From contig JADGCV010000016.1 in assembly GCA_015228815.1 (NCBI GenBank), forward strand, positions 1 through 64,000: 64,000 nt of DNA. Direction: 5' to 3'. Made by a program: the position numbers and the translations under genes. Shown here piece by piece: positions 1 through 64,000 of the stretch; positions within the stretch are counted from its first letter, which is position 1; the number at the start of each line of letters is the position of its first letter. Origin of the DNA: Magnetococcales bacterium (GTDB taxonomy: Bacteria > Pseudomonadota > Magnetococcia > Magnetococcales > UBA8363). The notes under the pieces were generated by a model. That model saw nothing but the letters and a program-made list of their open reading frames with translations. It had not been told where the DNA came from and ran no database searches.

Positions 1-83
1 TGCAGATCGATTGTGGGTGAAAAATTCCCTGGATCCCGAAGTCGAAAAACTACGTATCCCAAAATAGGTGCGGTTTAAATCAG

Positions 84-119
84 GCAAAGTGACAAAAAAC
101 GCTCATTTTGTCACTTTGC
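84..119. repeat. 14-bp perfect inverted repeat (stem-loop)
   Basis: Arms 84-97 and 106-119 are exact reverse complements, separated by an 8-base loop. The hairpin lies about 70 bases beyond the stop codon of the large minus-strand gene. It may be part of a transcript end or of a DGR 3' flank; there is no clean U-tract in either direction, so a simple intrinsic terminator is not supported. Bases 1-83 show nothing I can assign. Confidence 0.6.
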
Positions 120-137
120 TTTGTCATTTTACATCGA

Positions 138-156
138 CCAGGGGCTTCGCCCCTGG
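138..156. repeat. 8-bp GC-rich stem-loop downstream of the NACHT-FGE gene
   Basis: Arms 138-145 and 149-156 are exact reverse complements with a 3-base loop. Read on the minus strand, the hairpin lies 34 bases after the stop codon of the 1448-residue gene and is preceded by a T-rich run. A short GC-rich hairpin with a GAA-type loop just past a variable region is a known DGR feature. The same shape is also common as a generic proteobacterial extragenic hairpin, so the role is open. Confidence 0.5.
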
Positions 157-190
157 ACCCACAAAAAACAAAAAAAACAACAACCAAAAA

Positions 191-3100
191 TCAACGGCTG
201 GCGGGGGCGGCGAGGCGAAAGCCCAGATTGACGCCGCGGTAGCCCGCAAGGCGGCCGTCGCGGAAGCCGACCCGGAGGAGGAAAGCCGGGCGGCGCCAGG
301 ACCCGCCCCTCACCCCCAGACGATCACCTTCGGTGATCGTCTGGGGGTCTAACGGCGTGGCGTGGATTGGTTGCTCGTTGTTCGTATCCAGATTCCGGCA
401 CCACTCCCAAACATTACCCAACAGGTCACAATGGCCCAGAGGACCGTCGCCTGCCGGATAAAGCCCCACTGGCGTCGGACGGCCAACGTTCCGACCAAAA
501 TTAGCCAACTCCGGTGTCGGTTCTGTATTTCCCCAAGGATACTTTCCTCCCTGCAAAGGGGTCGCCGCCGTTTCCCATAACTTTTCACAGGGGAGACGTA
601 TGGTTTTTCCCCGTTGTGCGCTCAACCAACGGCAATACGCCATGGCCTCGAACCAGGAAACACCGGTGACGGGCCGGTTGGGATGTTCTGTCTGGGTGTC
701 ACAATCCTCCGGGCTGGTCCATGAATTTTTTTGCCGAATGGTCCAGGCTTTGTTCCACCAGCGCGGTTCTTCATACCCCCCCTGTTCCACGAACTGTTGA
801 AATTCCTGGACCGTGACCAGATATTTTCCCAGCTTCCAACCCGTTCCGGGGACCTCGATCAACTGTTCCCGGTTCAATCTTGGGTCGCCCCCCCGTCCCA
901 GGGCCTCGGCGGCGGTGATGCGGGTTTCGATGGGGACCTTGGCGGCCCCATCCCTGGTAAAGATGGCCATCGCCTGTTCCAGGAGTTCCCGGTATTTTTT
1001 CTCGATGTCCCGGGGTGGAGGGTAGTTCAGCACAAGCGTGGGGGCGAGCAGTCGTCCCATGATCCCGGCGATCCGGGCGTTGTCGGCCAGGGATGGGGAG
1101 GGACCGTGCAGGGTCAATACCCATCCCAGCAACCGGTCCATCGGTCCCTGGCCTCCGTCCAACAGGCATCCCGGAAGCAGGTCGATGGTTTCCCACCATT
1201 GCAGGTTGTCCAGTCGGGGTTTGATCATGGACCATGCCGCTGTCTCTTCCATCCACGACAGGTGCCGGGCCGCCATGAATTCCTGAAAGGTCAAATGCCA
1301 AAACCGGAGGCGCCCCCGTCCGACTTCTTCGATGATGCCACTGTTGAGGCATTCAAAATGAAGCCAGGCCCTCCCTTTGTGGCGGCGTTCTTCCCCGGAC
1401 AATCCGGGAAAGTCGCGTAACATGATGGGATCGATGGCTTTGAGGGCGTCATCCCAATCCCAAACAGCCTGTTTTCTTTTTCCCCTGTCGCCGCCCATCA
1501 TGGCATAGGCCAGCGCGACCATGGCGCGTTCCGCGAATCCATCGTTGAATCCTGCTTTTTCCCGCAAACTTTTCCGGGAGGCGATCAGCCAGCGGATGAC
1601 CGCCATGTAGACCCGGGACCGCCCTTCGGGCAGTTGCCCTTCATTCCAATGGACGACACACAGGCAGGTGAGCATGACCGGGTTGGTGGCCAGACGGCGG
1701 ATGGTGGGGCGGTCGAGGATGGCTTTTCCCAGTTGATCACCATAACGCCCGGCCTCGCCTCCGGGAGGTTCACCGATCGGCAGACCGTAAAAACAGGCGA
1801 TCCATCGATCCAGAAAGTCCTGGATTTCCTCTTGGCCAAAGGGTTCGATCACCCCATGGAAAAAATCCATGCTTCGCATCAGTTCTACCCCAAAGGGGCG
1901 GCTGGTGACCACGATCCGGGTTTTGTCCCAATGGAGGAGGGCATTTTGAACAATGGCGAACACCCGTTCCCGCAAAGGGTCGCTGTCTACCTCATCGAGG
2001 CCATCCAACAGCAGGACGACCTGTCCATCGGTCAATTTTTGTTCCCAATCGTTCCGCCATTCCTGCACGGCATCCGTCGTGCGGTCGAGGAGGTCGAGCA
2101 GACGAAAACGATCATTCGGGCTGGAGGTGGCTTCTTTGGCCAGGAAAAGTGCCAGGTCCGAAAGACGGAGGAGCAGGGGAAGGGGGGGCGGACCGCTCTC
2201 TTCCATCCCCAAAAACCGTTTGCGCCAGGAGGTGCTGTCGGGACATTCCATCCCCAGGGCATCCCGGGCGAGCATGGTGGCGGCCAGTTTCAGAAACGTG
2301 CTCTTGCCCGCCCCCGGTTGTCCTTCGAGGAGCAAAAGTCGGTGTCTGGGAAACAGATCGGCCAGGGACAGGTGGCCTGCCGTGGTGTCGCCGCGGCTGC
2401 GCAGGGTGGTGAACAACCGTTCGATGGGGTAGCGGTTGGCGTGTTGTCCCCGTCCTTCCTTGGAACTGATCCCCTTGATATCGATGTGATCGATCTGGCC
2501 CAGCAGGGAACGCAGCCACGGGGCGATGTCGATGGTTTCCCGAGGGGGGACGACCCCGGGTGTCCAGGCACGGACCGGAATGCCGTCGGGATTTTCAGGT
2601 CCGAAGGAGACATCATGCAGAAACAGGGCCTCGCCGTTGCCGGTCACCTCCCGTTTTCGCGGCCAAAGGCGGATGGTTTTGTCCGGTTGCAGTGTACCCC
2701 AGGCGTACCCCATGAGTCGGGTTTCATTGCGGGTGCCAAACTGTTCCAGACCGAACAGCGACGCCCCCTGGAGGTAGTAACGGGGTTTGCCACCCGAGAC
2801 GGCGATGGTTTCGCTGCGGTTTTTGTGCATGTGACCGTGCAGGCAGGCCAAAAACCGCTCCGGGGTGTAGAGGGTCTCCCGAAACCGTCCCTGGGCCGCT
2901 TCCGACAACCATGCGGGGGGGTGATGCATGAGCAGCAGGGCGGCCCGATCTTCCAGAATGCTCAAGGGGGATTCCCCTCCCGGTCCGGGGGCAAGCAGGG
3001 TGTGCAACTGTTCCGTGGCCACTTCCAACTGTCCCTGGACCGCATCATCCAGTGCCAGCCACGCCGAATTGAGCCCCACCACCGACAGGGGTATTTTTCC

Positions 3101-4537
3101 CGGCAGGTCCAGGTGAACCAGCAGGTCTCCGGGAAAATGGGACGTGGTAAACGCGATGCCGCGTTGTCGCAGGGGCGGCAGGATGGAACGTTCCAGCCAG
3201 TCCTGATAATTTTTAAAAAGGGGTACGAAATAGGTGGCGTCTTTTTCTTTCCAAAGGGTATCCAGCAGGATGGCGATTGCGGGATGATCCCGACCTTTGT
3301 CGAATTCTTTCAAAATGGCATAGGGGAGGGAGGCCATGCCCTTGGGGCGAACCAGGTCATGATTGCCCGGAACGGGGAGAATCAATGGATCGGGATGATC
3401 TGGGGTCCGCAACCATCCTGATAATTCCTTAAGAAAATGATCCAGGAATTGAAATTCCTCGGGTTGCCCCCTCCAGGTCAAATCCCCGGTGATGAAAATT
3501 ACATCGGGAGGCCCTTCGCGGGCGACCTCTTCAAGGATGCTTTTTTTGAATTCCTGATGTATCTGCCACCAAAGAGATCGGCCAGGGGCCCCCATGTGCA
3601 GATCGGACAGGTGCAGCCAGCGCAGGGGGCGATCGGGCGGAACGGATGGCTCGGGAGACAAAAATCTAAACAATTTCTCCAAGTCCATTCCCAGGGCGCT
3701 GTCGGATGGGATATTGAGTTTGTCTTTGTGGAACTCGTTCAGTTCCAGGGAAGGATGGGCATGCAGGAGGAATATTTCGTTGATGTTCAAGGTGGAGGCA
3801 AGGTTTTTCGTGGGTTCGTTGAATTTGATTCTGAGGTCTGCGATCAGGGTATCTTCGGAAGCCATTTTTTCTGGAATGCGGGTCACGACGGGAACCACCC
3901 CGATCAGTTCGGCACCAGGGGGCCGCATGGTGGCGCGGACACCACGCATGATTGATCGGATTCCCTCTATGTTTTCCTCATTGTTGACAAAAAGACATAC
4001 TGCCCGATCCGCCATCAGGGTCAGGACAGCCCCTCCCATTTCCGTGACGCCGGTACGGGCGTCGATCAAAAGAAAGTCAGGGTTATACTGTTTGCGGATG
4101 ATTTCCTTGAGTTCGATAAAGAAGGGGACGCCCCAATGGGCAGGGCCATAAAAAATATCATGCCAGTTCAATCGGGCAAGACGTTGCCAATAGCCGGGAT
4201 CCCGGGGGTTGCCGGCGGCCAGGAGGCGCATGGGGACAAATCCGGGCCACAGCCCCTCATCCTGTTCGATGAAATGGGGTTCCAACACCAGTTCCGGCAA
4301 TCTTTGGCCGGGATTTTTTTGATCTGTGGCAAAATCATGCAACAGATCGACCATGCCTCCGGAAACCTCGTCTTTCATCCTCAGTTTATAGTGCAGACCC
4401 GGTGCCTCCAGGTCGAAGTCGATCAGAAAGGTTTTCTTCCCTTCTCGGGCCAGATATTTTGCCATACTCGCCAGGGCCAGGGTCCGTCCAACCCCCCCTT
4501 TGTATGAATAAAATACGATGGTCTGTAAATTTGCCAT
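191..4537 (-). CDS. ParA-like ATPase / calcineurin-like phosphoesterase / NACHT NTPase / FGE-domain fusion
   Basis: A 1448-residue four-part protein. Residues 1-290 form a ParA/MinD-like ATPase with the deviant Walker A KGGVGRT at 13-19. Residues 304-640 form a calcineurin-like metallophosphoesterase: D312/H314, D352, N392/H393, H538, H567/H569 are all present, so catalysis is plausible. Residues 730-1100 form a NACHT-type STAND NTPase with Walker A GQPGAGKST at 739-747, Walker B LLLDGLDEVD at 842-851, TSR sensor at 878-880, and the winged-helix motif HLTFQEF near 1081-1087. Residues 1222-1448 are an FGE/sulfatase-modifying (C-type-lectin-like) domain with GNVWEW and RGGSW motifs. The order suggests sensing by the FGE tail, NTP-driven switching, and a phosphoesterase output; that is inference. 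It is last in a cassette with two unknown genes (4556-6039). Its tail looks DGR-diversified (see 209-310). The start is 18 bases after the preceding gene. Confidence 0.9.
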   Translation of the reverse strand: MANLQTIVFYSYKGGVGRTLALASMAKYLAREGKKTFLIDFDLEAPGLHYKLRMKDEVSGGMVDLLHDFATDQKNPGQRLPELVLEPHFIEQDEGLWPGFVPMRLLAAGNPRDPGYWQRLARLNWHDIFYGPAHWGVPFFIELKEIIRKQYNPDFLLIDARTGVTEMGGAVLTLMADRAVCLFVNNEENIEGIRSIMRGVRATMRPPGAELIGVVPVVTRIPEKMASEDTLIADLRIKFNEPTKNLASTLNINEIFLLHAHPSLELNEFHKDKLNIPSDSALGMDLEKLFRFLSPEPSVPPDRPLRWLHLSDLHMGAPGRSLWWQIHQEFKKSILEEVAREGPPDVIFITGDLTWRGQPEEFQFLDHFLKELSGWLRTPDHPDPLILPVPGNHDLVRPKGMASLPYAILKEFDKGRDHPAIAILLDTLWKEKDATYFVPLFKNYQDWLERSILPPLRQRGIAFTTSHFPGDLLVHLDLPGKIPLSVVGLNSAWLALDDAVQGQLEVATEQLHTLLAPGPGGESPLSILEDRAALLLMHHPPAWLSEAAQGRFRETLYTPERFLACLHGHMHKNRSETIAVSGGKPRYYLQGASLFGLEQFGTRNETRLMGYAWGTLQPDKTIRLWPRKREVTGNGEALFLHDVSFGPENPDGIPVRAWTPGVVPPRETIDIAPWLRSLLGQIDHIDIKGISSKEGRGQHANRYPIERLFTTLRSRGDTTAGHLSLADLFPRHRLLLLEGQPGAGKSTFLKLAATMLARDALGMECPDSTSWRKRFLGMEESGPPPLPLLLRLSDLALFLAKEATSSPNDRFRLLDLLDRTTDAVQEWRNDWEQKLTDGQVVLLLDGLDEVDSDPLRERVFAIVQNALLHWDKTRIVVTSRPFGVELMRSMDFFHGVIEPFGQEEIQDFLDRWIACFYGLPIGEPPGGEAGRYGDQLGKAILDRPTIRRLATNPVMLTCLCVVHWNEGQLPEGRSRVYMAVIRWLIASRKSLREKAGFNDGFAERAMVALAYAMMGGDRGKRKQAVWDWDDALKAIDPIMLRDFPGLSGEERRHKGRAWLHFECLNSGIIEEVGRGRLRFWHLTFQEFMAARHLSWMEETAAWSMIKPRLDNLQWWETIDLLPGCLLDGGQGPMDRLLGWVLTLHGPSPSLADNARIAGIMGRLLAPTLVLNYPPPRDIEKKYRELLEQAMAIFTRDGAAKVPIETRITAAEALGRGGDPRLNREQLIEVPGTGWKLGKYLVTVQEFQQFVEQGGYEEPRWWNKAWTIRQKNSWTSPEDCDTQTEHPNRPVTGVSWFEAMAYCRWLSAQRGKTIRLPCEKLWETAATPLQGGKYPWGNTEPTPELANFGRNVGRPTPVGLYPAGDGPLGHCDLLGNVWEWCRNLDTNNEQPIHATPLDPQTITEGDRLGVRGGSWRRPAFLLRVGFRDGRLAGYRGVNLGFRLAAPASR
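209..310 (-). other. Candidate DGR variable region at the 3' end of the NACHT-FGE gene
   Basis: Codons for residues 1410-1443 run from RGGSW to LGFRLA, the segment that is hypermutated in FGE-fold DGR target proteins. Of the 27 codons 1415-1441, 19 end in C. The residues where DGR templates usually have AAC (1415-1416, 1419-1420, 1425, 1427-1429, 1432-1433, 1435-1436) are all NNC here. Only four adenines occur on the coding strand in those 81 bases. This is what A-to-N mutagenesis of AAC codons would leave. The genome is GC-rich, which weakens the argument. No template repeat or reverse transcriptase lies in the window. Confidence 0.5.
312..348. repeat. Near-perfect 17-bp hairpin inside the coding sequence, just before the variable region
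   Basis: Arms 312-328 and 332-348 are exact reverse complements around a 3-base loop. The hairpin encodes residues 1397-1409 between the GNVWEW and RGGSW motifs, a loop of the FGE fold where insertions are tolerated. An uninterrupted 17-bp stem within a reading frame is unlikely by chance. It may be a palindromic element that inserted in frame, or a structure used during variable-region retrohoming. Confidence 0.8.
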
Positions 4538-4555
4538 AGGAATGTGTGTATTATT

Positions 4556-5146
4556 TTAGATGGGTTGGAGAACCTGGAGTCCATAAGCAATTCTTGCTGC
4601 CATTTTCTCGTAGGAAGCCGTAATGGGGTTCTCCAAACAAGAAAATTGCGATTTTGTTTTTTCTTTGACGACTTGTTGCATTCTGGTATTGCAAAATTCC
4701 AAGAGTTCTGATATTTCACGTCGCAGTTGTGCGTCCGAGTTCGCAGCGTCCGACTGTATCAAAATCACCAAAACATTTAGCGCTGGACCGAATTGTTTGT
4801 CTGGCAGGAGTTCGTTTTTTATGCGTTCGAGCGAGTGTCTGATGCGATCTGGTGGCGCCGACATCAAGAGCTGACGTCCCGCTTTTCCGGCTTGGGCCAA
4901 TTGTTCCTCGCTTGCCGTTTTTACCGTTATATTCTTAAGATAGGCAGTGACGCTTGGTAGATCGGGCATGGCGATCTCTTCGGTTGCGGCGTCAAAACCC
5001 GGTTCTGATAATAGCCGGATGACATCCGCATCCTGAATCAAAGGACAGCAATCGTCGGAATAAGGAGGACGTAAAAGACGCAGATTTTTTTCCATTTGAA
5101 CGACGGCCCAACCGTCGCCAGGTGAAATTGCAATGATCTTGATCAT
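4556..5146 (-). CDS. Hypothetical protein, second gene of the NACHT-FGE cassette
   Basis: A 196-residue soluble protein with no signal peptide or membrane segment. I do not recognise the family. The start at 5146 is chosen because its ATG overlaps the TGA of the preceding gene (ATGA at 5143-5146) and GGAAGGA lies 7 bases upstream; an earlier in-frame ATG at 5161 lacks a comparable site. The N-terminus (MIKIIAISPGDGW) looks like a compact beta-rich start, and the middle is predicted helical. Position between an unknown gene and a NACHT effector makes it a candidate accessory or regulator of a conflict system. That role is inferred from context only. Confidence 0.75.
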   Translation of the reverse strand: MIKIIAISPGDGWAVVQMEKNLRLLRPPYSDDCCPLIQDADVIRLLSEPGFDAATEEIAMPDLPSVTAYLKNITVKTASEEQLAQAGKAGRQLLMSAPPDRIRHSLERIKNELLPDKQFGPALNVLVILIQSDAANSDAQLRREISELLEFCNTRMQQVVKEKTKSQFSCLENPITASYEKMAARIAYGLQVLQPI

Positions 5147-6039
5147 GTAATGTCCTTCCATTCAAGATTTTGCCTCATCATGATGGTATTGACTGTTTCA
5201 AAAGCGCTTACCAGGAGCATGTCGGCTTCGGACAGTGTTCCAAAACTGACATTGTTACTGCCTAAATCATAGAGTCGATCATAATCACTCTTCTTTATAC
5301 GGATTTCTTGAACATAGGGTAACGTCAGGGGTTGGACAAAGATGGCTTCGATGTATTCCATTTCAGAGCAAACATTTTTTGACCATTCTTGTCTTGGCCA
5401 GGAATCCAGATCGGGGCGGTGTTTGAGTGCCATCAGGTGGTGGCGTTGGGCGTGACTCGCGATAGAGGTTTTCAATTTTGTTTCTTCCAGCTGGTTTTCA
5501 TGATTCATGAATATTTTCAGACTGTCTCCGATTAGATAAGCCACGGGGGAGAAGGGCCTGTCCCAAAATCGATTATCGATGACAACGCATATTTCTCCGT
5601 ATTTGGTGGCGCCAAGACCACCAATATTCAAAGCTCCATAGTGAAATTCATGGCCACGTTGAAAACTCTCCTCGAACCGGGTTCGCTTGGTATGCAATTC
5701 ATTGATGTCTTTATTGTCGCTAAGTTTTTTCCTGATCCATTCCGCAGGGGACTGCTGTCCTTCCCTTGTGTAGGTCGCAGCTTTCTTTTCTGCCCATTCA
5801 TGAATATTTTCCAGTTTGTTTGTGGAAAGAAAGGCGTGCAAGGTGACGAAGCGCATGTTGACCGTCACATTTCCCTTTTTAAGAACCAATGCGCTCATGT
5901 CACGCAAGGCGGTTGCGTTGGCGCCCGTGCCTGAGCTGTGTGTTGCGAACTGTTGTTCCAGGAGCGGATCATTGGTCCGGGCCAGGGCAAACAGGTCCAG
6001 GGGCGTGGGGGAAGGGGCGGCGGAAGGGGTCATCGTCAT
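5143..6039 (-). CDS. Hypothetical protein, first gene of the NACHT-FGE cassette
   Basis: A 298-residue protein without signal peptide or obvious membrane span. The central part (about residues 60-165) contains the stretches LHAFLST, HYGALNIGGLGATKYGE and ICVVIDNRFW. The second has a glycine-rich turn followed by YGE, which made me consider an ADP-ribosyltransferase-like or toxin-like fold, but I cannot support it. The C-terminal third is charged and helical. Translation is coupled to the next gene through a 4-base overlap. Together with the 196- and 1448-residue genes it forms a tight three-gene minus-strand unit with its promoter in the 6040-6266 gap. Confidence 0.75.
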   Translation of the reverse strand: MTMTPSAAPSPTPLDLFALARTNDPLLEQQFATHSSGTGANATALRDMSALVLKKGNVTVNMRFVTLHAFLSTNKLENIHEWAEKKAATYTREGQQSPAEWIRKKLSDNKDINELHTKRTRFEESFQRGHEFHYGALNIGGLGATKYGEICVVIDNRFWDRPFSPVAYLIGDSLKIFMNHENQLEETKLKTSIASHAQRHHLMALKHRPDLDSWPRQEWSKNVCSEMEYIEAIFVQPLTLPYVQEIRIKKSDYDRLYDLGSNNVSFGTLSEADMLLVSAFETVNTIMMRQNLEWKDIT

Positions 6040-6275
6040 GACGTGGCAAACTTTTTTGATGAGATCGTAAAGTTGGATGGTACAAAATAATTGTAAACAG
6101 TTTCGTTGGCAAGCCAGTTCTTCACTCCGCCAAATTCTCCAGGGAGACGGTCACGCTGGCCAACGATAAAAACTTCAGGCCAAAGGCCGGGTCGCCTGCT
6201 TTATAATTAAGTGACAGTATATTTTTTTTAATTTGAAAGCAATCTGTGTGATTTGCCGCATGAAGTGTGTGGTTC

Positions 6276-6289
6276 TTGATGAACGTCAA
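6276..6289 (+). promoter_or_regulatory. FNR/NNR (Crp-Fnr family) box upstream of nosR
   Basis: The 14-base site TTGATGAACGTCAA matches the class consensus TTGAT-N4-ATCAA with one change (GTCAA). Crp/Fnr-family activators of the FNR, DNR and NnrR type commonly control nos genes in response to low oxygen and nitric oxide. The site lies 83 bases before the nosR start chosen here, so the promoter and a leader fit between them. The rest of 6040-6371 shows no gene. Confidence 0.65.
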
Positions 6290-6371
6290 GGAGATTTATC
6301 CAGGAAGAGGACATCGTTCAGGTGCGACGCGAAGTATCGATTGTTCAATGGTCATGACCAGGGAAGGTCCA

Positions 6372-8639
6372 ATGGAGTCATCATTCTTTTCAATGAATAA
6401 TCTATATTCTTTTTTAAAATCACCCACGGAACGTTCATGGAGTCCGCGGCAGGGAAGATTTTTTTCCCTGCGCCAAAGGAGACATGCCTGCCGGCAACGG
6501 TCCTTTGTCCTTCCTGTTTTCAGTCTGTTGGCAGGGTTTGTCCTGGCGTTGGGACTGCTGTTTTCCCCCGTGGCGCTGGCCAGGGAGTTCAGCGCCTACC
6601 ACGCCGAGGTTTCTCCGGGAGAGGTTTTTCCCGATGCCACGCGCTTCGAGGACCAGGGCGATGGGGTACACCTGGCTCTCAAGGATGGCACGCCTGCGGG
6701 ATATGTCTTTTTGACTAATGATGTAGGTTATTCAGGAAAGCCGATCAAGGTGTTGGTGGGGATGGACCTGGAGGGAAGGATCATTGGCGCGAAGGTGGTG
6801 CAACATCACGAGCCGATTCTTCTGGTGGGTATTCCCGAGGAAAAACTGTTTGGTTTCGTGAGTCGCTTCATCGGACGCAACCCCATGGCCGAAAGCCGCG
6901 ACGGCGGCGGTACGGCAGCGGTGGATGCCATCAGTGGCGCCACGGTGACGGCCATCGTCATTCAGGACGGCATCACCCGTGCCGCCCGGCGGGTGTTGCG
7001 CGCGCACGCCTCTTCCGGTGGTCAAGAGCCCATCCGGGAAACCGTCACTCTGGCGCCCCCTCCCTACCAGGCCCGGGATTGGATGACTCTGATGGGGGAG
7101 GGGTCGATCCGGCGGTTGACCCTCCTGAATTCGGAGGTCAACGACGCCTTCGCCAAAATGGGGGTGGGCAGCGGCGAACCCTACCTGAAACCGGGAGATC
7201 CGACCGCCACCTTCATCGACCTGCACGCAGCCCTTGTGACGCCGGAAATCCTGGGACGCAATCTGTTGGGCGACGCCGAATACGAAAACATGCGCCAATG
7301 GTTGCAACCGGACCAGCAGGCCATCCTGGTGATGGCCAACGGTGAATATTCCTTCCGTGGCTCCGGTTTTGTCCGCGGCGCCATCTTTGACCGCATCAAG
7401 CTGGTTCAGGACGGGGACAGCACCCTGTTTCGCGACCGGCACTACCGGCGCATGCGCGCCTTGGCTCCGGGGATGCCCGATTTTGCCGAAATCGCCCTGT
7501 TCCGCCTCCCCCGTGAGGCAAACTTCGACCCCATCCGCCCCTGGCAACTGGATCTTCTGGCGCTGCGCCCGGTTGGTCCCATCGAGAAGGCTTTTGCCCA
7601 CTTTACCCTGGACTATGCCTTGCCGGAGGCGTTCCTTCACCGGGAAATTCCACCCGCTTCCCCAGCCACATCCCAGGTTTCAGCCGCTCAAACTGGCGCC
7701 GACGATCCCTCGTCGCCCCCCTTGTGGGAACGAATCTGGCGACAACGATTGCCGGACCTGATCATTCTGGGGACGGCCCTGATGGTGCTGACCCTGGTCT
7801 TTTTCTTCCAGGAAATAGTGATCCGTTACCCCGTGGGAACGGAACGGCTGCGCATCGCTTTTTGGGTCTTCACTCTGGTGTGGTTGGGTGGATATGCCCA
7901 GGCGCAACTGTCCGTGGTCAATGTCTTCACCTTTCTTCATGCCTTCATGACCGGTTTTCGTTGGGATTTTTTCCTGTTGGAACCCCTGATTTTCGTCCTT
8001 TGGAGCGCCACCGCCATTTCCATGCTGTTCTGGGGACGGGGCGCCTTCTGTGGCTGGTTGTGTCCTTTCGGAGCGCTGCAAAGCCTGCTCAACCTTTTGG
8101 CGCGAAAGGTCGGTATTGTGCAGTTTTCCCTTCCGTTCATCTGGAACGAGCGGTTGTGGGCCATCAAGTACATTCTTTTCCTGGTGTTGCTGGGGGTCTC
8201 CTTCCACTCGATGGCCACGGCGGAATATCTGGCCGAGGTCGAACCCTTCAAGACCGTGATGCTGTTGCACTTTCAAAGGGAATGGCCCTTCGTTCTGTGG
8301 GCGGTGCTGCTGTTGGTGGCGGGAATTTTCATGGAACGGTTTTTCTGCCGTTACCTGTGTCCTCTGGGGGCCGCCATCGCCATTCCGGGACGGATGCGGT
8401 TGTTCGAGTGGCTCAAGCGGCGCAAACAGTGCGGCTTCGAGTGCGGCATCTGCGCCCGGGAGTGCATGACCCAGGCGATCCACCGCAACGGCGCCATCAA
8501 TCCCAACGAGTGCCATTATTGTCTTCACTGCCAGGTCAATTATCTGGACAAGACGGTTTGTCCCCCCCTTGTTGCCCGTCGCATCCATCGTGGCAAACGA
8601 GGGGGACCCTCCGCCGCCGGCAATACACCACACCCTTAG
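6372..8639 (+). CDS. nosR: NosR, membrane flavo-iron-sulfur regulator/electron donor for N2O reductase
   Basis: A 755-residue membrane protein that supplies electrons to and supports expression of nitrous oxide reductase. After an N-terminal signal-anchor it has a periplasmic FMN-binding domain with the flavinylation motif SGAT near residues 188-191. Several membrane helices follow, with two CxxxCP motifs ([14 protein letters not shown]). The cytoplasmic end is cysteine-rich ([12 protein letters not shown] and CHYCLHC), typical of two 4Fe-4S clusters. The ATG at 6372 is preferred because GGGAAGG ends 4 bases upstream and because the in-frame GTG at 6267 would place the FNR box inside the gene. 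It is the first gene of nosRZDFYL. Confidence 0.95.
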
Positions 8640-8665
8640 TTGATTCAACCTTCAAGGAGCATTCA

Positions 8666-10603
8666 ATGGAGAACAAGGAAAAGCAGGACAACGGCATTTC
8701 GCGGCGTCGATTGTTGGAGGGGGGTTGCGCCATCGCCGCCCTGGGCGGGGTGGGGGGACTGGCGGGGCGGGTCACGCTGGGTGGAACCGCCGCCCTCGCC
8801 ACGACCGGGGTCGTGGCCACGGCCCAGGCCGCAGGCAAGGTCGAGGTGCCGCCGGGACAGCTTGACGAATATTACGGCTTCTGGAGCGGCGGTCAATCCG
8901 GCGAGGTCCGGGTTCTGGGCATCCCCTCCATGCGCGAACTGTCGCGCATCCCGGTGTTCAACCGGTGCAGCGCCACGGGGTGGGCCCGTACCAACGAAAG
9001 CCTGAAAATCCTCAGCGAGGGGCTGACCCCGGAAACCAGAGCCTACCTGAAAAAACAGGGACTGGTCACCTACGAAAACGGCGACACTCATCATCCCCGC
9101 CCCTCCTTCACCAAGGGTTCCTATGACGGGCGTTTCCTGTTCATCAACGACAAGGCCAACACCCGCATCGCTCGCATCCGTCTGGATGTCATGAAGACCG
9201 ACAAGGTGCTGGAAATCCCCAACGCCCATGCCATCCATGGCCTGCGGCTCCAGCGTTATCCCAAGACGGGTTATGTCTTCTGCAACAGTGAAATGCGCAT
9301 TCCCATCCCCAACGATGGTTCCGTCCTTGACGACCCCAAGAAGTACACCGGCATCTTCACCGCCGTGGATGGGGAGACCATGAAGGTGGCCTGGCAGGTG
9401 TTGGTGAGTGGCAACCTGGACAACAATGACGCCGATTACGAGGGCAAGTGGGTGGCCGCGACCTGCTACAACTCGGAGGAGGGGTTTACCACCGCCGACA
9501 TGACCGCGTCTCCGGTGGACCATGCGGTATTCTTCAATATTCGCGCGATCGAGGCGGCGGTCAAGGCCGGCAAGGCCGAGACCATCGGCGGGGTGCCGGT
9601 GCTGGATGGACGCAAGGCGGCCAAATCCGAATTCACCCGCTATATTCCGGTGGCAACCAGTCCACACGGCTGCAACGCCACCCCCGACGGCAGGTATGTG
9701 GTGCTCAACGGCAAACTTTCTCCCACCGTGACCGTGGTGGAATGGGCCAGGCTCGATGACCTTTTCGCCGGAAAGATCACCGAGGCGGAGTGCATCGTGG
9801 CCAATCCGGAAATCGGCGCCGGGCCGTTGCATACCACATTCGATGGTCGCGGCAACTGTTACACCTCGGTGTTTCTCGACAGTCAGATCGTCAAATGGAA
9901 CATGGAGGATGCCATCAAGCAGTACAAGGGGGACAAGGGCGTCAATCCCATCCGCCAGAAACTCGATGTTCAATACCAGGTGGGCCATACCAATGCCTCC
10001 AACGCTGAATCGAAGGATGCCGATGGCAAATGGCTGGTGGCCCTGTGCAAATTTTCCAAGGACCGCTTTCTCAACGTCGGCCCCACCAAGCCGGAAAACG
10101 ACCAGTTGATCGATATTTCCGGCGATGAAATGAAACTGGTGCATGACGGTTCCACCTATCCGGAACCGCACGATGGCGTCATCGTTCATGCCTCCAAGAT
10201 CAAACCGGTGGACCTGTGGAATCCCAACGATCCCCTGTTTGCCGATCTGCACGCCATGGCCAAAAAGGACGGGGTGACCCTGGGTACCGACTCCAAGGTG
10301 ATCCGCGATGGCAAAAAGGTGCGGGTCTATATATGGTCCGCGGCCCCCTCCTTCAGCATGACCGAATTCAAGGTCAAAAAAGGGGATGAGGTGACGGTGA
10401 TCGTGTCCAATACGGACGATATTTCCGACCTGACCCATGGTTTTACCCTGGTGGGACACGGGGTGGTGATGGAGATCGGACCCCTGGCCCATGCCTCGGT
10501 GACCTTTACCGCCGATCGTCCCGGGGTGTGGTATTATTACTGCCAATGGTTCTGCCATGCGCTGCACATGGAAATGCAGGGTCGCATGCTCGTGGAACCA
10601 TGA
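8666..10603 (+). CDS. nosZ: NosZ, Tat-exported nitrous oxide reductase (clade I type)
   Basis: A 645-residue multicopper enzyme that reduces N2O to N2 in the periplasm. The N-terminus carries a twin-arginine motif (SRRRLLEGG) with a hydrophobic Ala/Gly stretch, marking Tat export of the folded protein and clade I. The C-terminal cupredoxin domain ends in the CuA site C626-x-W-F-C630 with H634 and M637. The histidine-rich beta-propeller that holds CuZ precedes it. The start ATG at 8666 follows AAGGAG by 7 bases; the much longer open frame upstream overlaps nosR and is not coding. The gene follows nosR by 26 bases. Confidence 0.97.
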
Positions 10604-10613
10604 CGTGAATCGG

Positions 10614-11924
10614 ATGGCCCTGATGACGGACAGGGACGTGGTTTGTCTTTTGGTCCTGTCCATGGTGTTTGCACTGACCTTCGCCCTGGGGGACCCTGGG
10701 TCCCTTCTGGCAAGGGAAATCCTTGTGTCTCCAGGGGATGGGGCGCTGGCCGGGGCCATTGCCGGCGCTGCCCCTGGGGATACCTTGCGGCTGTCGGCGG
10801 GGCGATACGATGGCGGGATCGTGGTGGACAAACCGCTGACGCTGCAAGGGGAGGACGGGACCGTCATCGACAATCACGGCCAGGGTCGGGTATTGTCGGT
10901 GGCGGCGTCGGGTGTGGTGCTGCGGCGACTCACGGTACGGGGGTCGGGGGTCGATCATGCCGAAATCCATGCCGGCATCTACCTTGGTGCCGCCGCCCGG
11001 GAAACCCTGGTGGAAGAGTGCCGGGTGGAGGATAATCTTTTCGGTATCGCGGTTCAGGGCGCCTCCGGAGTCATCCTGCGCCGCAACCGCATCGCCAACC
11101 GCAACGACCTGTGGCTTAACAATCGGGGCAACGGCATCAATGTCTGGAACAGTCATGGCTCCCGCTTCGAGGAAAACCGGATTACCGGCGGTCGGGACGG
11201 AATCTTCATTACCCTTTCGAGCCGCAATTTGATTCGGGGCAATCATTTCGATCATCTTCGTTTTGCCGTGCATTACATGAACGCCGATCGCAACGAGGTG
11301 CGCGATAATGTGTCCCGAGGCAATACCATCGGTTTTGCGCTGATGTATTCCAACCGCCTGACCGCCACGGGAAATCTTTCGGTGGGGGACCGGGACCACG
11401 GTATTCTGTTTCACACCGTGCATCATTCGGAACTGGCGGACAATGCCGTTCTCCATGGCGCGGGCAAATGCACCTTCGTCTATACTTCCGCCGGCAATCT
11501 GATTCATGGCAACTGGTTCGAGGGGTGTGGCATCGGCCTTCATTTTACCGGCGGTTCGGAACGCAACCTGGTGTATGGCAACGCCTTTGTTCGCAATCAC
11601 AATCAGGTCAAGTATACCGGAACCGTGTTCTACGAATGGTCCAGGGACCGCCGCGGTAATTTCTGGAGCGATAACCCCGCCTTCGACATGAATGGCGATG
11701 GTCTGGCCGATCTGGCCTTCAAGCCCAACGATCTGGTGGATCGGGTGGTGTGGCGCTATCCTCTGGCGCAATTGCTTCTGGCAAGCCCGGCGCTCCAGAC
11801 GTTACGGATCGCCCAGGGCCGGTTTCCCGCCCTTTATCCCGGCGGGGTCATCGACAGTTGGCCGTTGATGGTTCCGCCACCGCCGCCGCCGTTGTTGATC
11901 GGCGAACGGGAGGGGGGAGCATGA
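10614..11924 (+). CDS. nosD: NosD, periplasmic beta-helix protein for CuZ maturation
   Basis: A 436-residue protein with an N-terminal signal segment and a long series of right-handed beta-helix (PbH1/CASH) turns, visible as repeated N-x-I/F-x-x-N-x-x-G patterns over about residues 90-370. NosD works with the NosFY ABC transporter to deliver sulfur for the copper-sulfide CuZ centre of NosZ. The start at 10614 is 10 bases after nosZ; 10623 is an alternative. The stop overlaps the nosF start (ATGA), consistent with coupled translation. Confidence 0.93.
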   Translation: MALMTDRDVVCLLVLSMVFALTFALGDPGSLLAREILVSPGDGALAGAIAGAAPGDTLRLSAGRYDGGIVVDKPLTLQGEDGTVIDNHGQGRVLSVAASGVVLRRLTVRGSGVDHAEIHAGIYLGAAARETLVEECRVEDNLFGIAVQGASGVILRRNRIANRNDLWLNNRGNGINVWNSHGSRFEENRITGGRDGIFITLSSRNLIRGNHFDHLRFAVHYMNADRNEVRDNVSRGNTIGFALMYSNRLTATGNLSVGDRDHGILFHTVHHSELADNAVLHGAGKCTFVYTSAGNLIHGNWFEGCGIGLHFTGGSERNLVYGNAFVRNHNQVKYTGTVFYEWSRDRRGNFWSDNPAFDMNGDGLADLAFKPNDLVDRVVWRYPLAQLLLASPALQTLRIAQGRFPALYPGGVIDSWPLMVPPPPPPLLIGEREGGA

Positions 11925-12850
11925 GCGCGGCCATGATTTCCGTAACCGGGCTGCACAAGGTTTATCCGCGGCATCACGCCTTGCGAGGATTGAACCTGGA
12001 GGTGCCACCGGGGATTTGCCTGGCCCTGTTGGGACACAATGGCGCCGGCAAAAGCACGCTGATGAAAATTTTGCTGGGCGTTACCCGGGGAACCTCGGGG
12101 TCGGTGCGGGTGTTGGGGGTGGAGCCGGGGAGATCGGGATTGGATTTCCGTCGCCAATTGGGTTTTCTTCCGGAAAATGTGGCCTTTTACGAGGAGATGA
12201 CCGGGGTCGAGACCCTGAACTATTTTGCCCGACTCAAGGGGATCCCCCGGCAGAGGGGGTTGGAATTGCTGGCCCGGGTGGGGATCGAACATGCGGCGGG
12301 ACGACGGGTGAAGACGTTTTCCAAGGGGATGCGCCAGCGCCTGGGACTGGCCCAGGCCTTGTTGGGGGAACCGCGATTGCTGTTGCTGGACGAACCAACT
12401 ACTGGACTGGATCCCATGCTGCGTCTGGAATTTTTTCGCATCATCCGTGAGCTGGTGGACAACGGGACCACCGTTTTGCTCTCCTCCCACATCCTGACCG
12501 AACTTGAAGCCCGAACCGATCGGGTGGCGATTCTCCGGGAAGGGCGGCTGGTGGCCCATGGAACCCTGGAGGAACTGCGGCACCGCGCCGGATTGTCCGC
12601 CCGCCTGATTCTTTTTCCGGGCCGGGATTCGGGAGGGCTGGCCGCGTTTTGTCTTGCATGGCAGGGCCGGATGCTCCCTTCGGGTGCCTGGGAGTTGCAC
12701 ATTGCCGAGGATCGGAAGATGGAGGCCATTCGGTGCATGGCTTCGTTGGGCGACCAGGTGCAGGATTTCGAACTTGTCCTGCCGACCCTGGACGACGTGT
12801 ACGCCCATTTTGGTCATGGCAAACACTTTTTGGCCCTGGAGGGGACATGA
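11921..12850 (+). CDS. nosF: NosF, ABC transporter ATPase
   Basis: A 309-residue ATP-binding subunit with Walker A GHNGAGKST, signature FSKGMRQR, and Walker B LLLLDEPTTGLDP. It pairs with NosY and NosD in assembly of the N2O reductase copper centre. The start is the ATG overlapping the nosD stop; a longer open frame to 11750 runs inside nosD and is rejected. Its stop overlaps the nosY start in the same ATGA arrangement. Confidence 0.95.
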   Translation: MSAAMISVTGLHKVYPRHHALRGLNLEVPPGICLALLGHNGAGKSTLMKILLGVTRGTSGSVRVLGVEPGRSGLDFRRQLGFLPENVAFYEEMTGVETLNYFARLKGIPRQRGLELLARVGIEHAAGRRVKTFSKGMRQRLGLAQALLGEPRLLLLDEPTTGLDPMLRLEFFRIIRELVDNGTTVLLSSHILTELEARTDRVAILREGRLVAHGTLEELRHRAGLSARLILFPGRDSGGLAAFCLAWQGRMLPSGAWELHIAEDRKMEAIRCMASLGDQVQDFELVLPTLDDVYAHFGHGKHFLALEGT

Positions 12851-13686
12851 TCGGTGGCATGGGAACCGTGGGGCTGATTGCCGGCAAGGAAATCCGGGAT
12901 GCGGTGCGCAACCGTTGGGTCGCTGCCGCCACCCTGCTGTTGGCGGCGCTGGCATTTGTCCTGACGTTTCTTGGCAGTACACCCACGGGGACCCTGGAGG
13001 CCAAACCTTTGGCGGTGACGGTCGTGAGTCTGGCCAGTCTGACCATCTTTCTCGTGCCCCTGATTGCCCTGCTCCTTTCCTACGATGCCTTCGCGGGGGA
13101 GGCGCAACGGGGAACCCTGTTGTTGCTGCTCACTTATCCCACCACCCGATGGCGGATTCTGTTGGGTAAATTTCTCGGTCACACCGCCGTCATCGCCATT
13201 GCCACCATCATCGGTTATGGCGCCGCGGGCCTGGCCGCGGGCCTGGCGACCGGAGGGTCCGATCCCGCCAGTTGGCGTGCGTTTGTCGCCCTGCTCGCTA
13301 CCTCGATCATGCTCGGTTCGGTCTTTATCGCCATGGCCTACGTCGCCAGTCTGTCGGTGCGGGAACCGAGTACCGCGGCGGGGATTGCCATCGGTCTGTG
13401 GTTGTTTTTCGTGCTGTTGTTCGACCTGGGTCTTCTGGGACTGCTGGTCTCGACCAAGGGCCAGATTTCGCCTACGGTCTTTCCCTATTTGCTGTTGCTG
13501 GATCCGGCGGACATCTTTCGCCTGTTCAACCTGAGCGCCTTCGACAACGTCCGGGTGTTCTCCGGTCTGGCGGGATTGAGCGGTGCGGTGAATTTATCGC
13601 CGGGGTTGCTGCTGGCGGCGTTGACCGTGTGGATTGCCTTGCCGTTGGGATGGTCGGCGTGGCTTTTTCGCGGGAGGGAACTGTGA
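12847..13686 (+). CDS. nosY: NosY, ABC transporter permease
   Basis: A 279-residue membrane protein with about six hydrophobic helices and the ABC-2 type permease organisation; the N-terminal GLIAGKEIRDAVRNRW is typical of NosY. It is the membrane partner of NosF. Start and stop both overlap neighbours (ATGA at 12847, GTGA at 13683), so nosDFYL is a fully coupled block. Confidence 0.94.
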   Translation: MIGGMGTVGLIAGKEIRDAVRNRWVAAATLLLAALAFVLTFLGSTPTGTLEAKPLAVTVVSLASLTIFLVPLIALLLSYDAFAGEAQRGTLLLLLTYPTTRWRILLGKFLGHTAVIAIATIIGYGAAGLAAGLATGGSDPASWRAFVALLATSIMLGSVFIAMAYVASLSVREPSTAAGIAIGLWLFFVLLFDLGLLGLLVSTKGQISPTVFPYLLLLDPADIFRLFNLSAFDNVRVFSGLAGLSGAVNLSPGLLLAALTVWIALPLGWSAWLFRGREL

Positions 13687-14186
13687 GAGTCCTCATCCTG
13701 GCATCGATTCTGTTGGGGTTGTCGGGATGTGCCGATACGGACCCTTCCTCCATGCCACGACCTCGGGAACCTTCCGCCACCGACCGGGGCTATTATTGCG
13801 GCATGTCCCTGGCGGAACACTCCGGTCCCAGGGGGCAAATCTTCCTGGAAGGGCATCCGGAGCCTTTGTGGTTTTCCTCCATTCAGGATGCCCTGTTCTA
13901 TCGGTTTACCGAAGGGGAGACTTTGAGGACCCAGGCCTTCTATGTCAACGACATGGGCAATACCGACTGGGACAGGCCCCAGTCCGGTGCCTGGGTCGAG
14001 GCCGGATTGGCGCTTTACGTCGTGGACAGCCGTCGCGGTGGCGGCATGGGCGCTCGGGAATATGTCCCTTTTTCCCGGAGGGAGACCGCGGAGGCCTTCG
14101 TCAGGGATTACGGTGGCGTCATCGTGTCTTTCGAGGAATTGCCCCGTTCCATGATCGCCTCTTCTCCCCCGGATCCGGGTATCTGA
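13683..14186 (+). CDS. nosL: NosL, copper-binding lipoprotein for N2O reductase maturation
   Basis: A 167-residue protein beginning with GTG that overlaps the nosY stop. The N-terminus is a lipoprotein signal with lipobox LSGC near residues 14-17. The YYCGMSLAEH segment is the conserved NosL Cu(I)-binding motif (CGM). The C-terminal half carries the GGxGAREYVPF-type pattern of the family. NosL is a copper chaperone for NosZ. It is the last gene of the nos operon here. No apbE/nosX flavin transferase follows, so flavinylation of NosR must depend on a gene elsewhere. Confidence 0.92.
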   Translation: MRVLILASILLGLSGCADTDPSSMPRPREPSATDRGYYCGMSLAEHSGPRGQIFLEGHPEPLWFSSIQDALFYRFTEGETLRTQAFYVNDMGNTDWDRPQSGAWVEAGLALYVVDSRRGGGMGAREYVPFSRRETAEAFVRDYGGVIVSFEELPRSMIASSPPDPGI

Positions 14187-14257
14187 AACCGGTCCGATCG
14201 ATCACCGGATCGGCAGCGGGTGTTACGGGCCAAGGTTGTGAATCCCAGGACGGTCCG

Positions 14258-14542
14258 TCAGGACGGATGGTGCGACTTGAGCCAATCCCGCAGGGCATCG
14301 TTCATGCGCGTTTGCCACCCTTTGCCGGATGCGCGGAAAGCCGAAATGACGTCGGCGTCGAAACGCACCGTCGTGGAAATCTTGGTGGCATATCCCGGCG
14401 GACATCCGCCACGGCGTTTGAACTGAATCAGTTCATGATCGTGCAGCGGAGGATTGTCCGGGTCGCTCAGTGCGGCGGCAGTGAAGATCGCATCTTCTTC
14501 CGGTGTGGGGATTTCAATCTTCATTTTCGCGTTCTTCGACAT
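14258..14542 (-). CDS. brnA: BrnA-family antitoxin
   Basis: A 94-residue protein ending in a ribbon-helix-helix-like DNA-binding segment (KISTTVRFDADVISAFRASG...) characteristic of BrnA antitoxins. It neutralises BrnT and autorepresses the pair. It follows brnT with a 29-base overlap, and AAGGAGG lies 8-9 bases before its ATG, inside brnT. Toxin-first order is normal for brnTA. The small inverted repeat at 14254-14267 spans its stop codon, in the gap facing nosL. Confidence 0.88.
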   Translation of the reverse strand: MSKNAKMKIEIPTPEEDAIFTAAALSDPDNPPLHDHELIQFKRRGGCPPGYATKISTTVRFDADVISAFRASGKGWQTRMNDALRDWLKSHHPS

Positions 14543-14804
14543 AGCGCATCACCTCCTTCACGTTGGCCTTGCGCAAGCTGATGATCCGGCGAACATCCAT
14601 TCTGTCCACGAAAACGACCACATGAACCCGTGTCCCAAGAACGGCAAGGGCGATCTGACGGATCTCGCCATAATCGCGTCGGGTGTCTTCCCAGATCAGC
14701 GCCTGGTCCCAGTCCAGATGGGCGGCTTCCGCCAGGGAGAGACCATGTTTCTCTCGGTTGATGAGGTCCTTGGCGGAGTCATGGCGGATCTTCATGAAGG
14801 TCAT
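14514..14804 (-). CDS. brnT: BrnT-family RNase toxin
   Basis: A 96-residue protein of the BrnT family, a RelE-fold ribonuclease toxin. Recognisable features are the N-terminal D-x-A-K-x-x-x-N-R-E-K-H-G pattern, the W/D-x-x-R-x-D-Y-G-E-x-R middle, and the C-terminal R-R-I-I-S-L-R-K-A. The start at 14804 is one of three close in-frame ATGs (14831, 14804, 14795); family alignment favours 14804 or 14795. It forms a type II toxin-antitoxin operon with brnA. Confidence 0.88.
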   Translation of the reverse strand: MTFMKIRHDSAKDLINREKHGLSLAEAAHLDWDQALIWEDTRRDYGEIRQIALAVLGTRVHVVVFVDRMDVRRIISLRKANVKEVMRYVEERENED

Positions 14805-14876
14805 TGTAGTAACATCATCTTCTGGATGCAATCATGAAAACCCCCGGCGGCTCGATCCTGTCACCGCGCCACCCGT

Positions 14877-15740
14877 TCATCCCCCGTCGGCCAAACGAAA
14901 GGTGATGGGGACTTCCACGGCGGTCGCCTCCGGAATGCCACCGCTCCGGGCGGGTGAGAAATGCCATTCCAATACGGTTTCCCGGGCCGAATCGTCCAGA
15001 ATGGAATGACCCGAGCTTTTCATGATTTCCACCCGGTTGGGCGTTCCGGTCGCATCGATGAAAATACGCAAAAGAACCGTCCCTTCCAGTCCGCGGCGAC
15101 GGGCCAGGGGGGGGTATTCGGGCTTGGGGGCGACACGAATCATCGGCAAAACGTCCGCCTGGGTCTGTCGGAAAGGAGGTGCCGGATTCCGCAAACCGGG
15201 TTCATGCACTGGCGGCGGTTGGAACTCCGTGGACGTGCTTTCTTGGGTGTTCCGGGTTTCGCGGGTGGGGGCGTCCTCGACCGGAGGTTCATCCTCCTGG
15301 GTCGGGGGGGAGATTTTTCTTGGCGGCGGTTTTTTCCTTGGAGGAAGCAGGCGCGGTTTTGGTGTGGGTACTTCCGGTTGGACCGGGGGGGACTCTTCCT
15401 GAATGGCGGGGATGGGTTCTTTCGGAACCGTTTCCTTGGGTGGATCGGGTTGTTTCTCGATGAGCGGCTCTTGGGGGGCTTCCTGTTTTTCCTCCGGCAC
15501 AACCTTGTTGTCTTCCGTTGGGAGATTGGCCATGGCCGGGGGCGCTTCGGGAATCGCCAGTGGCTCGGGAGACGCCGGTTGGGTCGGGGCGGGCGGTTTT
15601 TCCGTCACGGGGAGGATCGTGACAAAGGCCTCCAGAGGCACCGGATTGGCGTGCCTCGGGGGAAGAGTGCTGACGACAAACCCGACGAGAATTCCATGCA
15701 GGACCATGGAGGCCATGAACGTCCAGGATTTCATCACCAT
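14877..15740 (-). CDS. tonB: TonB-family energy transducer
   Basis: A 287-residue protein with one N-terminal membrane anchor (TFMASMVLHGILVGFVV), a long Pro/Glu/Lys-rich periplasmic spacer (about residues 40-195) and a C-terminal TonB domain (PEYPPLARRRGLEGTVLLR ... VLEWHFSPA). It couples the inner-membrane proton gradient to outer-membrane receptors. The ATG at 15740 (MVMKSW) places the anchor at the usual distance; an upstream ATG at 15797 adds 19 residues without hydrophobic character. No exbB or exbD is next to it. A perfect palindrome lies upstream at 15871-15884. Confidence 0.88.
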   Translation of the reverse strand: MVMKSWTFMASMVLHGILVGFVVSTLPPRHANPVPLEAFVTILPVTEKPPAPTQPASPEPLAIPEAPPAMANLPTEDNKVVPEEKQEAPQEPLIEKQPDPPKETVPKEPIPAIQEESPPVQPEVPTPKPRLLPPRKKPPPRKISPPTQEDEPPVEDAPTRETRNTQESTSTEFQPPPVHEPGLRNPAPPFRQTQADVLPMIRVAPKPEYPPLARRRGLEGTVLLRIFIDATGTPNRVEIMKSSGHSILDDSARETVLEWHFSPARSGGIPEATAVEVPITFRLADGG

Positions 15741-15870
15741 CCACCACGGACACAAAGCGTAAACGGATGATCGCGTTTTGTCGGGGCTTGCATGCAACCT
15801 TCTTTTCGTTGTGCTCCTTCTGACGATCCGAAGTGTCGTGCAAGTGAAATGCCGCGAAAAAACATAACAA

Positions 15871-15884
15871 GATCAATATTGATC
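15871..15884. promoter_or_regulatory. 14-bp perfect palindrome upstream of tonB
   Basis: The sequence GATCAATATTGATC is its own reverse complement and sits in the 15741-15972 gap between rlmB and tonB, 131 bases upstream of the tonB start used here. It could be an operator for a dimeric regulator. I do not match it to a specific family. It is not a good Fur box and has the FNR half-sites in inverted order. Confidence 0.35.
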
Positions 15885-15972
15885 CATACGATCATGCAAT
15901 CATTCGCGGCAAATGGCGCGGAATGTGGCAAATGACACAGTGGTGTTGGCGATGCAGGGATTGGTGTATCGT

Positions 15973-16725
15973 TTATCCTTTGGAACCGCGTTGCCGGGCC
16001 CGGTAGATATGGCAGGCGATGCCGCAAGCCACCGAGACATTCAGGGAGCCGGCGCCCCCCTGAATCGGAATGGCGGAGAGAACATCGCAATTGTCGCGGG
16101 TCAGGCGGCGCAATCCCTTTCCCTCGTTGCCGAGGACCAGGGCCGTGGGCCCGAGGAAGGAATGATCATCGAGAGAACGTTGCGCTTCCGCTTCAAGACC
16201 GATGATCTCGACCCCATGTTGTTGCAGTTCTTTCATCGCTCGCGCCAGGTTGGTGACGCGAATGGTATCGATTCGTTCTGCCGCCCCCGCCGAGGCTTTG
16301 ACAGCGGTTCCCGAAAGGGGGGCGGTCCGATCCTTGGGCAAAATGACCGCCAGGGCGCCGAAGGCCTCCGCGGTACGCAGAATGGCTCCCAGATTTCGTG
16401 GATCTTCAATCCCATCCAGAAGGATCAGGAGGTCTCGTGAACCCGGCGTCAGACGGTGCAACAGTTGATCGAATCCAGGTTGTTCCCGAATGCCGACGCG
16501 CACCGCGAGCCCCTGATGGGTGGCGGTTCCGGTCGTTCGGTCCAACACCTGCCGTTCGACCAGTCGGGGGCGGATCCCTTTTTCCCTGGCGAGAATCAGG
16601 GCATTCTGGAATTTCTCTCCCCGGCCTCCCTTCAGCGCCATCATCGATTCCACGGGGCGCCGTGTCGTCAACAAGGCAAGCACCGGGTTGATCCCAAAGA
16701 CCCATTCCTGTTCGGTATTTTCCAT
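15973..16725 (-). CDS. rlmB: 23S rRNA (guanosine-2'-O-)-methyltransferase RlmB
   Basis: A 250-residue SPOUT-family methyltransferase that methylates the 2'-OH of G2251 in 23S rRNA. The N-terminal substrate-binding part begins with the typical FGINPVLALL. The C-terminal part has the three SPOUT motifs: LDGIEDPRNLGAILRTAEAFG, LVLGNEGKGL, and IPIQGGAGSLNVSVACGI, which form the knotted AdoMet site. TTTGGAG is 7 bases upstream of the start. Confidence 0.93.
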   Translation of the reverse strand: MENTEQEWVFGINPVLALLTTRRPVESMMALKGGRGEKFQNALILAREKGIRPRLVERQVLDRTTGTATHQGLAVRVGIREQPGFDQLLHRLTPGSRDLLILLDGIEDPRNLGAILRTAEAFGALAVILPKDRTAPLSGTAVKASAGAAERIDTIRVTNLARAMKELQQHGVEIIGLEAEAQRSLDDHSFLGPTALVLGNEGKGLRRLTRDNCDVLSAIPIQGGAGSLNVSVACGIACHIYRARQRGSKG

Positions 16726-16740
16726 TGCATCTCCAAAGGG

Positions 16741-17172
16741 TCAAAGCAGTTTTACCAGTGCCGCCACGGCCCCAACCGCCACGAACATCAGGCTCCCAAG
16801 CTTGATCACCATCCGTTGCTCCAGTTCCTTGAGGTCCCGCTTCAGTTCCGCCCGGACCGATTCGATCTTGACATCGAGTTCCTTGATATCCCGCCTCAAC
16901 TCCGATCGGAGCGAATCGATGTCCCGCTTCAACTCTGCCCGGACCGACTCGATCTTGACATCGAGTTCCTTGAGGTCCCGTTTCAACTCCGCCCGGAGCG
17001 ACTCGATGTCCCGCTGCACATTCACCTGGACCTGTTCCAGTTCCAGTTTGGTGGCCAGGCGTTCTTCCATCCATTCGACGATGGTTTCGGCCTGTATTTC
17101 CGCCTGGGCTTCGGGAACACCGGCGGCTTTCAATTTTTTGGCGTAGGCCAGCGAATCAAACATGAGCGGCAT
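16741..17172 (-). CDS. DUF1640/CCDC90-type coiled-coil membrane protein
   Basis: A 143-residue protein with an N-terminal head (FDSLAYAKKLKAAGVPEAQAE) typical of the DUF1640 family, a coiled coil, and a single C-terminal membrane helix (GSLMFVAVGAVAALVKLL). The coiled coil contains a tandem duplication of 29 residues: the DNA word gatcttgacatcgagttcctt occurs at 16864 and again 87 bases later at 16951. The function of the bacterial family is not established. The start at 17172 has GGAG 9 bases upstream; 17163 is possible. It lies 15 bases before rlmB on the same strand. Confidence 0.8.
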   Translation of the reverse strand: MPLMFDSLAYAKKLKAAGVPEAQAEIQAETIVEWMEERLATKLELEQVQVNVQRDIESLRAELKRDLKELDVKIESVRAELKRDIDSLRSELRRDIKELDVKIESVRAELKRDLKELEQRMVIKLGSLMFVAVGAVAALVKLL

Positions 17173-17328
17173 GATGAAACACTCCATTGACGAAATTGTT
17201 CAGGGTTTTGTCATCATGCATGGTCACTTTCCATTCTCGTTGGTCGAGCGAATGGGATCCTCCTGTATTTCATGAGGCAACAGTGCTAGATTCGCGCCGT
17301 CCTGAAACCCTTGCTGGAGACCAAGACC

Positions 17329-18537
<1,209 letters not shown>

Positions 18538-18566
18538 ATCTTGAAGGGCATGGCCCTGACGGTTTT

Positions 18567-18594
18567 CCCGGGAAGGGGCGAGCCCCTTCCCGGG
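18567..18594. terminator. 13-bp perfect GC-rich stem-loop between convergent genes
   Basis: Arms 18567-18579 and 18582-18594 are exact reverse complements with a 2-base loop, in the 73-base gap between two converging genes. Position suggests a bidirectional transcription end. There is no U-tract on either side, so it may block RNA decay or rely on Rho instead of acting as an intrinsic terminator. Confidence 0.6.
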
Positions 18595-18610
18595 CCGGTT
18601 CCGTGGATCT

Positions 18611-19669
18611 TCAGGAAAATACCTCGGAATAATCCTGGCTTGCCTGTTTCAAATCCGCCATCCGACCGATGTCCATCCAATAGTCCAGAAACGGAAACGC
18701 TGCCGTGGCATGTCCGCTTGCGATCACTTTGTGGAAGAGGTCGGGCATGTCGAAATAGGTGTTGCGTGGAATGTAATCCACAACCTGCGGATCCAGGAGG
18801 TAGATTCCCGCATTGATGAAATATTCCTGGACCGGTTTTTCCTCGATGCCGAGCAGTGTGTGTTGGCGGGTATGGACCACGCCATAAGGAATCGCCTGTT
18901 CCACCTTGCGGACACACAAGGTTGCCAGTGAGCCATGTTCCTCGTGAAATTCGAGGATGTTTTTGAAATTGATCTGGGTCAGGAGGTCGCCGTTCATGAC
19001 GAAGAAGGGTTCCTCGGGCACCTCCGGCAGGAGGGCCAGGGGACCTGCCGTTCCCCGCCGTTCATCCTCCTCCAGATAGTGGATGTCCACGCCCCAATCG
19101 GAACCATCCCTGAAATAATCCTGAATGACTTCCTTGCGATAGTTTACCGACACATAAAACTTGTAAAAGCCGTGGGCGGCAAAACTTTCGAGGATCAGTT
19201 CAAGGATTGGTTTGGTTCCGACTTTCAACATTGGTTTGGGACAGGTTTTGGTCAGAGGACCCATGCGCGATCCCAACCCCCCTGCCATGAGCACCACCCA
19301 GTTTTTTCGTTGCTCCCGGCTGGCCAATTCCCGCAAGGTCTTCAGGCCGATCAGCCGTCCCTCTTCATCGATGATGGGCATGTGATCGATGCTTTTGCTC
19401 GTCATCAACGCCAGGACCCGGTCTTCGGCATCGGTCGCCCGAGCCACCGTCGGTTCGCGCGCCATGACCCGTTCCACCGGGTCTTTCATGTTGACTCCAT
19501 TGAGAAGTCCCCGACGGATGTCGCCATCCGTGACGACACCGATCAATCGGTTCGCCTCATCCGTCACCAAGGCCACCCGCAGCGCACCCCGATCGATGAC
19601 CTTCATGACATCCAAAACCGATGTCTGCGAACCGATGACAACCTTTCGCCAATACTCAACGGTCGTCAT
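18611..19669 (-). CDS. CBS-domain sugar nucleotidyltransferase (PtmE-like)
   Basis: A 352-residue protein with two CBS domains (about residues 10-120) fused to a sugar-phosphate nucleotidyltransferase (about 125-345). The nucleotide site is LMAGGLGSRMGPLTKTCPKPML. This order matches PtmE, the glucosamine-1-phosphate guanylyltransferase of the legionaminic acid route, and related capsule or LPS enzymes. The start at 19669 has GGAGGA 7 bases upstream; the upstream extension to 19756 has none. It is the last of three minus-strand sugar genes. The 274-base gap to the previous gene (19670-19943) shows no gene. Confidence 0.85.
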   Translation of the reverse strand: MTTVEYWRKVVIGSQTSVLDVMKVIDRGALRVALVTDEANRLIGVVTDGDIRRGLLNGVNMKDPVERVMAREPTVARATDAEDRVLALMTSKSIDHMPIIDEEGRLIGLKTLRELASREQRKNWVVLMAGGLGSRMGPLTKTCPKPMLKVGTKPILELILESFAAHGFYKFYVSVNYRKEVIQDYFRDGSDWGVDIHYLEEDERRGTAGPLALLPEVPEEPFFVMNGDLLTQINFKNILEFHEEHGSLATLCVRKVEQAIPYGVVHTRQHTLLGIEEKPVQEYFINAGIYLLDPQVVDYIPRNTYFDMPDLFHKVIASGHATAAFPFLDYWMDIGRMADLKQASQDYSEVFS

Positions 19670-19943
19670 AAATGTATCCTCCCTGGTTCGACAATTGCCG
19701 ACGATGACCCGATCCCCATGGATCTTTTCAACAGTGCCAAACCTTGACAGGTTCAAGGTTCAATGGCTGCATCGCAAAAAGAATGCCGGCGGGAGAACGA
19801 ACGTATCCTGTTGATTTTTCGTATGGATGATTTCCTTGGGGAGGAATGTATCCGGGACAACGGGAAAAACATCCCTGGCGTCAGGGCAAGATTTTCCAAC
19901 GGATGGAAGCGACGATTTTTCCGGGAGGGATGTTTCGGACGTG

Positions 19944-20627
19944 TCATTGGCCACGGGTCATGCGGCGGGCGGGAACGCCCGCGACCCGGTCCCCGGATGC
20001 GACGTTGGCAACGACGGTCGCTCCGGCGGCGACCAGGGCCCCGGCGCCGATCCGGATTCCCTGAATCACCACGGCTCCGGTTCCGATATGAGCGCCCCGT
20101 TCGACGTGTACCCCACCGGACAGAATCACCCCTGGGGCGATGTGGACATGATCATCGATCAGGGTGTCATGGTCGATGCGGGCGCCGGTATTGATGATCA
20201 CATTGTTTCCCAGGACCACCCCCGGTTGAAGGATGGTCCCGGCCATGATCTGGCAACCTTCGCCCATGCGCACCCCGGAGGCTTGAAGGCGATGGGGATG
20301 CGGCACCGGGCAGAAAGAGTAGCCCAGCGTGTTGTAATGCTCGAACAAGCGAATCCGTTTGCCGTTGTCGCCGACGGAACCGATTCCGAGAATCAATCCT
20401 GTCGTTGGCGGGGGAAACCGTAGCAACAGTTGGTCATCGGAATGAACCGGCTCCATCTTTTCGCACCAGGGGGGGAGGAGTTCATGCGTTGGGATATAGA
20501 CAGCCGAAACCACGGTGGCGGTTTGGATCAAGGCGTCCATCAGGACCCGGGCATGCCCGCCGGCGCCCAGGAGGACCCGATGCAGCACTGAATCACCCGT
20601 GTTGACATCGACCAGGGAGGTGGTCAC
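19944..20627 (-). CDS. NeuD/PglD-type sugar O/N-acyltransferase
   Basis: A 227-residue left-handed beta-helix acyltransferase. The N-terminus has the PglD-type Rossmann start LLGAGGHARVLMDAL. The C-terminal half has hexapeptide repeats, a HDTLIDDHVHIAPGV segment, and the GVPARRM end of the family. It would acetylate an amino sugar made by the aminotransferase upstream. The GTG start at 20627 overlaps that gene's stop codon (GTGA); the longer open frame to 20984 is a shadow of the aminotransferase. Confidence 0.88.
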   Translation of the reverse strand: MTTSLVDVNTGDSVLHRVLLGAGGHARVLMDALIQTATVVSAVYIPTHELLPPWCEKMEPVHSDDQLLLRFPPPTTGLILGIGSVGDNGKRIRLFEHYNTLGYSFCPVPHPHRLQASGVRMGEGCQIMAGTILQPGVVLGNNVIINTGARIDHDTLIDDHVHIAPGVILSGGVHVERGAHIGTGAVVIQGIRIGAGALVAAGATVVANVASGDRVAGVPARRMTRGQ

Positions 20628-21781
20628 GGATTCAGCGCCGCAATGCCCCGGCGCACCTCGGTCACGACCTGTTCCAGTTGTGCATCGGTGATGGTGGTGG
20701 AACAGGGAAGGACCACGATGCGATACCATAGTCCCTCGCTGACCATCTGGCGCGAGGCCAGGGCTTTGCGATAGGGGTCCTGGAGATGCAACGGTTTCCA
20801 GAACGGTTTGGCCTCGATCCCCTGTTGACGCAGGAACAGGCGCAGGTCCTGGACGCGATCGGGAGTGGCGCGGTCGAGAACGATTCCGGAGAACCATGCC
20901 GCCGACCGACCATCGAGCGACCGGGGAAAGAGGGAGACGTCCTCGATGTCCCCGAGTGACCTGGCATAGAATTCGCGGATCCACCTTTTCCGGGCCACCA
21001 GGTGGTCCAGCCGTTCCAACTGGGCGCAGCCCACCGCCGCCTGAAGGTTGGTCAGGCGATAATTGAAGCCGACCTGATCATGATCATAGGCTTCACCCAG
21101 GCGTGCGGTGGTGGAAAGGTGACGCACCTTTCGCAGCAGGGCTTCATCATGGCCAACGACCGCGCCGCCGCCGCCGCAGGTGATGGTTTTGTTGCCGTTG
21201 AAGGAAAAGACGGTCACATCGGCCCCCAGGTCACCCACATTCTTTCCCTGATAACGGGCGCCCAGGGCTGCGGCGCCATCCGCCACCACGGGAATTTGAA
21301 AGTGATGGGCAAGCGTGACGATCCGATCCATGGGCGCCGGTTCACCCAGGATATGGACCGGCATGATGGCGGTCACCGGTTTTCCGGTTGTCTTGTGACG
21401 GACCCGACCGCACCGGATGTCGCATTCACGGTGCAGCAGTTCTTCCATGAGACCGGGGTCGATATTCCAGCCGTTGGCATCGACATCCACCAGCCAGGGT
21501 TCAGCGCCGCAATAACTGACGGCGTTGGCACTGGCAATGAAGGTCAGGCTTGGAACCAGCACCAGGTCTCCCGGTCCAACCCCCAGGGCCCGCAAAGCGA
21601 CATGAAGTCCCGCGGTTCCCGATGCGGTCGCCACCGCAAACGGCGCTCCCGACGCTTCGGCCACCATCTGTTCGAAGCGACCGACGAACGGGCCGACCGA
21701 CGACACGAATCCACTGTCGATGCATTCCTTGAGATAGGCCGCTTCGTTGCCGGCAAGATTCGGAACCGCAAGAGGAATCAT
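20624..21781 (-). CDS. DegT/DnrJ/EryC1-type sugar aminotransferase (LegC-like)
   Basis: A 385-residue PLP-dependent sugar aminotransferase. It has the family start MIPLAVPNLAGNEAAYLKECI, the GTAGLHVAL cofactor loop, VADGAAALGA, and the PLP lysine in FSFNGNKTITCGGGG. With the NeuD-like and PtmE-like enzymes it suggests a 4-amino or diamino sugar such as a legionaminic-acid precursor, for LPS, capsule or flagellar glycan. NeuB and NeuA homologues are not in the window. The ATG at 21781 follows GGGAGAG by 7 bases; the upstream ATG at 21853 is less supported. Confidence 0.87.
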   Translation of the reverse strand: MIPLAVPNLAGNEAAYLKECIDSGFVSSVGPFVGRFEQMVAEASGAPFAVATASGTAGLHVALRALGVGPGDLVLVPSLTFIASANAVSYCGAEPWLVDVDANGWNIDPGLMEELLHRECDIRCGRVRHKTTGKPVTAIMPVHILGEPAPMDRIVTLAHHFQIPVVADGAAALGARYQGKNVGDLGADVTVFSFNGNKTITCGGGGAVVGHDEALLRKVRHLSTTARLGEAYDHDQVGFNYRLTNLQAAVGCAQLERLDHLVARKRWIREFYARSLGDIEDVSLFPRSLDGRSAAWFSGIVLDRATPDRVQDLRLFLRQQGIEAKPFWKPLHLQDPYRKALASRQMVSEGLWYRIVVLPCSTTITDAQLEQVVTEVRRGIAALNP

Positions 21782-21938
21782 CCGTTTCTCTCCCGATGGA
21801 TGAAAAAAAACAAGACCCCGAATTGGAGTCTCGATGATCTGGTTGTTCCCCATTTTCGTCTCAACCTGCCTCCCGGATCAATACACGAACGTTGCGATGG
21901 ATTTTTTTTTGGTCGCATTTTCGCGGTCACCATGATGC

Positions 21939-21962
21939 TGCATTTATGTGCATCTGGTGCAT
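21939..21962. promoter_or_regulatory. Triple TGCAT repeat upstream of the urea locus
   Basis: TGCAT occurs three times at 21939, 21949 and 21958, spaced about one helical turn. The last overlaps GGTGCA, half of an NtrC-type site. It is about 150 bases upstream of the sigma-54 promoter, a normal distance for an enhancer. The full NtrC consensus is not met, so the assignment is tentative. Confidence 0.3.
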
Positions 21963-22114
21963 CGATTTCTTTCATGAGGCGGCAGAATATGATGATATTT
22001 TGTGCATTCGTGATTCAAACCGGGGTTGGGGCCATTCTTTGAAATGACTGGATAAATTTTATTTTTATTACGGGTAGGGCATTTGGAACGATAATTACAT
22101 TTTTCATTATTCCA

Positions 22115-22130
22115 TGGCATGTGGGTTGCC
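22115..22130 (+). promoter_or_regulatory. Sigma-54 promoter of the urt operon
   Basis: TGGCAT-N5-TTGCC has the invariant GG (22116-22117) and GC (22128-22129) separated by exactly 10 bases, as in -24/-12 promoters. It lies 74 bases before urtA, giving a start site near 22141. Nitrogen-starvation control through NtrC and RpoN is the usual regime for urea uptake. The remainder of the 21782-22203 gap is non-coding. Confidence 0.7.
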
Positions 22131-22203
22131 ATGCTCCAGGGCAAGATGAATCAGCGGTTCCAGCCGGCGTGCTGGAATCCGTCGCGACGATAAGGAGACC
22201 AAA

Positions 22204-23493
22204 ATGTCAAGAGGGAAATGGTTTGAATGGGTCGTGGGTGCGTTGATTGCCATCTGGGCGGGGTGCGGAGGGGTGGCGCATGCGGCGGACACGATCAAGG
22301 TTGGGGTATTGCATTCCCTGTCCGGCACGATGGCCATCAGCGAAACCACGCTGAAGGACACGGTGTTGATGATGGTGGAGGACATCAACAAACGGGGTGG
22401 ATTGTTGGGGAAGAAGGTGGAAGCGGTGGTGGTCGATCCCGCCTCCAACTGGCCGCTGTTCGCCGAAAAGGCCCGGGAACTCCTTTCCAAGGAGAAGGTG
22501 GATGTGGTGTTTGGTTGCTGGACCTCGGTTTCCCGAAAATCGGTGCTGCCGGTGTTCGAGGAGTTGAACGGACTGCTTTTCTATCCGGTGCAGTACGAAG
22601 GGGAGGAAAGTTCGCGCAACGTGTTTTATACCGGTGCCGCACCCAACCAGCAGGCAATTCCCGCCGTGGACTATCTGCTGGGTTCGGAGGGGGGTGGCGC
22701 CAAACGCATCGTCCTTCTGGGAACGGATTATGTCTACCCGCGCACCACCAACAAAATTTTGCGCGCCTACCTCAATGGCAAGGGGATTCCCGACGCGGAC
22801 ATCTGGGAAAACTATACCCCCTTTGGCCATTCGGACTGGCAGACCATCGTTTCCCAGGTGAAAGCCTTTGCCTCCCAGGGAAAAAAGACGGCCGTCGTTT
22901 CAACGATCAACGGCGATGCCAATGTACCGTTCTACAAGGAATTGGGCAACCAGGGCATCAAGGCCGAGGAAATTCCCGTGATCGCCTTTTCGGTCGGAGA
23001 GGAGGAACTTTCCGGCATCGATACGAAACCGTTGGTGGGGCACCTGGCGGCCTGGAATTATTTCATGAGTGTCGCCTCGCCGGAAAATACCGCCTTCATC
23101 AAGGGGTGGCATGCCTTCATCAAGGATGGCAAGCGGGTCACCAACGACCCCATGGAAGCCACCTACATCGGTTTTAAAATGTGGGAGCAGGCGGTTCGGC
23201 AGGCCGGCACCGCCAATGTCGATGCCGTGCGCCAGGCCATGTACGGACAGAAGGTGAAAAACCTCACCGGCGGGGTGGCAGTGATGAACACCAACCATCA
23301 CCTTTCCAAACCGGTCCTGATCGGTGAGATCCAGGATAATGGTCAGTTCGATGTGGTGTGGAAAACGGAAGGTTTGGTCGTTGGCGACGCCTGGTCCGAT
23401 TTTATCCCTGAATCCGCCAAGTTGACCGCCGACTGGACGTTCCCCTGGGTGTGTGGCAACTGCCAGAACCCTGTTTATGGGGCGGCGAAATAG
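22204..23493 (+). CDS. urtA: UrtA, urea ABC transporter substrate-binding protein
   Basis: A 429-residue periplasmic protein with a Sec signal peptide ending around AHA-ADTIKVGVLHSLSGTMA. The body is the branched-chain amino acid/amide-binding fold specialised for urea and short amides (VVVDPASNWPLFAEKAREL, VFGCWTSVSRKSVLPVFEE, LLFYPVQYEGEESS). It captures urea for UrtBCDE. AAGGAG lies 6-7 bases upstream of its ATG. A strong palindrome follows the gene at 23512-23537. Confidence 0.96.
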   Translation: MSRGKWFEWVVGALIAIWAGCGGVAHAADTIKVGVLHSLSGTMAISETTLKDTVLMMVEDINKRGGLLGKKVEAVVVDPASNWPLFAEKARELLSKEKVDVVFGCWTSVSRKSVLPVFEELNGLLFYPVQYEGEESSRNVFYTGAAPNQQAIPAVDYLLGSEGGGAKRIVLLGTDYVYPRTTNKILRAYLNGKGIPDADIWENYTPFGHSDWQTIVSQVKAFASQGKKTAVVSTINGDANVPFYKELGNQGIKAEEIPVIAFSVGEEELSGIDTKPLVGHLAAWNYFMSVASPENTAFIKGWHAFIKDGKRVTNDPMEATYIGFKMWEQAVRQAGTANVDAVRQAMYGQKVKNLTGGVAVMNTNHHLSKPVLIGEIQDNGQFDVVWKTEGLVVGDAWSDFIPESAKLTADWTFPWVCGNCQNPVYGAAK

Positions 23494-23511
23494 TTCGGGT
23501 CGCAGATTCGT

Positions 23512-23537
23512 CCCCTCCGGCAGCGCTGCCGGAGGGG
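23512..23537. repeat. 26-bp perfect palindrome between urtA and urtB
   Basis: Positions 23512-23524 are the exact reverse complement of 23525-23537. It follows the urtA stop by 18 bases. In binding-protein operons such hairpins stabilise or attenuate the transcript so that the binding protein is made in excess over the permease; that role is inferred from position. Confidence 0.7.
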
Positions 23538-23567
23538 AATTCTTCACATCAGGAACGTGGATCGATC

Positions 23568-25205
23568 ATGTTTTCATCGTTTCGAAGATCGTGGTTCATC
23601 CCGCATGCCCCTTTCCTGATGGCGCTGGTCTGGATGATGACCTGCTCTTCTGTCGCTCGGGCATTGACGACGGAGGAACTCAAGCCTCTTGCCGACAATG
23701 ATTATTCGATGAAAATCAACGCTGTCGAAGCGTTGGCGGCAACCGGTGATCCGGCACTCGAAGCCATCTTCAAGGCCATGTTGGAGGGACGCCTTTTCAC
23801 CCGCCGTGCCGATGGGGGCATCGTGATCGGCGAACAGGTGGCGCAACGGTATCGACTGATCGACCCGATTGATGGAAAAAACGTCGGCGAGGAGACGGAT
23901 GACGCGCTTGAAAAGGTAAAAGTAAACAATAAATTACGTAAAGTATTGCGCGGTGCGCTCGGTGGCTTGACCCTGATGGCGCCGGACCGGGGGCAACGGA
24001 TTCGGGCCGCGCGAGCGATGCTTGCCAGCCCCGTCATCGATCAGCTGCCTCTGTTGGAAAAGGCTCGGGACGCCGAGGCTGATCCAGAGGTGGCACGATG
24101 GCTGGGAATGGCCCGGGATGCGATTCTCCTGACCGGCTCCGACGTCGCAAGCCAAAGGCTTGAGGCGCTTGCCCGTCTGGAGAAGGAGGGGGGGGTTCAG
24201 GTGGGAACGCTTTTGGGGCAGGTTGCCAACCAGACCTCCCCAGGCCCTTTCAAGCAGGCCCTGTCCGAGGCCAGTGACCGGGTACGGAGGCACATTGAAC
24301 GATGGGGGTTGCTGGGCAATTTGTTCCAGGGGCTTTCCTTGGGGTCGGTGTTGCTTCTGGCGGCGGTGGGCCTGGCCATCACCTTCGGCGTGATGGGGGT
24401 GATCAACATGGCCCACGGGGAGTTGGTGATGCTCGGGGCCTATACCATCTTCGTCGTTCAGGATCTCTTTCGCGCTGTGGCTCCGGATTTGTTGGACTGG
24501 TCGCTCCTGATCGGAACGCCGCTTGCTTTTCTTGTCGCCGGCGGTTTTGGCATCGCCATCGAACGTGGCATCATCCGCCATCTTTATGGCCGTCCCCTGG
24601 AAACCTTGTTGGCAACCTGGGGACTGAGCCTTGTTTTGCAACAGTTGGTCCGTTCCGCTTATGGCCCGACCAATCGCGAGGTCAACACTCCTTCCTGGAT
24701 GAGCGGCGCCATCGAAACCAGCCAGGGACTGATTTTTACCTACAACCGCATCGCCATCATCCTGTTCAGCCTGGCGGTGGTTCTGGGATTGGCCTTCATC
24801 GTCAAACGGACCACCTTCGGCCTGCGGATGCGGGCCGTCACCCAGAACCGACCCATGGCTGCCTCGATGGGCATCCGTACCGGCTGGGTGGATGCCATGA
24901 CTTTTGGTCTTGGGTCTGGAGTCGCGGGTCTGGCGGGGGTGGCGCTGTCCCAGATCGATAACGTGTCTCCCAACCTGGGACAAGCCTACATCATCGACAG
25001 TTTCATGGTGGTGGTGTTCGGTGGGGTCGGCAATCTGTGGGGGACGGTGGTCGGCGCCTTGTCTCTGGGGATGGCCAACAAGTTTTTCGAACCGGTCGCC
25101 GGCGCCGTTCTGGCAAAGATACTGATCCTGCTGGCCTTGATCCTGTTCATTCAAAAACGTCCCCGGGGAATGTTCCCCCTCAAGGGACGGGCGGTGGAGG
25201 CCTGA
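23568..25205 (+). CDS. urtB: UrtB, urea ABC transporter permease
   Basis: A 545-residue permease with a signal peptide (VARA), a periplasmic helical extension of about 230 residues, and then a LivH-type membrane domain with about eight helices (GLSLGSVLLLAAVGLAITFG, INMAHGELVMLGAY). The N-terminal extension is normal for UrtB. The ATG at 23568 gives a clear signal peptide; the earlier in-frame start overlaps the urtA end and the palindrome. It forms the channel with UrtC. Confidence 0.95.
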   Translation: MFSSFRRSWFIPHAPFLMALVWMMTCSSVARALTTEELKPLADNDYSMKINAVEALAATGDPALEAIFKAMLEGRLFTRRADGGIVIGEQVAQRYRLIDPIDGKNVGEETDDALEKVKVNNKLRKVLRGALGGLTLMAPDRGQRIRAARAMLASPVIDQLPLLEKARDAEADPEVARWLGMARDAILLTGSDVASQRLEALARLEKEGGVQVGTLLGQVANQTSPGPFKQALSEASDRVRRHIERWGLLGNLFQGLSLGSVLLLAAVGLAITFGVMGVINMAHGELVMLGAYTIFVVQDLFRAVAPDLLDWSLLIGTPLAFLVAGGFGIAIERGIIRHLYGRPLETLLATWGLSLVLQQLVRSAYGPTNREVNTPSWMSGAIETSQGLIFTYNRIAIILFSLAVVLGLAFIVKRTTFGLRMRAVTQNRPMAASMGIRTGWVDAMTFGLGSGVAGLAGVALSQIDNVSPNLGQAYIIDSFMVVVFGGVGNLWGTVVGALSLGMANKFFEPVAGAVLAKILILLALILFIQKRPRGMFPLKGRAVEA

Positions 25206-25208
25206 GCC

Positions 25209-26417
25209 ATGGACGAGGCCCGGACGCATCAAGGGACCCCCCCGAATCGGAATGGCGGTGACATCGAGTCGCGGACGCCACACGGGTTCTTTTCGGGTCG
25301 GGATCATGGCGGATGGATCTTTCTGGTTTTGCTGCTCGTGGCGACGGTGGCGATGTTCGTCATGAGCCGGTTGCCGCCGGATTCTCCGTTTCACCTTCCC
25401 ATATGGATGATGAGTCTCGGGGGAAAATATTTGAGCTTTGCGCTGTTGGCGTTGTCGGTGGATCTGGTTTGGGGGTATGCCGGCATCCTCAGTCTGGGGC
25501 ATGGGGCCTTTTTCGCCCTGGGGGGCTATGCCATGGGGATGCACCTGATGCGGCAGATTGGTGGCCGGGGGGTTTATGGAAACTCAGAATTGCCTGATTT
25601 CATGGTGTTTCTCGATTGGCGGGAGTTGCCTTGGTACTGGCAGGGGTTTGACATGTTTCCCTTTGCGCTGTCGATGGTGTTCCTGGTGCCGGGACTGCTT
25701 GCGTTCGGATTCGGCTGGTTTGCGTTTCGTTCGCGGGTCAGCGGCGTCTATCTTTCGATTATCACCCAGGCATTGACCTATGCACTGATGCTGGCCTTCT
25801 TTCGCAACGACATGGGATTCGGAGGCAACAACGGCCTGACCGACTTCAAGGAACTTCTGGGCTTCAGCCTTCAATCGGATGCCATGCGCCGCGCCTTGTT
25901 CGTCGTTTCGGCCCTGGCTCTGGCGGTGGGTTATCTGATCTGTCGTTTCATCACCACCTCGCGTTTTGGTCGGGTGCTGGTGGCCATTCGCGATGGCGAA
26001 AGCCGGGTGCGCTTTCTGGGTTATCGTGCCGAACACTATCAACTTTTCGTGTTTGTGGTATCGGCCATGCTGGCGGGCGTGGCGGGGGCGGTCTACGTCC
26101 CACAGGTGGGGATCATCAATCCGGGTGAGTTTGCCCCGGCGGGTTCCATCGAAATCATCATCTGGGTGGCGGTGGGGGGGCGCGGTACCCTGTATGGTGC
26201 CGTGTTGGGGGCGATCCTGGTGAACTATGCCAAAACCTGGTTCACCGGCGCCATGCCCGAGGCCTGGCTCTATATGTTGGGAACCCTTTTCGTGGCAACC
26301 ACCCTTTTTCTGCCCCGTGGTCTGGTCGGACTGGTCGGGCTTCGGCGACCTTTCGCTTCACGGGAGGACAATCGTCGCGCATCCACCCCCGCGCCATCGA
26401 TCCAGGACCGGCCATGA
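25209..26417 (+). CDS. urtC: UrtC, urea ABC transporter permease
   Basis: A 402-residue LivM-type permease with about nine to ten helices (FLVLLLVATVAMFVM, GYAGILSLGHGAFFALGGYAMG, AGVAGAVYVPQVGIINPGEF). It is the partner of UrtB. It starts 3 bases after urtB and its stop overlaps the urtD ATG. Confidence 0.95.
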   Translation: MDEARTHQGTPPNRNGGDIESRTPHGFFSGRDHGGWIFLVLLLVATVAMFVMSRLPPDSPFHLPIWMMSLGGKYLSFALLALSVDLVWGYAGILSLGHGAFFALGGYAMGMHLMRQIGGRGVYGNSELPDFMVFLDWRELPWYWQGFDMFPFALSMVFLVPGLLAFGFGWFAFRSRVSGVYLSIITQALTYALMLAFFRNDMGFGGNNGLTDFKELLGFSLQSDAMRRALFVVSALALAVGYLICRFITTSRFGRVLVAIRDGESRVRFLGYRAEHYQLFVFVVSAMLAGVAGAVYVPQVGIINPGEFAPAGSIEIIIWVAVGGRGTLYGAVLGAILVNYAKTWFTGAMPEAWLYMLGTLFVATTLFLPRGLVGLVGLRRPFASREDNRRASTPAPSIQDRP

Positions 26418-27181
26418 GCGCCATCGAGGTCAAACACAAGGCCCAGGAAACTCTGCTCTATCTGGATGGGGTGTCGGTTTCCTTCGATGGATTCAAGGCG
26501 ATCGACGAACTGAACCTTTATATCCTCGCCGGCGAACTCAGAGCCGTCATCGGACCCAACGGGGCGGGGAAAACAACCATGATGGACATCATTACCGGAA
26601 AGACCCGTCCCGACAAGGGGGATGTCTTCTTCAAGGGGGACATCGACCTGACGCGCCTGGACGAGGCGGAAATCGCCAATCTGGGTATTGGCCGGAAATT
26701 TCAGAAACCGACGGTCTTCGAAACCCTGACGGTATGGGACAATCTGGAATTGGCCCTTTCCGGTCAGCGCTCGGTGTGGCAATCGTTACGGTTTCGCTTG
26801 ACGCCACTTCAGCAACGCCGCATCGACCAGGTCTTGCAGACGATCGGACTGACCGATTTGCGAAAAATGCGCGCGGGGGGGCTTTCCCATGGTCGAAAAC
26901 AGTGGTTGGAGATCGGCATGCTGCTGATGCAGGACCCGGAAGTGTTGCTTGTGGATGAGCCTGTCGCCGGCATGACCGACGACGAAACCGCCCAGACCGC
27001 CGAATTGCTCAAGGCGATCAGGCGGGACCATTCGGTGGTGGTGGTGGAGCATGACATGGCGTTCATTCGCGCCATGGACTGCAAGGTGACGGTGCTCCAT
27101 GAAGGATCGGTACTGGCCGAGGGACCGATGGACGAGATTCAGGCCAATCCGAAGGTCATTGAAGTCTATCTTGGTCGTTAG
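26414..27181 (+). CDS. urtD: UrtD, urea ABC transporter ATPase
   Basis: A 255-residue LivG-type ATPase with Walker A GPNGAGKTTMMD, signature LSHGRKQWLEI and Walker B LLVDEPVAGMTDDE. The start overlaps urtC by 4 bases. It powers urea import together with UrtE. Confidence 0.95.
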   Translation: MSAIEVKHKAQETLLYLDGVSVSFDGFKAIDELNLYILAGELRAVIGPNGAGKTTMMDIITGKTRPDKGDVFFKGDIDLTRLDEAEIANLGIGRKFQKPTVFETLTVWDNLELALSGQRSVWQSLRFRLTPLQQRRIDQVLQTIGLTDLRKMRAGGLSHGRKQWLEIGMLLMQDPEVLLVDEPVAGMTDDETAQTAELLKAIRRDHSVVVVEHDMAFIRAMDCKVTVLHEGSVLAEGPMDEIQANPKVIEVYLGR

Positions 27182-27192
27182 GGTGACGGATC

Positions 27193-27888
27193 ATGCTGCG
27201 TGTCGAAGGGATCGATCTTTTCTACGGCGCCTCCCAGACATTGAAGCGGGTGAATCTATCCGCCAACATTGGCCGCATTACCTGTGTTCTGGGTCGCAAC
27301 GGCGTGGGAAAGACCAGCCTGTTGCGGGCGGTGGTGGGTCGTCATCCCATCGCGTGCGGGCGGATCGTGTGGAATGGCCAGGAGATCGGCGCCTTGCCGA
27401 GCCACCAGCGGGCAGCTCGTGGCATCGCCTTCGTCCCTCAGGGGCGGGAAATCTTTCCCTTGCTTTCGGTGCGGGAAAATCTGCACACCGGCTTTGCCAC
27501 GCTCGAAAAATCGTTGCATCATGTTCCCGACGAGATTTTCGATCTTTTTCCAGTTCTTGCGGGCATGTTGCATCGGCGTGGCGGAGATTTGTCCGGTGGG
27601 CAGCAGCAACAGTTGGCCATCGCCCGGGCGCTGGTGACCCGTCCCCGATTGTTGGTTCTGGATGAACCCACGGAAGGGATTCAACCCTCCATCATCAAGG
27701 ACATTGAACGGGTCATTCGTCACCTGGCAGGCAGGGGAGACATGGGCATCCTCCTGGTGGAGCAGTATTTTGAATTTGCCCGGGATTTGGCCGATGACTT
27801 CATCGTCATGGATCGGGGAGAGGTGGTGATGACTGGAACCCGGGCGAACATGGTGGAAGCGGACGTGCGTCGTCATTTGACGGTGTAA
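27193..27888 (+). CDS. urtE: UrtE, urea ABC transporter ATPase
   Basis: A 231-residue LivF-type ATPase with Walker A GRNGVGKTSLLRAV, signature LSGGQQQQLAIARAL and Walker B LVLDEPTEGIQPS. It ends the transporter block. The 321 bases that follow (27889-28209) contain a hairpin at 28136-28159 and no convincing gene. Confidence 0.95.
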   Translation: MLRVEGIDLFYGASQTLKRVNLSANIGRITCVLGRNGVGKTSLLRAVVGRHPIACGRIVWNGQEIGALPSHQRAARGIAFVPQGREIFPLLSVRENLHTGFATLEKSLHHVPDEIFDLFPVLAGMLHRRGGDLSGGQQQQLAIARALVTRPRLLVLDEPTEGIQPSIIKDIERVIRHLAGRGDMGILLVEQYFEFARDLADDFIVMDRGEVVMTGTRANMVEADVRRHLTV

Positions 27889-28135
27889 TGCCGTTCAGGT
27901 TTTTTCAAAGGACGAACAACGGAGTATCATGGGGCTGGTCGGGCTGGCGTTGCGGGATGCTCCCGACCTGTTGTACCAGATTGCGTTGTACATGGTGACA
28001 AGGAAATTTTTTCCGATTGATTGCTTGAAAGGAATTGCACTATTTTCCATCCCGGGCGTTGGACCATGCGGAGCATTTTCTGTTTGGCGCAGCGTTCATT
28101 CCACCATTTCGATGTTACCAGTTTTTTTCCTGATC

Positions 28136-28159
28136 AAGGGCACCCACCAGGGTGCCTTT
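28136..28159. terminator. 10-bp stem-loop between urtE and ureD
   Basis: Arms 28136-28145 and 28150-28159 pair with one G-T wobble around a 4-base loop. A T-run precedes it, but none follows. It may partly separate the transporter and urease transcripts. A weak GG-N10-GC arrangement near 28060 could be a second sigma-54 promoter, but it matches the consensus poorly. Confidence 0.4.
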
Positions 28160-28209
28160 GGCATATCGGAAAAACAAAGAATATGAGATGCGTCCATCGA
28201 GACCGACAG

Positions 28210-29076
28210 ATGACCGGTCGTTTCGTTTCGAACCGTAGCGCCCATCCGGTGTGTGGGCGGGCCGAGATCGTTTTCAAGCGGACGGAAGGAGGAACCCGGC
28301 TGGGACACCTGTACCAGAGGAATCCGTATCGGGTATTGTTTCCCCATTCCGAATCGGGAGAACCGGTGACCGCGGTATTGGTGACGACCTCGGGGGGGAT
28401 GGTGGGGGGCGACCGTCTGGAAGGGGCGATCGAGGTTCAGGCGGGTTGCGAGGCGTTGGTGATGACCCAGGCGGCGGAAAAGGTGTACCGTTCCAATGGC
28501 GCCGACTGCGGTATCGATCTTTCCCTGAGTGCGGGTCGGGGTGCGCGTCTGGAGTGGTTGTCCCAGGAGTGCATCGTGTTCGATGGCGCCCGCTTGCGTC
28601 GCCATACCCGACTGGCGGTGCAGGGGGATGGGGAGATACTGGCCGGCGAACTGCTGGTATTTGGTCGGACCGCCATGGGAGAGCGACTTCGCAGGGGACT
28701 GATCCGGGATGCCTGGAGTTTGCGGCGGGACGATGGTCCGGTTGTCTGGCGCGATGCGTTGCACATGGAAGGAGATCTGGCCTCCCTGTTGGCCGATCCC
28801 GCCTGTTTCGACGGCGCTTTGGCTGCCGGCAGTGTGGTGCATGCAGGACCCGATCATCTGGAAACGGCCCGAACCCTGTTGGCCGAAACCGTTACGGATG
28901 GAATTCGGGCTGCGGCTGGCCGGATCCTCGATGCCGGGGGTGGCGGGGTGACTGTGGTTCGTTGGCTGGGGGATGATCCGGGGTTTTGCCGTGCCGCCTA
29001 TGGGCGTTTCTGGGCCGGATACCGGTACCGGGTGTGGGGCAGACCCGAACGCCTGCCCCGCTTGTGGAATATTTGA
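28210..29076 (+). CDS. ureD: UreD/UreH urease accessory protein
   Basis: A 288-residue urease chaperone. The motifs are [37 protein letters not shown], and FGRTAMGE, all typical of UreD. It binds apo-urease and recruits UreFG for nickel insertion. Two starts are possible, 28183 and 28210; the second gives the usual length. It opens the urease block ureDABCEFG. Confidence 0.94.
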
Positions 29077-29105
29077 ACAAAAACCATTCGCGATGGGGTC
29101 TGATC

Positions 29106-29408
29106 ATGCACCTGTCACCTCGGGAAAAAGACAAACTGTTGGTGGCCACCGCCGCCATGGTCGCCCGCCGCCGTCTGGAGCGGGGGGTACGGCTCAATCA
29201 TCCGGAGGCGGTGGCCCTGATCACCGACTTTGTCGTCGAGGGGGCCCGGGATGGTCACAGTGTGGCCGATTTGATGAGTTCCGGGGCCAGGGTGTTGACC
29301 CGGGATCAGGTGATGGAGGGCATCGCCGAAATGATCCACGAAATTCAGGTGGAGGCCACTTTTCCCGATGGCACCAAGCTGGTGACGGTTCACAATCCAA
29401 TTCGTTGA
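29106..29408 (+). CDS. ureA: Urease gamma subunit
   Basis: A 100-residue subunit with the family start [13 protein letters not shown] and ends [13 protein letters not shown]. It assembles with UreB and UreC in the (abc)3 urease. The ATG is set by the conserved N-terminus; longer open frame upstream lies in the ureD tail. Confidence 0.96.
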
Positions 29409-29455
29409 CCCGTGTACCGGAACAATTTCGGGATTGCCATGATTCGGAGAACGTT

Positions 29456-29779
29456 ATGATTCCTGGAGAGGTCATTGCCGCCGGAGGGACCATCCTTCTC
29501 AATCAGGGACGCGAGACCCTGACCCTGATGGTCGCCAACGCCGGCGACCGTCCCATTCAGGTGGGATCGCATTATCATTTTTACGAGACCAACGCCGCCC
29601 TTTCCTTCGATCGGGAAGCGGCTCGGGGATATCGATTGGACATTCCGTCGGGAACGGCGGTTCGTTTCGAGCCGGGACAGAGTCGCCAGGTGCGACTGGT
29701 CGCATTGGCTGGGGACCGCAGGGTGATCGGATTCAATGCCCGCATCGATGGTGAATTGGGACCGGAGCGCAGAACATGA
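29456..29779 (+). CDS. ureB: Urease beta subunit
   Basis: A 107-residue subunit starting MIPGEVI, with [15 protein letters not shown] and the conserved end region. The stop overlaps the ureC start (ATGA), so the two are translationally coupled. The longer upstream open frame overlaps ureA out of frame and is not used. Confidence 0.96.
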
Positions 29780-31485
29780 GCTGTGAAATCGAACGTTCGG
29801 CCTATGCCGCCATGTATGGACCGACGGTTGGTGACAGGGTGCGTCTTGCCGATACCGACCTGTTCGTGGCGGTGGAGGAGGACCGCACCGTTTACGGCGA
29901 GGAGGTGAAGTTCGGCGGTGGCAAGGTGTTGCGGGACGGCATGGGGCAGTCGCAGGCGAGCCGGGCCCAGGGGGCGGTGGACACGGTGATCACCAACGCA
30001 TTGATCGTGGATCACTGGGGCATCGTCAAGGCGGACATCGGCATTCGCGATGGCCGGATCGTCGCCATCGGCAAGGCGGGCAATCCCGACATCCAGCCCG
30101 GGGTGAACATTGTTTTCGGGCCCGGCACCGAGGCCATTGCCGGGGAAGGACGGATTGTCACCGCGGGAGGAATCGATGCCCACATCCACTGGATCTGTCC
30201 ACAGCAGATCGAAGATGCCCTTCACTCCGGGGTGACTACCATGCTTGGAGGTGGAACCGGTCCGGCGGAGGGGACCTTTGCCACCACCTGCACTCCGGGT
30301 CCGTGGCATGTGGCGCGGATGATGCAGGCTGCGGAAGGATTGCCGGTCAACATTGGTTTTTTTGGCAAAGGCAATGCTTCCCGTTCCGAGGCCTTGCGGG
30401 AGCAGGTGGCGGCTGGGGTATGCGGGCTGAAGCTGCATGAGGATTGGGGGACGACCCCGGCGGCCATCGACCGGTGCCTGAGTGTGGCCGAGGAGATGGA
30501 CATCCAGGTGGCGATTCATACCGATACCTTGAACGAATCGGGTTTTGTGGAGAACACGTTGGCCGCGTTCAAGGGACGGCCCATTCATGCCTTCCATACC
30601 GAAGGGGCGGGGGGCGGTCATGCCCCGGATATCATCAAGCTGTGTGGACAGAATCATGTTCTGCCCTCTTCGACCAATCCCACGCGGCCCTATACGGTCA
30701 ATACCATCGACGAACACCTGGACATGTTGATGGTGTGTCACCATCTGGACCCGCGCATTCCCGAGGATGTAGCGTTTGCCGAATCCCGCATTCGGCGCGA
30801 GACCATTGCCGCCGAGGATATTTTGCACGATCTGGGGGCTTTTTCCATGATCGCCTCGGATTCCCAGGCGATGGGGCGGGTGGGCGAGGTGATCATTCGC
30901 ACCTGGCAGACGGCGCACAAGATGAAACGTCAGCGCGGCCCGCTGAAGGAGGATGTCGCGGGACACGACAATTTTCGCGTCAAGCGTTATATCGCCAAAT
31001 ACACGATCAATCCGGCGATCACGCATGGGATTTCCCGCCATGTGGGATCGGTGGAGGTGGGCAAGTTTGCCGATCTGGTCATGTGGCGTCCCATGTTTTT
31101 TGGTGTCAAGCCGGACTTGGTTCTCAAGTGCGGCACCATCGTCGCGGCGGCGATGGGGGATCCCAATGCGTCCATTCCGACGCCGCAGCCGGTCCACGCA
31201 CGACCGATGTTCGGTGCTTTTGGCGGATCGTTGACCCGAAGTTCGGTGTTGTTTGTTTCCCGGGCGGGGGTCGATGGCGGGATCGCCGGTCGTTTTGGTT
31301 TGAACAAGACGCTGGTGGCGGTCGAGGGGTGTCGTTCGGTGTTCAAGGCCGACATGATTCACAACGGGTATACCCCGGTCATGGAGGTCGATCCCGAGAC
31401 CTATGAAGTTCGGGCCGATGGGGTGTTGTTGACCTGCGAACCGGCGACGGTGTTGCCGATGGCGCAGCGCTATTTTCTCTTTTGA
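29776..31485 (+). CDS. ureC: Urease alpha subunit (catalytic)
   Basis: A 569-residue amidohydrolase that hydrolyses urea to ammonia and carbamate at a di-nickel site. All ligands are visible: H136 and H138, carbamylated K219 in [10 protein letters not shown]248, H274 and D362. The mobile flap carries C321-H322-H323. Full length and intact, so the enzyme should be active once matured by UreDEFG. Confidence 0.97.
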
Positions 31486-31497
31486 GGGATTATTTTC

Positions 31498-32055
31498 ATG
31501 GGCCATGGGCGGTCAGGCATGAACGACGAGCGGCGGGTGACGGTGCTGGTTCGCGGCGGAGGTGTGGCGCGGGTACCGGAGACGGCCCGAGTGACCCTGG
31601 CTTTTCACCTGCGTCATAAACGGCGGATTCGCATGACCGACGATGCGGGGGTGCCGTTTCTGCTGGATCTGGAGCAGGCCACCCTCATGGAGGATGGCGA
31701 TTTGTTGTTGCTGGCCGACGGTTCGGGGTGCATTCGCGTGGTTGCCGCCCGCGAAGGGGTTGTGGATATGATTCCGGCAACCGTGGAGGAGGGGGTGCGT
31801 CTGGCATGGCACATCGGCAACCGTCACACCCCGCTTCAGGTGTTGCCCGGCGGGGGCTTGCGCATTCTGGACGACCCGGTACTGGCCGACATGTTGGCGG
31901 GGTTGGGCGCCCAGGTGACCCGATGCCTGGCTCCGTTTTCCCCGGAGGGGGGCGCTTATGGCCACGGCAGCCGTGGTGGCATGGAGCGGCCTAAGCGATC
32001 GGAGGATTCCATTCACGAACATGGCGGTCATGTACATCGTCATGATCACTCCTGA
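31498..32055 (+). CDS. ureE: UreE, urease nickel metallochaperone
   Basis: A 185-residue protein with the UreE N-terminal domain and the C-terminal metal-binding domain; it ends in a His-rich tail ([13 protein letters not shown]) that binds nickel. GAGGGA lies 8 bases before the ATG at 31498; an internal ATG at 31519 also fits the family. It delivers nickel to UreG. The 3' end overlaps ureF by 14 bases. Confidence 0.94.
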   Translation: MGHGRSGMNDERRVTVLVRGGGVARVPETARVTLAFHLRHKRRIRMTDDAGVPFLLDLEQATLMEDGDLLLLADGSGCIRVVAAREGVVDMIPATVEEGVRLAWHIGNRHTPLQVLPGGGLRILDDPVLADMLAGLGAQVTRCLAPFSPEGGAYGHGSRGGMERPKRSEDSIHEHGGHVHRHDHS

Positions 32056-32737
32056 GGGCATTCTTCAGGTTTTGATGACCTGGTTTTCCCCTGGTTTTCC
32101 GGTGGGGGCCTATTCGTATTCCCATGGCCTGGAATGGTTGGTGGAATCGGGTCTGGTGAATGACGAGGAGCGATTGCGGCGATGGGTTGGGGGGTGTTTG
32201 CGTCACGGGGTGGCGCGCAGTGATGGTATTTTTCTGAAGAGGGCCTGGCAGACGGCATGGGAGGGCGATATGTCGGCCCTGGAGGAGGTGGCGCTGTGTG
32301 CGGAAACCTGTCGGCCCAGTCTGGAGTTCCACCTGGAAAGCAGTGCCCAGGGGACGGCTTTCATGAGGGTTGTGTGTGATGCCTGGCCCGAAGAATTCAT
32401 CACTGCCTGGCACGAGCGGCTGGTTGCGACCTCGCGGGAGCCGGCCCTGGCGGTGGCCATCGGGATGGCCGCGGCCCGTCACGATCTGCCTCTGACCTCG
32501 ACCCTGACGGCCTGTCTGCATGCCTGCGGCGCCAATCTGGTCTCCGCCGGGGTGCGGCTCATTCCACTGGGGCAAAGTGCCGGGCAGCGCATCATCGCCC
32601 GTTTGCGGGACGATATTGATTTGGCCCGGGAAACGGTCCTGGTGGCGGACGCAGACGATTGGGGCAGTGCCACGGCCATGACCGACTGGGCTTCCCTGAA
32701 ACACGAAAACCAATACACGAGGCTGTTTCGATCATGA
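32042..32737 (+). CDS. ureF: UreF urease accessory protein
   Basis: A 231-residue helical chaperone with the signature [19 protein letters not shown] near the N-terminus. It bridges UreD-bound apo-urease and UreG. The start at 32042 (MITPEG) gives the usual N-terminus; 32030 is possible. No strong ribosome site is seen, consistent with coupling from ureE. It overlaps ureG by 4 bases. Confidence 0.93.
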
Positions 32738-33375
32738 GTTCCGTGGTGCGAGTCGGTATCGGCGGGCCGGTAGGCTCGGGAAAGACGGCGTTGCTCGACC
32801 GGTTGTGCAAGGCGATGCGTGACGATTATCGCATTGCCGCCATCACCAACGACATCTATACCCGGGAGGATGCGGAATTTCTCAACCGTTCCGGGGCACT
32901 GGCTCCGGAACGGATCGCGGGTGTGGAGACCGGTGGCTGTCCTCATACCGCCATTCGCGAGGACGCCTCCATCAATCTGGCCGCCGTGGAGCGGATGATC
33001 CGGCGTTTTCCCGACCTCCAGTTGGTATTCATCGAGTCGGGTGGGGACAATTTGTCCGCCACTTTTTCGCCGGAACTGGCCGATTTGACCCTCTATGTGA
33101 TCGACGTTGCCGCGGGAGACAAAATTCCACGCAAGGGGGGGCCGGGCATCACCCGTTCCGATCTGTTGGTGATCAACAAAATCGATCTGGCGCCTCATGT
33201 CGGGGCCAGTCTGGAGGTGATGGCGCGGGATACCCGTAAAATGCGCGGCAAGGGTCCGTTTGTCTTTGCCAACATGAAATCAGGGGCGGGGCTTGAAGAG
33301 ATTATCCGATTCATCGTCGAATGCGGTGGCCTCGGTCCAGCCGCAGTCAAAAGCGATCGGGTGGGGGCCGGATGA
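32734..33375 (+). CDS. ureG: UreG, urease GTPase
   Basis: A 213-residue SIMIBI GTPase with P-loop [12 protein letters not shown] (about 10-21), the metal-binding CPH motif in [15 protein letters not shown], and NKID for guanine recognition. It hydrolyses GTP to drive nickel insertion. It ends 3 bases from the stop of the convergent sensor kinase gene. Confidence 0.96.
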
Positions 33376-33378
33376 GGG

Positions 33379-36300
33379 TCAGTATGAAAATGGAAGATAC
33401 TGCGCAAGCGTTTCCAACAGTTTTTTCTTGCGGATCGGTTTGGCCAGGTGTCCATTGCATCCGGCTTCGAGGCTTTTTTCCACATCCCCCGCCATGGCGT
33501 TGGCCGTCAAGGCGAGAATCGGACACGGTTCCCTTTGGTTCTCGCGTTCCCACGTCCGGATCCGGCGTGTCGCCTCATGCCCATCCATCTCGGGCAGTTG
33601 AACATCCATCAACACCAGGTCGAAATGGGCCTCGGGTTGGGTGAACATGGCGACGGCCTGACTTCCCGTGACTGCAATGTCCAGGGTATGGGCAATCGGT
33701 TCGAGGAAGGCCTTGATCACCACCTGGTTTTCCTCGGTGTCTTCCACCAGGAGGATGTGAAATACGGAATGTGAAGTTCCGGTTGCCGCGGGTTGCCGCT
33801 GCGACCGTGCCGTCATCATCCGGTCAAGTTCTCCAGCCAGGAGATCCCGGGAAAAAGGCTCGGGAAGAAAACTGGCCCCCATGCGGTGCAGGAGGATGGG
33901 CAGACCGCGGTCGGTGCAGCAGCCACAAACCAGAATGGGAAGATTCTTGCCGATGGGAAGTTTCCTGATCCGTTCGACCTCGGCGGCAACATCCGTGGAA
34001 TCCCCCTGATCGTGGTGGATCAGGAGACCATCCGGAGGTGCCTGACCTGAAGCGGGCTCCTGGAATTCATATTCCAATTGCCGTCTCGATTCGCTGGTCC
34101 GTACCTGGATTCCCAGGGAGGTCAACATTTCTTCCAGGTAACCATTGCGGATCGGATGATCATGTTTGACGAGGATTCGTTTACCCAGCAACGTTTGTTC
34201 TTCGCGGGACAGGATTTTGGGTCCGGTTGTTTCCTTGAGCGAAAGGGTGATGGTGAAAACGCTTCCCTGTCCGGTTCGGCTGTGCATGGATATGGATCCC
34301 TGCATCAGTCCGACCAGACGTTGACAGATGGAGAGCCCGAGTCCGGTCCCGCCATGGCGCCGGCTGTTGGATGAATCGACCTGTCGAAACGGCTCGAATA
34401 TTGTTTTCTGGTATTCCGCGGGAATGCCGATGCCGGTGTCCACCACACGGAAGATGACCTGGTGCCGGGAATCTTCCAGGGGTTCCGCGCTCGCCAGGAT
34501 GGCGATACTGCCCGAATCGGTGAATTTGACCGCGTTGCCGATCAGATTGACCAGGATCTGACGGATTCGGATTGGATCACCCAGGCACCAATCGGGAACC
34601 GTGTCCTCGACCAGGGTGATGCGCAGCAGCCCTTTCTCCTGGGCGCGAAACCGAATGACCTCGACGACATCGCGCACGATGTGGCGGGGATTGAAGGCGA
34701 CGTTGTTCAAGATCATCTGGCCCGCTTCCACCTTGGAAAGATCGAGAATGTCGTTGATGATCTGCAACAGGTTTTCGCCGGCGGAGTGACAGATGGCCAG
34801 ATGGCTGCGCTGTTCGACCTTCAAGTCGCTCTCCAGCAGCAGTTCGGTGATGCCGAGGATGGCGGTCATCGGCGTGCGTATTTCATGGCTCATGGTCGCC
34901 AGGAATTCGCTCTTCGCACGGTTGGCGATTTCGGCGTGCTGCCTGGCCTGTTGCAATTCTTCCTCCATGCGGCGACGCTGAATGAACTTCCAAACTTCAT
35001 CACCGACCATCTGGAGCTGGAATACATCCTCCGAGTTGTACTCGTCGCCTTTGTAGCCCACCCCGAGAATCATGACCACCCGGCCATCATGCATCACCGG
35101 AATGCAGGCATGACAGCGGATTGGATTGCCGTTTTCCGGTTCTCCCATCGGTCCCATGCCGCGCCAGAGGTCATTTTCGACCACGATCTGTCCAAAATGA
35201 TTGCTGTTGGCGACGATTCCGGCACGGTCCAGAAAATCGTTGCGCAAAAGCAGCGCCCGGCAATCCCCCATGGCGGTATCATGGAGGCTGATCAACGACA
35301 AGGTGTCATGGCTGTCAATGGCCAGGTACAAATACCCTACCTTGCTGGAGGTCACCGACCGGGCAATGGCGACGGCGCGGTGGCACAGTTCTTTTTCCCC
35401 CAATTGACCAATATCGCGATTGAGTTCCAGCAATCGGTTCAGACGTTCTCCGTTGGTTGCCAGACGGTGGTGCGCCTTGGCCAGTTGCGCTTCCGCCCGT
35501 TTCCGCGGGGTGATGTCGTGGAAGATGCACTGAAAGAACCGTCTTTCGCCAAGATCGATGACCCGGACGGAAACAAAAACATCCTTGATGATGCCACTTT
35601 TCGCACGGAATCGGGTTTCAAAGGAATCGTATCCTCTGTCGAGAATTTTCATGACGTGTCGTGCCGTCTCTTCGGGAGTTTCGGCACAGTCGTAATCGTT
35701 GACGGCCATGTTTATTATTTCATCGGAAGGATATCCGAGAAGTTCGTGTATCCTTTCGTTGAACAGGAGCATTCGTGTCGTTTCCGGGTCGATGACCACA
35801 ACGGCATCGGGTGAATGATCGAAAAGATTGCGATAGAGTGTTTCTGCTTTTTGTCTTTCTTTGATCTCGTTTTTTAGTTTTTTATTATAATAGACCAATA
35901 TGATCAGTATGAATCCGGCGACTGCCAACCCGGCGGAAATGCCGATGATGGCTTTCTCGATTCGATGGTCTGTCCAATAAGGTTTTTGTTGTCCGTACCA
36001 TTGGCGCAATAATTTACCGTATTCATCGGATACGATGATTCTTCGGATTGCATGGTCCAATTTTTCCAGGAGTTTGATTTTTCCCGGGTGCAGAAGGTAA
36101 CCACGTTTGAGTTCAAAAACGGGGGGGCCGACGACCTTGATGCGCTCTTCCAGGTCAAGACGTCGCGCCTTTGCAAGCAGCATGGGCTGGGGTACGATCA
36201 AAGCGTCCACTTCTCCGGCCAGCAGGGAGAACAATGCTGGTTCGATACCGGAAAAGGGAATGAGTTTGATTTCCTTTTGTTGCGCCAGTTGCGTCGATGC

Positions 36301-36819
36301 GGCACTTTCCTTGATGACGGCGGTGCGCTGTCCCGCCAGGGTTTTCAGGCTGGTGATCGATTGGTTTTCGGAGCGGACGAAGATGGAAACAGGGACCGTC
36401 TCCATCTCTTCGGACAGAAGAAATTCCGCCTTGCGTTCGGGGCTGATGCCGATTCCGGGGATCAGATCGGCCCGTCCTTCCCGCACCTCCTGCATTGCCT
36501 CGGACCAGTTTTCCACCACCAGATAGCGCACCTCCAGATCCGCCTCACGGGCCACCAAGGAAAGGAGGTCGATGGCAAAGCCCTGAGGGCGCCCTTCGGC
36601 GTCAAGACTGTAGAGTGGTGGAAAATCGCGCAGTACCGCGGCTGTGATTTTCCGTGGCGTTTCGTTGGCACGCGATGGAGATGCCGCAATCACGATGGAC
36701 AGGATCATGACCAGTGCAATGGCAATCATGCGCAAGCGCACACCCCATGCAACTTCATGACGTTCTGTGGATGTGTCGAACATTTTTCTTGGTCCATCGG
36801 GTTGTATGGGTTTACCCAT
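33379..36819 (-). CDS. Hybrid sensor histidine kinase with solute-binding-protein sensor
   Basis: A 1146-residue kinase. It has a signal-anchor (31-47) and a periplasmic SBP_bac_3-type ligand-binding domain (55-275) like those of BvgS/EvgS. A second membrane helix (289-311) leads to a PAS domain (325-440) and a GAF domain (460-615). HisKA follows with H645 in SHEIRTP, then HATPase with N-box near 758-767, DTGIGIP 794-800 and GGTGLGLS 823-830. Two receiver-like domains end the protein. The first (about 880-1000) has lost the acidic pocket and phospho-aspartate. The second (1020-1140) is intact with D1072 and K1127. An amino acid or similar ligand is likely. No separate cognate response regulator is adjacent on its transcript. 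Confidence 0.92.
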
Positions 36820-37164
36820 TACATACCGGACCGGTCAATTTTATTTTTATTATTTATCAATATGGTCCTGACTCTATTATACATGGTTAATCTTGTTTTT
36901 CACAAGGATTCTTTCTTGTTATTTCTATACATATTTAAATTATACTGAATTAATTGACCTATTTTTATTGTTTGTTGTTTTATTGTCTGGAATGAAATAA
37001 GAACACTGACAATTTATTAAATCGTGAAGATGGGCATGCATCAATGTACAGTTTATAGATGTTGACTAAGGGCATGCGCGGATTTTCTTGAGGAGTGCCT
37101 CGGGTGCGGCGGGTGGTGGGTGGTAGAGATGTTTTGTAGATTGATATTTTGGAGGAGAATGAAA
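36820..37164. other. AT-rich intergenic region
   Basis: These 345 bases between divergent genes are much richer in A and T than the surroundings and contain no supportable gene. They must hold the promoters of the hybrid kinase (minus) and of hicB (plus). No hicA-like toxin gene was found here. Confidence 0.6.
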
Positions 37165-37518
37165 ATGAGTGAGGTGGATTATCCTTTCGGGATCAGGCCC
37201 CTGAGTTCGAATGAAGGCGGTGGTTATTTGATCGAGTTTCCTGATCTTCCAGGTTGCATGTCTGATGGCGAGACGGTTGAAGAAGCGATTGCCAACGGTA
37301 AGGAAATCATGCTTTCCTGGTTGGCAGTCGCCCAGGATCAGGGACGAGCGATTCCTGAACCACATTCCATCGGAAAATTCAGCGGCCAGTGGCGCATGCG
37401 CGTTTCCAAAAGCCTTCATGCGGATCTTGCGCGACGTGCCAAACTGGAAGGGGTCAGTCTCAATACATTGGCGGCGACGCTGTTGGCGGAAGGTTTGGGT
37501 CGGTATCGGGCGGGTTGA
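37165..37518 (+). CDS. HicB-family antitoxin-like protein (orphan)
   Basis: A 117-residue protein with the HicB partial RNase-H fold (YLIEFPDLPGCMSDGETVEEAI) followed by a ribbon-helix-helix-type C-terminus (MRVSKSLHADLARRAKLEGVSLNTLAATLL). GGAGGA lies 9-10 bases before the ATG at 37165. HicB normally neutralises HicA, but no hicA is adjacent on either side. It may act as a free transcriptional regulator or pair with a distant toxin. Confidence 0.85.
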   Translation: MSEVDYPFGIRPLSSNEGGGYLIEFPDLPGCMSDGETVEEAIANGKEIMLSWLAVAQDQGRAIPEPHSIGKFSGQWRMRVSKSLHADLARRAKLEGVSLNTLAATLLAEGLGRYRAG

Positions 37519-37600
37519 CATTCATCCTTGGATTGACGGTGTGGACTTTTTTTGTGCGGGTTCATCGTGAATCCGACAAGCGGTTTCGTTCACGAATGAA

Positions 37601-39007
37601 TCACTCCTCCTGGCGTCTGAGTTTGTTGTTGAGGGTTTGCCGGGTGATGCCCAGAAGGGTGGCGGCCAGGCTTTTGTTGCCATGGGCGCGATCCAGGGCG
37701 GCCTGAATGAGAAATTCTTCCGTTTCCTGGATGGTGGGCAGGCGGCCATGGAAGGTGATTCTTGGCGGGGTGTCGTGGGGAAGATGCTGTGGCATCCCAT
37801 CCCTTCCCCGAGGGACGACCGCCTCCCTGAGGGGGGACAGGGACAGGGTCGTGGCGTCGTTTCGCGCCAGGACGTCATGAATCATGGCGCGCAGCTCGCG
37901 GACGTTTCCTGGAAAGTCGTAGGCAAAAAGAAGATTGAACAGTTCGTGCGGAAGATTCGGAACCGGCTTTTTCAGGTTTTCCGAGGCCTCCTGCAAAAAA
38001 TGGCGGGTCAAAAGAGGAAGATCCTCCTTGCGGTCGCGCAGTGGGGGAATCGTGACCTGATGGGCCGAAAGACGAAAATAAAGATCGGGTCGAAAGGTTT
38101 GCTCCTTCATCAGGGCATTGAGGTCGCGATGGGTGGCGCAGATGATTCGGGCATCGGTCCTCTGCGCCAGATCGGCCCCCAACGGAAAATACTTCCGGTC
38201 CTGGATCAGACGCAGCAGCTTGACCTGGGACGAGGGTTTCAGGTCGCCAATCTCATCCAGAAACAACGATCCTCCCTGGGCCTGACTGATCAATCCTTTT
38301 CGATGCTCCATCGCTCCGGAATAGGCCCCTTTTCTGTGCCCGAACAGGGTATCGGAAAACATGTTGTCATCGAGACCCGCGACGTTGATTCCGATCAAGG
38401 GACCCGTGCGACCGCTGAGGGTGTGGATCGCCTGGACGAGCAGTTCCTTTCCGACTCCGGTTTCCCCCATGACCAGTACCGGTTCCTGAGAGGGGGCGAT
38501 CGCCTCGGCATATTGAAACACCCGCTGCATGGCCTTGCTCTGGGTGAGAATGGCGGCAAAGGCAGGATTGTGCGCTGCCCGTTCGGAAAACAGTGCCTCC
38601 TTGAGCGTGCCGACCTCCAACCGGAGTCGCCGGACCTCCATCAGTTGCCGGATGGCGGTGATGAATCGGTTGTTTTCCACGGGTTTGACCAGATAATCCG
38701 CCGCTCCTTCCTTGATGCACATGACTGCCCGGTCGATTTCCTGGTTGGCGGTCATGATGATGACCTGAATGGCCGGGAAACGTTGCACCAGTTCCCTGAG
38801 AAGGTCTTCTCCGCGACAATGGGGCATTTTCAGGTCGAGAACCACAAGGGCTGCGCCGTGAAGATCGATGAACTTGATCAATTCCCGGCCATCGGTCATG
38901 GTAACCACCGGCTCGATTCCCGCCAGGCGCAACTGGGTCTTGGAACTGAAAAGGATTTCCTCCTCGTCATCGACCAGAATGATGGGTGGGGTATTGGGTC
39001 CGCTCAT
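37601..39007 (-). CDS. NtrC-family sigma-54-dependent response regulator
   Basis: A 468-residue regulator: receiver domain with D58 and K108, AAA+ domain (about 145-375) with Walker A GETGVGKE (181-188) and Walker B SLFLDEIGD, and a Fis-type helix-turn-helix at the end (LAATLLGITRQTLNNKLRR). The sigma-54 contact loop reads GAYSGA (227-232) in place of GAFTGA, with two conservative changes. It is encoded after its likely partner kinase with a 4-base overlap. The regulon cannot be read from the sequence. Confidence 0.92.
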   Translation of the reverse strand: MSGPNTPPIILVDDEEEILFSSKTQLRLAGIEPVVTMTDGRELIKFIDLHGAALVVLDLKMPHCRGEDLLRELVQRFPAIQVIIMTANQEIDRAVMCIKEGAADYLVKPVENNRFITAIRQLMEVRRLRLEVGTLKEALFSERAAHNPAFAAILTQSKAMQRVFQYAEAIAPSQEPVLVMGETGVGKELLVQAIHTLSGRTGPLIGINVAGLDDNMFSDTLFGHRKGAYSGAMEHRKGLISQAQGGSLFLDEIGDLKPSSQVKLLRLIQDRKYFPLGADLAQRTDARIICATHRDLNALMKEQTFRPDLYFRLSAHQVTIPPLRDRKEDLPLLTRHFLQEASENLKKPVPNLPHELFNLLFAYDFPGNVRELRAMIHDVLARNDATTLSLSPLREAVVPRGRDGMPQHLPHDTPPRITFHGRLPTIQETEEFLIQAALDRAHGNKSLAATLLGITRQTLNNKLRRQEE

Positions 39008-41877
39008 GGATGATCTCCCCGTTTCTCCGTTGTCATGACCGGCAGCGTCACGGTGACCCGGGTCCCTTCATGTTCCTTCGAGGCAAAGGACATCCGGCCT
39101 CCATGATTGACGATGATCGAGTTGGCGATCGACAATCCCAACCCGGTGCCATCCCGTTCCCCCTTGGTGGTGAAAAAGGGGTGGGTCAGTTTGGCCATGT
39201 TTTCCTCGGGAATGCCGATTCCTTCATCGGAAATGATGACCTGGACCTCCTTGGAGACAGCTTCATGGGTCATGGAAATTTCCACGGCACACGTCCGTTG
39301 GGACAGGGCTTGCAGGGCATTGAGGAGCAGGTTGATGAACACCTGTTCCAATTGCCGACTGTTTCCGAGAACATGAACCGGTTCCTCCAGAATGCGTGTG
39401 TGGAAATGGTCGGTATGACGGCTGATCTGTCCGCGCAGGATGCCGATGGCCTCATAAAGGACCTCCCTGAGATCGAACGGCTTGCGGACCGGGGCCTGAT
39501 CCTGTCGGGACAGGTGTTTGAGGTTGCCGATGATCCCTTGGATCCGTTCCGAACCTTTGCGGATTCCTTCGAGCAGCCTTGGAATGGTATCAAGGCTTTC
39601 GCTGGCCGGCAGACCGGCGAGAAGGCTCTCCTGGTGTTCTTCGAGGGAATGGGCGAGCAAAACCTGGAGATCGGGCCATATTTCCAGGAGCATGACCGCG
39701 TTGAACTGTATGGCATTGTTGGGATTGTTGATTTCATGCGCCACACCCGCCGCGAGGGTGCCGATGGTCGCCAGACGTTCCCGGTGGAAGGCCATTTGTT
39801 CGAGGGTCTGTTTTTCCCGTTCGGCCCGCAGCCGTTCGGAAATGTCACGGGCGCTCATGAACAGATGGTCCGGTTTGAGATCGTCCCCCTGAAGATGACT
39901 GGCGCTGATTTCCACGGGAAAATGGGACCGATCGCGTCGGCGAAGGTGGGCAATGTCGATCTGGGGTTCCGAATGGGTGATCCTTTTCCAGGCCACGCCC
40001 CATCGTTCCATGGTCATTCCCTCGATGATGTCCACCGCCGACAGCGACAGCAGTTCCTCGCGGGAATACCCGAGCATGATCGACGCCGCCTGATTGCAGC
40101 GCACCACATGGCCCCTGGGAGAGAACCACAGCATGGCATCACGGGTATTGTCAACGGAAAATTGTACCAGATTCAACGCATCTTCCGCCAGTTTCCGTTC
40201 GGAAATATCATCGAAGATGGCGACGATTTCTCCCGAGGGGAGTTTGTAGACCCGGTTTTCGAACCATAGTTTCAATCGTTGATCGCTGTACAGGGCAACG
40301 GGATGGTTGGCGGGAAGCGCGGTCCGATAGACCCGTTGGAAGACATCGAACAGACCGAAGGCGTGAATTCCGGGGAACACCTCGGTCACCCTTTTTCCCA
40401 GGATTTCCTCTTTGCGGGTCCGGGTCAGGAGCGTTCCCATCCGGTTGATGTCGCGAATGATGAAATCGGCGCCATTGTCGCAGGCTTCGTAAACCGCGAC
40501 CCCCGCGGTCATCGTGTCCACCAGGGAACGGTAGCGATGTTCACTTTCCTTGAGCGAGGCCTCGATGATTTGTTGTTCCCGCTGTTGGCGCTTTCTGTTG
40601 TCGAGTTCCAGGGCCAACGCGATGGTTCGTTGCGCCACGGTTCGTTCAAGATTGTCGAGCGTCCGGGCAACCTCGTCGGCCATGGTGTCGAAGGCCTTGG
40701 CGAGAACGCCGACCTCGTCCTTTCCGGAGTGCTGGCTGCGGACATACCGATGACCGGCGGACAGTTGATGCGCCGCCTCGGTCAGTCGTCTGAGCGGACG
40801 GGTCAGACGGCGCGTCAAAAGAAAGGCGACCAGAATGAAGGCCCCGGTCGCCATGAAGCCGATGAACAGGGCAAACCCCACCGCCGTTGTCATCGGTTGC
40901 ATCAGGTCTTCCTGGTCCATCTGCACCACCAGACCCCAACTCCATTCCGAGAAAAGACGGATGTGGCGGTAGGCGGCCAGAACCATGACATTGTTGCGAT
41001 CCTGCGTTTCGATAAATCCTTCCTGGCCACTGGAGGCAATTTTTGTCGGCAGCAGGACAATGTTTTCTTCATCCGCCTCTTTCTTGAAGAGTGGCGGACC
41101 TGGGTGAACCAGGTCGATTCCCTGCTCATTGACGACGATGACCTCCACCGCCGTGCTCCACGGATCCATGGCAATGGCGACGATCGGTTGAAGAAAGGGG
41201 GCCAACGATATTTCGAGGATCACAAGGGCGGATGGATCCTCCGAATTCAAGAATATGGGACTGCCGACCAAAAACGATTCCGGTTTTTCCGGGGGCAGAA
41301 ATTCTCCGATGTAGTCCTGCCGCGTCGTGCGGATCCGGTCGATGAATTGCTGTTTCACCAGGTCCCTATTGTCCATTTCCGGATGGGTCGAAAGGATGGG
41401 GGATCCGCCTTCGATATTCAGGATATGAATGTCTCGATAATAGGGGGCGTGCGATTGCAGTTCTTGAAGGAATGGTTCCAAAAACGCACTCGAAAATTGA
41501 CGTGTTGTTTCTTCCGTGGGTGCCGATTCAGGCCTGGGGAGGGACAGAATGGTCTTCAATTGTTCCTTCAAAAACCGATCCTGGGCCAGAAATCCGGCAT
41601 CGGAACGAAGTTCCTTGAACGTCTGTAGAACCCGATCCTTTTGCATGTCGGCCAGTATGTTGATGGTGCGAATCGCCTGATTTCTTTCGTCGCCGAACCA
41701 CCCCAGAAAGGTGCTTCCTGGAAAACCATGCAAAAAAATCCAGATGGCAATCGAGAAAATGGCAATGAAAAGCAGACTGAAGGTGATGATGAACCGGGTG
41801 GTGATGCTGGAAGAGGAGGGGGCGGGCACGGTTGGCCTTTGTGCGTGTATCGTTTGATGGAAGTGACCATGAATCAT
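39004..41877 (-). CDS. Cache-HAMP-PAS-PAS sensor histidine kinase
   Basis: A 957-residue membrane kinase. It has a first membrane helix, a periplasmic Cache-like sensor of about 270 residues, a second helix, HAMP, a short coiled coil, two PAS domains, HisKA with the phospho-histidine in VAHEINNPNN, and HATPase with DEGIGIP and GTGLGLS. The ATG at 41877 is preferred; an upstream start at 41934 adds 19 unremarkable residues. It is translationally coupled to the NtrC-family regulator, so the pair is a two-component system. The 41878-42186 gap upstream shows no gene. Confidence 0.92.
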   Translation of the reverse strand: MIHGHFHQTIHAQRPTVPAPSSSSITTRFIITFSLLFIAIFSIAIWIFLHGFPGSTFLGWFGDERNQAIRTINILADMQKDRVLQTFKELRSDAGFLAQDRFLKEQLKTILSLPRPESAPTEETTRQFSSAFLEPFLQELQSHAPYYRDIHILNIEGGSPILSTHPEMDNRDLVKQQFIDRIRTTRQDYIGEFLPPEKPESFLVGSPIFLNSEDPSALVILEISLAPFLQPIVAIAMDPWSTAVEVIVVNEQGIDLVHPGPPLFKKEADEENIVLLPTKIASSGQEGFIETQDRNNVMVLAAYRHIRLFSEWSWGLVVQMDQEDLMQPMTTAVGFALFIGFMATGAFILVAFLLTRRLTRPLRRLTEAAHQLSAGHRYVRSQHSGKDEVGVLAKAFDTMADEVARTLDNLERTVAQRTIALALELDNRKRQQREQQIIEASLKESEHRYRSLVDTMTAGVAVYEACDNGADFIIRDINRMGTLLTRTRKEEILGKRVTEVFPGIHAFGLFDVFQRVYRTALPANHPVALYSDQRLKLWFENRVYKLPSGEIVAIFDDISERKLAEDALNLVQFSVDNTRDAMLWFSPRGHVVRCNQAASIMLGYSREELLSLSAVDIIEGMTMERWGVAWKRITHSEPQIDIAHLRRRDRSHFPVEISASHLQGDDLKPDHLFMSARDISERLRAEREKQTLEQMAFHRERLATIGTLAAGVAHEINNPNNAIQFNAVMLLEIWPDLQVLLAHSLEEHQESLLAGLPASESLDTIPRLLEGIRKGSERIQGIIGNLKHLSRQDQAPVRKPFDLREVLYEAIGILRGQISRHTDHFHTRILEEPVHVLGNSRQLEQVFINLLLNALQALSQRTCAVEISMTHEAVSKEVQVIISDEGIGIPEENMAKLTHPFFTTKGERDGTGLGLSIANSIIVNHGGRMSFASKEHEGTRVTVTLPVMTTEKRGDHP

Positions 41878-42186
41878 GGCGAAAAGGGACACCTCTTGTC
41901 CAGGTTTGCATGACTGGGAAACAATTCCATACAATAATATGATGTATAAAGACGTTCGGATCCGGTCGTTTGTCCATCATGAATGCGGATTATTTTCCAT
42001 ATGGTGTTGTGCAAAGATCGAGGAATGTTTGAAATAATAAATATATTTTATGGTTAATTTTCATGAATTATTCTGGCAATTGATCCCTGTTTTGGAATAA
42101 AACCGAATGGAGGTCCCTGATTGGCAATGGGGGATGGGGACGAGGATGTTGTGTCCAAAGGTGGAAATTTTGAGGGAGAATGACCA

Positions 42187-42819
42187 ATGACGAAAAAATA
42201 TGGTGGGTGGATTATCGGTACGATCATGGCAGTCCTCATGGGATGGGGCATGCCGGCGTGGGCGGCGGAAGGGGCGGGGGAAGACGGCGTTCCCCTGGGC
42301 AAGGAGGTTGCCGAAAAGGAACAGGTGTACGCCAAGGGGCTGACCTTGGCGCCATTCACTTTGAACGGCGTCGAGGTGAAGCAGGATCGTTCCATGGCTG
42401 TTCCCGATGCCTTCAAGGATCCATCGACGCGAAAGTGCAAACCGTTTTGTGTCCAGCCAGCCGAGCTTGCGGGCACCACCTTGTTCAAACTGGAAGACTT
42501 CGCCAAGATGTCCGCCGATATTTCCAGTGGCAAGATTCTCATTGTCGATATGAGGACCCCGGACTGGTTTGAAAAGGGGACGCTTCCCGGAGCCATCAAT
42601 CTTCCCTACAGCGATTTGACCTCGAGCGCCACGAAGGCCAAGGCCAAGGTGAAAAAACTGGAAGACAAGGATATCATCGTCTTCTGCAATGGCTGGTGGT
42701 GTGGACAGAGTTCCCAGGGGGTGAAGGCCCTTGAGGAAATTCAATACCCCGGCAAGATCTACTGGTTCCGCGGCGGCAACCAGGATTGGGTCGATGCCGG
42801 GCTGGCATTGGTCAAGTAG
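42187..42819 (+). CDS. Periplasmic rhodanese-like protein
   Basis: A 210-residue secreted protein with a Sec signal peptide ending near AWA-AEG and a C-terminal rhodanese domain. The catalytic cysteine is C167 in VFCNGWWCGQSS, with a second cysteine at C172 in the active loop; the usual loop is shorter and has no second cysteine. A further CKPFC pair sits at C84/C88 before the domain. The extra cysteines could support thiol relay or metal binding. It is the only gene between its promoter and the hairpin at 42828-42863. Confidence 0.85.
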   Translation: MTKKYGGWIIGTIMAVLMGWGMPAWAAEGAGEDGVPLGKEVAEKEQVYAKGLTLAPFTLNGVEVKQDRSMAVPDAFKDPSTRKCKPFCVQPAELAGTTLFKLEDFAKMSADISSGKILIVDMRTPDWFEKGTLPGAINLPYSDLTSSATKAKAKVKKLEDKDIIVFCNGWWCGQSSQGVKALEEIQYPGKIYWFRGGNQDWVDAGLALVK

Positions 42820-42827
42820 TTGGACGG

Positions 42828-42863
42828 ATGGGTCTGGAATCGGGAAACCGGTTTCGGACCCAT
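42828..42863. terminator. 16-bp stem-loop with GAAA tetraloop after the rhodanese gene
   Basis: Arms 42828-42843 and 42848-42863 pair throughout, with three G-U wobbles, closed by a GAAA loop. The wobbles fit RNA structure better than a DNA palindrome. It begins 8 bases after the stop codon. No U-run follows, so termination would not be classical. Confidence 0.6.
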
Positions 42864-43107
42864 TCCATGCTTCATGAAACGGGTCGCGTTTTTTCGACCA
42901 CGGTCATTCCATCCCCGGAAGGCCGGGCAGTCCCTTCACGGTCACACCAACAGGCCATCGTTTGCCTGGCCTTCTTGAGAAAAGAATATTCCTTTGTTGT
43001 CCGGTCGCAATCGGGTAGCATGAAAAATAATAATAAAATTGTTTGATTCATGAGGGAATGAACACGACTCATTCCTTGTTACCATGCATGTTCGGAGGGG
43101 GGAGATC

Positions 43108-44247
43108 ATGCTTGCGCAAAAGGGTGTGCCGCTTCTCCTCGGGGTGGCGGTTGTTTTGATATTTTTTATTGGTTTGGATGACTCCTTCCCGGAGAGGACC
43201 GACCGGGTCGCGCAAGGATGGACGATCGATGACGAAAAACGAAAAATCTATGGTCGATATGTGTTCAGCGGCCCCGACGAGGCCGTGATCGATGCCGGTT
43301 ATCAGCCCCTGGCGGTGCCAACGGGGACGGTTCCCGCGGTCATGATGCGGGACGGAATTCTGGCGCGGGAACTTGGAAAAATTGGCAAAAGTGTAAAATT
43401 TCATCCTTTCTTCGAGGGGGGGGACATCAATTCCTTTTTGTTTTCCCGACATCTGGAGGTGATGTGGGCCGGGGATATGCCGGTCATCAAGGCGGCGGCG
43501 CGGTTTCCGGTCATCGTGACGGCCCAGGTCAAGACGGCCTTTGCCGCGATCATTACCCGCAATCTCTATTCGATGGATCGACTCAAGGGACGGCGTGTCG
43601 GCTATGTTCCGGGTTCGTCGGCCCATCAGGTGTTGCTTAACGGACTGGCATTGCAGGGAATGACCGACAAGGACGTGTCCCTGGTCGAAATTCCGGTGAA
43701 CCGGATGATCGGGGCGCTCAGGGAGGGAATGGTCGATGCCATTGCCGTATGGGAACCAACGATCACCCTGGCCAGGGAACAATTGAAGGACCATGCCGTT
43801 CCCTACCGCGCCCTGACTCAGAGCTTTCTTTATTTTTCGAAGGATTTTTTCGATAAACACTTCGAAGCTGCCAGACTCCTGACCGCCGCCACCCTGCGCG
43901 CGGTGCGTTGGATGAGTCGCAGCCGGGAGAATGCCCGCAAGGCCTGCCAGTGGCATCGTGCCCTGGCGGAAGCGTTTTCCAGGGGAACCGAGTTTCTTTC
44001 CGAGGATCAATGTCTTTCGATCCTCCACCGCGACCTGCTTGACCCGCTCCCCATGGCCATGATTCCCCCGGAGAGCCTTCATGCCGAAGGGGCGATGTCC
44101 CGGAAATTCTTGTTTCTGCAACAGATTGGCATCCTGGATCGGACCATGGATTTCAAGCAGGTGCGGTCCGCGTTCAGGACCGACCTCCTTGAGGAAATGA
44201 TCATGGACAAGGAACGCTGGCGCATCATGGAATTCGACGATCGATGA
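43108..44247 (+). CDS. NMT1/SsuA-like substrate-binding protein, no transporter nearby
   Basis: A 379-residue protein anchored or exported by an N-terminal hydrophobic segment (LLLGVAVVLIFFIGL). The rest is the two-lobe binding fold of the ABC-type nitrate/sulfonate/thiamine-precursor group (LKGRRVGYVPGSSAHQVLLNGL, LREGMVDAIAVWEP). No permease or ATPase gene is adjacent, so it may serve as a sensor component or work with a distant transporter. A purine-rich site (GAGGGGGGAG) is just upstream of the ATG at 43108. Confidence 0.8.
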   Translation: MLAQKGVPLLLGVAVVLIFFIGLDDSFPERTDRVAQGWTIDDEKRKIYGRYVFSGPDEAVIDAGYQPLAVPTGTVPAVMMRDGILARELGKIGKSVKFHPFFEGGDINSFLFSRHLEVMWAGDMPVIKAAARFPVIVTAQVKTAFAAIITRNLYSMDRLKGRRVGYVPGSSAHQVLLNGLALQGMTDKDVSLVEIPVNRMIGALREGMVDAIAVWEPTITLAREQLKDHAVPYRALTQSFLYFSKDFFDKHFEAARLLTAATLRAVRWMSRSRENARKACQWHRALAEAFSRGTEFLSEDQCLSILHRDLLDPLPMAMIPPESLHAEGAMSRKFLFLQQIGILDRTMDFKQVRSAFRTDLLEEMIMDKERWRIMEFDDR

Positions 44248-44467
44248 TCCGGGGTTGATTTCATCAATCGGTCGAAGGGGCAACTTCTGCCTGGTCCATG
44301 TGGGTCTTTTTTTCCTCCTTTTTGCGCATCGAGGAGGGATCCGGGCGTGGGATTTTCTTCATCATGTTGATTTATAATAAATAATAAAAGAAGATCGACT
44401 CTGGCAGCCGGTTTGCGATGTACCCATGCGGCACTGGTATCCTCAAACCGATTCAATGGAGCAGGAA

Positions 44468-44866
44468 ATGAAAATTCCCGGATTGGCGATGGTGATTCCT
44501 GGCATCATGTTTTCCAGTCTGATCGACATGTCCAACGGCGAAATGGTGTCGGAGCAGACCCAGTGGGAGGGACAAAAAGCCGCGACGTCGCATGCCAATG
44601 CCGTTTCACGGGACCCGGAGATCGTTACCGCCCTGCTGCATCAGGGGCGGATGCTGGATGCCATGGATCTTCAGGGACGCACGACGCTGATGTGGGCCGC
44701 GGAACATGGTGAAACGGCTCTTGTGCAAAAGTTGCTCGAATCGGGCGCCGATGTCAACGCGACCGACTGGTGGGGGCGGACGGCGTTGAGTTTGGCCCTG
44801 GCCAATGAGCATCGCCGGATCATTGCCCTCCTGGTGGAATATGGGGCGCAACTGACGGCGGGATGA
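44468..44866 (+). CDS. Ankyrin-repeat protein
   Basis: A 132-residue protein with an N-terminal hydrophobic segment (possible signal or anchor) and two clear ankyrin repeats (DLQGRTTLMWAAEHGETALVQKLLESGADVN and DWWGRTALSLALANEHRRIIALLVEYGAQL) plus a partial one before them. GGAG lies 7-8 bases upstream of the ATG at 44468. It ends 44 bases before the radical SAM gene and is probably co-transcribed with it. The partner is unknown. Confidence 0.78.
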   Translation: MKIPGLAMVIPGIMFSSLIDMSNGEMVSEQTQWEGQKAATSHANAVSRDPEIVTALLHQGRMLDAMDLQGRTTLMWAAEHGETALVQKLLESGADVNATDWWGRTALSLALANEHRRIIALLVEYGAQLTAG

Positions 44867-44910
44867 GTTTGGTTGCCGTTACTTTTGTGGATTTTCATTG
44901 GAGAGGCATC

Positions 44911-46245
44911 ATGGAAAAAGACCGGAACGATTCCCGCGGCGCTTCCCCGGTGGGACCGACGGGTGAATCGCTTGTCTTCATGAGGCATCCGGGCCACCGG
45001 CTTCGTTCCGGGGCGGCGATCGTCGCCCGGGCTTCCCTGGGTGAGCGGGAACCGGAATCGCAAGCGGGTTTGTCCTCCGCGATCCCGGCGGCCTCCGGGA
45101 CGGTCCAGGGGGAGGGCGTTCCCAATCAATTCACGGGGCCATCGTTTCGCACCCGAAGGGAACGTTTTCGCTTTGACGGTCACAAGATGATGTACCACCT
45201 GGACCGGGTCATGGCCTGGCAACGTGGCGAGCGTTTCGCCCCGATTCACATCGACATGGGGTTGACGAAATTTTGCAATACCGCCTGCATCTATTGTTAT
45301 GCGGTGGTGCAGAACATGTCGCGGGGGACGATGATCGAGCGGGAGGCCTTGTTGCGTTTCATCGATGATTGCGGACGGTTGGGGGTGCGTTCCATCGGTT
45401 TCATCGGCGATGGCGAACCCACACTCAATCCGGCGGTCTATGATGCCGCGGTCCTGGCCCGTCAACGGGGGGTGGATACCGCGATGGCGACCAATGGCTT
45501 GCTCCTGGACATGGATCGCGCCCATGATTGCCTGCGGGATATGACCTGGATTCGTTTCAATCTGTCCGCCGGCAACCGGGAAGGATTTCAGCGGATTCAC
45601 CAGTCGAAGGGGGACAATCTGGATTTGTTGTCGGAAAAGATTCGTGCATTGGTTGCCCTGCGCAAGGAACATGGATATCCCTGTACCCTGGGTTTGCAAA
45701 TGGTCTTGATCCCGGAAAACTTCGACCAGATTTTGCTGGAGGCAGAATTGGCGGCGGCGTTGGGGGTCGATTATCTGGTGATCAAACAATGCGCCGATTC
45801 GGAATACAAGGAACTCGGCGTCGATTACCGCCGCTATGCCCAGGCGGAACAGGACCTGAAAAAAGCCGAAGCCCTATCGACGCCGGAATATGTGGTCCAG
45901 GTCAAGTGGAACAAGATCAATGCCGCTGACGAAACGTCGCTTTATCATGAAGGGGTGCGCAAATACGACGTGTGCATGGGTACCCCGTTTCTCTCGCAAC
46001 TCTCCGGTAATGGCGATGTCTATCCCTGTGGCCCCTTCTATGGCAAAAAGCGCTTTCTGATCGGAAACATCCACGAACAATCCTACCATGACATCGTCAT
46101 GGGGGATCGGTACTGGGCAGTCCATGAAGACATCGCCACCTGGGTCGATGTCCACAAGGATTGCGCCATCGGCTGTCGTCAGGACTACATCAATAAATTT
46201 CTCTGGGATCTGAACAATCCACCGGAACATGTCAATTTTATTTGA
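44911..46245 (+). CDS. Radical SAM protein with C-terminal cysteine motifs
   Basis: A 444-residue radical SAM enzyme. The cluster motif CNTACIYC gives C122, C126 and C129. The GFIGDGEPTLNP segment binds AdoMet. The C-terminal third has further cysteines (CMGTPF, YPCGPFYG, CAIGC) like the SPASM/twitch auxiliary clusters. An N-terminal extension of about 105 residues is low-complexity. The substrate is not evident; no short peptide gene is adjacent. The ATG at 44911 follows GGAG by 8 bases. Its end overlaps the convergent next gene by 8 bases. Confidence 0.85.
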   Translation: MEKDRNDSRGASPVGPTGESLVFMRHPGHRLRSGAAIVARASLGEREPESQAGLSSAIPAASGTVQGEGVPNQFTGPSFRTRRERFRFDGHKMMYHLDRVMAWQRGERFAPIHIDMGLTKFCNTACIYCYAVVQNMSRGTMIEREALLRFIDDCGRLGVRSIGFIGDGEPTLNPAVYDAAVLARQRGVDTAMATNGLLLDMDRAHDCLRDMTWIRFNLSAGNREGFQRIHQSKGDNLDLLSEKIRALVALRKEHGYPCTLGLQMVLIPENFDQILLEAELAAALGVDYLVIKQCADSEYKELGVDYRRYAQAEQDLKKAEALSTPEYVVQVKWNKINAADETSLYHEGVRKYDVCMGTPFLSQLSGNGDVYPCGPFYGKKRFLIGNIHEQSYHDIVMGDRYWAVHEDIATWVDVHKDCAIGCRQDYINKFLWDLNNPPEHVNFI

Positions 46246-48412
46246 CCCCTGATCTTTTGCAGCAGTCACGGATCCATTGGGCCATGCTTGCGGGCGCTGT
46301 TTCCGCCACGCAGCGACGGGCAACTTTTGCCCATTCGTCTTCGCTCACCAGACCGGCGAATGGACCTTTTCCCGGTTCCGGTGGTTCGGACCAAGGGTTC
46401 CCGGCATACTTTTGATAGACTGAGTCGAGCAGCGCCAAGGCTCCTTTTTCGGTGGCTTCCTTCTGCAAGCCCTGTATGGCCGTGAGCAGCGTTCTCGTCT
46501 CTGTCAGCGTTTCCTCCAGAGAGGGACCACCGGTCTTCTTGCGGGCGGTATGGTAGCGTTCCAGCACAGTGCGCAGAAAGGTTGCCAGCTCCAGCGTTTT
46601 CTCTGCCACCCTTTTGTCGCTGGAAAGAGTTGGCCATTGAATCGCATCTCCCGAGGTACTTGCCGGCGCACAACGACAGACACTTTCCATGACCCGGTCG
46701 GCCATATTCCGCAAGTCTTCCGATGATTGGGGCAGGTCTTTTTCATTCGCTTTGGACGACAGATTGAGTCTCAGTCGCTCTGCGGCCCGCCCCAGGCGCA
46801 GGAGGTCGAGATCCTGGCGCCCCATGGCCTCCTCGTGGCGAACCAGAACGGTCACCATGAGGCTCAGGGCAGGGTCGTTAACGGGAGCCTCAGCCTCCAG
46901 AGCGGCCAACGAGCCCAGGCAGTTGACGGCACAATCGAGTCCATTCAATTGTTGCAGAGCATACTCAAGGTTGTCTCCGCCCAGTTCCAAAGCCCACCAA
47001 AACCCGATTCCTGCCACCGTGGCCTGCATCCATTCGATTTCCGACGCATTGCCGATACGGGAATAATTGATGGAGGCATTGAAGAAGGATGCCGTGATGT
47101 CATCATAATCGTCCACATTGACCAGGGCCGGGCGCACCAAGCCCGATAATATCGAGAGAAACCCTAACCGGTCATGTTTGCTTTGGGAGACGCAACCAGA
47201 AAGCCTCCCGGAACAGTTCAACCACGCAGCGGAGTTGTTCAGCATCCTGGAAACGGTTTCAGCCACTTCGCCACCAGGGTTATCGGTCCCGAACAAGGTC
47301 TGCATGACCTGGCTCAGTGATTCAATGTTGGCGATGCTGCGACGTGTGGCAAGAACGACCGAGGTCGAATGCAGCGTGTTCAACATGGCCAACGTGTCTT
47401 CTTCAAGGAGGCTATCCTTGCCGCGGGCAACAGTGGCCAATCTTCCACACAGATTGTTGAGCTGAACGTGAATGGCATGACGGCACCAGCCATCTTCCAG
47501 TTTCAGCCCGGGGATGCGTGTGCGCGCATCTTCTGATTTTACCATGCCGGAGAGAAGTTCGTGGTAGTAGTACCCTCCTTCCATGACCGCGGATTCCGAG
47601 CGGCTGAACACGTCGCCAAAGCTGCCCCATGTGGACAGCAGACCGGCATCCCATTCCGACGCCGGGACCTTCATCAGCCAGGTGCGCAAACCGGACAGGA
47701 TCTTCACGACCAACGGCTCATCAAAAGGAGCACGAAACTGGACAAGCGTCACCAAGACAAGATCCAGCCGTCGTTCCGTGGATCCCACGTCGTCCCGTTC
47801 CCATCGGTCCAGGGTATCGGCGATTGGGCCTTGCAACAGATTGACCATTTGAGACCAATTACCCTTCATCTGGGAGATGGCCATTCCAACCCGCAACATT
47901 ACTTCCTCGGGGGTGCCTAAAAAGCCTTGGCCAGGAGAGGACGTCCTGGAGGTTGGGCTGTCCTGACGATCTTTAGCGACACTCCTGGGCTCACGAGGAC
48001 GGAGATCGTCCTCAGGCAGGTTTTCAGCATCGGATAGACTGTCGTCGCTTGCCGGAGTCTCATCTCCAAGAAATTGGTGGACATCAAATCGGGATGTAAT
48101 GGCTTGAATAAATTGCTCCATGCCGTCGGACCATTCCTGTGCATCGTTGGGATTTGTCTCGGGCGGATTGGCAAGTGTCCATATCTCCATTAAGTAGTTC
48201 TTCAGGTCAGGTTTGCGATAAACGCTTTGTTTCTGATCTTTGCCAACGCCTATTTTGCTGTCGGGGATCTCCTTGCTGGTGATACCCTTATCGATTTCGG
48301 GGGGGTCTGCGGGGATTGCGGACATATGGAACCAATCGGTGTCGTTGGTGATACCCTTGCCGATTGATGGCACATTCTCTGCCATGTCTTGCTCCAGTGG
48401 GTTAGAGTTCAA
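46238..48412 (-). CDS. Hypothetical 724-residue protein coupled to a KAP NTPase
   Basis: I do not recognise this protein. It has an acidic, Ser/Pro-rich N-terminal 165 residues that look disordered, then a long helical body with no membrane spans and no clear catalytic motif. Its ATG overlaps the stop of the KAP gene, so the two are made together. A large soluble helical partner beside a membrane KAP NTPase could be the substrate-recognising or effector half of a conflict system. Two short convergent overlaps suggest that the pair was inserted compactly. Confidence 0.75.
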   Translation of the reverse strand: MNSNPLEQDMAENVPSIGKGITNDTDWFHMSAIPADPPEIDKGITSKEIPDSKIGVGKDQKQSVYRKPDLKNYLMEIWTLANPPETNPNDAQEWSDGMEQFIQAITSRFDVHQFLGDETPASDDSLSDAENLPEDDLRPREPRSVAKDRQDSPTSRTSSPGQGFLGTPEEVMLRVGMAISQMKGNWSQMVNLLQGPIADTLDRWERDDVGSTERRLDLVLVTLVQFRAPFDEPLVVKILSGLRTWLMKVPASEWDAGLLSTWGSFGDVFSRSESAVMEGGYYYHELLSGMVKSEDARTRIPGLKLEDGWCRHAIHVQLNNLCGRLATVARGKDSLLEEDTLAMLNTLHSTSVVLATRRSIANIESLSQVMQTLFGTDNPGGEVAETVSRMLNNSAAWLNCSGRLSGCVSQSKHDRLGFLSILSGLVRPALVNVDDYDDITASFFNASINYSRIGNASEIEWMQATVAGIGFWWALELGGDNLEYALQQLNGLDCAVNCLGSLAALEAEAPVNDPALSLMVTVLVRHEEAMGRQDLDLLRLGRAAERLRLNLSSKANEKDLPQSSEDLRNMADRVMESVCRCAPASTSGDAIQWPTLSSDKRVAEKTLELATFLRTVLERYHTARKKTGGPSLEETLTETRTLLTAIQGLQKEATEKGALALLDSVYQKYAGNPWSEPPEPGKGPFAGLVSEDEWAKVARRCVAETAPASMAQWIRDCCKRSGVK

Positions 48413-50025
48413 GAATTTGCCCTTCCCAGCATCGCTGCTCGGCTGATGCTCAGACGCACGGTTGCCCGGAATAGACGCCTCGCTTCCTTTTCGCTTGGAG
48501 GTACTGAATCAGACATGAGGGAGAGAAAGCGAAACAACTCTCCCTTCAGTGTTCGTGACTGGATGTGATGAATATTACGCCCAGATTTTTTGAAAAGAGC
48601 CTTGAACATGTCGTCGGGTTCCAACCACTGTTGTTTGTAGTGGGGACTGAATTTTTTGGCGATGGCGTTCAGATCCGGAATGGTGTCTACGAAGGCTGAC
48701 AGATCGGAGTAGTTCAGGCTGGGGACTTCCATTCGTTCCGAAAGATATTTTTCATAGAAGGCATGGTGCAACCGTTCCAGGCGATTTCCTCCACGACAAA
48801 GGATCTCTGCATAATGTTCGTCAAGCGTCTGGAACAAACCATTCATTTTAGAATGCCCACCCTTGTCTTCTTCTTTGCCAGTTTCCGGTTTGGTATCATG
48901 GGCTCCTGTTGGAGCGGAACTCCGAAAAATATTGGACGTCAGTTCTTTACAGGCTGCCTCGTTCTTGGGGTCTTCATCCGGCGGGCCGTTTTTGAGTCGC
49001 TCATTCAGCAGCACGGCATACATGGACGACTGGATATCTTCAAGCTGATGGTCAAGAAGAGGATTGAAGGCTTTGTAGAAAATCTGCTCTTCGACGTAGG
49101 AAACGATGCAGGTGACACCCTTCAGGTTCAGCGAACGCCGGATCAGGGTGAGGGCGGCCTGGGCCATGGTCGGGGTAGCCCGGTCGATCTCGTCGAACAT
49201 GAACACTGCCGGGGTTGCGGCGAGCAGTCGCTCCAGATCGCTTTGCCAAGGTAGCCGGATACCGGATTGTACATCGACAGAAACATCCTTGATGGACAAC
49301 CGGAATCTGTTGTTGTACAGCCATTTGGGGATCAACAGGGTCAAGGGAAAACTTTTCCAGTTTTTAAGGCCCCTGGGGTGCGCCATAAGCCGTTCCAAAA
49401 CAGCGCGTTGCAAATCTTCTTCGGTTTCGTGGCGCCAAATGTCGATCCATACTGCGATGGGACTTGTTTTTTTCTCAATGCGGTGGCGTATTTGTTCCAT
49501 CAGGAACGACTTTCCGGAACCCCATTGCCCGGAGATGGCAATGATTCGTCCGACGCCTACATGTTCTTGCCGCAGAATGTTGTCGATTCGATCCAGAAAT
49601 ACTTCCTGCGACGGCAATAAACGCACGTCAGAATTTCCATGGCGTGGATAGATAACCTTCCCCAGACGCGCGTAACGTCTCACCAGTACCAGTTTGCCCA
49701 CCAGCCATAACAGCAGGATGAATAGTGGCAGGATGACGTGCCAGGAATTATTCTTGAAATGTTTAATTACTTGGTTCAATTCGAGACCGGAAATATTCCA
49801 TAAATTGTACAATAAATCAATATAGGTTCCTGCTGCGAGTAATAATGATGGGAATAGGAGTATAATAAGAATTGGCCTTGCCCGAGGTATCATGCGGATA
49901 TAGAGGTAGGCAAAGACAACGCAGAAAAGCAGAACCGCAACCAGCACCGGGCTGTCCAGAAAAGACGTCGATCCGGTGTTTTCCGCACATTTTTCAAGTC
50001 CGGATACGCTACATTGAAGATCCAT
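48409..50025 (-). CDS. Membrane-anchored KAP-family P-loop NTPase
   Basis: A 538-residue NTPase. Three hydrophobic segments at about 27-44, 50-67 and 97-114 anchor it to the membrane. The KAP domain follows, with Walker A GQWGSGKS (166-173), the family motif WIDIWRHETEEDL (193-205) and Walker B VFMFDEID (274-281). KAP NTPases are often linked to mobile elements and defence against phage or plasmids. It is the first gene of a two-gene minus-strand operon with its promoter in 50026-50428. Confidence 0.88.
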   Translation of the reverse strand: MDLQCSVSGLEKCAENTGSTSFLDSPVLVAVLLFCVVFAYLYIRMIPRARPILIILLFPSLLLAAGTYIDLLYNLWNISGLELNQVIKHFKNNSWHVILPLFILLLWLVGKLVLVRRYARLGKVIYPRHGNSDVRLLPSQEVFLDRIDNILRQEHVGVGRIIAISGQWGSGKSFLMEQIRHRIEKKTSPIAVWIDIWRHETEEDLQRAVLERLMAHPRGLKNWKSFPLTLLIPKWLYNNRFRLSIKDVSVDVQSGIRLPWQSDLERLLAATPAVFMFDEIDRATPTMAQAALTLIRRSLNLKGVTCIVSYVEEQIFYKAFNPLLDHQLEDIQSSMYAVLLNERLKNGPPDEDPKNEAACKELTSNIFRSSAPTGAHDTKPETGKEEDKGGHSKMNGLFQTLDEHYAEILCRGGNRLERLHHAFYEKYLSERMEVPSLNYSDLSAFVDTIPDLNAIAKKFSPHYKQQWLEPDDMFKALFKKSGRNIHHIQSRTLKGELFRFLSLMSDSVPPSEKEARRLFRATVRLSISRAAMLGRANS

Positions 50026-50428
50026 TATTTTACCCCAAAGTTCTTGTGGACGGGAGGGTTCCGGCCAATTTCAAAAAAAGATCGCGATATAAATCAATAT
50101 CATATAATCCACCTTTGTCACATTTGTCAAACGCAATCGTCTGGACTTTCCAACCAAATCAGTTTTCTGGGGCACTGGAATGGCATGATGTGGCATGATT
50201 ACGTTAATCCTTGACAGCGAGGCGACGATGCATCGCGCCCTCGTTGAACGATTTACCTGGAAAGATTGTTTCGGGCCATTCCGTCGTATCGGGGGTTGTG
50301 TTACTCTTGGTTGCTCGTACACAGTGCGGGCGGTGCCATGCACTCAGGTTTTTGCATTTTCCTGGCGTTCCCATGACGGTTTTCCATGTGTTCGCTGCAA
50401 CATCTTCAAGTTTCCTGGCGCGCCGGAC
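50026..50428. other. Intergenic region between divergent genes
   Basis: No supportable gene is seen. An in-frame upstream extension of the chemoreceptor fragment to 50195 gives a cysteine-rich, low-quality sequence and is not used. Promoters for both the KAP operon and the downstream gene should lie here. Confidence 0.5.
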
Positions 50429-50893
50429 ATGACCCTGCATTACCATCCCGAAACCCTTGACGATGCCCTGGAAATCATTCAGGTCCTCTACCAGAACCTG
50501 ATCGATGACACCGCCCGGATGCATGAGGCCCAGGAGTTGGCGGACGTCAATCAAAGGGTTTCCGAGGCTTTGTTGCAATCGGTGGAAAACATCCTTGGGA
50601 CCGTCGGACAGGTGAAAAAAATCGCCAGTCAGACAAAACTGTTGGCCATCAATGCCGGTATCGAGGCGGCCCAGGCGGGTGATTCGGGACGGGGATTTCT
50701 GATCGTCGCCGACGAAGTCAAGGAACTCTCGAAACAAACTTCCGCGGCAACGACCAACATCACCAGGGAAATCCAGGAGGTCCAACAGGCCGCCAACGAG
50801 GCGGCGGCAAGCCTGAAGGCAATGATCACCAAGATTTCCGAGGTCAAGGATTCAAACCATGAAATCCTCGACATGTTGGCCCGGAGACGTTGA
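50429..50893 (+). CDS. Soluble methyl-accepting chemotaxis-like signalling fragment
   Basis: A 154-residue protein that is essentially only the tip of a chemoreceptor: the hairpin sequence IASQTKLLAINAGIEAAQAGDSGRGFLIVADEVKELSKQ matches the conserved CheA/CheW contact. It has no membrane helix, no HAMP and no evident ligand domain. Full receptors are several hundred residues, so this is either a truncated remnant or a small cytoplasmic adaptor. The ATG at 50429 marks where recognisable sequence begins. Confidence 0.75.
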   Translation: MTLHYHPETLDDALEIIQVLYQNLIDDTARMHEAQELADVNQRVSEALLQSVENILGTVGQVKKIASQTKLLAINAGIEAAQAGDSGRGFLIVADEVKELSKQTSAATTNITREIQEVQQAANEAAASLKAMITKISEVKDSNHEILDMLARRR

Positions 50894-50984
50894 TTCATGC
50901 CGTGAAACCGGACCGGACCACGCGCTTCTCCGGGAAGGGTGGGGTCGGGATCGACCAACGGACGAGGGGCTGGCACGGGTGTCG

Positions 50985-51752
50985 TTATTTCCCGTAGCCT
51001 TCGTCCTGGGAAGACCCCTGGACAAATGGCGGTATCCGTCCGACGAGACGTTCCAACAGAATCAACTCGTCGTCGGTGTGGTTGTGCATCGGCCCTTTTT
51101 CGAGGATCGACGGGCCGGTGGTGGCATCGCGAATGAACCGCGCATCATGATGGAGTGCCTGGATCGATTCGCGAACGCTGGGATCGTTGCGCGCCTGAAG
51201 GGTCGAGGCGCCATAACAGGTGCAAAAATAGGTTCGTCCGGGTTCGTATTCCATGTAAATGCCGGTGCCCCGGATGCCGATGGTGGCATTGGGGGTCTGA
51301 AGGGAACGCAGACCGGGGCTGAACACGGAAAGGACACGCCCCCGTTTCAGGGTATACCCAAGAATGGACCCCGCCGCGGTCGCCGTGGGGGTGACTTGCG
51401 GGGCGGCATCGACGGCGGTTGCCGGGTCGGCGTGCGACTGGGCCAGAGGACGGGACGAAAGAAGCAATTCGGTGTTGTCGTGGATCAAAAGGGCGTCCCC
51501 GCCGACGACAACGGTCATCCAGGTTCCCGCTCCGGTCGTCAGGGTCTTTCCCGGAATCAGCGGCATTCCCGGTTTCAGTGGGATCCCATCCTGGAAGGCG
51601 GTTCCCCGTAATTCGCGAACCCCCTGCGCGACCTCCTGGTTCCAGGTGACGCATCCCGATATCAAGGGAGACATTCCCAATCCCGAAAGGCCCGCGGTCC
51701 AGACCATGCCTTTCAGGAGGAACCTCCGATTCACGTCGCAATCATCGATCAT
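50985..51752 (-). CDS. FecR-domain Tat/lipoprotein
   Basis: A 255-residue exported protein. The N-terminus combines a twin-arginine-like NRRFLLKG with a lipobox-like SPLISGC, and a FecR-type beta domain follows (GAGTWMTVVVGGDALLIHDNTEL, VLSVFSPG, ATIGIRGTGIYMEYEPG). FecR domains sense surface or periplasmic states. It starts 19 bases after the kinase-FGE gene, so the two are probably one operon. Confidence 0.82.
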   Translation of the reverse strand: MIDDCDVNRRFLLKGMVWTAGLSGLGMSPLISGCVTWNQEVAQGVRELRGTAFQDGIPLKPGMPLIPGKTLTTGAGTWMTVVVGGDALLIHDNTELLLSSRPLAQSHADPATAVDAAPQVTPTATAAGSILGYTLKRGRVLSVFSPGLRSLQTPNATIGIRGTGIYMEYEPGRTYFCTCYGASTLQARNDPSVRESIQALHHDARFIRDATTGPSILEKGPMHNHTDDELILLERLVGRIPPFVQGSSQDEGYGK

Positions 51753-51771
51753 AAAGGCCTCGCTCGGGTCA

Positions 51772-53682
51772 TCATTGGATTGTTTCGGTCGTTTTTTCCA
51801 TGACCAGCCGGAATCCCACCATCGGACTGACCAGTTTCGCCGACGCCGCCATGCGGCTGGCACAGCGGCATTCCCGCCACGGACTGCGCCAACAACCGCC
51901 CCGGAGACTGATTTTTTCCCGGGTGTCGGCTCCCCTGGGATTGTCCGCCGGACTGGTCCGATAATAGTGCGGATCGTAACCGTCCGCGGTCCATTCCCAC
52001 ACATTCCCCAGCATGTCGAACAATCCCCAGGAGTTCGCCGCTTTTTCGCGCACGGGATGGGTTTTTTCCGCGGCATTCGTTTTGATCCAGGCATGATCGG
52101 GCAGCGCCTCGGCCCCTCCGGGAAAAGGAAAGGGGGTCCGGGTGCCGGCACGGGCGGCATATTCCCATTCCGCCTCCGTCGGCAGGCGAAAGTTTTTCTT
52201 TCCCTTGGTATATTTGTTCAAACGTTCGAGAAATTTCTGTACCATGTTCCAACTGACCCGTTCCACCGGATACTGTCCGAGTTCGGGAGAAAAAAGCCCC
52301 TTGGGATAATCACCCATGACACGATTCCAGGTCTGCCAGGTCACCGGCGTTCTTCCGAGCCAGAATTCGTTCAGGGTGATCGGGTGCAGTGGCCCTTCAT
52401 CGTCCTTTCGTCCCGATTCTCCCGCCTCCGAACCCATCTGAAACGTTCCCCCGGCGATCCAGACAAATTCAGCCTTGGTCAATCCTTCGAGCACAATCCT
52501 GGGAGAAACGGTTTTTCTTCGAGGTTCCTGGAGGTCACCACTGTTTGGCGCGCCGATGATCGCTTTGGGCGGGACGATTTCCCTGGCGGGTGGCGGAATG
52601 GACCCCGACGGGACAGGCGTGGGCGGCTGTTCCTTGGGAACGGGGGCGACCTCGGCGGTGGCAAATTCGTTGATGGAGGCGATAAAACTGCGCCAACTGC
52701 TTTTTTTCCGTTTGACTTCCGTGGGCTGGGGTTCGTTCAGCGGACCCGTGTTGTTTCGGGCCAACATTTTCTTTGCCGGCGCCGGGAGGGCCATGGGTTC
52801 GATTCCCAGAAGTTTGCGCCACTCCTTGATCGATTGCGGTCGATCGGTCTCCAGGACCTCCAGGGCTTTATCGACCGCGGCGAGAAACTTCGGGCTGTAC
52901 CGTCCCCTGCCCATCTCCACGGCCGCCTTCATGGGGTCCGGATCGTTGCGCAGCCGTGCCGCGATCCGGAGCGCGGCATCGGCCGGTTTTCGTCCGGAAA
53001 TGCACCGGTAGATCACGCCACCCATGGCGTAGATGTCCGACCAGGGACCCTGCCGTTCTCCCGAGGAATCATACTGCTCGAACGGCGAATATCCCAGGCT
53101 CAGCAGGCTGGTCATGTCATCCCCGACCGACTGCCGCGCCGAACCGAAATCAAGAATGACCGGCGAGCCATCCTGTCGAATCAATATGTTGGGCGGTTTG
53201 ATGTCGCGATGAATGAAATTGGCCTGGTGAAGGACCTCAAGACCATCGAGAAGGGGCGGGAGCATTTTTCGCAATTCCTCCTCGGCCAGGGTCTTCTTTC
53301 GTTTGAGAAGGCCATCCATCCCCTCTCCCTCGACATACTCCATCACCATGTAGGCGGTGTTGGCATCGCGAAAAAAACTGACGACCCGGACGATGGCCGG
53401 GTGACGAAAACGGGCGAGGGTTTGCGCCTCCTTGAGGAACCTTTGCAGTCCCCACTCGAATTGATCCTTGCAGGAAGGGGAATTGGGATGAACCTGACGG
53501 CTTTCGGTCCGCGAGGCGAAGGTGCCGGGGAGGTACTCCTTGACAGCGACCAGTTGGTCCTGGTTGGTGTCCCGCCCCAGATAGGTGATGCCGAACCCCC
53601 CTTTGCCAAGAACCTTGAGGATCTCGAACCAGAGGATTTTCGAGCCGGCGGGAAGCGCGTCGGTAAATTGCGTGGAACTCAT
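51772..53682 (-). CDS. Ser/Thr protein kinase fused to an FGE domain
   Basis: A 636-residue protein. Residues 15-290 are a Hanks-type kinase with GKGGFG (26-31), catalytic lysine K48, HRD at 158-160 and DFG at 178-180, so it should be active. A Pro-rich linker (about 300-400) leads to an FGE/sulfatase-modifying domain (402-628) with GNVWEW and RGGCW. The FGE cysteine pair is not in the catalytic register, so the domain is probably a binding module. Its final segment lacks the NNC codon pattern of a DGR target. The ATG at 53682 precedes the kinase domain; 49 upstream residues are unremarkable. Confidence 0.9.
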   Translation of the reverse strand: MSSTQFTDALPAGSKILWFEILKVLGKGGFGITYLGRDTNQDQLVAVKEYLPGTFASRTESRQVHPNSPSCKDQFEWGLQRFLKEAQTLARFRHPAIVRVVSFFRDANTAYMVMEYVEGEGMDGLLKRKKTLAEEELRKMLPPLLDGLEVLHQANFIHRDIKPPNILIRQDGSPVILDFGSARQSVGDDMTSLLSLGYSPFEQYDSSGERQGPWSDIYAMGGVIYRCISGRKPADAALRIAARLRNDPDPMKAAVEMGRGRYSPKFLAAVDKALEVLETDRPQSIKEWRKLLGIEPMALPAPAKKMLARNNTGPLNEPQPTEVKRKKSSWRSFIASINEFATAEVAPVPKEQPPTPVPSGSIPPPAREIVPPKAIIGAPNSGDLQEPRRKTVSPRIVLEGLTKAEFVWIAGGTFQMGSEAGESGRKDDEGPLHPITLNEFWLGRTPVTWQTWNRVMGDYPKGLFSPELGQYPVERVSWNMVQKFLERLNKYTKGKKNFRLPTEAEWEYAARAGTRTPFPFPGGAEALPDHAWIKTNAAEKTHPVREKAANSWGLFDMLGNVWEWTADGYDPHYYRTSPADNPRGADTREKISLRGGCWRSPWRECRCASRMAASAKLVSPMVGFRLVMEKTTETIQ

Positions 53683-53869
53683 GAAACTGGGTCCTGACCT
53701 TCCGGGTTGGCGGGTGCAAATGATCCACCGTTGCCAATACCCGGCAATTTGGGAGATGGCGTCCCCTGCCGAAATACCCTGGACCTTGGCGATGCCCATG
53801 CATCGGTATAACCGATGGCGTCCCGACAAGGCAAGTGACCAATCGGATCGGGTGGGGCGAAGGGGGCGA

Positions 53870-54475
53870 TTATTCCCGTGGCTCGGCGATCAAAGAGCGA
53901 AGAGCGCCTGCCTGGTCCTCAAGTATGTCGGAAGAAAGACCGACCTCCTCCTCCTGGAGGGTGAAGATTTTTCGTTCCTCGACGTGATCGCGGGGATCGA
54001 AGAATTCCTCGGAGGGGTCCGGGTCACCCGGAAGTTCCGGTTCGATCCGCTCGGGATCGGCCAGGTCGGAAAGATCCTGATTGGATTGGAAGGGGTCCAG
54101 TCCCTCTTGGTAGGGATAGGACGCGGGGTACATCTCGTTGGGATCGTTCCGGAACATTCCGAACAGACTCTCCAGGCTGTTGCGGGCAAGGAGTGACAGT
54201 CCGGCCACCAGATAGACGCTTCCCTCCAGGGCGCGAAGTCCAAGGTCTCTTCCTGAAAAACGTTGCCATGATCGTTGCTTGCGTGTGACCGGCAAAGATT
54301 CGCCCTGCCTGGCCGATGACGCGCTCGCCATCGTCTTGCGGACGCGGCGTTCAACCTTCTGGTTGGCCAGAACGGATGGTTTGATATTCCAGGGACGGCT
54401 GCTTCTGGAAGCCAAGGCCGCGGATTCCGAATGTCGCGCGGCGGGTTTTTTCTTCATCCAGGTATCTTGAGCCAT
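53870..54475 (-). CDS. Hypothetical protein upstream of the kinase-FGE gene
   Basis: A 201-residue protein with a basic, disordered N-terminal 75 residues, one moderately hydrophobic stretch (LRALEGSVYLVAGLSLLARNSLESLFGMF) and a strongly acidic C-terminus. I do not recognise it. Same-strand position before the kinase suggests that it could be a substrate or adaptor, but the 187-base gap weakens that. No good ribosome site is seen; M7 at 54457 is an alternative start. Confidence 0.5.
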   Translation of the reverse strand: MAQDTWMKKKPAARHSESAALASRSSRPWNIKPSVLANQKVERRVRKTMASASSARQGESLPVTRKQRSWQRFSGRDLGLRALEGSVYLVAGLSLLARNSLESLFGMFRNDPNEMYPASYPYQEGLDPFQSNQDLSDLADPERIEPELPGDPDPSEEFFDPRDHVEERKIFTLQEEEVGLSSDILEDQAGALRSLIAEPRE

Positions 54476-54587
54476 TTGTATACCATTTCGTTAGACAGAT
54501 GCGTGAACGATCGGGTCTGTGTTATGGTTCCAGTCTGTCTTCGGATCGAGTTTCTTCAACCATTTCGAGTCCAATGGAAAACGCCCC

Positions 54588-55010
54588 ATGCTGCCATCCG
54601 CCCCCCACAGTCCGCGAAATCCGAGTCTCTTTCAGGCCACCCCCAGGGAGGCGTTCGAACTGGCGCGAATACCAGGAACGGTGTTCATCGATATTCGCTC
54701 CGAAATCGAACATTTCTTCGTCGGAAGTCCCCTGGGCGTCGTCAACATTCCCTGGCAGGACGCACCCGACTTTGAAAAAAATCCCGATTTTCTCGCTGCC
54801 GTCGGTCGTATCGCCCGCAAGGACCAAGTCATCCTCTTGATCTGTCGCTCCGGACATCGTTCCATCGATGCCGGCAATGCCTTGATCGAAGCGGGTTTCC
54901 AAAGAGTCTACAATGTCCTCGAAGGGTTCGAGGGCGACCGGGACGAGAATCACCATCGTTCCAGCGTCAATGGTTGGCGTTTCCGGGGGTTGCCGTGGGT
55001 GCAGTGTTGA
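54588..55010 (+). CDS. Cytoplasmic rhodanese-like sulfurtransferase
   Basis: A 140-residue single rhodanese domain. The catalytic cysteine is C86 in LLICRSGHRS, the classic active loop, and DIRSEIEHFFVG and YNVLEGFEGD are the other family motifs. It lacks a signal peptide, unlike the periplasmic rhodanese at 42187. The start is uncertain: 54588 is the ATG nearest the domain, and 54519 is a longer option. The ~400 bases after it (55011-55406) contain no supportable gene. Confidence 0.82.
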   Translation: MLPSAPHSPRNPSLFQATPREAFELARIPGTVFIDIRSEIEHFFVGSPLGVVNIPWQDAPDFEKNPDFLAAVGRIARKDQVILLICRSGHRSIDAGNALIEAGFQRVYNVLEGFEGDRDENHHRSSVNGWRFRGLPWVQC

Positions 55011-55406
55011 TCGGTAACGGAGAAGGTGTCTTTCCACCCGCGATGAAACGACGAGGCGCGGTTTCGTGGTGCCACCGCGGCAACCTTCCCTTCCCCCTCG
55101 GCCCCTGGCTTGTATTAACCCTTTTTCCCTTTCGGTACAAGTCGCGCCGTTGGTGGCAACCTTTTTTTAACGTCTCGGATCTGACTGACATTCACTATTT
55201 TGTTACGCAAATTTCGTGCCTGTAAAGAAGTATCAACTTTTACAGTGAGATGGTACATATCTCCCATCCCATGCCAAGACCCTGGTGCAAGGAATTGTCA
55301 TCATTGTGTCAAAATTCCAGGCAATCGTGAAGGGATTGGCGTAGTCTGAACGCTTGCATCCGTGACGACGGGATTTCATTGACCGACTTTTTGCCAGGAA
55401 ACACCC

Positions 55407-55769
55407 ATGATCCAGGAAAACGCATCCTTCAAGACCAATGCCCTGAAAGAAATGTCCCGCCAGTTCGAATCCTGGGGGTTCACCGATATCCGTTCACCCC
55501 ATCTGTTGGATCATTATCCCGCCACCCGGACGGTGGGAGGATTCCAGCCCGACATGTCCTTCAAAAAGAAAGAGGTCCAGTTCATCGTCGAAGTGGAAAC
55601 GAAGGAGGTCCTGGACAAGAAGGAGACCTGGGAAGAATGGCTGGTTTATTCCGATCGGGCGAAGGAAATCAGGGGATGTTTCTGGATCCTGGTCCCCCAG
55701 GGACAGAGTTTTGATTTTATCCGAAAGATCAACGAAATGCGTATCGATGCCAGCGTTCATGAGGTGTGA
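55407..55769 (+). CDS. Small hypothetical protein with PD-(D/E)XK-like pattern
   Basis: A 120-residue protein. The segment PDMSFKKKEVQFIVEVETKE (about 49-68) resembles the core of a PD-(D/E)XK nuclease: acidic residue, beta strand, then E-x-E-x-K. I do not recognise the family; it could also be a catalytically inert relative. It stands alone and faces the convergent glycerate kinase gene 7 bases away. Confidence 0.65.
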   Translation: MIQENASFKTNALKEMSRQFESWGFTDIRSPHLLDHYPATRTVGGFQPDMSFKKKEVQFIVEVETKEVLDKKETWEEWLVYSDRAKEIRGCFWILVPQGQSFDFIRKINEMRIDASVHEV

Positions 55770-55776
55770 GATGGTG

Positions 55777-56940
55777 TCATGCCTTGAGAAACGCCGAAGG
55801 GATGGCGTTGAGCAACGCGCCGATCTGTCGGGCGCAGGTGGTGATCATCGAAGGTCCCAGGCGTGAAATTTCTTCGGCGGTCATGGGGTGGGCGCTGCTG
55901 ACGAACCAGGCATCGATGCCCGATTCGTGAATGTGTTCGATGCCGGGACCGGTGATGCCGCATATGGCGATGACCGGAAGGTGGAGCGATTTTGCGACCC
56001 GCGCAACCTGGGCGGGGGCCTTGCCTGACAGGGTTTGGCCATCCAGACGACCTTCGCCGGTGATGACCAGGTCGCTTCCGCGAAGGCGTTCATGCAGGCG
56101 AATGGTGTCCGCCACCATGGCTGCTCCAGGGTTGAGTCGCCCCTGGAGAAAGGACAGAATGCCACCTCCAAGCCCTCCGGCGGCCCCGGCCCCGGGTCGG
56201 TCGGCCAGGGGACGTTGTGCGTCGGATTCGAGAAGACGGGACAGGCGTTGCAAACCCTGATCGAGCAGTCCGACCATGGCGGGTGTCGCCCCTTTTTGCG
56301 GTGCATACACATGGGCAGCGCCTTTGGGACCGCACAGGGGGGCAGCGACATCGCAGGCGCCGATGATGTCCACGTTGCCGATGCGCGGGTCCAATTCTTG
56401 GGTGTCGATCCGTTCCAGATGGATCAATGCCCCTCCGCCCAGGGGGATTTCATGTCCCGAGCCATCGAGAAATCGGACGCCAAGGGCCCGTGCCATTCCC
56501 GTCCCGCCATCGGTGGATGCGCTTCCTCCCAAACCGATGATGATTTTTTCGACACCACGGTCGAGGGCGGCACGGATCAGTTCGCCCGTTCCCAGGGTAT
56601 GCGCCGACAGGCTGTCCTGTTCGCCGGGTCCGAGAAGGGTCATGCCACTGGCGGAGGACATTTCGATGATGGCGGTCCGGCCTTTGTCCACCAGTCCGAA
56701 CACCGCTGCCACCTGCGACGACAAGGGTCCCGACACCGTGACGGAGTGGAAGGTCCCTCCCATGGCATTGACCATGGCCGACACCGTTCCTTCGCCGCCA
56801 TCGGCCATGGGAATGACGCGCGTGATGATCCTCGGACACCCCTGTCTGAGTCCTGCTTCGATGGCCCGTGCCGTTTCGAGGGGGCCGAGACATCCTTTGA
56901 ATCCGTCGGGGGCGATGGCGATGATGATGGGATCAGGCAT
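55777..56940 (-). CDS. Glycerate kinase (GlxK/GarK family)
   Basis: A 387-residue class I glycerate kinase that phosphorylates D-glycerate. The family motifs are IAPDGFKGCLGPLETARAI, PMADGGEGT, GLGGSASTDGGTGMARALG, GAGAAGGLGGG and TGEGRLDGQT. It feeds glyoxylate-derived carbon into glycolysis. The product (2- or 3-phosphoglycerate) cannot be told from sequence alone. It is monocistronic. Confidence 0.93.
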   Translation of the reverse strand: MPDPIIIAIAPDGFKGCLGPLETARAIEAGLRQGCPRIITRVIPMADGGEGTVSAMVNAMGGTFHSVTVSGPLSSQVAAVFGLVDKGRTAIIEMSSASGMTLLGPGEQDSLSAHTLGTGELIRAALDRGVEKIIIGLGGSASTDGGTGMARALGVRFLDGSGHEIPLGGGALIHLERIDTQELDPRIGNVDIIGACDVAAPLCGPKGAAHVYAPQKGATPAMVGLLDQGLQRLSRLLESDAQRPLADRPGAGAAGGLGGGILSFLQGRLNPGAAMVADTIRLHERLRGSDLVITGEGRLDGQTLSGKAPAQVARVAKSLHLPVIAICGITGPGIEHIHESGIDAWFVSSAHPMTAEEISRLGPSMITTCARQIGALLNAIPSAFLKA

Positions 56941-57100
56941 GGCGAAGGATCCGGCATGAGGGTGCGGGTATCAAACGATGGATGCGTGTTTCCGTTGCCC
57001 TGAACGGACCATGGACAGATCCGATCCGATCGGATACCGTCTAAAGGTGATGGTGGAAATAAAGTCACCATCCCCCTTTGATATAGGAGTCGGATTCCCG

Positions 57101-57544
57101 ATGAGCTTGATCAAAAACGGCGACATCATCGCCATTCACTATACCGGAATCCTGGAAGATGGACAGGTGTTCGACTCATCCATCGCTCGCGGCGAGCCAT
57201 TGCGCTTTACCGTGGGTGATGCCGAAATCATTCCCGGTCTGGAAAAAGAACTCCTCGGCATGGAGGCGGGCCAGAGCAAGCGGGTCTTCGTCGGGATGAA
57301 TGAGGCCTACGGCGCGTGGATGGATGACCTCGTGCGTGATTTTCCCAGGGAACTGTTTCCCGATGACTCCGACCTTGAACCCGGACTGCGTTTTTCCCTT
57401 TCGGGGGAGGGAGGGGAACAGATGTATGCGACGGTGGTCGAGGTCAACGGCGATGTCATCACCCTGGACGCCAATCATCCACTGGCGGGGGAAAATCTGA
57501 TCTTCGACGTCGAAATCCTCGAAGTCGTCCCCGATTCCGACTGA
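57101..57544 (+). CDS. SlyD-type FKBP peptidyl-prolyl isomerase
   Basis: A 147-residue FKBP with the IHYTGILEDGQVFDSS start and the insert-in-flap (IF) chaperone domain in the middle (about 65-125), as in SlyD. It lacks the His-rich metal tail of E. coli SlyD. It assists folding in the cytoplasm. The ATG at 57101 gives the family N-terminus; the longer frame from 56978 is unsupported. It precedes the DUF523 gene by 24 bases and may be co-transcribed. Confidence 0.9.
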   Translation: MSLIKNGDIIAIHYTGILEDGQVFDSSIARGEPLRFTVGDAEIIPGLEKELLGMEAGQSKRVFVGMNEAYGAWMDDLVRDFPRELFPDDSDLEPGLRFSLSGEGGEQMYATVVEVNGDVITLDANHPLAGENLIFDVEILEVVPDSD

Positions 57545-57568
57545 TCGCCATACCGACGGTCCGACCTC

Positions 57569-58522
57569 ATGGCCACCGATCCCATCCCCCTGGGGGTCAG
57601 CGCCTGTCTTCTGGGACATCCGGTCCGCTATGACGGAGGGGACAAAAACGATCCCTGGATCGCGACAGTCCTTTCCGGGGTTTTCCAACCGATCGCCATT
57701 TGCCCCGAGGTCGAGGCGGGATTGGCTGTCCCGCGACCACCGATGCGTCTGGTCGGGCAAGGAATGTCGGCGCCTCGTCTGGTGACCGTGATGGATGGGC
57801 GGGACATGACCCCTGGAGTCGCCTTGTTGACCCGGACCCGGATGGTCCAATTGGCCACACCTGAACCGCGTGGTTTCATTTTCAAGAGTCGTTCTCCCTC
57901 TTGTGGGGTTGCGAGCACACCGTTGCATGATGATGCGGGCGGGGTGATCGGTGTCGCCTCCGGTTTGTTCGCGGAGGCGTTCATGCGACGGTTTCCCCTG
58001 GCGGTGGTCGTGGAGGAGACGGAACTTGTTTCCAGAGAAGGGCGGGCCGGGTTTGTCGAAAGAATGTTCGTTGCCGACCGATGGTTGCGGCTGCGGGCGG
58101 CGGGGATGACCCGTGAACGTTTGTCAACGTTTCAGGCACGTCATAAATTTCAGGTAATGGCCCATGACCCGGCTTCGATGCGTCGTCTGGGACGGCTGGC
58201 GGCGGTGGGGGATGCGGTGGCGGTCGAGGCCTATGGCCGGGAACTCTTTGCCGCGATGAAGGACCACGCCTCGGTGGAACACCAGGTCGATGTCCTGATG
58301 CATTTGTTCGGGTTTTTCAAAAAGGATGTGACCGCTCCGGAGAAAAGAAATTTCTTGGAATTGCTGGAGGCGTACCGCTCAAGGAGAATCACCCGCGAGG
58401 TGGTGCGTTCCTGGCTGCGGGGACAGGCCGTGCGTTGGAAAAAAGACGTTCTGCTTTCCCAATGGTATCTGTTCCCGGATCCCCGGGAAGAAGCGCTTCT
58501 TTCCGTCGGTTGTCAATCCTGA
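57569..58522 (+). CDS. DUF523-DUF1722 fusion (TudS-YbgA type)
   Basis: A 317-residue two-domain protein. Residues 1-150 are DUF523 with the three cysteines C13 (SACLLG), C45 (CPEVEAGL) and C112 (SRSPSCG), the 4Fe-4S ligands of TudS 2-thiouracil desulfidase. Residues 190-310 are DUF1722 (YbgA): FQARHKFQVMAH and the C-terminal YRSRRI...LRGQAVRW. The fusion is a known arrangement. It probably removes sulfur from thiolated nucleobases or a related substrate. Confidence 0.9.
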   Translation: MATDPIPLGVSACLLGHPVRYDGGDKNDPWIATVLSGVFQPIAICPEVEAGLAVPRPPMRLVGQGMSAPRLVTVMDGRDMTPGVALLTRTRMVQLATPEPRGFIFKSRSPSCGVASTPLHDDAGGVIGVASGLFAEAFMRRFPLAVVVEETELVSREGRAGFVERMFVADRWLRLRAAGMTRERLSTFQARHKFQVMAHDPASMRRLGRLAAVGDAVAVEAYGRELFAAMKDHASVEHQVDVLMHLFGFFKKDVTAPEKRNFLELLEAYRSRRITREVVRSWLRGQAVRWKKDVLLSQWYLFPDPREEALLSVGCQS

Positions 58523-58702
58523 GCGATCGGGTGTCCGTATCTGTCTCCTGAATTCGTGACTTCGCTGCCATCATGGTGAATCCAACCTGTATCGGACATT
58601 TTTCATCGGCTATCGTAGAAGTTAATTATTTTTTCCGCCGTCAAATGCCAACCTGCATATTAACTTTTGTCAAGTTGAATTTCATTGCGCTTTCCGAAAA
58701 GC

Positions 58703-59605
58703 CTACCGAAAGACCTCCTCCATTGAACCGGCCTCCAGAATATTACCACTCCATTGCTCCAGGGTTTCAAGGTCTGCCTGGTTCAACGTGGGAGGAACCC
58801 ATTGCGGAACCGGCCCGAATCTTCGTTCCATCAGTCGGAGCAGGGAACGGATCTCTCCTTCGCGAAGACCTTCCTGTCGTCCTTCCTGTTGTCCTTCCTT
58901 CCATGCCAGTGCGACCCGTCCCCGGGCATCGGTGATGGCGATGCCCGCCTTGTCGTACAGCTCCAGTTCATCCCGGGTCATGTTGGCCATCATGGCTTTT
59001 TCAAACGCATGGCGAAATGGCGCGAGATCCAGTTGTTCGGGAACACGATCCAGGGATTCGGCGTGGCGAATGAAATAGATCCATTTTTCCAGGATACCGG
59101 CACACTGGTCCAATGTTTTTTCAAATTTGGGCAATTCAATGAAATAATAAAGAATATCGCCGAGGTAGGTATTCCCGGTGATGGTTTCATGAGATTGGTG
59201 ACAGGAGACGCAGTGATCGAAGTCGGGAAACAGGACAAAATCGGTGATGGTGATGGCGATCACCTGATTCAGACTGGGGTAATGTTCACCTTTGGCAATC
59301 TGCTGGGTATAGGCTTTGGCGCCGTTGTACTGGATGCGTTTCAGAAAACCGTCCACCTTCTCGATTTGCATTTCCACGATGAAGGAAACGCCACGTTGGT
59401 CTTTGCAACGGACGTCGAGGATGGAAGATTTGAGTTCCTTGAGGCGCGGGGCCAGGAAGGGATCGAGGATGGTCAACTCGGCGATGCTTTGCTCACCCTC
59501 CAGGCCCATCAGGCTTTCCAGAAAGCTGATCGGAATCTCCTTGGCATCCTCGCTGCCGAAAATTTTCTTGAAGGCGAAATCGATTCTCGGATCGATGAAT
59601 TTCAT
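58703..59605 (-). CDS. Rpn-family PD-(D/E)XK nuclease (recombination-promoting)
   Basis: A 300-residue protein of the Rpn/PDDEXK family once annotated as transposase_31. It begins MKFIDPRIDFAFKKIFGSED, and the nuclease core is ILDVRCKDQRGVSFIVEMQ. Near residues 235-245 it has the QEGRQEG tandem typical of the family. Such genes are common, often multicopy, and linked to horizontal gene flow or defence. AAAGGA lies 6 bases before the ATG at 59605; the longer frame to 59677 is not supported. Confidence 0.88.
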   Translation of the reverse strand: MKFIDPRIDFAFKKIFGSEDAKEIPISFLESLMGLEGEQSIAELTILDPFLAPRLKELKSSILDVRCKDQRGVSFIVEMQIEKVDGFLKRIQYNGAKAYTQQIAKGEHYPSLNQVIAITITDFVLFPDFDHCVSCHQSHETITGNTYLGDILYYFIELPKFEKTLDQCAGILEKWIYFIRHAESLDRVPEQLDLAPFRHAFEKAMMANMTRDELELYDKAGIAITDARGRVALAWKEGQQEGRQEGLREGEIRSLLRLMERRFGPVPQWVPPTLNQADLETLEQWSGNILEAGSMEEVFR

Positions 59606-59893
59606 GGGCGTCCTTTCATGATGTGGATGCTCTACCCATCCATTCTTGCCGAAAACAGTCCCACTCGTCCAGAACAACGGTCAATAATCGGTGGAATGTA
59701 CCCGGTAACCCGAAGGAACGAAGGCGGCATGTCAAACCGTTCTGTCCTTGGCGCCAAGGTTCCGATCGTCGTGATTTTTCCGTTGCCCGCTTGACAGTCA
59801 TGGCGCCCCTCCTTAAGGTAGCGTGTGGAAACTGAAGTTGGTGATTCTTAACGAATCTTTGAAAAAATAATAGTTAGTTGGGAAGGAATGTTC

Positions 59894-60721
59894 ATGAAGG
59901 AGACCATCCTGTTGGTGGGTCATGGTTCACGGGATGAGGAGGGGAATGTCGAGGTCGAGGAATTCGCGGACTATTGGCGGGTAAAACATCCCGACTGGCG
60001 GATCGAGGTCTGCTGGATCGAACATGCTGCGGTCCTGCCCGACGAGGGACTGGATCGGGCGGCGCGGGACAGTGACCGGGTGATCGTATTGCCGATGATT
60101 CTCAACGCCGCCGGACATGTCAAGATGGAGTTGCCTGAATATGTGGCCCAGGCACGCCTTCGGTTTCCCGGGGTGGAGTTTTTGTTGGGTCGTCACCTGG
60201 GGGTGGACGAGCGTATTTTGAAGCTCGTCCGGATGCGGATTCACAGTGCCATGGTCAAACTCGATATGCCCGATCCGAAAAACACCGGCATCATTCTCTT
60301 GGGTCGGGGATCCTCGGACATGGCTGCCAATGGCGAGGTCGCCAAGATGGCCCGCTGGGTGTACGAAACGACACGTCATGATCTGGTCGATCATGCCTTT
60401 ACCGGCATTACCTACCCGAGGCTGGAAACGACCGTGGCCCGGCAGGTCCTTTTGGGCTCGATGCAGATCATCATTACCCCTTATTATCTTTTTACCGGAC
60501 GTCTGATCCAGCGAATTCACAAACAGGTGGAACGGCTGGGGCGGCAGTATCCACGGATCGCTTTCGAGGTGGCAGGTTATCTGGGAATCAACGACCGCGT
60601 GCTGGAGGTGGTGGAGGAGCGGTTGGCACAGGTGCGGGAGCGGTCAGCGTCGATGTTGGAATGCGATGGTTGCCGCTTTCGTGAAATTGCCCGGGAACAT
60701 GAAGCGGGCCATCATCATTGA
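59894..60721 (+). CDS. cbiX: CbiX, sirohydrochlorin cobaltochelatase
   Basis: A 275-residue class II chelatase that inserts Co2+ into sirohydrochlorin. The first half has GHGSRDEEGN and the metal-binding HVKMELP; the second half is the duplicated domain. It ends with a Cys- and His-rich tail (CDGCRFREIAREHEAGHHH). The ATG at 59894 has GGAAGGA at a good distance; the ATG at 59888 is too close. No cobalamin riboswitch is apparent upstream. It opens the cbi operon. Confidence 0.92.
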   Translation: MKETILLVGHGSRDEEGNVEVEEFADYWRVKHPDWRIEVCWIEHAAVLPDEGLDRAARDSDRVIVLPMILNAAGHVKMELPEYVAQARLRFPGVEFLLGRHLGVDERILKLVRMRIHSAMVKLDMPDPKNTGIILLGRGSSDMAANGEVAKMARWVYETTRHDLVDHAFTGITYPRLETTVARQVLLGSMQIIITPYYLFTGRLIQRIHKQVERLGRQYPRIAFEVAGYLGINDRVLEVVEERLAQVRERSASMLECDGCRFREIAREHEAGHHH

Positions 60722-60738
60722 ACCGAACCGGAAATCCC

Positions 60739-61398
60739 ATGAACACCCTTCCTCCCCCGATCGTCGCCGCCGGTCAGGAAATCGAGACCGCCTCCTTCGA
60801 ATACATCGATGCCCATGCCGGTTCGCGTCAGGGATATGCCGAGGCCGAATGGCCTTTGGTGCGCCGCTTGATCCATACCAGTGGCGATTTCGAGTTCAAC
60901 GGACTGACACGATTCCATCCCGAGGCCCTGATGGCAGGCCGCGAGGCGCTGATGCAGGGGGCGCCTCTGGTGGTTGACGTCAGCATGATTCGGGCGGGAT
61001 TGACCCGGAGGCGACTGGAGCCCCTGGGGATCGAAGTGCATCAGTTCAATGCCGATCCCGAGGTGATTCGCGGCGCGGTCGCGGAAAAAACGACACGGAC
61101 GGTCCAGGCAATGCGTTTGGCGTGGCGGCGCGGGCTGTTGCAGGGCGGTGTCGTGGCCATCGGCAACGCCCCGACCGCCCTTCTCGAACTCATCCGCCTT
61201 GTCAGGGAGGAAGGGGTCCTTCCAGCCCTGGTGATCGGGATGCCGGTTGGTTTCATTTCCGCCGCCGAATCCAAGGACCTGCTCATGACCCTGGACCGTC
61301 CGCCATGGATTTCGATTTGCGGAACCAAGGGAGGATCGACGTTGGTGGTGGCGGCGTTGCATGCCCTGATGGATCTGGCATTGGAGGGCAAGGGTTGA
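60739..61398 (+). CDS. cbiC: CbiC/CobH precorrin-8X methylmutase
   Basis: A 219-residue enzyme that moves the C11 methyl group to C12, giving (cobalt-)hydrogenobyrinate. The catalytic histidine is in LIHTSGDFEF; GNAPTALLEL and GMPVGFISAAESK are further family motifs. The ATG at 60739 is preferred; a TTG at 60718 overlaps the cbiX end and is an alternative. Its stop overlaps the cbiD start. Confidence 0.93.
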   Translation: MNTLPPPIVAAGQEIETASFEYIDAHAGSRQGYAEAEWPLVRRLIHTSGDFEFNGLTRFHPEALMAGREALMQGAPLVVDVSMIRAGLTRRRLEPLGIEVHQFNADPEVIRGAVAEKTTRTVQAMRLAWRRGLLQGGVVAIGNAPTALLELIRLVREEGVLPALVIGMPVGFISAAESKDLLMTLDRPPWISICGTKGGSTLVVAALHALMDLALEGKG

Positions 61399-62507
61399 GT
61401 GTCGCTCCCAAGACGCGCCGGGGCAACCGTACCGGATGGACGACCGGGGCCTGTGCCGCCGCTGCGGCCCGGGCGGCGACGGTGGGGCTGGTTTTGGGCA
61501 AGGTCCCTGCGATCATTCGGACCCTTCTTCCCAACGGGCAGGAGGTCGATTTCGCCGTCGCGGATCATTGTATCGATGCCGCCGGGGTCAAGGCGGTCGT
61601 CGTCAAGGATGCGGGGGATGATCCCGACATTACCCATGGGGCCCGCCTGGAAGTCCTTGTGGCGTCTTTGCCGGGACCTCCCGGAACGATTCACCTTCGG
61701 GGAGGCATCGGGGTGGGGACGGTGACCCGGCCCGGCCTGGGACTTCCCGTGGGTGAAGGGGCCATCAATCCCATTCCACGACAAAACATCACCGCCAACG
61801 TCCGTGCCGCCGCCGAGGGACTTCTCGACACTCGGGGACTCGGCGTCACCGTTTCGGTCCCGGGGGGGGAGGCCCTCGCCCGGAAGACGCTCAATCCACG
61901 ATTGGGGATCCTCGGCGGGATTTCCATTCTTGGAACGACCGGCGTGGTCTACCCCTATTCCACATCCGCCTACAAGGCGGCGGTCGTGCAATCGATTCAG
62001 GGAGCGGCGGCGGCGGGACGGACGACCCTCGCCTTGACGACGGGACGACGCACCGAACGTTTTGCCATGGCCCATTTTCCCGACTGGCCCGAACACGCCT
62101 TCGTCCAGATGGGCGATTTTGTCGGGGCCGCCCTGCAGGCGGCTTCGCGGGCAGGTTTGGCACAGGTGGTCCTGGTCGCCATGGGGGGGAAACTCGCCAA
62201 GATGGCCCAGGGGGTGGACAATACCCACGCCCATAAAAACGAACTCGACATGAACCGGGTGGCCCTCCTGGCGCAACAGGCCGGGGCGGACCGGTCTTTG
62301 TCCCGAGTCATCGCCCAGGGGCCGACCGTCCGCTTCGCCGTGGAAGAAATGGCGCGGGCCGGCATGGAGCTGAATTTCTATCGGACTTTGGCCGTGGCGG
62401 CACGCGAAGGGGTTCGGGGCTGGTTGCAACCGGGCAGGACGAAGGTCGCCGTCCTGGCGCTCGACTTCGACGGGCGATTCATGGTCGGGGTGGGAATCGA
62501 CGAATGA
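61395..62507 (+). CDS. cbiD: CbiD, cobalt-precorrin-5B C1-methyltransferase
   Basis: A 370-residue enzyme of the anaerobic (early-cobalt) route that methylates C1. Motifs: GWTTGACAAAAARAA near the start, GEGAINPIPR, and LGGISILGTTGVVYPYSTSAYKAA. The start is TTG at 61395, overlapping the cbiC stop (TTGA); no in-frame ATG or GTG fits. CbiD is a marker of the anaerobic pathway, in agreement with CbiX. Confidence 0.93.
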   Translation: MSVAPKTRRGNRTGWTTGACAAAAARAATVGLVLGKVPAIIRTLLPNGQEVDFAVADHCIDAAGVKAVVVKDAGDDPDITHGARLEVLVASLPGPPGTIHLRGGIGVGTVTRPGLGLPVGEGAINPIPRQNITANVRAAAEGLLDTRGLGVTVSVPGGEALARKTLNPRLGILGGISILGTTGVVYPYSTSAYKAAVVQSIQGAAAAGRTTLALTTGRRTERFAMAHFPDWPEHAFVQMGDFVGAALQAASRAGLAQVVLVAMGGKLAKMAQGVDNTHAHKNELDMNRVALLAQQAGADRSLSRVIAQGPTVRFAVEEMARAGMELNFYRTLAVAAREGVRGWLQPGRTKVAVLALDFDGRFMVGVGIDE

Positions 62508-63907
62508 TGGGACCATTGGACACCCCTCCCACCGACGTTATCCCGGTCGCGACGTGTTCATCCGCGGATTTTCCGGTGCAAACGGTTGCGGATCGGGGTT
62601 CGCCTGCCACGCTTTCACCCCCCATTTCGTTGATCGGGGTGCTCGATGCCGGACCCGATACCTTGGCGCCCATCGCCCGCCGCAGGATCGAGGAGGCGGA
62701 TCTGGTGGTGGGGGATGACCGTTTCCTGAAACTGTATGCCCCGCTTGTTTCCCAGGGCAGCCAGGTCCGTTCCTTCACCGGGCGTCTGGGGGAGGTGCCG
62801 CAATGGTTGGAGAACGGGCGCAGGCTGGGGCTCAAGGTGGCGGTTCTGGCGACGGGGGATCCCTTGTTCTTCGGGTTGGCGGGTTCGTTGTCGCGTCACC
62901 TGCCTCCGGGAAGTTTCGAGGTGTTGGCGCAGGTGTCTTCATTGCAACTGGCCTTTGCCCGCCTGGGACGTTCCTGGTCCGAGGCCCGATGGGTATCGCT
63001 TCATGCCCAGGATGGCGGGGATTGGCATTCGGAGGCGGATTTCGCCCATCCCCTGTATTCCCTTTGGCGTGCCATGCAGGGAGCGATCCTGCTTGGCGTT
63101 TTGACGAGTCCCGCCAACTCCCCGGCCCGCCTGGCGCGGATGCTCCTGGCTCTGGAATGGGGGGAATCCTGGACCATGACGGTCTGTCAACGTTTGGGAA
63201 TGGCCGATGAACGGATCGAACGCGCGTTGAGTCCATCCCGGGTCACGGAGGAGGATTTCCTCGCCCCCAACGTGGTCATTCTGGAACGGCGGCGGGCAAT
63301 CCCGGAGGCGCGATGGCCGGCGATCGGGTTGCCGGATGAATTCTATCGAAAAAAGTTTTTCCGCACGGGGTTGATCACCCGGCGGGAGGTTCGCGCGCTC
63401 GCCCTGGCCTACATGGAAATCGTCAACGGGGATCGGGTCTGGGACATCGGCGCCGGTTCCGGTAGCGTCGGATTGGAAGCCGCCGCCCTGACACCGGATG
63501 GCCAGGTCTGGGCCATCGAGAAGGACGCGGAATCGGTCCTCAACATTCAGGCCAACCGCAGGCGTCTCGGGCGCTACAATTATCGCGTCCAGTGCGCCAG
63601 CGCGCCCGATGGCATGGAGGCGTGGCCGGCCCCCGACGCGGTGTTTATCGGTGGCAGTGGCGGGATGCTGGAATCGTTGCTTCTTTTCGTGTTGACGCGG
63701 ATGAAGATCGGGGGGCGGCTGGTGATCAATCTGGTCACCCTGGAAAACCTGACCCGAACCCTCGACTGCCTCAAGAATCGTGGGCAATCCTGGCGTCTGA
63801 CCCAGACCGGTTGTTCGCTTGATCAGCCTTTGTCACACATGCACCGGCTGGAAGCCCAGGGGCCGGTTTGGATCGTTACCGCCGTCAAGGAGGCCGAATC
63901 GTCATGA
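62504..63907 (+). CDS. cbiET: CbiET fusion, precorrin-6B/7 methyltransferase-decarboxylase
   Basis: A 467-residue bifunctional enzyme. The first half (about 40-245) is the CbiE methyltransferase (IGVLDAGPDTLAPIARRRIEEAD, LATGDPLFFGL). The second half (about 270-467) is CbiT with the AdoMet motif VWDIGAGSGSVGLEAA. Together they methylate C5 and C15 and decarboxylate C12. CobL is the aerobic-path name for the same fusion. Its start overlaps cbiD by 4 bases. Confidence 0.94.
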   Translation: MMGPLDTPPTDVIPVATCSSADFPVQTVADRGSPATLSPPISLIGVLDAGPDTLAPIARRRIEEADLVVGDDRFLKLYAPLVSQGSQVRSFTGRLGEVPQWLENGRRLGLKVAVLATGDPLFFGLAGSLSRHLPPGSFEVLAQVSSLQLAFARLGRSWSEARWVSLHAQDGGDWHSEADFAHPLYSLWRAMQGAILLGVLTSPANSPARLARMLLALEWGESWTMTVCQRLGMADERIERALSPSRVTEEDFLAPNVVILERRRAIPEARWPAIGLPDEFYRKKFFRTGLITRREVRALALAYMEIVNGDRVWDIGAGSGSVGLEAAALTPDGQVWAIEKDAESVLNIQANRRRLGRYNYRVQCASAPDGMEAWPAPDAVFIGGSGGMLESLLLFVLTRMKIGGRLVINLVTLENLTRTLDCLKNRGQSWRLTQTGCSLDQPLSHMHRLEAQGPVWIVTAVKEAESS

Positions 63908-64000
63908 CAACCAGTTCCAAAGGGATGCTCGTCGGGGTTTCGCTCGGGCCGGGCGATCCGGAACTCTTGACCCGGGCTGCCTGGTCGGCCCTGGAGGGGG
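63904..64000 (+). CDS. cbiL: CbiL/CobI precorrin-2 C20-methyltransferase (partial)
   Basis: Only the first ~32 residues are present before the window ends. They include VGVSLGPGDPELLTRAAW, the N-terminal AdoMet-binding loop of precorrin methyltransferases, closest to CbiL/CobI. The ATG overlaps the cbiET stop (ATGA). Confidence 0.75.
   Translation, partial: MTTSSKGMLVGVSLGPGDPELLTRAAWSALEG

What the first reader, a model, noticed from the sequence alone, without database searches (positions are those of the whole stretch)
209..310. DGR-type variable region on a NACHT-phosphoesterase effector
Seen: the C-terminal 34 codons run from RGGSW to LGFRLA; 19 of 27 codons end in C, and only four adenines remain in 81 coding bases. 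The positions where DGR templates usually carry AAC are all NNC. The other FGE protein in the window (51772-53682) does not show this. Known: FGE/C-type-lectin tails are the standard DGR target fold, and DGRs mutate adenine only. Inferred: the sensor tail of this NTPase is diversified. GC-rich codon use is the main alternative.
Basis: partly seen in the sequence, partly recalled or inferred. Interest (0 to 1): 0.88.

Follow-up and report, generated by a model that had tools for sequence, protein, structure and literature searches.

The report
Hypermutated sensor tail on NACHT protein
A bacterium related to the Magnetococcales uses a reverse-transcriptase mutation machine encoded on another contig to randomise a short patch at the end of a large NACHT protein, apparently to vary what this presumed anti-phage sensor can recognise.

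Summary
Window 200-309 (minus strand) is a DGR variable repeat (VR). The donor template (TR) lies on contig C9 in an HTH-Avd-TR-RT cassette. TR and VR differ at 16 of 20 template adenines and 1 of 90 other bases (P about 1e-14). The 83%-identical ortholog in Magnetococcales DCbin4 differs from the window copy at 16/20 adenine sites and 6/90 others. The genome has six VRs on three contigs, so the window VR is most likely diversified in trans. Four relatives carry the same DGR with their own TR and VRs. Of 16 VRs, all ten with intact 3' hairpin and intact Avd have 0-1 non-adenine changes; the six with broken hairpin or Avd have 2-14. The target is a KGGVGR-ATPase + calcineurin phosphoesterase + NACHT + FGE protein, third gene of a conserved operon; relatives hold the operon without a VR. 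DGR-diversified NACHT/FGE sensors are already described (Dore 2024). New here are this effector architecture, a lineage-specific HTH gene, and TGTCACTTT arrays beside most VRs, remote ones included. Whether the DGR is active now, and what the sensor binds, is unknown.

The parts
200..309 (-). DGR variable repeat (VR), 110 nt, last codons of the FGE domain
   Evidence: 110-nt alignment to the TR at C9:105799-105908: 16/20 template adenines changed, 1/90 other bases (C28T)
191..4537 (-). Target gene, 1448 aa: KGGVGR-ATPase, metallophosphoesterase, NACHT, FGE/C-type-lectin tail
   Evidence: Pfam and NCBIfam matches
3941..4525 (-). KGGVGR-motif variant ParA/MinD-like ATPase domain (residues 5-199)
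   Evidence: NF047398 145.7 bits, cut-off 90; deviant P-loop KGGVGRT at residue 13
2822..3622 (-). Calcineurin-like phosphoesterase (residues 306-572), metal-site motifs LSDLHMG, TGDL, PGNHD, MHHPP, HGHMHK all present
   Evidence: PF00149 41.4 bits; motifs located
1799..2368 (-). NACHT NTPase (about residues 724-913), Walker A GQPGAGKST, Walker B LLLDGLDE
   Evidence: PF05729 29.4 bits; Walker A located, Walker B read in the translation
209..841 (-). FGE-sulfatase/C-type-lectin domain (residues 1233-1443) holding the VR
   Evidence: PF03781 140.4 bits; matches the DGR protein TvpA 2y3c E=1.8e-10
138..156 (-). DNA hairpin 43 nt 3' of the VR, CCAGGGGC-GAA-GCCCCTGG (8-bp stem)
   Evidence: -9.7 kcal/mol as DNA, z -4.1; same element 3' of the other well-kept VRs
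82..131 (.). TGTCACTTT array (inverted pair plus further TGTCA copy) beyond the hairpin
312..348 (-). 17-bp perfect inverted repeat with GAA loop, in the coding sequence immediately 5' of the VR
   Evidence: longest 3-5-nt-loop hairpin of the 64-kb window; absent from the DCbin4 ortholog
4556..5161 (-). Upstream partner gene, 201 aa, no known family
   Evidence: conserved directly upstream of the homologous proteins in G044, G045, G004
5143..6039 (-). Upstream partner gene, 298 aa, no known family
   Evidence: conserved with the 201-aa gene in the same loci
1..80 (.). End of a dispersed repeat (eight copies in the genome) at which the contig breaks

Best explanation
Window 200-309 is a genuine DGR variable repeat. 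The DGR on contig C9 (HTH, Avd, TR, RT) copies its template RNA with errors at adenines and the cDNA replaces the VR of this gene in trans, using the constant VR 3' end and the hairpin at 138-156 as the landing site. The tail is the ligand-binding face of a C-type-lectin fold (inferred from homology), so the gene makes a NACHT sensor with a randomised C-terminal recognition patch, coupled to a phosphoesterase and a ParA-like ATPase with two operon partners. Most likely it works as a diversified anti-phage/NLR-like sensor: ligand binding by the variable tail triggers NACHT oligomerisation and effector action. Shown: VR, TR, RT, Avd, hairpin, adenine specificity, single-locus machinery with remote targets. 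Inferred: current activity, sensing role, effector chemistry. The confidence given is for the VR and its trans donor; the anti-phage sensing role alone I put at about 0.6.
For: TR-VR adenine specificity (Fisher P 1.1e-14). RT PF00078 with IGNLTSQ and YMDD; Avd PF22296 44 bits over cut-off 40. Five other VRs in the genome. Orthologous DGR, own TR and own VRs in four relatives, 10 VRs, each biased to adenines. Ortholog in DCbin4: 16/20 adenine sites versus 6/90 others differ. Non-adenine changes are 0-1 in all ten VRs with intact hairpin and intact Avd and 2-14 in the six without (exact separation P 1.2e-4); in G042 a repeat interrupts Avd and its VRs have 6 and 9 such changes. Published precedent: PMC10907252 (NACHT-CLec targets, trans diversification) and PMC3240598 (hairpin requirement).
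Against: One non-adenine change (C28T) means at least one ordinary mutation since the last full VR replacement. No reads or isolates of the same species were available, so present activity is not shown. The hairpin correlation may partly reflect age of decaying loci. The structure model was too poor to map the variable residues. No ligand or immune phenotype is known.
Confidence: 0.9

Rival explanations
1. GC-rich codon use or protein constraint gives a C-ending, adenine-poor tail without any DGR.
For: Two other stretches of the gene also reach 18 NNC codons in 27.
Against: A template with adenines at exactly the differing sites exists beside an RT and Avd, and the same holds in four other genomes.
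Confidence: 0.01
2. The VR is a fossil: it was diversified in the past but retrohoming to this remote copy has stopped.
For: One C-to-T change; the gene sits on a contig without RT; in DCbin4 the ortholog's DGR core is not found and its hairpin is degraded.
Against: 89 of 90 non-adenine sites still match the TR, the hairpin is perfect and RT and Avd are intact, unlike the decaying VRs on C6 and C9:108777.
Confidence: 0.2
3. The VR was diversified in cis by a second, unseen DGR left of position 1.
For: The contig ends at position 1 in a dispersed repeat.
Against: The RVT_1 search of a 99.2% complete assembly finds two RTs; only the C9 one has a matching TR, and it matches this VR at 89/90 constant sites.
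Confidence: 0.04
4. The diversified tail binds something other than phage, for example self/non-self or environmental ligands, and the protein signals through the phosphoesterase.
For: FGE/C-lectin tails in DGRs bind varied ligands (general knowledge); ParA-like and phosphoesterase domains are not proof of defence.
Against: NACHT and TIR architecture of the targets, and partial similarity to the anti-phage phosphoesterase models NF053861/NF053862 and PADLOC candidates, point to conflict systems.
Confidence: 0.25

Closest known systems
DGR-diversified STAND/NACHT-CLec putative antigen sensors of Thiohalocapsa PB-PSB1 and clade 5D relatives (Dore et al. 2024, PMC10907252)
   Same: NACHT NTPase with C-terminal FGE/CLec VR, N-terminal effectors including TIR, several targets, remote targets diversified in trans.
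   Different: A relative of the Magnetococcales; KGGVGR-ATPase plus calcineurin phosphoesterase in front of NACHT ('phosphoesterase' does not occur in that paper's main text); HTH gene as part of the core cassette; TGTCACTTT arrays next to most VRs.
BPP-1 DGR of Bordetella phage (Guo et al. 2011, PMC3240598)
   Same: Adenine mutagenesis, Avd, RT, 7-10 bp GC-rich hairpin 3' of the VR.
   Different: Loop is GAA/GTA/GCA triloop or CTTG here instead of the 4-nt GRNA consensus; hairpin 37-48 nt from the VR versus 4-34 in the phage set; cellular, multi-target.
KGGVGR-motif variant ATPase systems (NCBIfam NF047398; PADLOC candidate PDC-M28B)
   Same: KGGVGR domain over the NCBIfam cut-off; two conserved small genes upstream that also accompany KGGVGR homologs of other genera.
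   Different: Fused here to phosphoesterase-NACHT-FGE with a DGR tail.

Membership tests
Diversity-generating retroelement | TR and VR near-repeats differing at template adenines | tested here: met
   16/20 A versus 1/90 other for the window VR; 16 VRs in five genomes tabulated
Diversity-generating retroelement | DGR-type reverse transcriptase near the TR | tested here: met
   C9:106040-107029, PF00078, IGNLTSQ and YMDD, next to the TR
Diversity-generating retroelement | Avd accessory protein | tested here: met
   PF22296 44.0 bits over cut-off 40; below the stricter NCBIfam equivalog cut-off (45 of 80)
Diversity-generating retroelement | Hairpin/cruciform 3' of the VR | tested here: met
   8-bp stem at 138-156; intact in ten of ten well-kept VRs
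Diversity-generating retroelement | Mutagenic retrohoming observed | not testable with these tools
   no same-species reads or cells; only between-species comparison
DGR-diversified STAND antigen sensors (Dore 2024) | NACHT/STAND NTPase with C-terminal FGE/CLec domain that holds the VR | tested here: met
DGR-diversified STAND antigen sensors (Dore 2024) | RT belongs to clade 5D | not tested
   no reference RT set was aligned
DGR-diversified STAND antigen sensors (Dore 2024) | Host grows as multicellular aggregates | not testable with these tools
   organism unnamed; nearest named record is Magnetococcales bacterium DCbin4
DGR-diversified STAND antigen sensors (Dore 2024) | Population-level VR diversity | not tested
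   one genome per species held; no metagenomic reads
KGGVGR-motif variant ATPase | NF047398 score over the curated cut-off | tested here: met
   145.7 versus 90 bits
C-type-lectin fold of DGR variable proteins | Predicted or solved CLec fold with variable residues on one face | tested here: inconclusive
   sequence matches TvpA 2y3c, but the four-sequence AlphaFold model had pLDDT 38.6

The most novel reading that the evidence does not exclude
The HTH gene that heads the DGR operon is an addressing factor: it binds the TGTCACTTT arrays that lie 60-215 nt 3' of VRs and so marks remote genes as retrohoming targets. Any gene that acquires the portable cassette (VR + hairpin + TGTCA array) is drawn into the diversification programme, as seems to have happened to the KGGVGR-phosphoesterase-NACHT operon in this lineage.
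Probability: 0.2. Interest if true: 0.82.

Novelty: new variant of a known kind. Interest (0 to 1): 0.62.

Why it matters
It adds a lineage with a one-locus, many-target DGR that diversifies NLR-like sensors with interchangeable effector heads (phosphoesterase, TIR, ParA-like ATPase), close to a bacterial analogue of a receptor repertoire. Loci with intact and broken hairpin, and a genome with broken Avd, form a natural experiment on what keeps a remote VR homogenised. The same three-gene operon with and without a VR gives a before/after pair for capture of a sensor by a DGR.

Tried and rejected
A second DGR at the C10 reverse transcriptase beside two DUF1566-like genes: the tails differ without adenine bias and no template was found, so not claimed. 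The 3' hairpin as a plain terminator: not favoured, because at the window VR and in G004 no T-run follows the stem; one similar hairpin off any VR was found in about 160 kb scanned. Literature search for DGRs in Magnetococcales found none in the held library, which is not proof of absence.

Full report
Observation. The minus-strand tail at 209-310 reads as described; 19 of the 27 codons after RGGSW end in C and four adenines remain in 81 bases. On its own this was suggestive only, since other parts of the gene also have C-ending runs.

Template and machinery. A genome search with the tail DNA found six strong further copies. One, C9:105799-105908, is the template: it would read GGSWNNPASNLRVGNRNDNLAGNRNDNLGFRLAAPA, rich in AAC codons. 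It sits between an Avd gene (PF22296) and a reverse transcriptase (PF00078, IGNLTSQ, YMDD), with an HTH gene upstream. TR against window VR: 16 of 20 adenines changed, 1 of 90 other bases. The 20 adenines allow about 6e11 protein variants without creating a stop codon.

Targets. The other VRs are on C9 (a NACHT-FGE protein; a TIR-FGE protein whose VR carries a 2-base deletion and is frameshifted; an FGE-only protein with a diverged VR) and on C6 (NACHT-FGE and TIR-FGE, flanking a relic of the HTH gene). The C6 domain names rest on sequence resemblance to the C9 pair and on NCBIfam/PADLOC matches of the TIR-FGE protein. The N-terminal parts of the two NACHT-FGE proteins read like class III nucleotidyl cyclases (DxxGFS...GDGYY in the C9 copy); no Pfam family matched there, so this is inference. 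The window VR is on C16 with no DGR gene in reach; the contig ends at position 1 in a repeat present eight times in the genome.

Comparative test. Four of the 47 other genomes of the order that were searched hold the orthologous RT at 75-78% identity, with their own TR and own VRs. Across five genomes, ten VRs with intact 3' hairpin and intact Avd have 0 or 1 non-adenine difference to their own TR. The remaining six (hairpin lost or degraded, or genome G042 where a repeat interrupts the end of Avd) have 2 to 14. The separation is complete (1 in 8008). It fits the experimental hairpin requirement in BPP-1 (PMC3240598), though age of the loci is a confounder.

Ortholog test. The only relative found in the named genome collection is Magnetococcales bacterium DCbin4. 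The two full-length orthologs are 84-88% identical in DNA along the gene before the VR; in the VR they differ at 16/20 template-adenine sites and 6/90 others. DCbin4 shows neither the RT ortholog nor the HTH gene, its hairpin no longer folds well, and its tail has begun to change at constant sites: loss of the machinery and decay go together. Less close homologs in G045 (66%) and G004 (56%) have the same three-gene operon but no VR tail, so the VR was either captured in the window's lineage or lost elsewhere.

The target protein. Residues 5-199 are a KGGVGR-variant ParA/MinD-like ATPase (145.7 bits, cut-off 90), 306-572 a calcineurin-like phosphoesterase with all metal motifs, about 724-913 NACHT, 1233-1443 FGE. 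Partial matches to anti-phage phosphoesterase models are far below those models' cut-offs. Two small genes without known family lie upstream and are conserved with it. Between the window and DCbin4 these partners are only 43% and 60% identical over the matched stretches while the large protein is 83%.

Target-site anatomy. 3' of the well-kept VRs lies CCAGGGG(G)C-GNA-GC(C)CCCTGG or a CTTG-loop version, 37-48 nt from the VR. From general knowledge, GNA triloops closed by C-G and CTTG loops are unusually stable in DNA, which would fit a DNA rather than an RNA element. Beyond it lie TGTCACTTT repeats in both orientations. Of 14 exact TTTGTCACTTT sites in the 4.2-Mb genome, 11 lie about 60-215 nt 3' of five of the VRs on three contigs; relatives show the same placement, including a remote VR in G004 whose flank holds no HTH, Avd or RT relic. 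Exceptions are the VRs C9:108777 and G004 C151, which lack both hairpin and array. The HTH gene was found only in the five genomes with this DGR among 398 of the phylum. I read this as either an operator of the DGR operon copied along with VRs, or a target-addressing signal; the second is the novel reading and is untested.

What is known. Dore et al. 2024 (PMC10907252) described DGR-diversified NACHT/STAND-CLec proteins as putative antigen sensors and argued for trans diversification; an eLife 2020 paper (PMC7159879) linked DGRs, FGE/FGS, MinD/ParA and calcineurin domains in conflict systems. So the kind is known; the effector architecture, the HTH/TGTCA module and the lineage are the differences. 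Magnetococcales are, from general knowledge, mostly single cells, which would make them an exception to the reported link with multicellularity; this was not tested.

Verdict. Finding confirmed and explained; a new variant of a known kind. Present activity, ligand and immune role remain inferred.

Noticed in passing
window 312-348: A 17-bp perfect inverted repeat with GAA loop lies in coding sequence immediately 5' of the VR; it is the longest short-loop hairpin in the window and absent from the DCbin4 ortholog. Several NACHT-FGE targets have a shorter 5-7 bp GNA-loop hairpin at the same place. Possibly template-switch palindrome correction; function unknown.
   Followed up: partly
L025 (G000 C10:105000-111000), RT at 2486-4243: A second reverse transcriptase with IGNLTSQ between two DUF1566-like tails that share an identical stretch of about 20 bases near their ends; no template found and no adenine bias.
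   Followed up: partly
L026 (G000 C8:68000-75000), 1115-3082 and 3209-4111: A phosphoesterase-like FGE gene and an FGE gene with GSW...GFRCAR-type tails resembling targets of another DGR family seen at G044:C8, G045:C39, G042:C7, G048:C207; neither RT found in this genome is on this contig.
   Followed up: partly
L085 (G042 C107), about 7769-7895: A repeat with inverted ends interrupts the 3' part of the Avd gene; the same kind of repeat lies beside its second VR.
   Followed up: partly
window 4556-6039: Two small conserved genes without known family form an apparent operon with the KGGVGR protein and diverge much faster (60% and 43%) than it (83%) between related species.
   Followed up: partly
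L023 7163-8530 (minus): The TIR-FGE target on C9 carries a 2-base deletion in its VR and is frameshifted, possibly a failed retrohoming product or an assembly error.
   Followed up: no

Follow-up and report, generated by a model that had tools for sequence, protein, structure and literature searches.

A PpkA-type kinase with an FGE-fold tail and its companion gene in the Magnetococcales

Introduction

The closest solved relative of the kinase tail described in this study, by sequence and by fold, is TvpA, the Treponema denticola variable protein (PDB code 2y3c), a surface protein that is diversified by a retroelement and functions as a binding protein. The formylglycine-generating enzyme (FGE; PDB codes 2q17 and 6muj) shares with this tail the Pfam family PF03781 and a significant alignment. 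Chlamydial Ser/Thr kinases carrying a C-terminal DUF323 domain, which is of the FGE type, represent a long-known architecture, on record since 2005, for which the portion of the source available to us describes no conserved partner (PMC1262709). The chlamydial proteins have the same domain order as the kinase studied here, to which we liken them from their published description rather than by sequence. PpkA, a Ser/Thr kinase of type VI secretion systems (T6SS; PDB codes 5hnv and 5x1r), resembles our protein in its kinase domain, by sequence and by fold, but ends in a vWA domain (PMC1262709, in the part seen) instead of an FGE-fold tail. In the accessible parts of two further papers, FGE-type domains are listed among the components of conflict systems (PMC7159879) and diversity-generating retroelements of the type present in the genome studied here are ascribed to conflict systems (PMC10907252). 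Our literature search found no report joining Magnetococcales with diversity-generating retroelements, or Magnetococc- names with threonine protein kinases.

Results

The window, i.e. the whole stretch of 64,000 nucleotides that was analysed, contains three minus-strand genes at the positions given in the preliminary description: a companion protein of 201 residues (53870..54475), a kinase-FGE protein of 636 residues (51772..53682) and a FecR-like protein of 255 residues (50985..51752). A divergent gene encoding a rhodanese-domain protein (54519..55010, plus strand) is kept beside the companion/kinase pair in many relatives.

With regard to the 636-residue protein, the predicted fusion of a kinase with an FGE domain was confirmed, as both the Pkinase (E 1.1e-38) and the FGE-sulfatase (PF03781, E 1.5e-44) matches are above the Pfam cut-offs, and the structural model matches the PpkA and TvpA structures. 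The kinase domain covers residues 19-292 (52807..53628, minus strand). Its glycine loop GKGGFG(I/V)TY and its VA(I/V)K and DFG motifs are kept in all 36 aligned orthologs, and H158-R159-D160 (HRD) as well as T191/S192 of the activation loop are invariant in a 32-row alignment (A2, which excludes L178, L180, L185 and L192). Judged by these catalytic motifs, the protein is an intact Hanks-type Ser/Thr kinase. The top PDB match of the domain is PpkA (5hnv, E 1e-57, residues 7-292), which is also the first-ranked Foldseek match of the model (TM 0.85 on the target). The most hydrophobic 19-residue stretch of the kinase reaches 1.04, compared with 1.39 in the companion. The protein is, as its sequence and model indicate for its type and its catalytic motifs, a soluble kinase of the PpkA type. 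A Pfam scan gave no vWA match C-terminal to the kinase domain, the FGE-sulfatase domain being found there instead. A link of the kinase to T6SS was rejected, since VipB, the sole T6SS family searched, was found in none of the 48 genomes of the class, while it was detected in the E. coli positive control.

A disordered and variable linker joins the kinase domain to the FGE/C-type-lectin domain, and one short motif within it, KKSSWRSFIASINEF (residues 326-340; 52663..52707, minus strand), is strongly conserved among the orthologs as KKSSWRSFIASxNEF. The mean entropy is 0.87 in the motif region as against 2.38 over the whole linker, and all 36 orthologs retain W330; the motif is divergent in some of them, one of which (L192) reads SWPGLLNTL.

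The FGE/C-type-lectin domain spans residues 404-627 (51802..52473, minus strand). Its best sequence matches in the PDB are TvpA (E 2e-26), PvdO (E 1e-24) and true FGE (E 1e-17), and comparison of the structural model also assigns it the fold of TvpA and PvdO. The claim that this tail is devoid of the catalytic cysteine pattern of FGE was borne out at the level of sequence. The C-x4-C pair of FGE enzymes is absent from the corresponding segment, C597-C607 (51862..51894, minus strand), where C597, C605 and C607 are found, no two of them five positions apart. The opposite case considered in the preliminary description, FGE cysteines in catalytic register, was not found for the window protein in a comparison made by sequence only, and neither of the two alignments considered gives its tail the pair. 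Residue 600 is a serine in 27 of the 36 ortholog rows, that of the window protein among them, W602 falls at the second cysteine in the alternative gap placement of HMMER, and the cysteine loop is three residues shorter than that of 2q17. C605 is kept in 34 of the 36 orthologs, and six orthologs of one other genus possess C600 together with C605 at the matching place, which is the C-x4-C spacing of FGE.

As had been noted, a second protein with an FGE domain is present in the window (191-4537), and there are 16 FGE matches in the genome. A target of a diversity-generating retroelement is expected to carry a 3' repeat that agrees with the template repeat save at adenines. The gene at 191-4537 matches the template repeat of such an element, of which it is a remote target, and other FGE-tailed genes of this genome are targets as well. 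Whereas that gene matches the template (L019, 7798-7912), the 3' end of the kinase does not, and the kinase tail was for this reason rejected as a retroelement target. Unlike TvpA, then, the tail is unmatched by the template repeat of its genome and is fused to a kinase that lacks a strongly hydrophobic segment. In the class alignment, the nine kinase columns matching variable codons slightly exceed random FGE columns in variability (7.5% of draws were as high). Among six kinase sequences of the same genus they show no such excess, four of the nine varying as against 96 of 215.

The companion was described beforehand as acidic, which applies to one part of it. It is dipolar, with a net charge of +13 before its hydrophobic stretch and of -19 after it. 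A central hydrophobic helix (residues 75-109; 54149..54253, minus strand) is modelled with a pLDDT of about 93 in its core and has its hydropathy maximum at residues 78-96. The best 19-residue hydropathy mean, 1.39 in the window protein, ranges from 0.92 to 2.27 over 35 family members; with no more than this moderate hydrophobicity, the helix may lie peripherally or be enclosed within a complex instead of spanning the membrane. The alignment of the family (A1, which excludes L178 and in which L161, L164 and L168 were entered with later starts than the script ORFs) and the model delineate a C-terminal acidic helical hairpin (residues 161-197; 53885..53995, minus strand) with invariant columns at K169, E177, L185, D187, Q188 and L192. 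The confidence of the model is only local (mean pLDDT 67, pTM 0.27). The window companion has no match in Pfam, PHROG, NCBIfam or PADLOC, and the family profile has none in the PDB. Seven Pfam families, each matched by a single one of 34 companion members (best E 0.001), were taken as chance, and the sole Foldseek match of the model (E 8.8) as meaningless.

Across the class of relatives, which are named Magnetococcales and which we take to be Magnetococcia, the companion was found in 42 of 48 genomes with one match each (at most nine first-pass candidates per genome being scored among the matches listed), and in none of 251 genomes from elsewhere in the phylum. The kinase has one ortholog per genome where found. 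In all 42 genomes with the kinase, the companion lies upstream of it on the same contig and strand, at a distance of -2 to 454 bp. The reading frames overlap in 5 of 34 loci, with starts chosen by script, which points to coupled translation. The six genomes without a companion are 57-82% complete and also have no ortholog-level kinase match. One of these (G009) contains an FGE-only fragment with 41% identity, which could be a piece of a kinase ortholog. Surroundings were taken for 38 of the 42 kinase loci, that of the window included. In two of the 37 relatives (L165, and L175, whose kinase has an internal TGA), a longer antisense ORF was chosen and they fall outside the kinase cluster; the window kinase, likewise masked by an antisense ORF, was added from its coordinates, giving 36 aligned rows. 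At one locus (L185) there is no companion ORF of at least 80 residues because the contig ends, and the companion search found a fragment in that genome.

The third gene had been described as coding for an exported FecR-domain protein. It does lie downstream of the kinase, but its product most likely starts at 51752 (MIDDCDVNRRFLLKG...), 19 bp past the kinase stop, rather than at position 52160 of the long ORF, which gives 255 residues, and the FecR assignment is below threshold. The FecR (PF04773) match covers the RGT region with an E value of 0.069 and a score of 14 bits, where the cut-off is 24. None of nine relatives scanned exceeds the cut-off: at most four match at E ≤1 (L068, L069, L204 and L206; best E 0.0097), and the other five gave no match. 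Beyond PF04773, the FecR-like proteins have additional conserved CxCYG, HH and HTDxEL motifs. Inspection of the sequences by eye revealed a twin arginine and a cysteine following a hydrophobic stretch in the window protein (R9-C34; 51651..51728, minus strand) and in 10 of 11 relatives (L207 being read from a later start); the window protein and seven of those ten have a canonical box ahead of this cysteine. Of the 34 testable loci, 3 have this gene next to the kinase, those of the window and of two genomes of the same genus (G003 and G005), where it lies closely 3' of the kinase in the same direction. Homologs occur elsewhere than the kinase locus in 34 of the 48 genomes. In the single-contig genome G045, the homolog and the kinase locus are 2.2 Mb apart (2.39 against 4.59 Mb), and in G001 the gene is on another contig although the kinase contig runs about 3.7 kb past the kinase. 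The FecR-like protein was consequently rejected as a core member; being downstream of the kinase just in the lineage of the window, it is accessory. The core unit is composed of two genes, the companion followed by the kinase-FGE gene, and the FecR-like envelope protein is a local addition only.

Discussion

The preliminary description proposed that the three genes form a phospho-signalling unit linking the cytoplasm and the envelope. The co-occurrence analysis it suggested supports well the kinase, with its catalytic motifs, and the adjacent 201-residue protein as such a unit, but does not support the proposed link to the envelope through the FecR-like lipoprotein. We consider that there is about an even chance that the kinase is a cytoplasmic enzyme whose pseudo-enzyme tail binds a ligand and whose companion, in a two-gene module inherited across the class Magnetococcia, keeps it at the membrane. 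The FGE-fold tail, lacking the cysteine pair, would most likely be a sensor that binds a ligand or a protein and thereby controls the kinase. The companion, located at the inner membrane, would recruit the kinase through the linker motif, and its serine-bearing basic N-terminal tail may be phosphorylated by the kinase, of which the companion is probably also a substrate. In the lineage of the window, the downstream gene for the putative Tat-type FecR-like lipoprotein, in the same orientation, is probably co-transcribed. Several points count against this model: the hydrophobicity of the companion helix is moderate, the linker motif diverges in some orthologs, and the companion model is confident only locally. 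Moreover, a companion that spanned the membrane with its basic end in the cytoplasm would place the hairpin in the periplasm, beyond the reach of the kinase.

An obligate trio of kinase, companion and FecR-like lipoprotein, signalling between cytoplasm and envelope, would agree with the gene order in the window and its two congeners and with the putative export signals of the lipoprotein, but it is unlikely given how rarely the genes are linked and how often the homologs lie at other places, by which the neighbourhood data already weaken it. A role in anti-phage or conflict signalling, with the FGE tail sensing an invader and the kinase triggering the response on the lines suggested for conflict proteins with FGE tails, seems to us about equally improbable. 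The retroelement targets among the other FGE-tailed genes of the genome would fit it, as would the matches to PADLOC kinase models (mad6, E 4e-50; PD-T4-6, E 9e-45). However, these models match the kinase domain alone, as generic kinase models do, and we have therefore taken the defence labels as generic kinase matches. Furthermore, the kinase is itself no retroelement target, no clear hypervariability is seen in its columns that match the variable codons, and it occurs as one ortholog per genome in a gene pair conserved class-wide, unlike patchily distributed defence genes.

More improbable still is an enzymatic activity of the FGE domain, by which it would catalyse formylglycine formation or another oxidation under the control of the kinase. 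The retention of C605, the FGE spacing in the six orthologs of one genus and the true FGE structures among the significant matches speak for such an activity, whereas the serine at position 600, the tryptophan aligned with the second cysteine in the alternative gap placement, the shortened loop and TvpA, a binding protein, as the closest structure speak against it. Finally, a regulator of the T6SS PpkA type, controlling secretion, would be consistent with the nearest relative of the kinase domain, yet the absence of VipB from the 48 genomes, for the one T6SS family searched, makes this very improbable.

Returning to the two-gene module with a sensor tail, a more far-reaching version of it can be put forward tentatively, although we regard it as rather doubtful: a module that defines the Magnetococcia, in which a kinase with a non-catalytic FGE tail senses a cytoplasmic ligand, and an orphan, dipolar, membrane-anchoring partner both controls the kinase and is acted on by it through the 15-residue linker motif. 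In all 42 genomes that have the FGE-tailed kinase, this partner is now tied to it, and the pairing provides a specific candidate contact, between linker motif and hairpin, as well as a likely substrate. The analysis also distinguishes, in a single genome, between FGE tails subject to hypermutation by a retroelement and one that is not. If the proposal is true, the pair would represent a hitherto undescribed kinase-partner system, and one on which the life of magnetotactic cocci may depend.

Gene content and linkage

This analysis revealed a strictly linked, class-wide gene pair: one gene encodes an intact kinase with a tail that lacks the cysteine pair of FGE, and the other an orphan dipolar protein, referred to here as the companion. 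In the window, the genes for the companion (201 aa, 54475-53870), the kinase-FGE protein (636 aa, 53682-51772) and a FecR-like, putatively exported protein (255 aa, 51752-50985) form a consecutive trio on the minus strand (50985-54475). The four best named kinase relatives were found in Magnetococcales MAGs, which makes a magnetococcus-like bacterium (class Magnetococcia, phylum Pseudomonadota) the most likely source of the window. The source assembly is 4.2 Mb in size and 99% complete.

A profile built from 34 companions detected the family in 42 of the 48 class genomes, but in 0 of the 251 genomes sampled from the rest of the phylum. The same 42 genomes contain a kinase ortholog, defined as the best match of a genome with E <= 2.5e-126, the next group, that of the paralogs, starting at E 1.2e-107. 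Every one of the 42 has the companion upstream of the kinase on the same strand, with gaps of -2 to 454 bp; with script-chosen starts, 5 of 34 loci show overlapping reading frames. The six genomes without a companion are 57-82% complete. Among the 80 named loci retrieved with the kinase-FGE protein, four contain the companion, all of them Magnetococcales; further Magnetococcales contigs among these 80 match the FGE part alone and lack it.

The companion had been described as acidic, which holds for the segment following its most hydrophobic stretch in 34 of 35 sequences (net charge -19 in that of the window) but not for the preceding segment, which is basic in 35/35 (+13 in that of the window). 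The sole non-acidic exception, at locus L178, is missing the C-terminal hairpin. With high local confidence, the structural model predicts one long helix at residues 75-109 and, at the C-terminus, a helical hairpin (161-197); the remainder is disordered. The invariant columns of the alignment are K169, E177, L185, D187, Q188 and L192.

Upstream, a rhodanese gene (54519-55010) runs in the direction opposite to the trio. This divergent rhodanese cluster was present in 24 of the 41 loci in the clustering, a count that omits the window's own gene, which is masked by an antisense ORF. The genes downstream of the kinase vary with lineage. In 10 loci, a short convergent protein gene, PilZ-domain-like by eye, is found 3' of the kinase (cluster 3; e.g. 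L182 10170-10547, minus). Further along the window (46238-50025, minus), a KAP-type NTPase (48409-50025) adjoins a 724-aa protein that had no match in Pfam, NCBIfam, PADLOC or PHROGs; the two genes are possibly a conflict system.

The preliminary description had included the FecR-like protein as the third member of a signalling unit. Its gene is nested in a longer ORF starting at 52160; its relatives and the sequence MIDDCDVNRRFLLKG...LISGC, which contains both twin arginines and a lipobox, point to 51752 as the most likely start. The FecR Pfam match is below the cut-off. Homologs occur in 34/48 class genomes, yet only 3 of the 34 loci with sufficient downstream sequence have the gene next to the kinase, namely those of the window genome, G003 and G005. 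Of these 34 loci, 33 extend at least 1000 bp downstream and L156 extends 936 bp; four more were too short. In the single-contig genome G045, the two genes are separated by 2.2 Mb. The association of the FecR-like gene with the pair is lineage-specific, and of the proposed unit only the kinase and companion are strictly linked. CxCYG, HH and HTDxEL motifs are kept in 12/12 FecR-like proteins compared, including that of the window; they resemble metal or redox ligands, which suggests such a site outside the coverage of the FecR model.

The kinase domain, the linker and the FGE tail

The kinase-FGE protein matches Pkinase (1.1e-38) and FGE-sulfatase (1.5e-44) in Pfam, as anticipated for a Hanks kinase with an FGE-fold tail. 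All 36 aligned orthologs retain the glycine loop, VA(I/V)K and DFG, and the HRD motif and the activation-loop residues T191 and S192 are invariant in a 32-row kinase alignment. PpkA is both the closest solved relative of the kinase domain (1e-57) and the first-ranked fold match, yet none of the 48 class genomes yielded VipB, which is a core T6SS protein. The best 19-residue hydrophobic stretch of the protein averages only 1.04. The interdomain linker of about 110 residues is disordered in the model and highly variable (mean entropy 2.38), with the exception of KKSSWRSFIASINEF (residues 326-340, entropy 0.87), whose W330 is found in 36/36. Beyond the listed kinase loci, a pattern scan of the fetched loci detected this motif only in pieces carrying the same kinase.

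With regard to the tail, its solved relatives are, in order, TvpA (2e-26), PvdO (1e-24) and true FGE (about 1e-17). Catalysis by FGE enzymes depends on a C-x4-C cysteine pair, which appears as LRGGSYLCHDSYC in the printed 2q17 alignment; the window protein reads LRGGCWRSPWRECRC in this segment. The positions of the pair correspond to S600 and C605 in a left-anchored alignment, and to C597 and W602 in the right-anchored one chosen by HMMER. Neither sequence alignment of the window protein yields a C-x4-C pair, and no cysteines of the region are suitably spaced, in agreement with the absence of the catalytic pattern noted initially. The window tail is firmly predicted not to be catalytic. This prediction is less firm for genus g15, because C605 is conserved in 34/36 orthologs and cysteines at 600 and 605 occur together in six, all from this genus. 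These six (L164, L166, L168, L169, L172 and L184) have both cysteines at FGE spacing in an altered RGSGF context, and are possibly copper-binding variants.

The other FGE gene and a diversity-generating retroelement

The window does encode a second FGE protein with a different N-terminal part, as originally noted: the gene at 191-4537 (minus) comprises ParA-like, metallophosphatase, NACHT and FGE domains. Contig 9 of the source genome (locus L019) encodes a reverse transcriptase whose motifs include YMDD and IGNLTSQ, directly preceded by a template repeat (7798-7912). Of the 23 adenines and 92 other bases in this template, 18 and 0, respectively, are changed in the repeat at L019 6351-6465, 17 and 2 at the 3' end of the other FGE gene (window 197-311, minus), and 18 and 5 in a repeat on contig 6 (L021 7097-7211). 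Two more L019 repeats show a poorer ungapped match, with 13 and 15 of the 92 other bases differing. These differences are the signature of adenine-specific mutagenesis, and on this basis the other FGE gene is a remote target of a retroelement encoded on a different contig. The kinase-FGE gene showed no comparable match to the template repeat. A retroelement target described in Thiohalocapsa has an architecture like that of the other FGE gene (PMC10907252).

The retroelement locus (L019 6351-11000) contains the reverse transcriptase, the template repeat and several FGE-tailed targets, another target being located on contig 6. One target of the locus (L019 9163-10530) is TIR-FGE-like by eye, with an apparent frameshift within the repeat. 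At the level of the reverse transcriptase protein, relatives occur in 16/48 class genomes (E <= 1e-15). A second reverse transcriptase gene is found on contig 10 (107884-108567; locus L020), near an imperfect repeat pair (L020 9966-10125 and 7501-7660) with 13 mismatches at A and 22 elsewhere; it could represent a second, more diverged retroelement.

Discussion

A kinase with an FGE-type tail is of an already known kind; its partner family is absent from the libraries tried. In the mechanism that we propose for this pair, the FGE tail would act as a sensor, the companion would serve as an anchor and be phosphorylated, and the conserved linker motif would be the contact.
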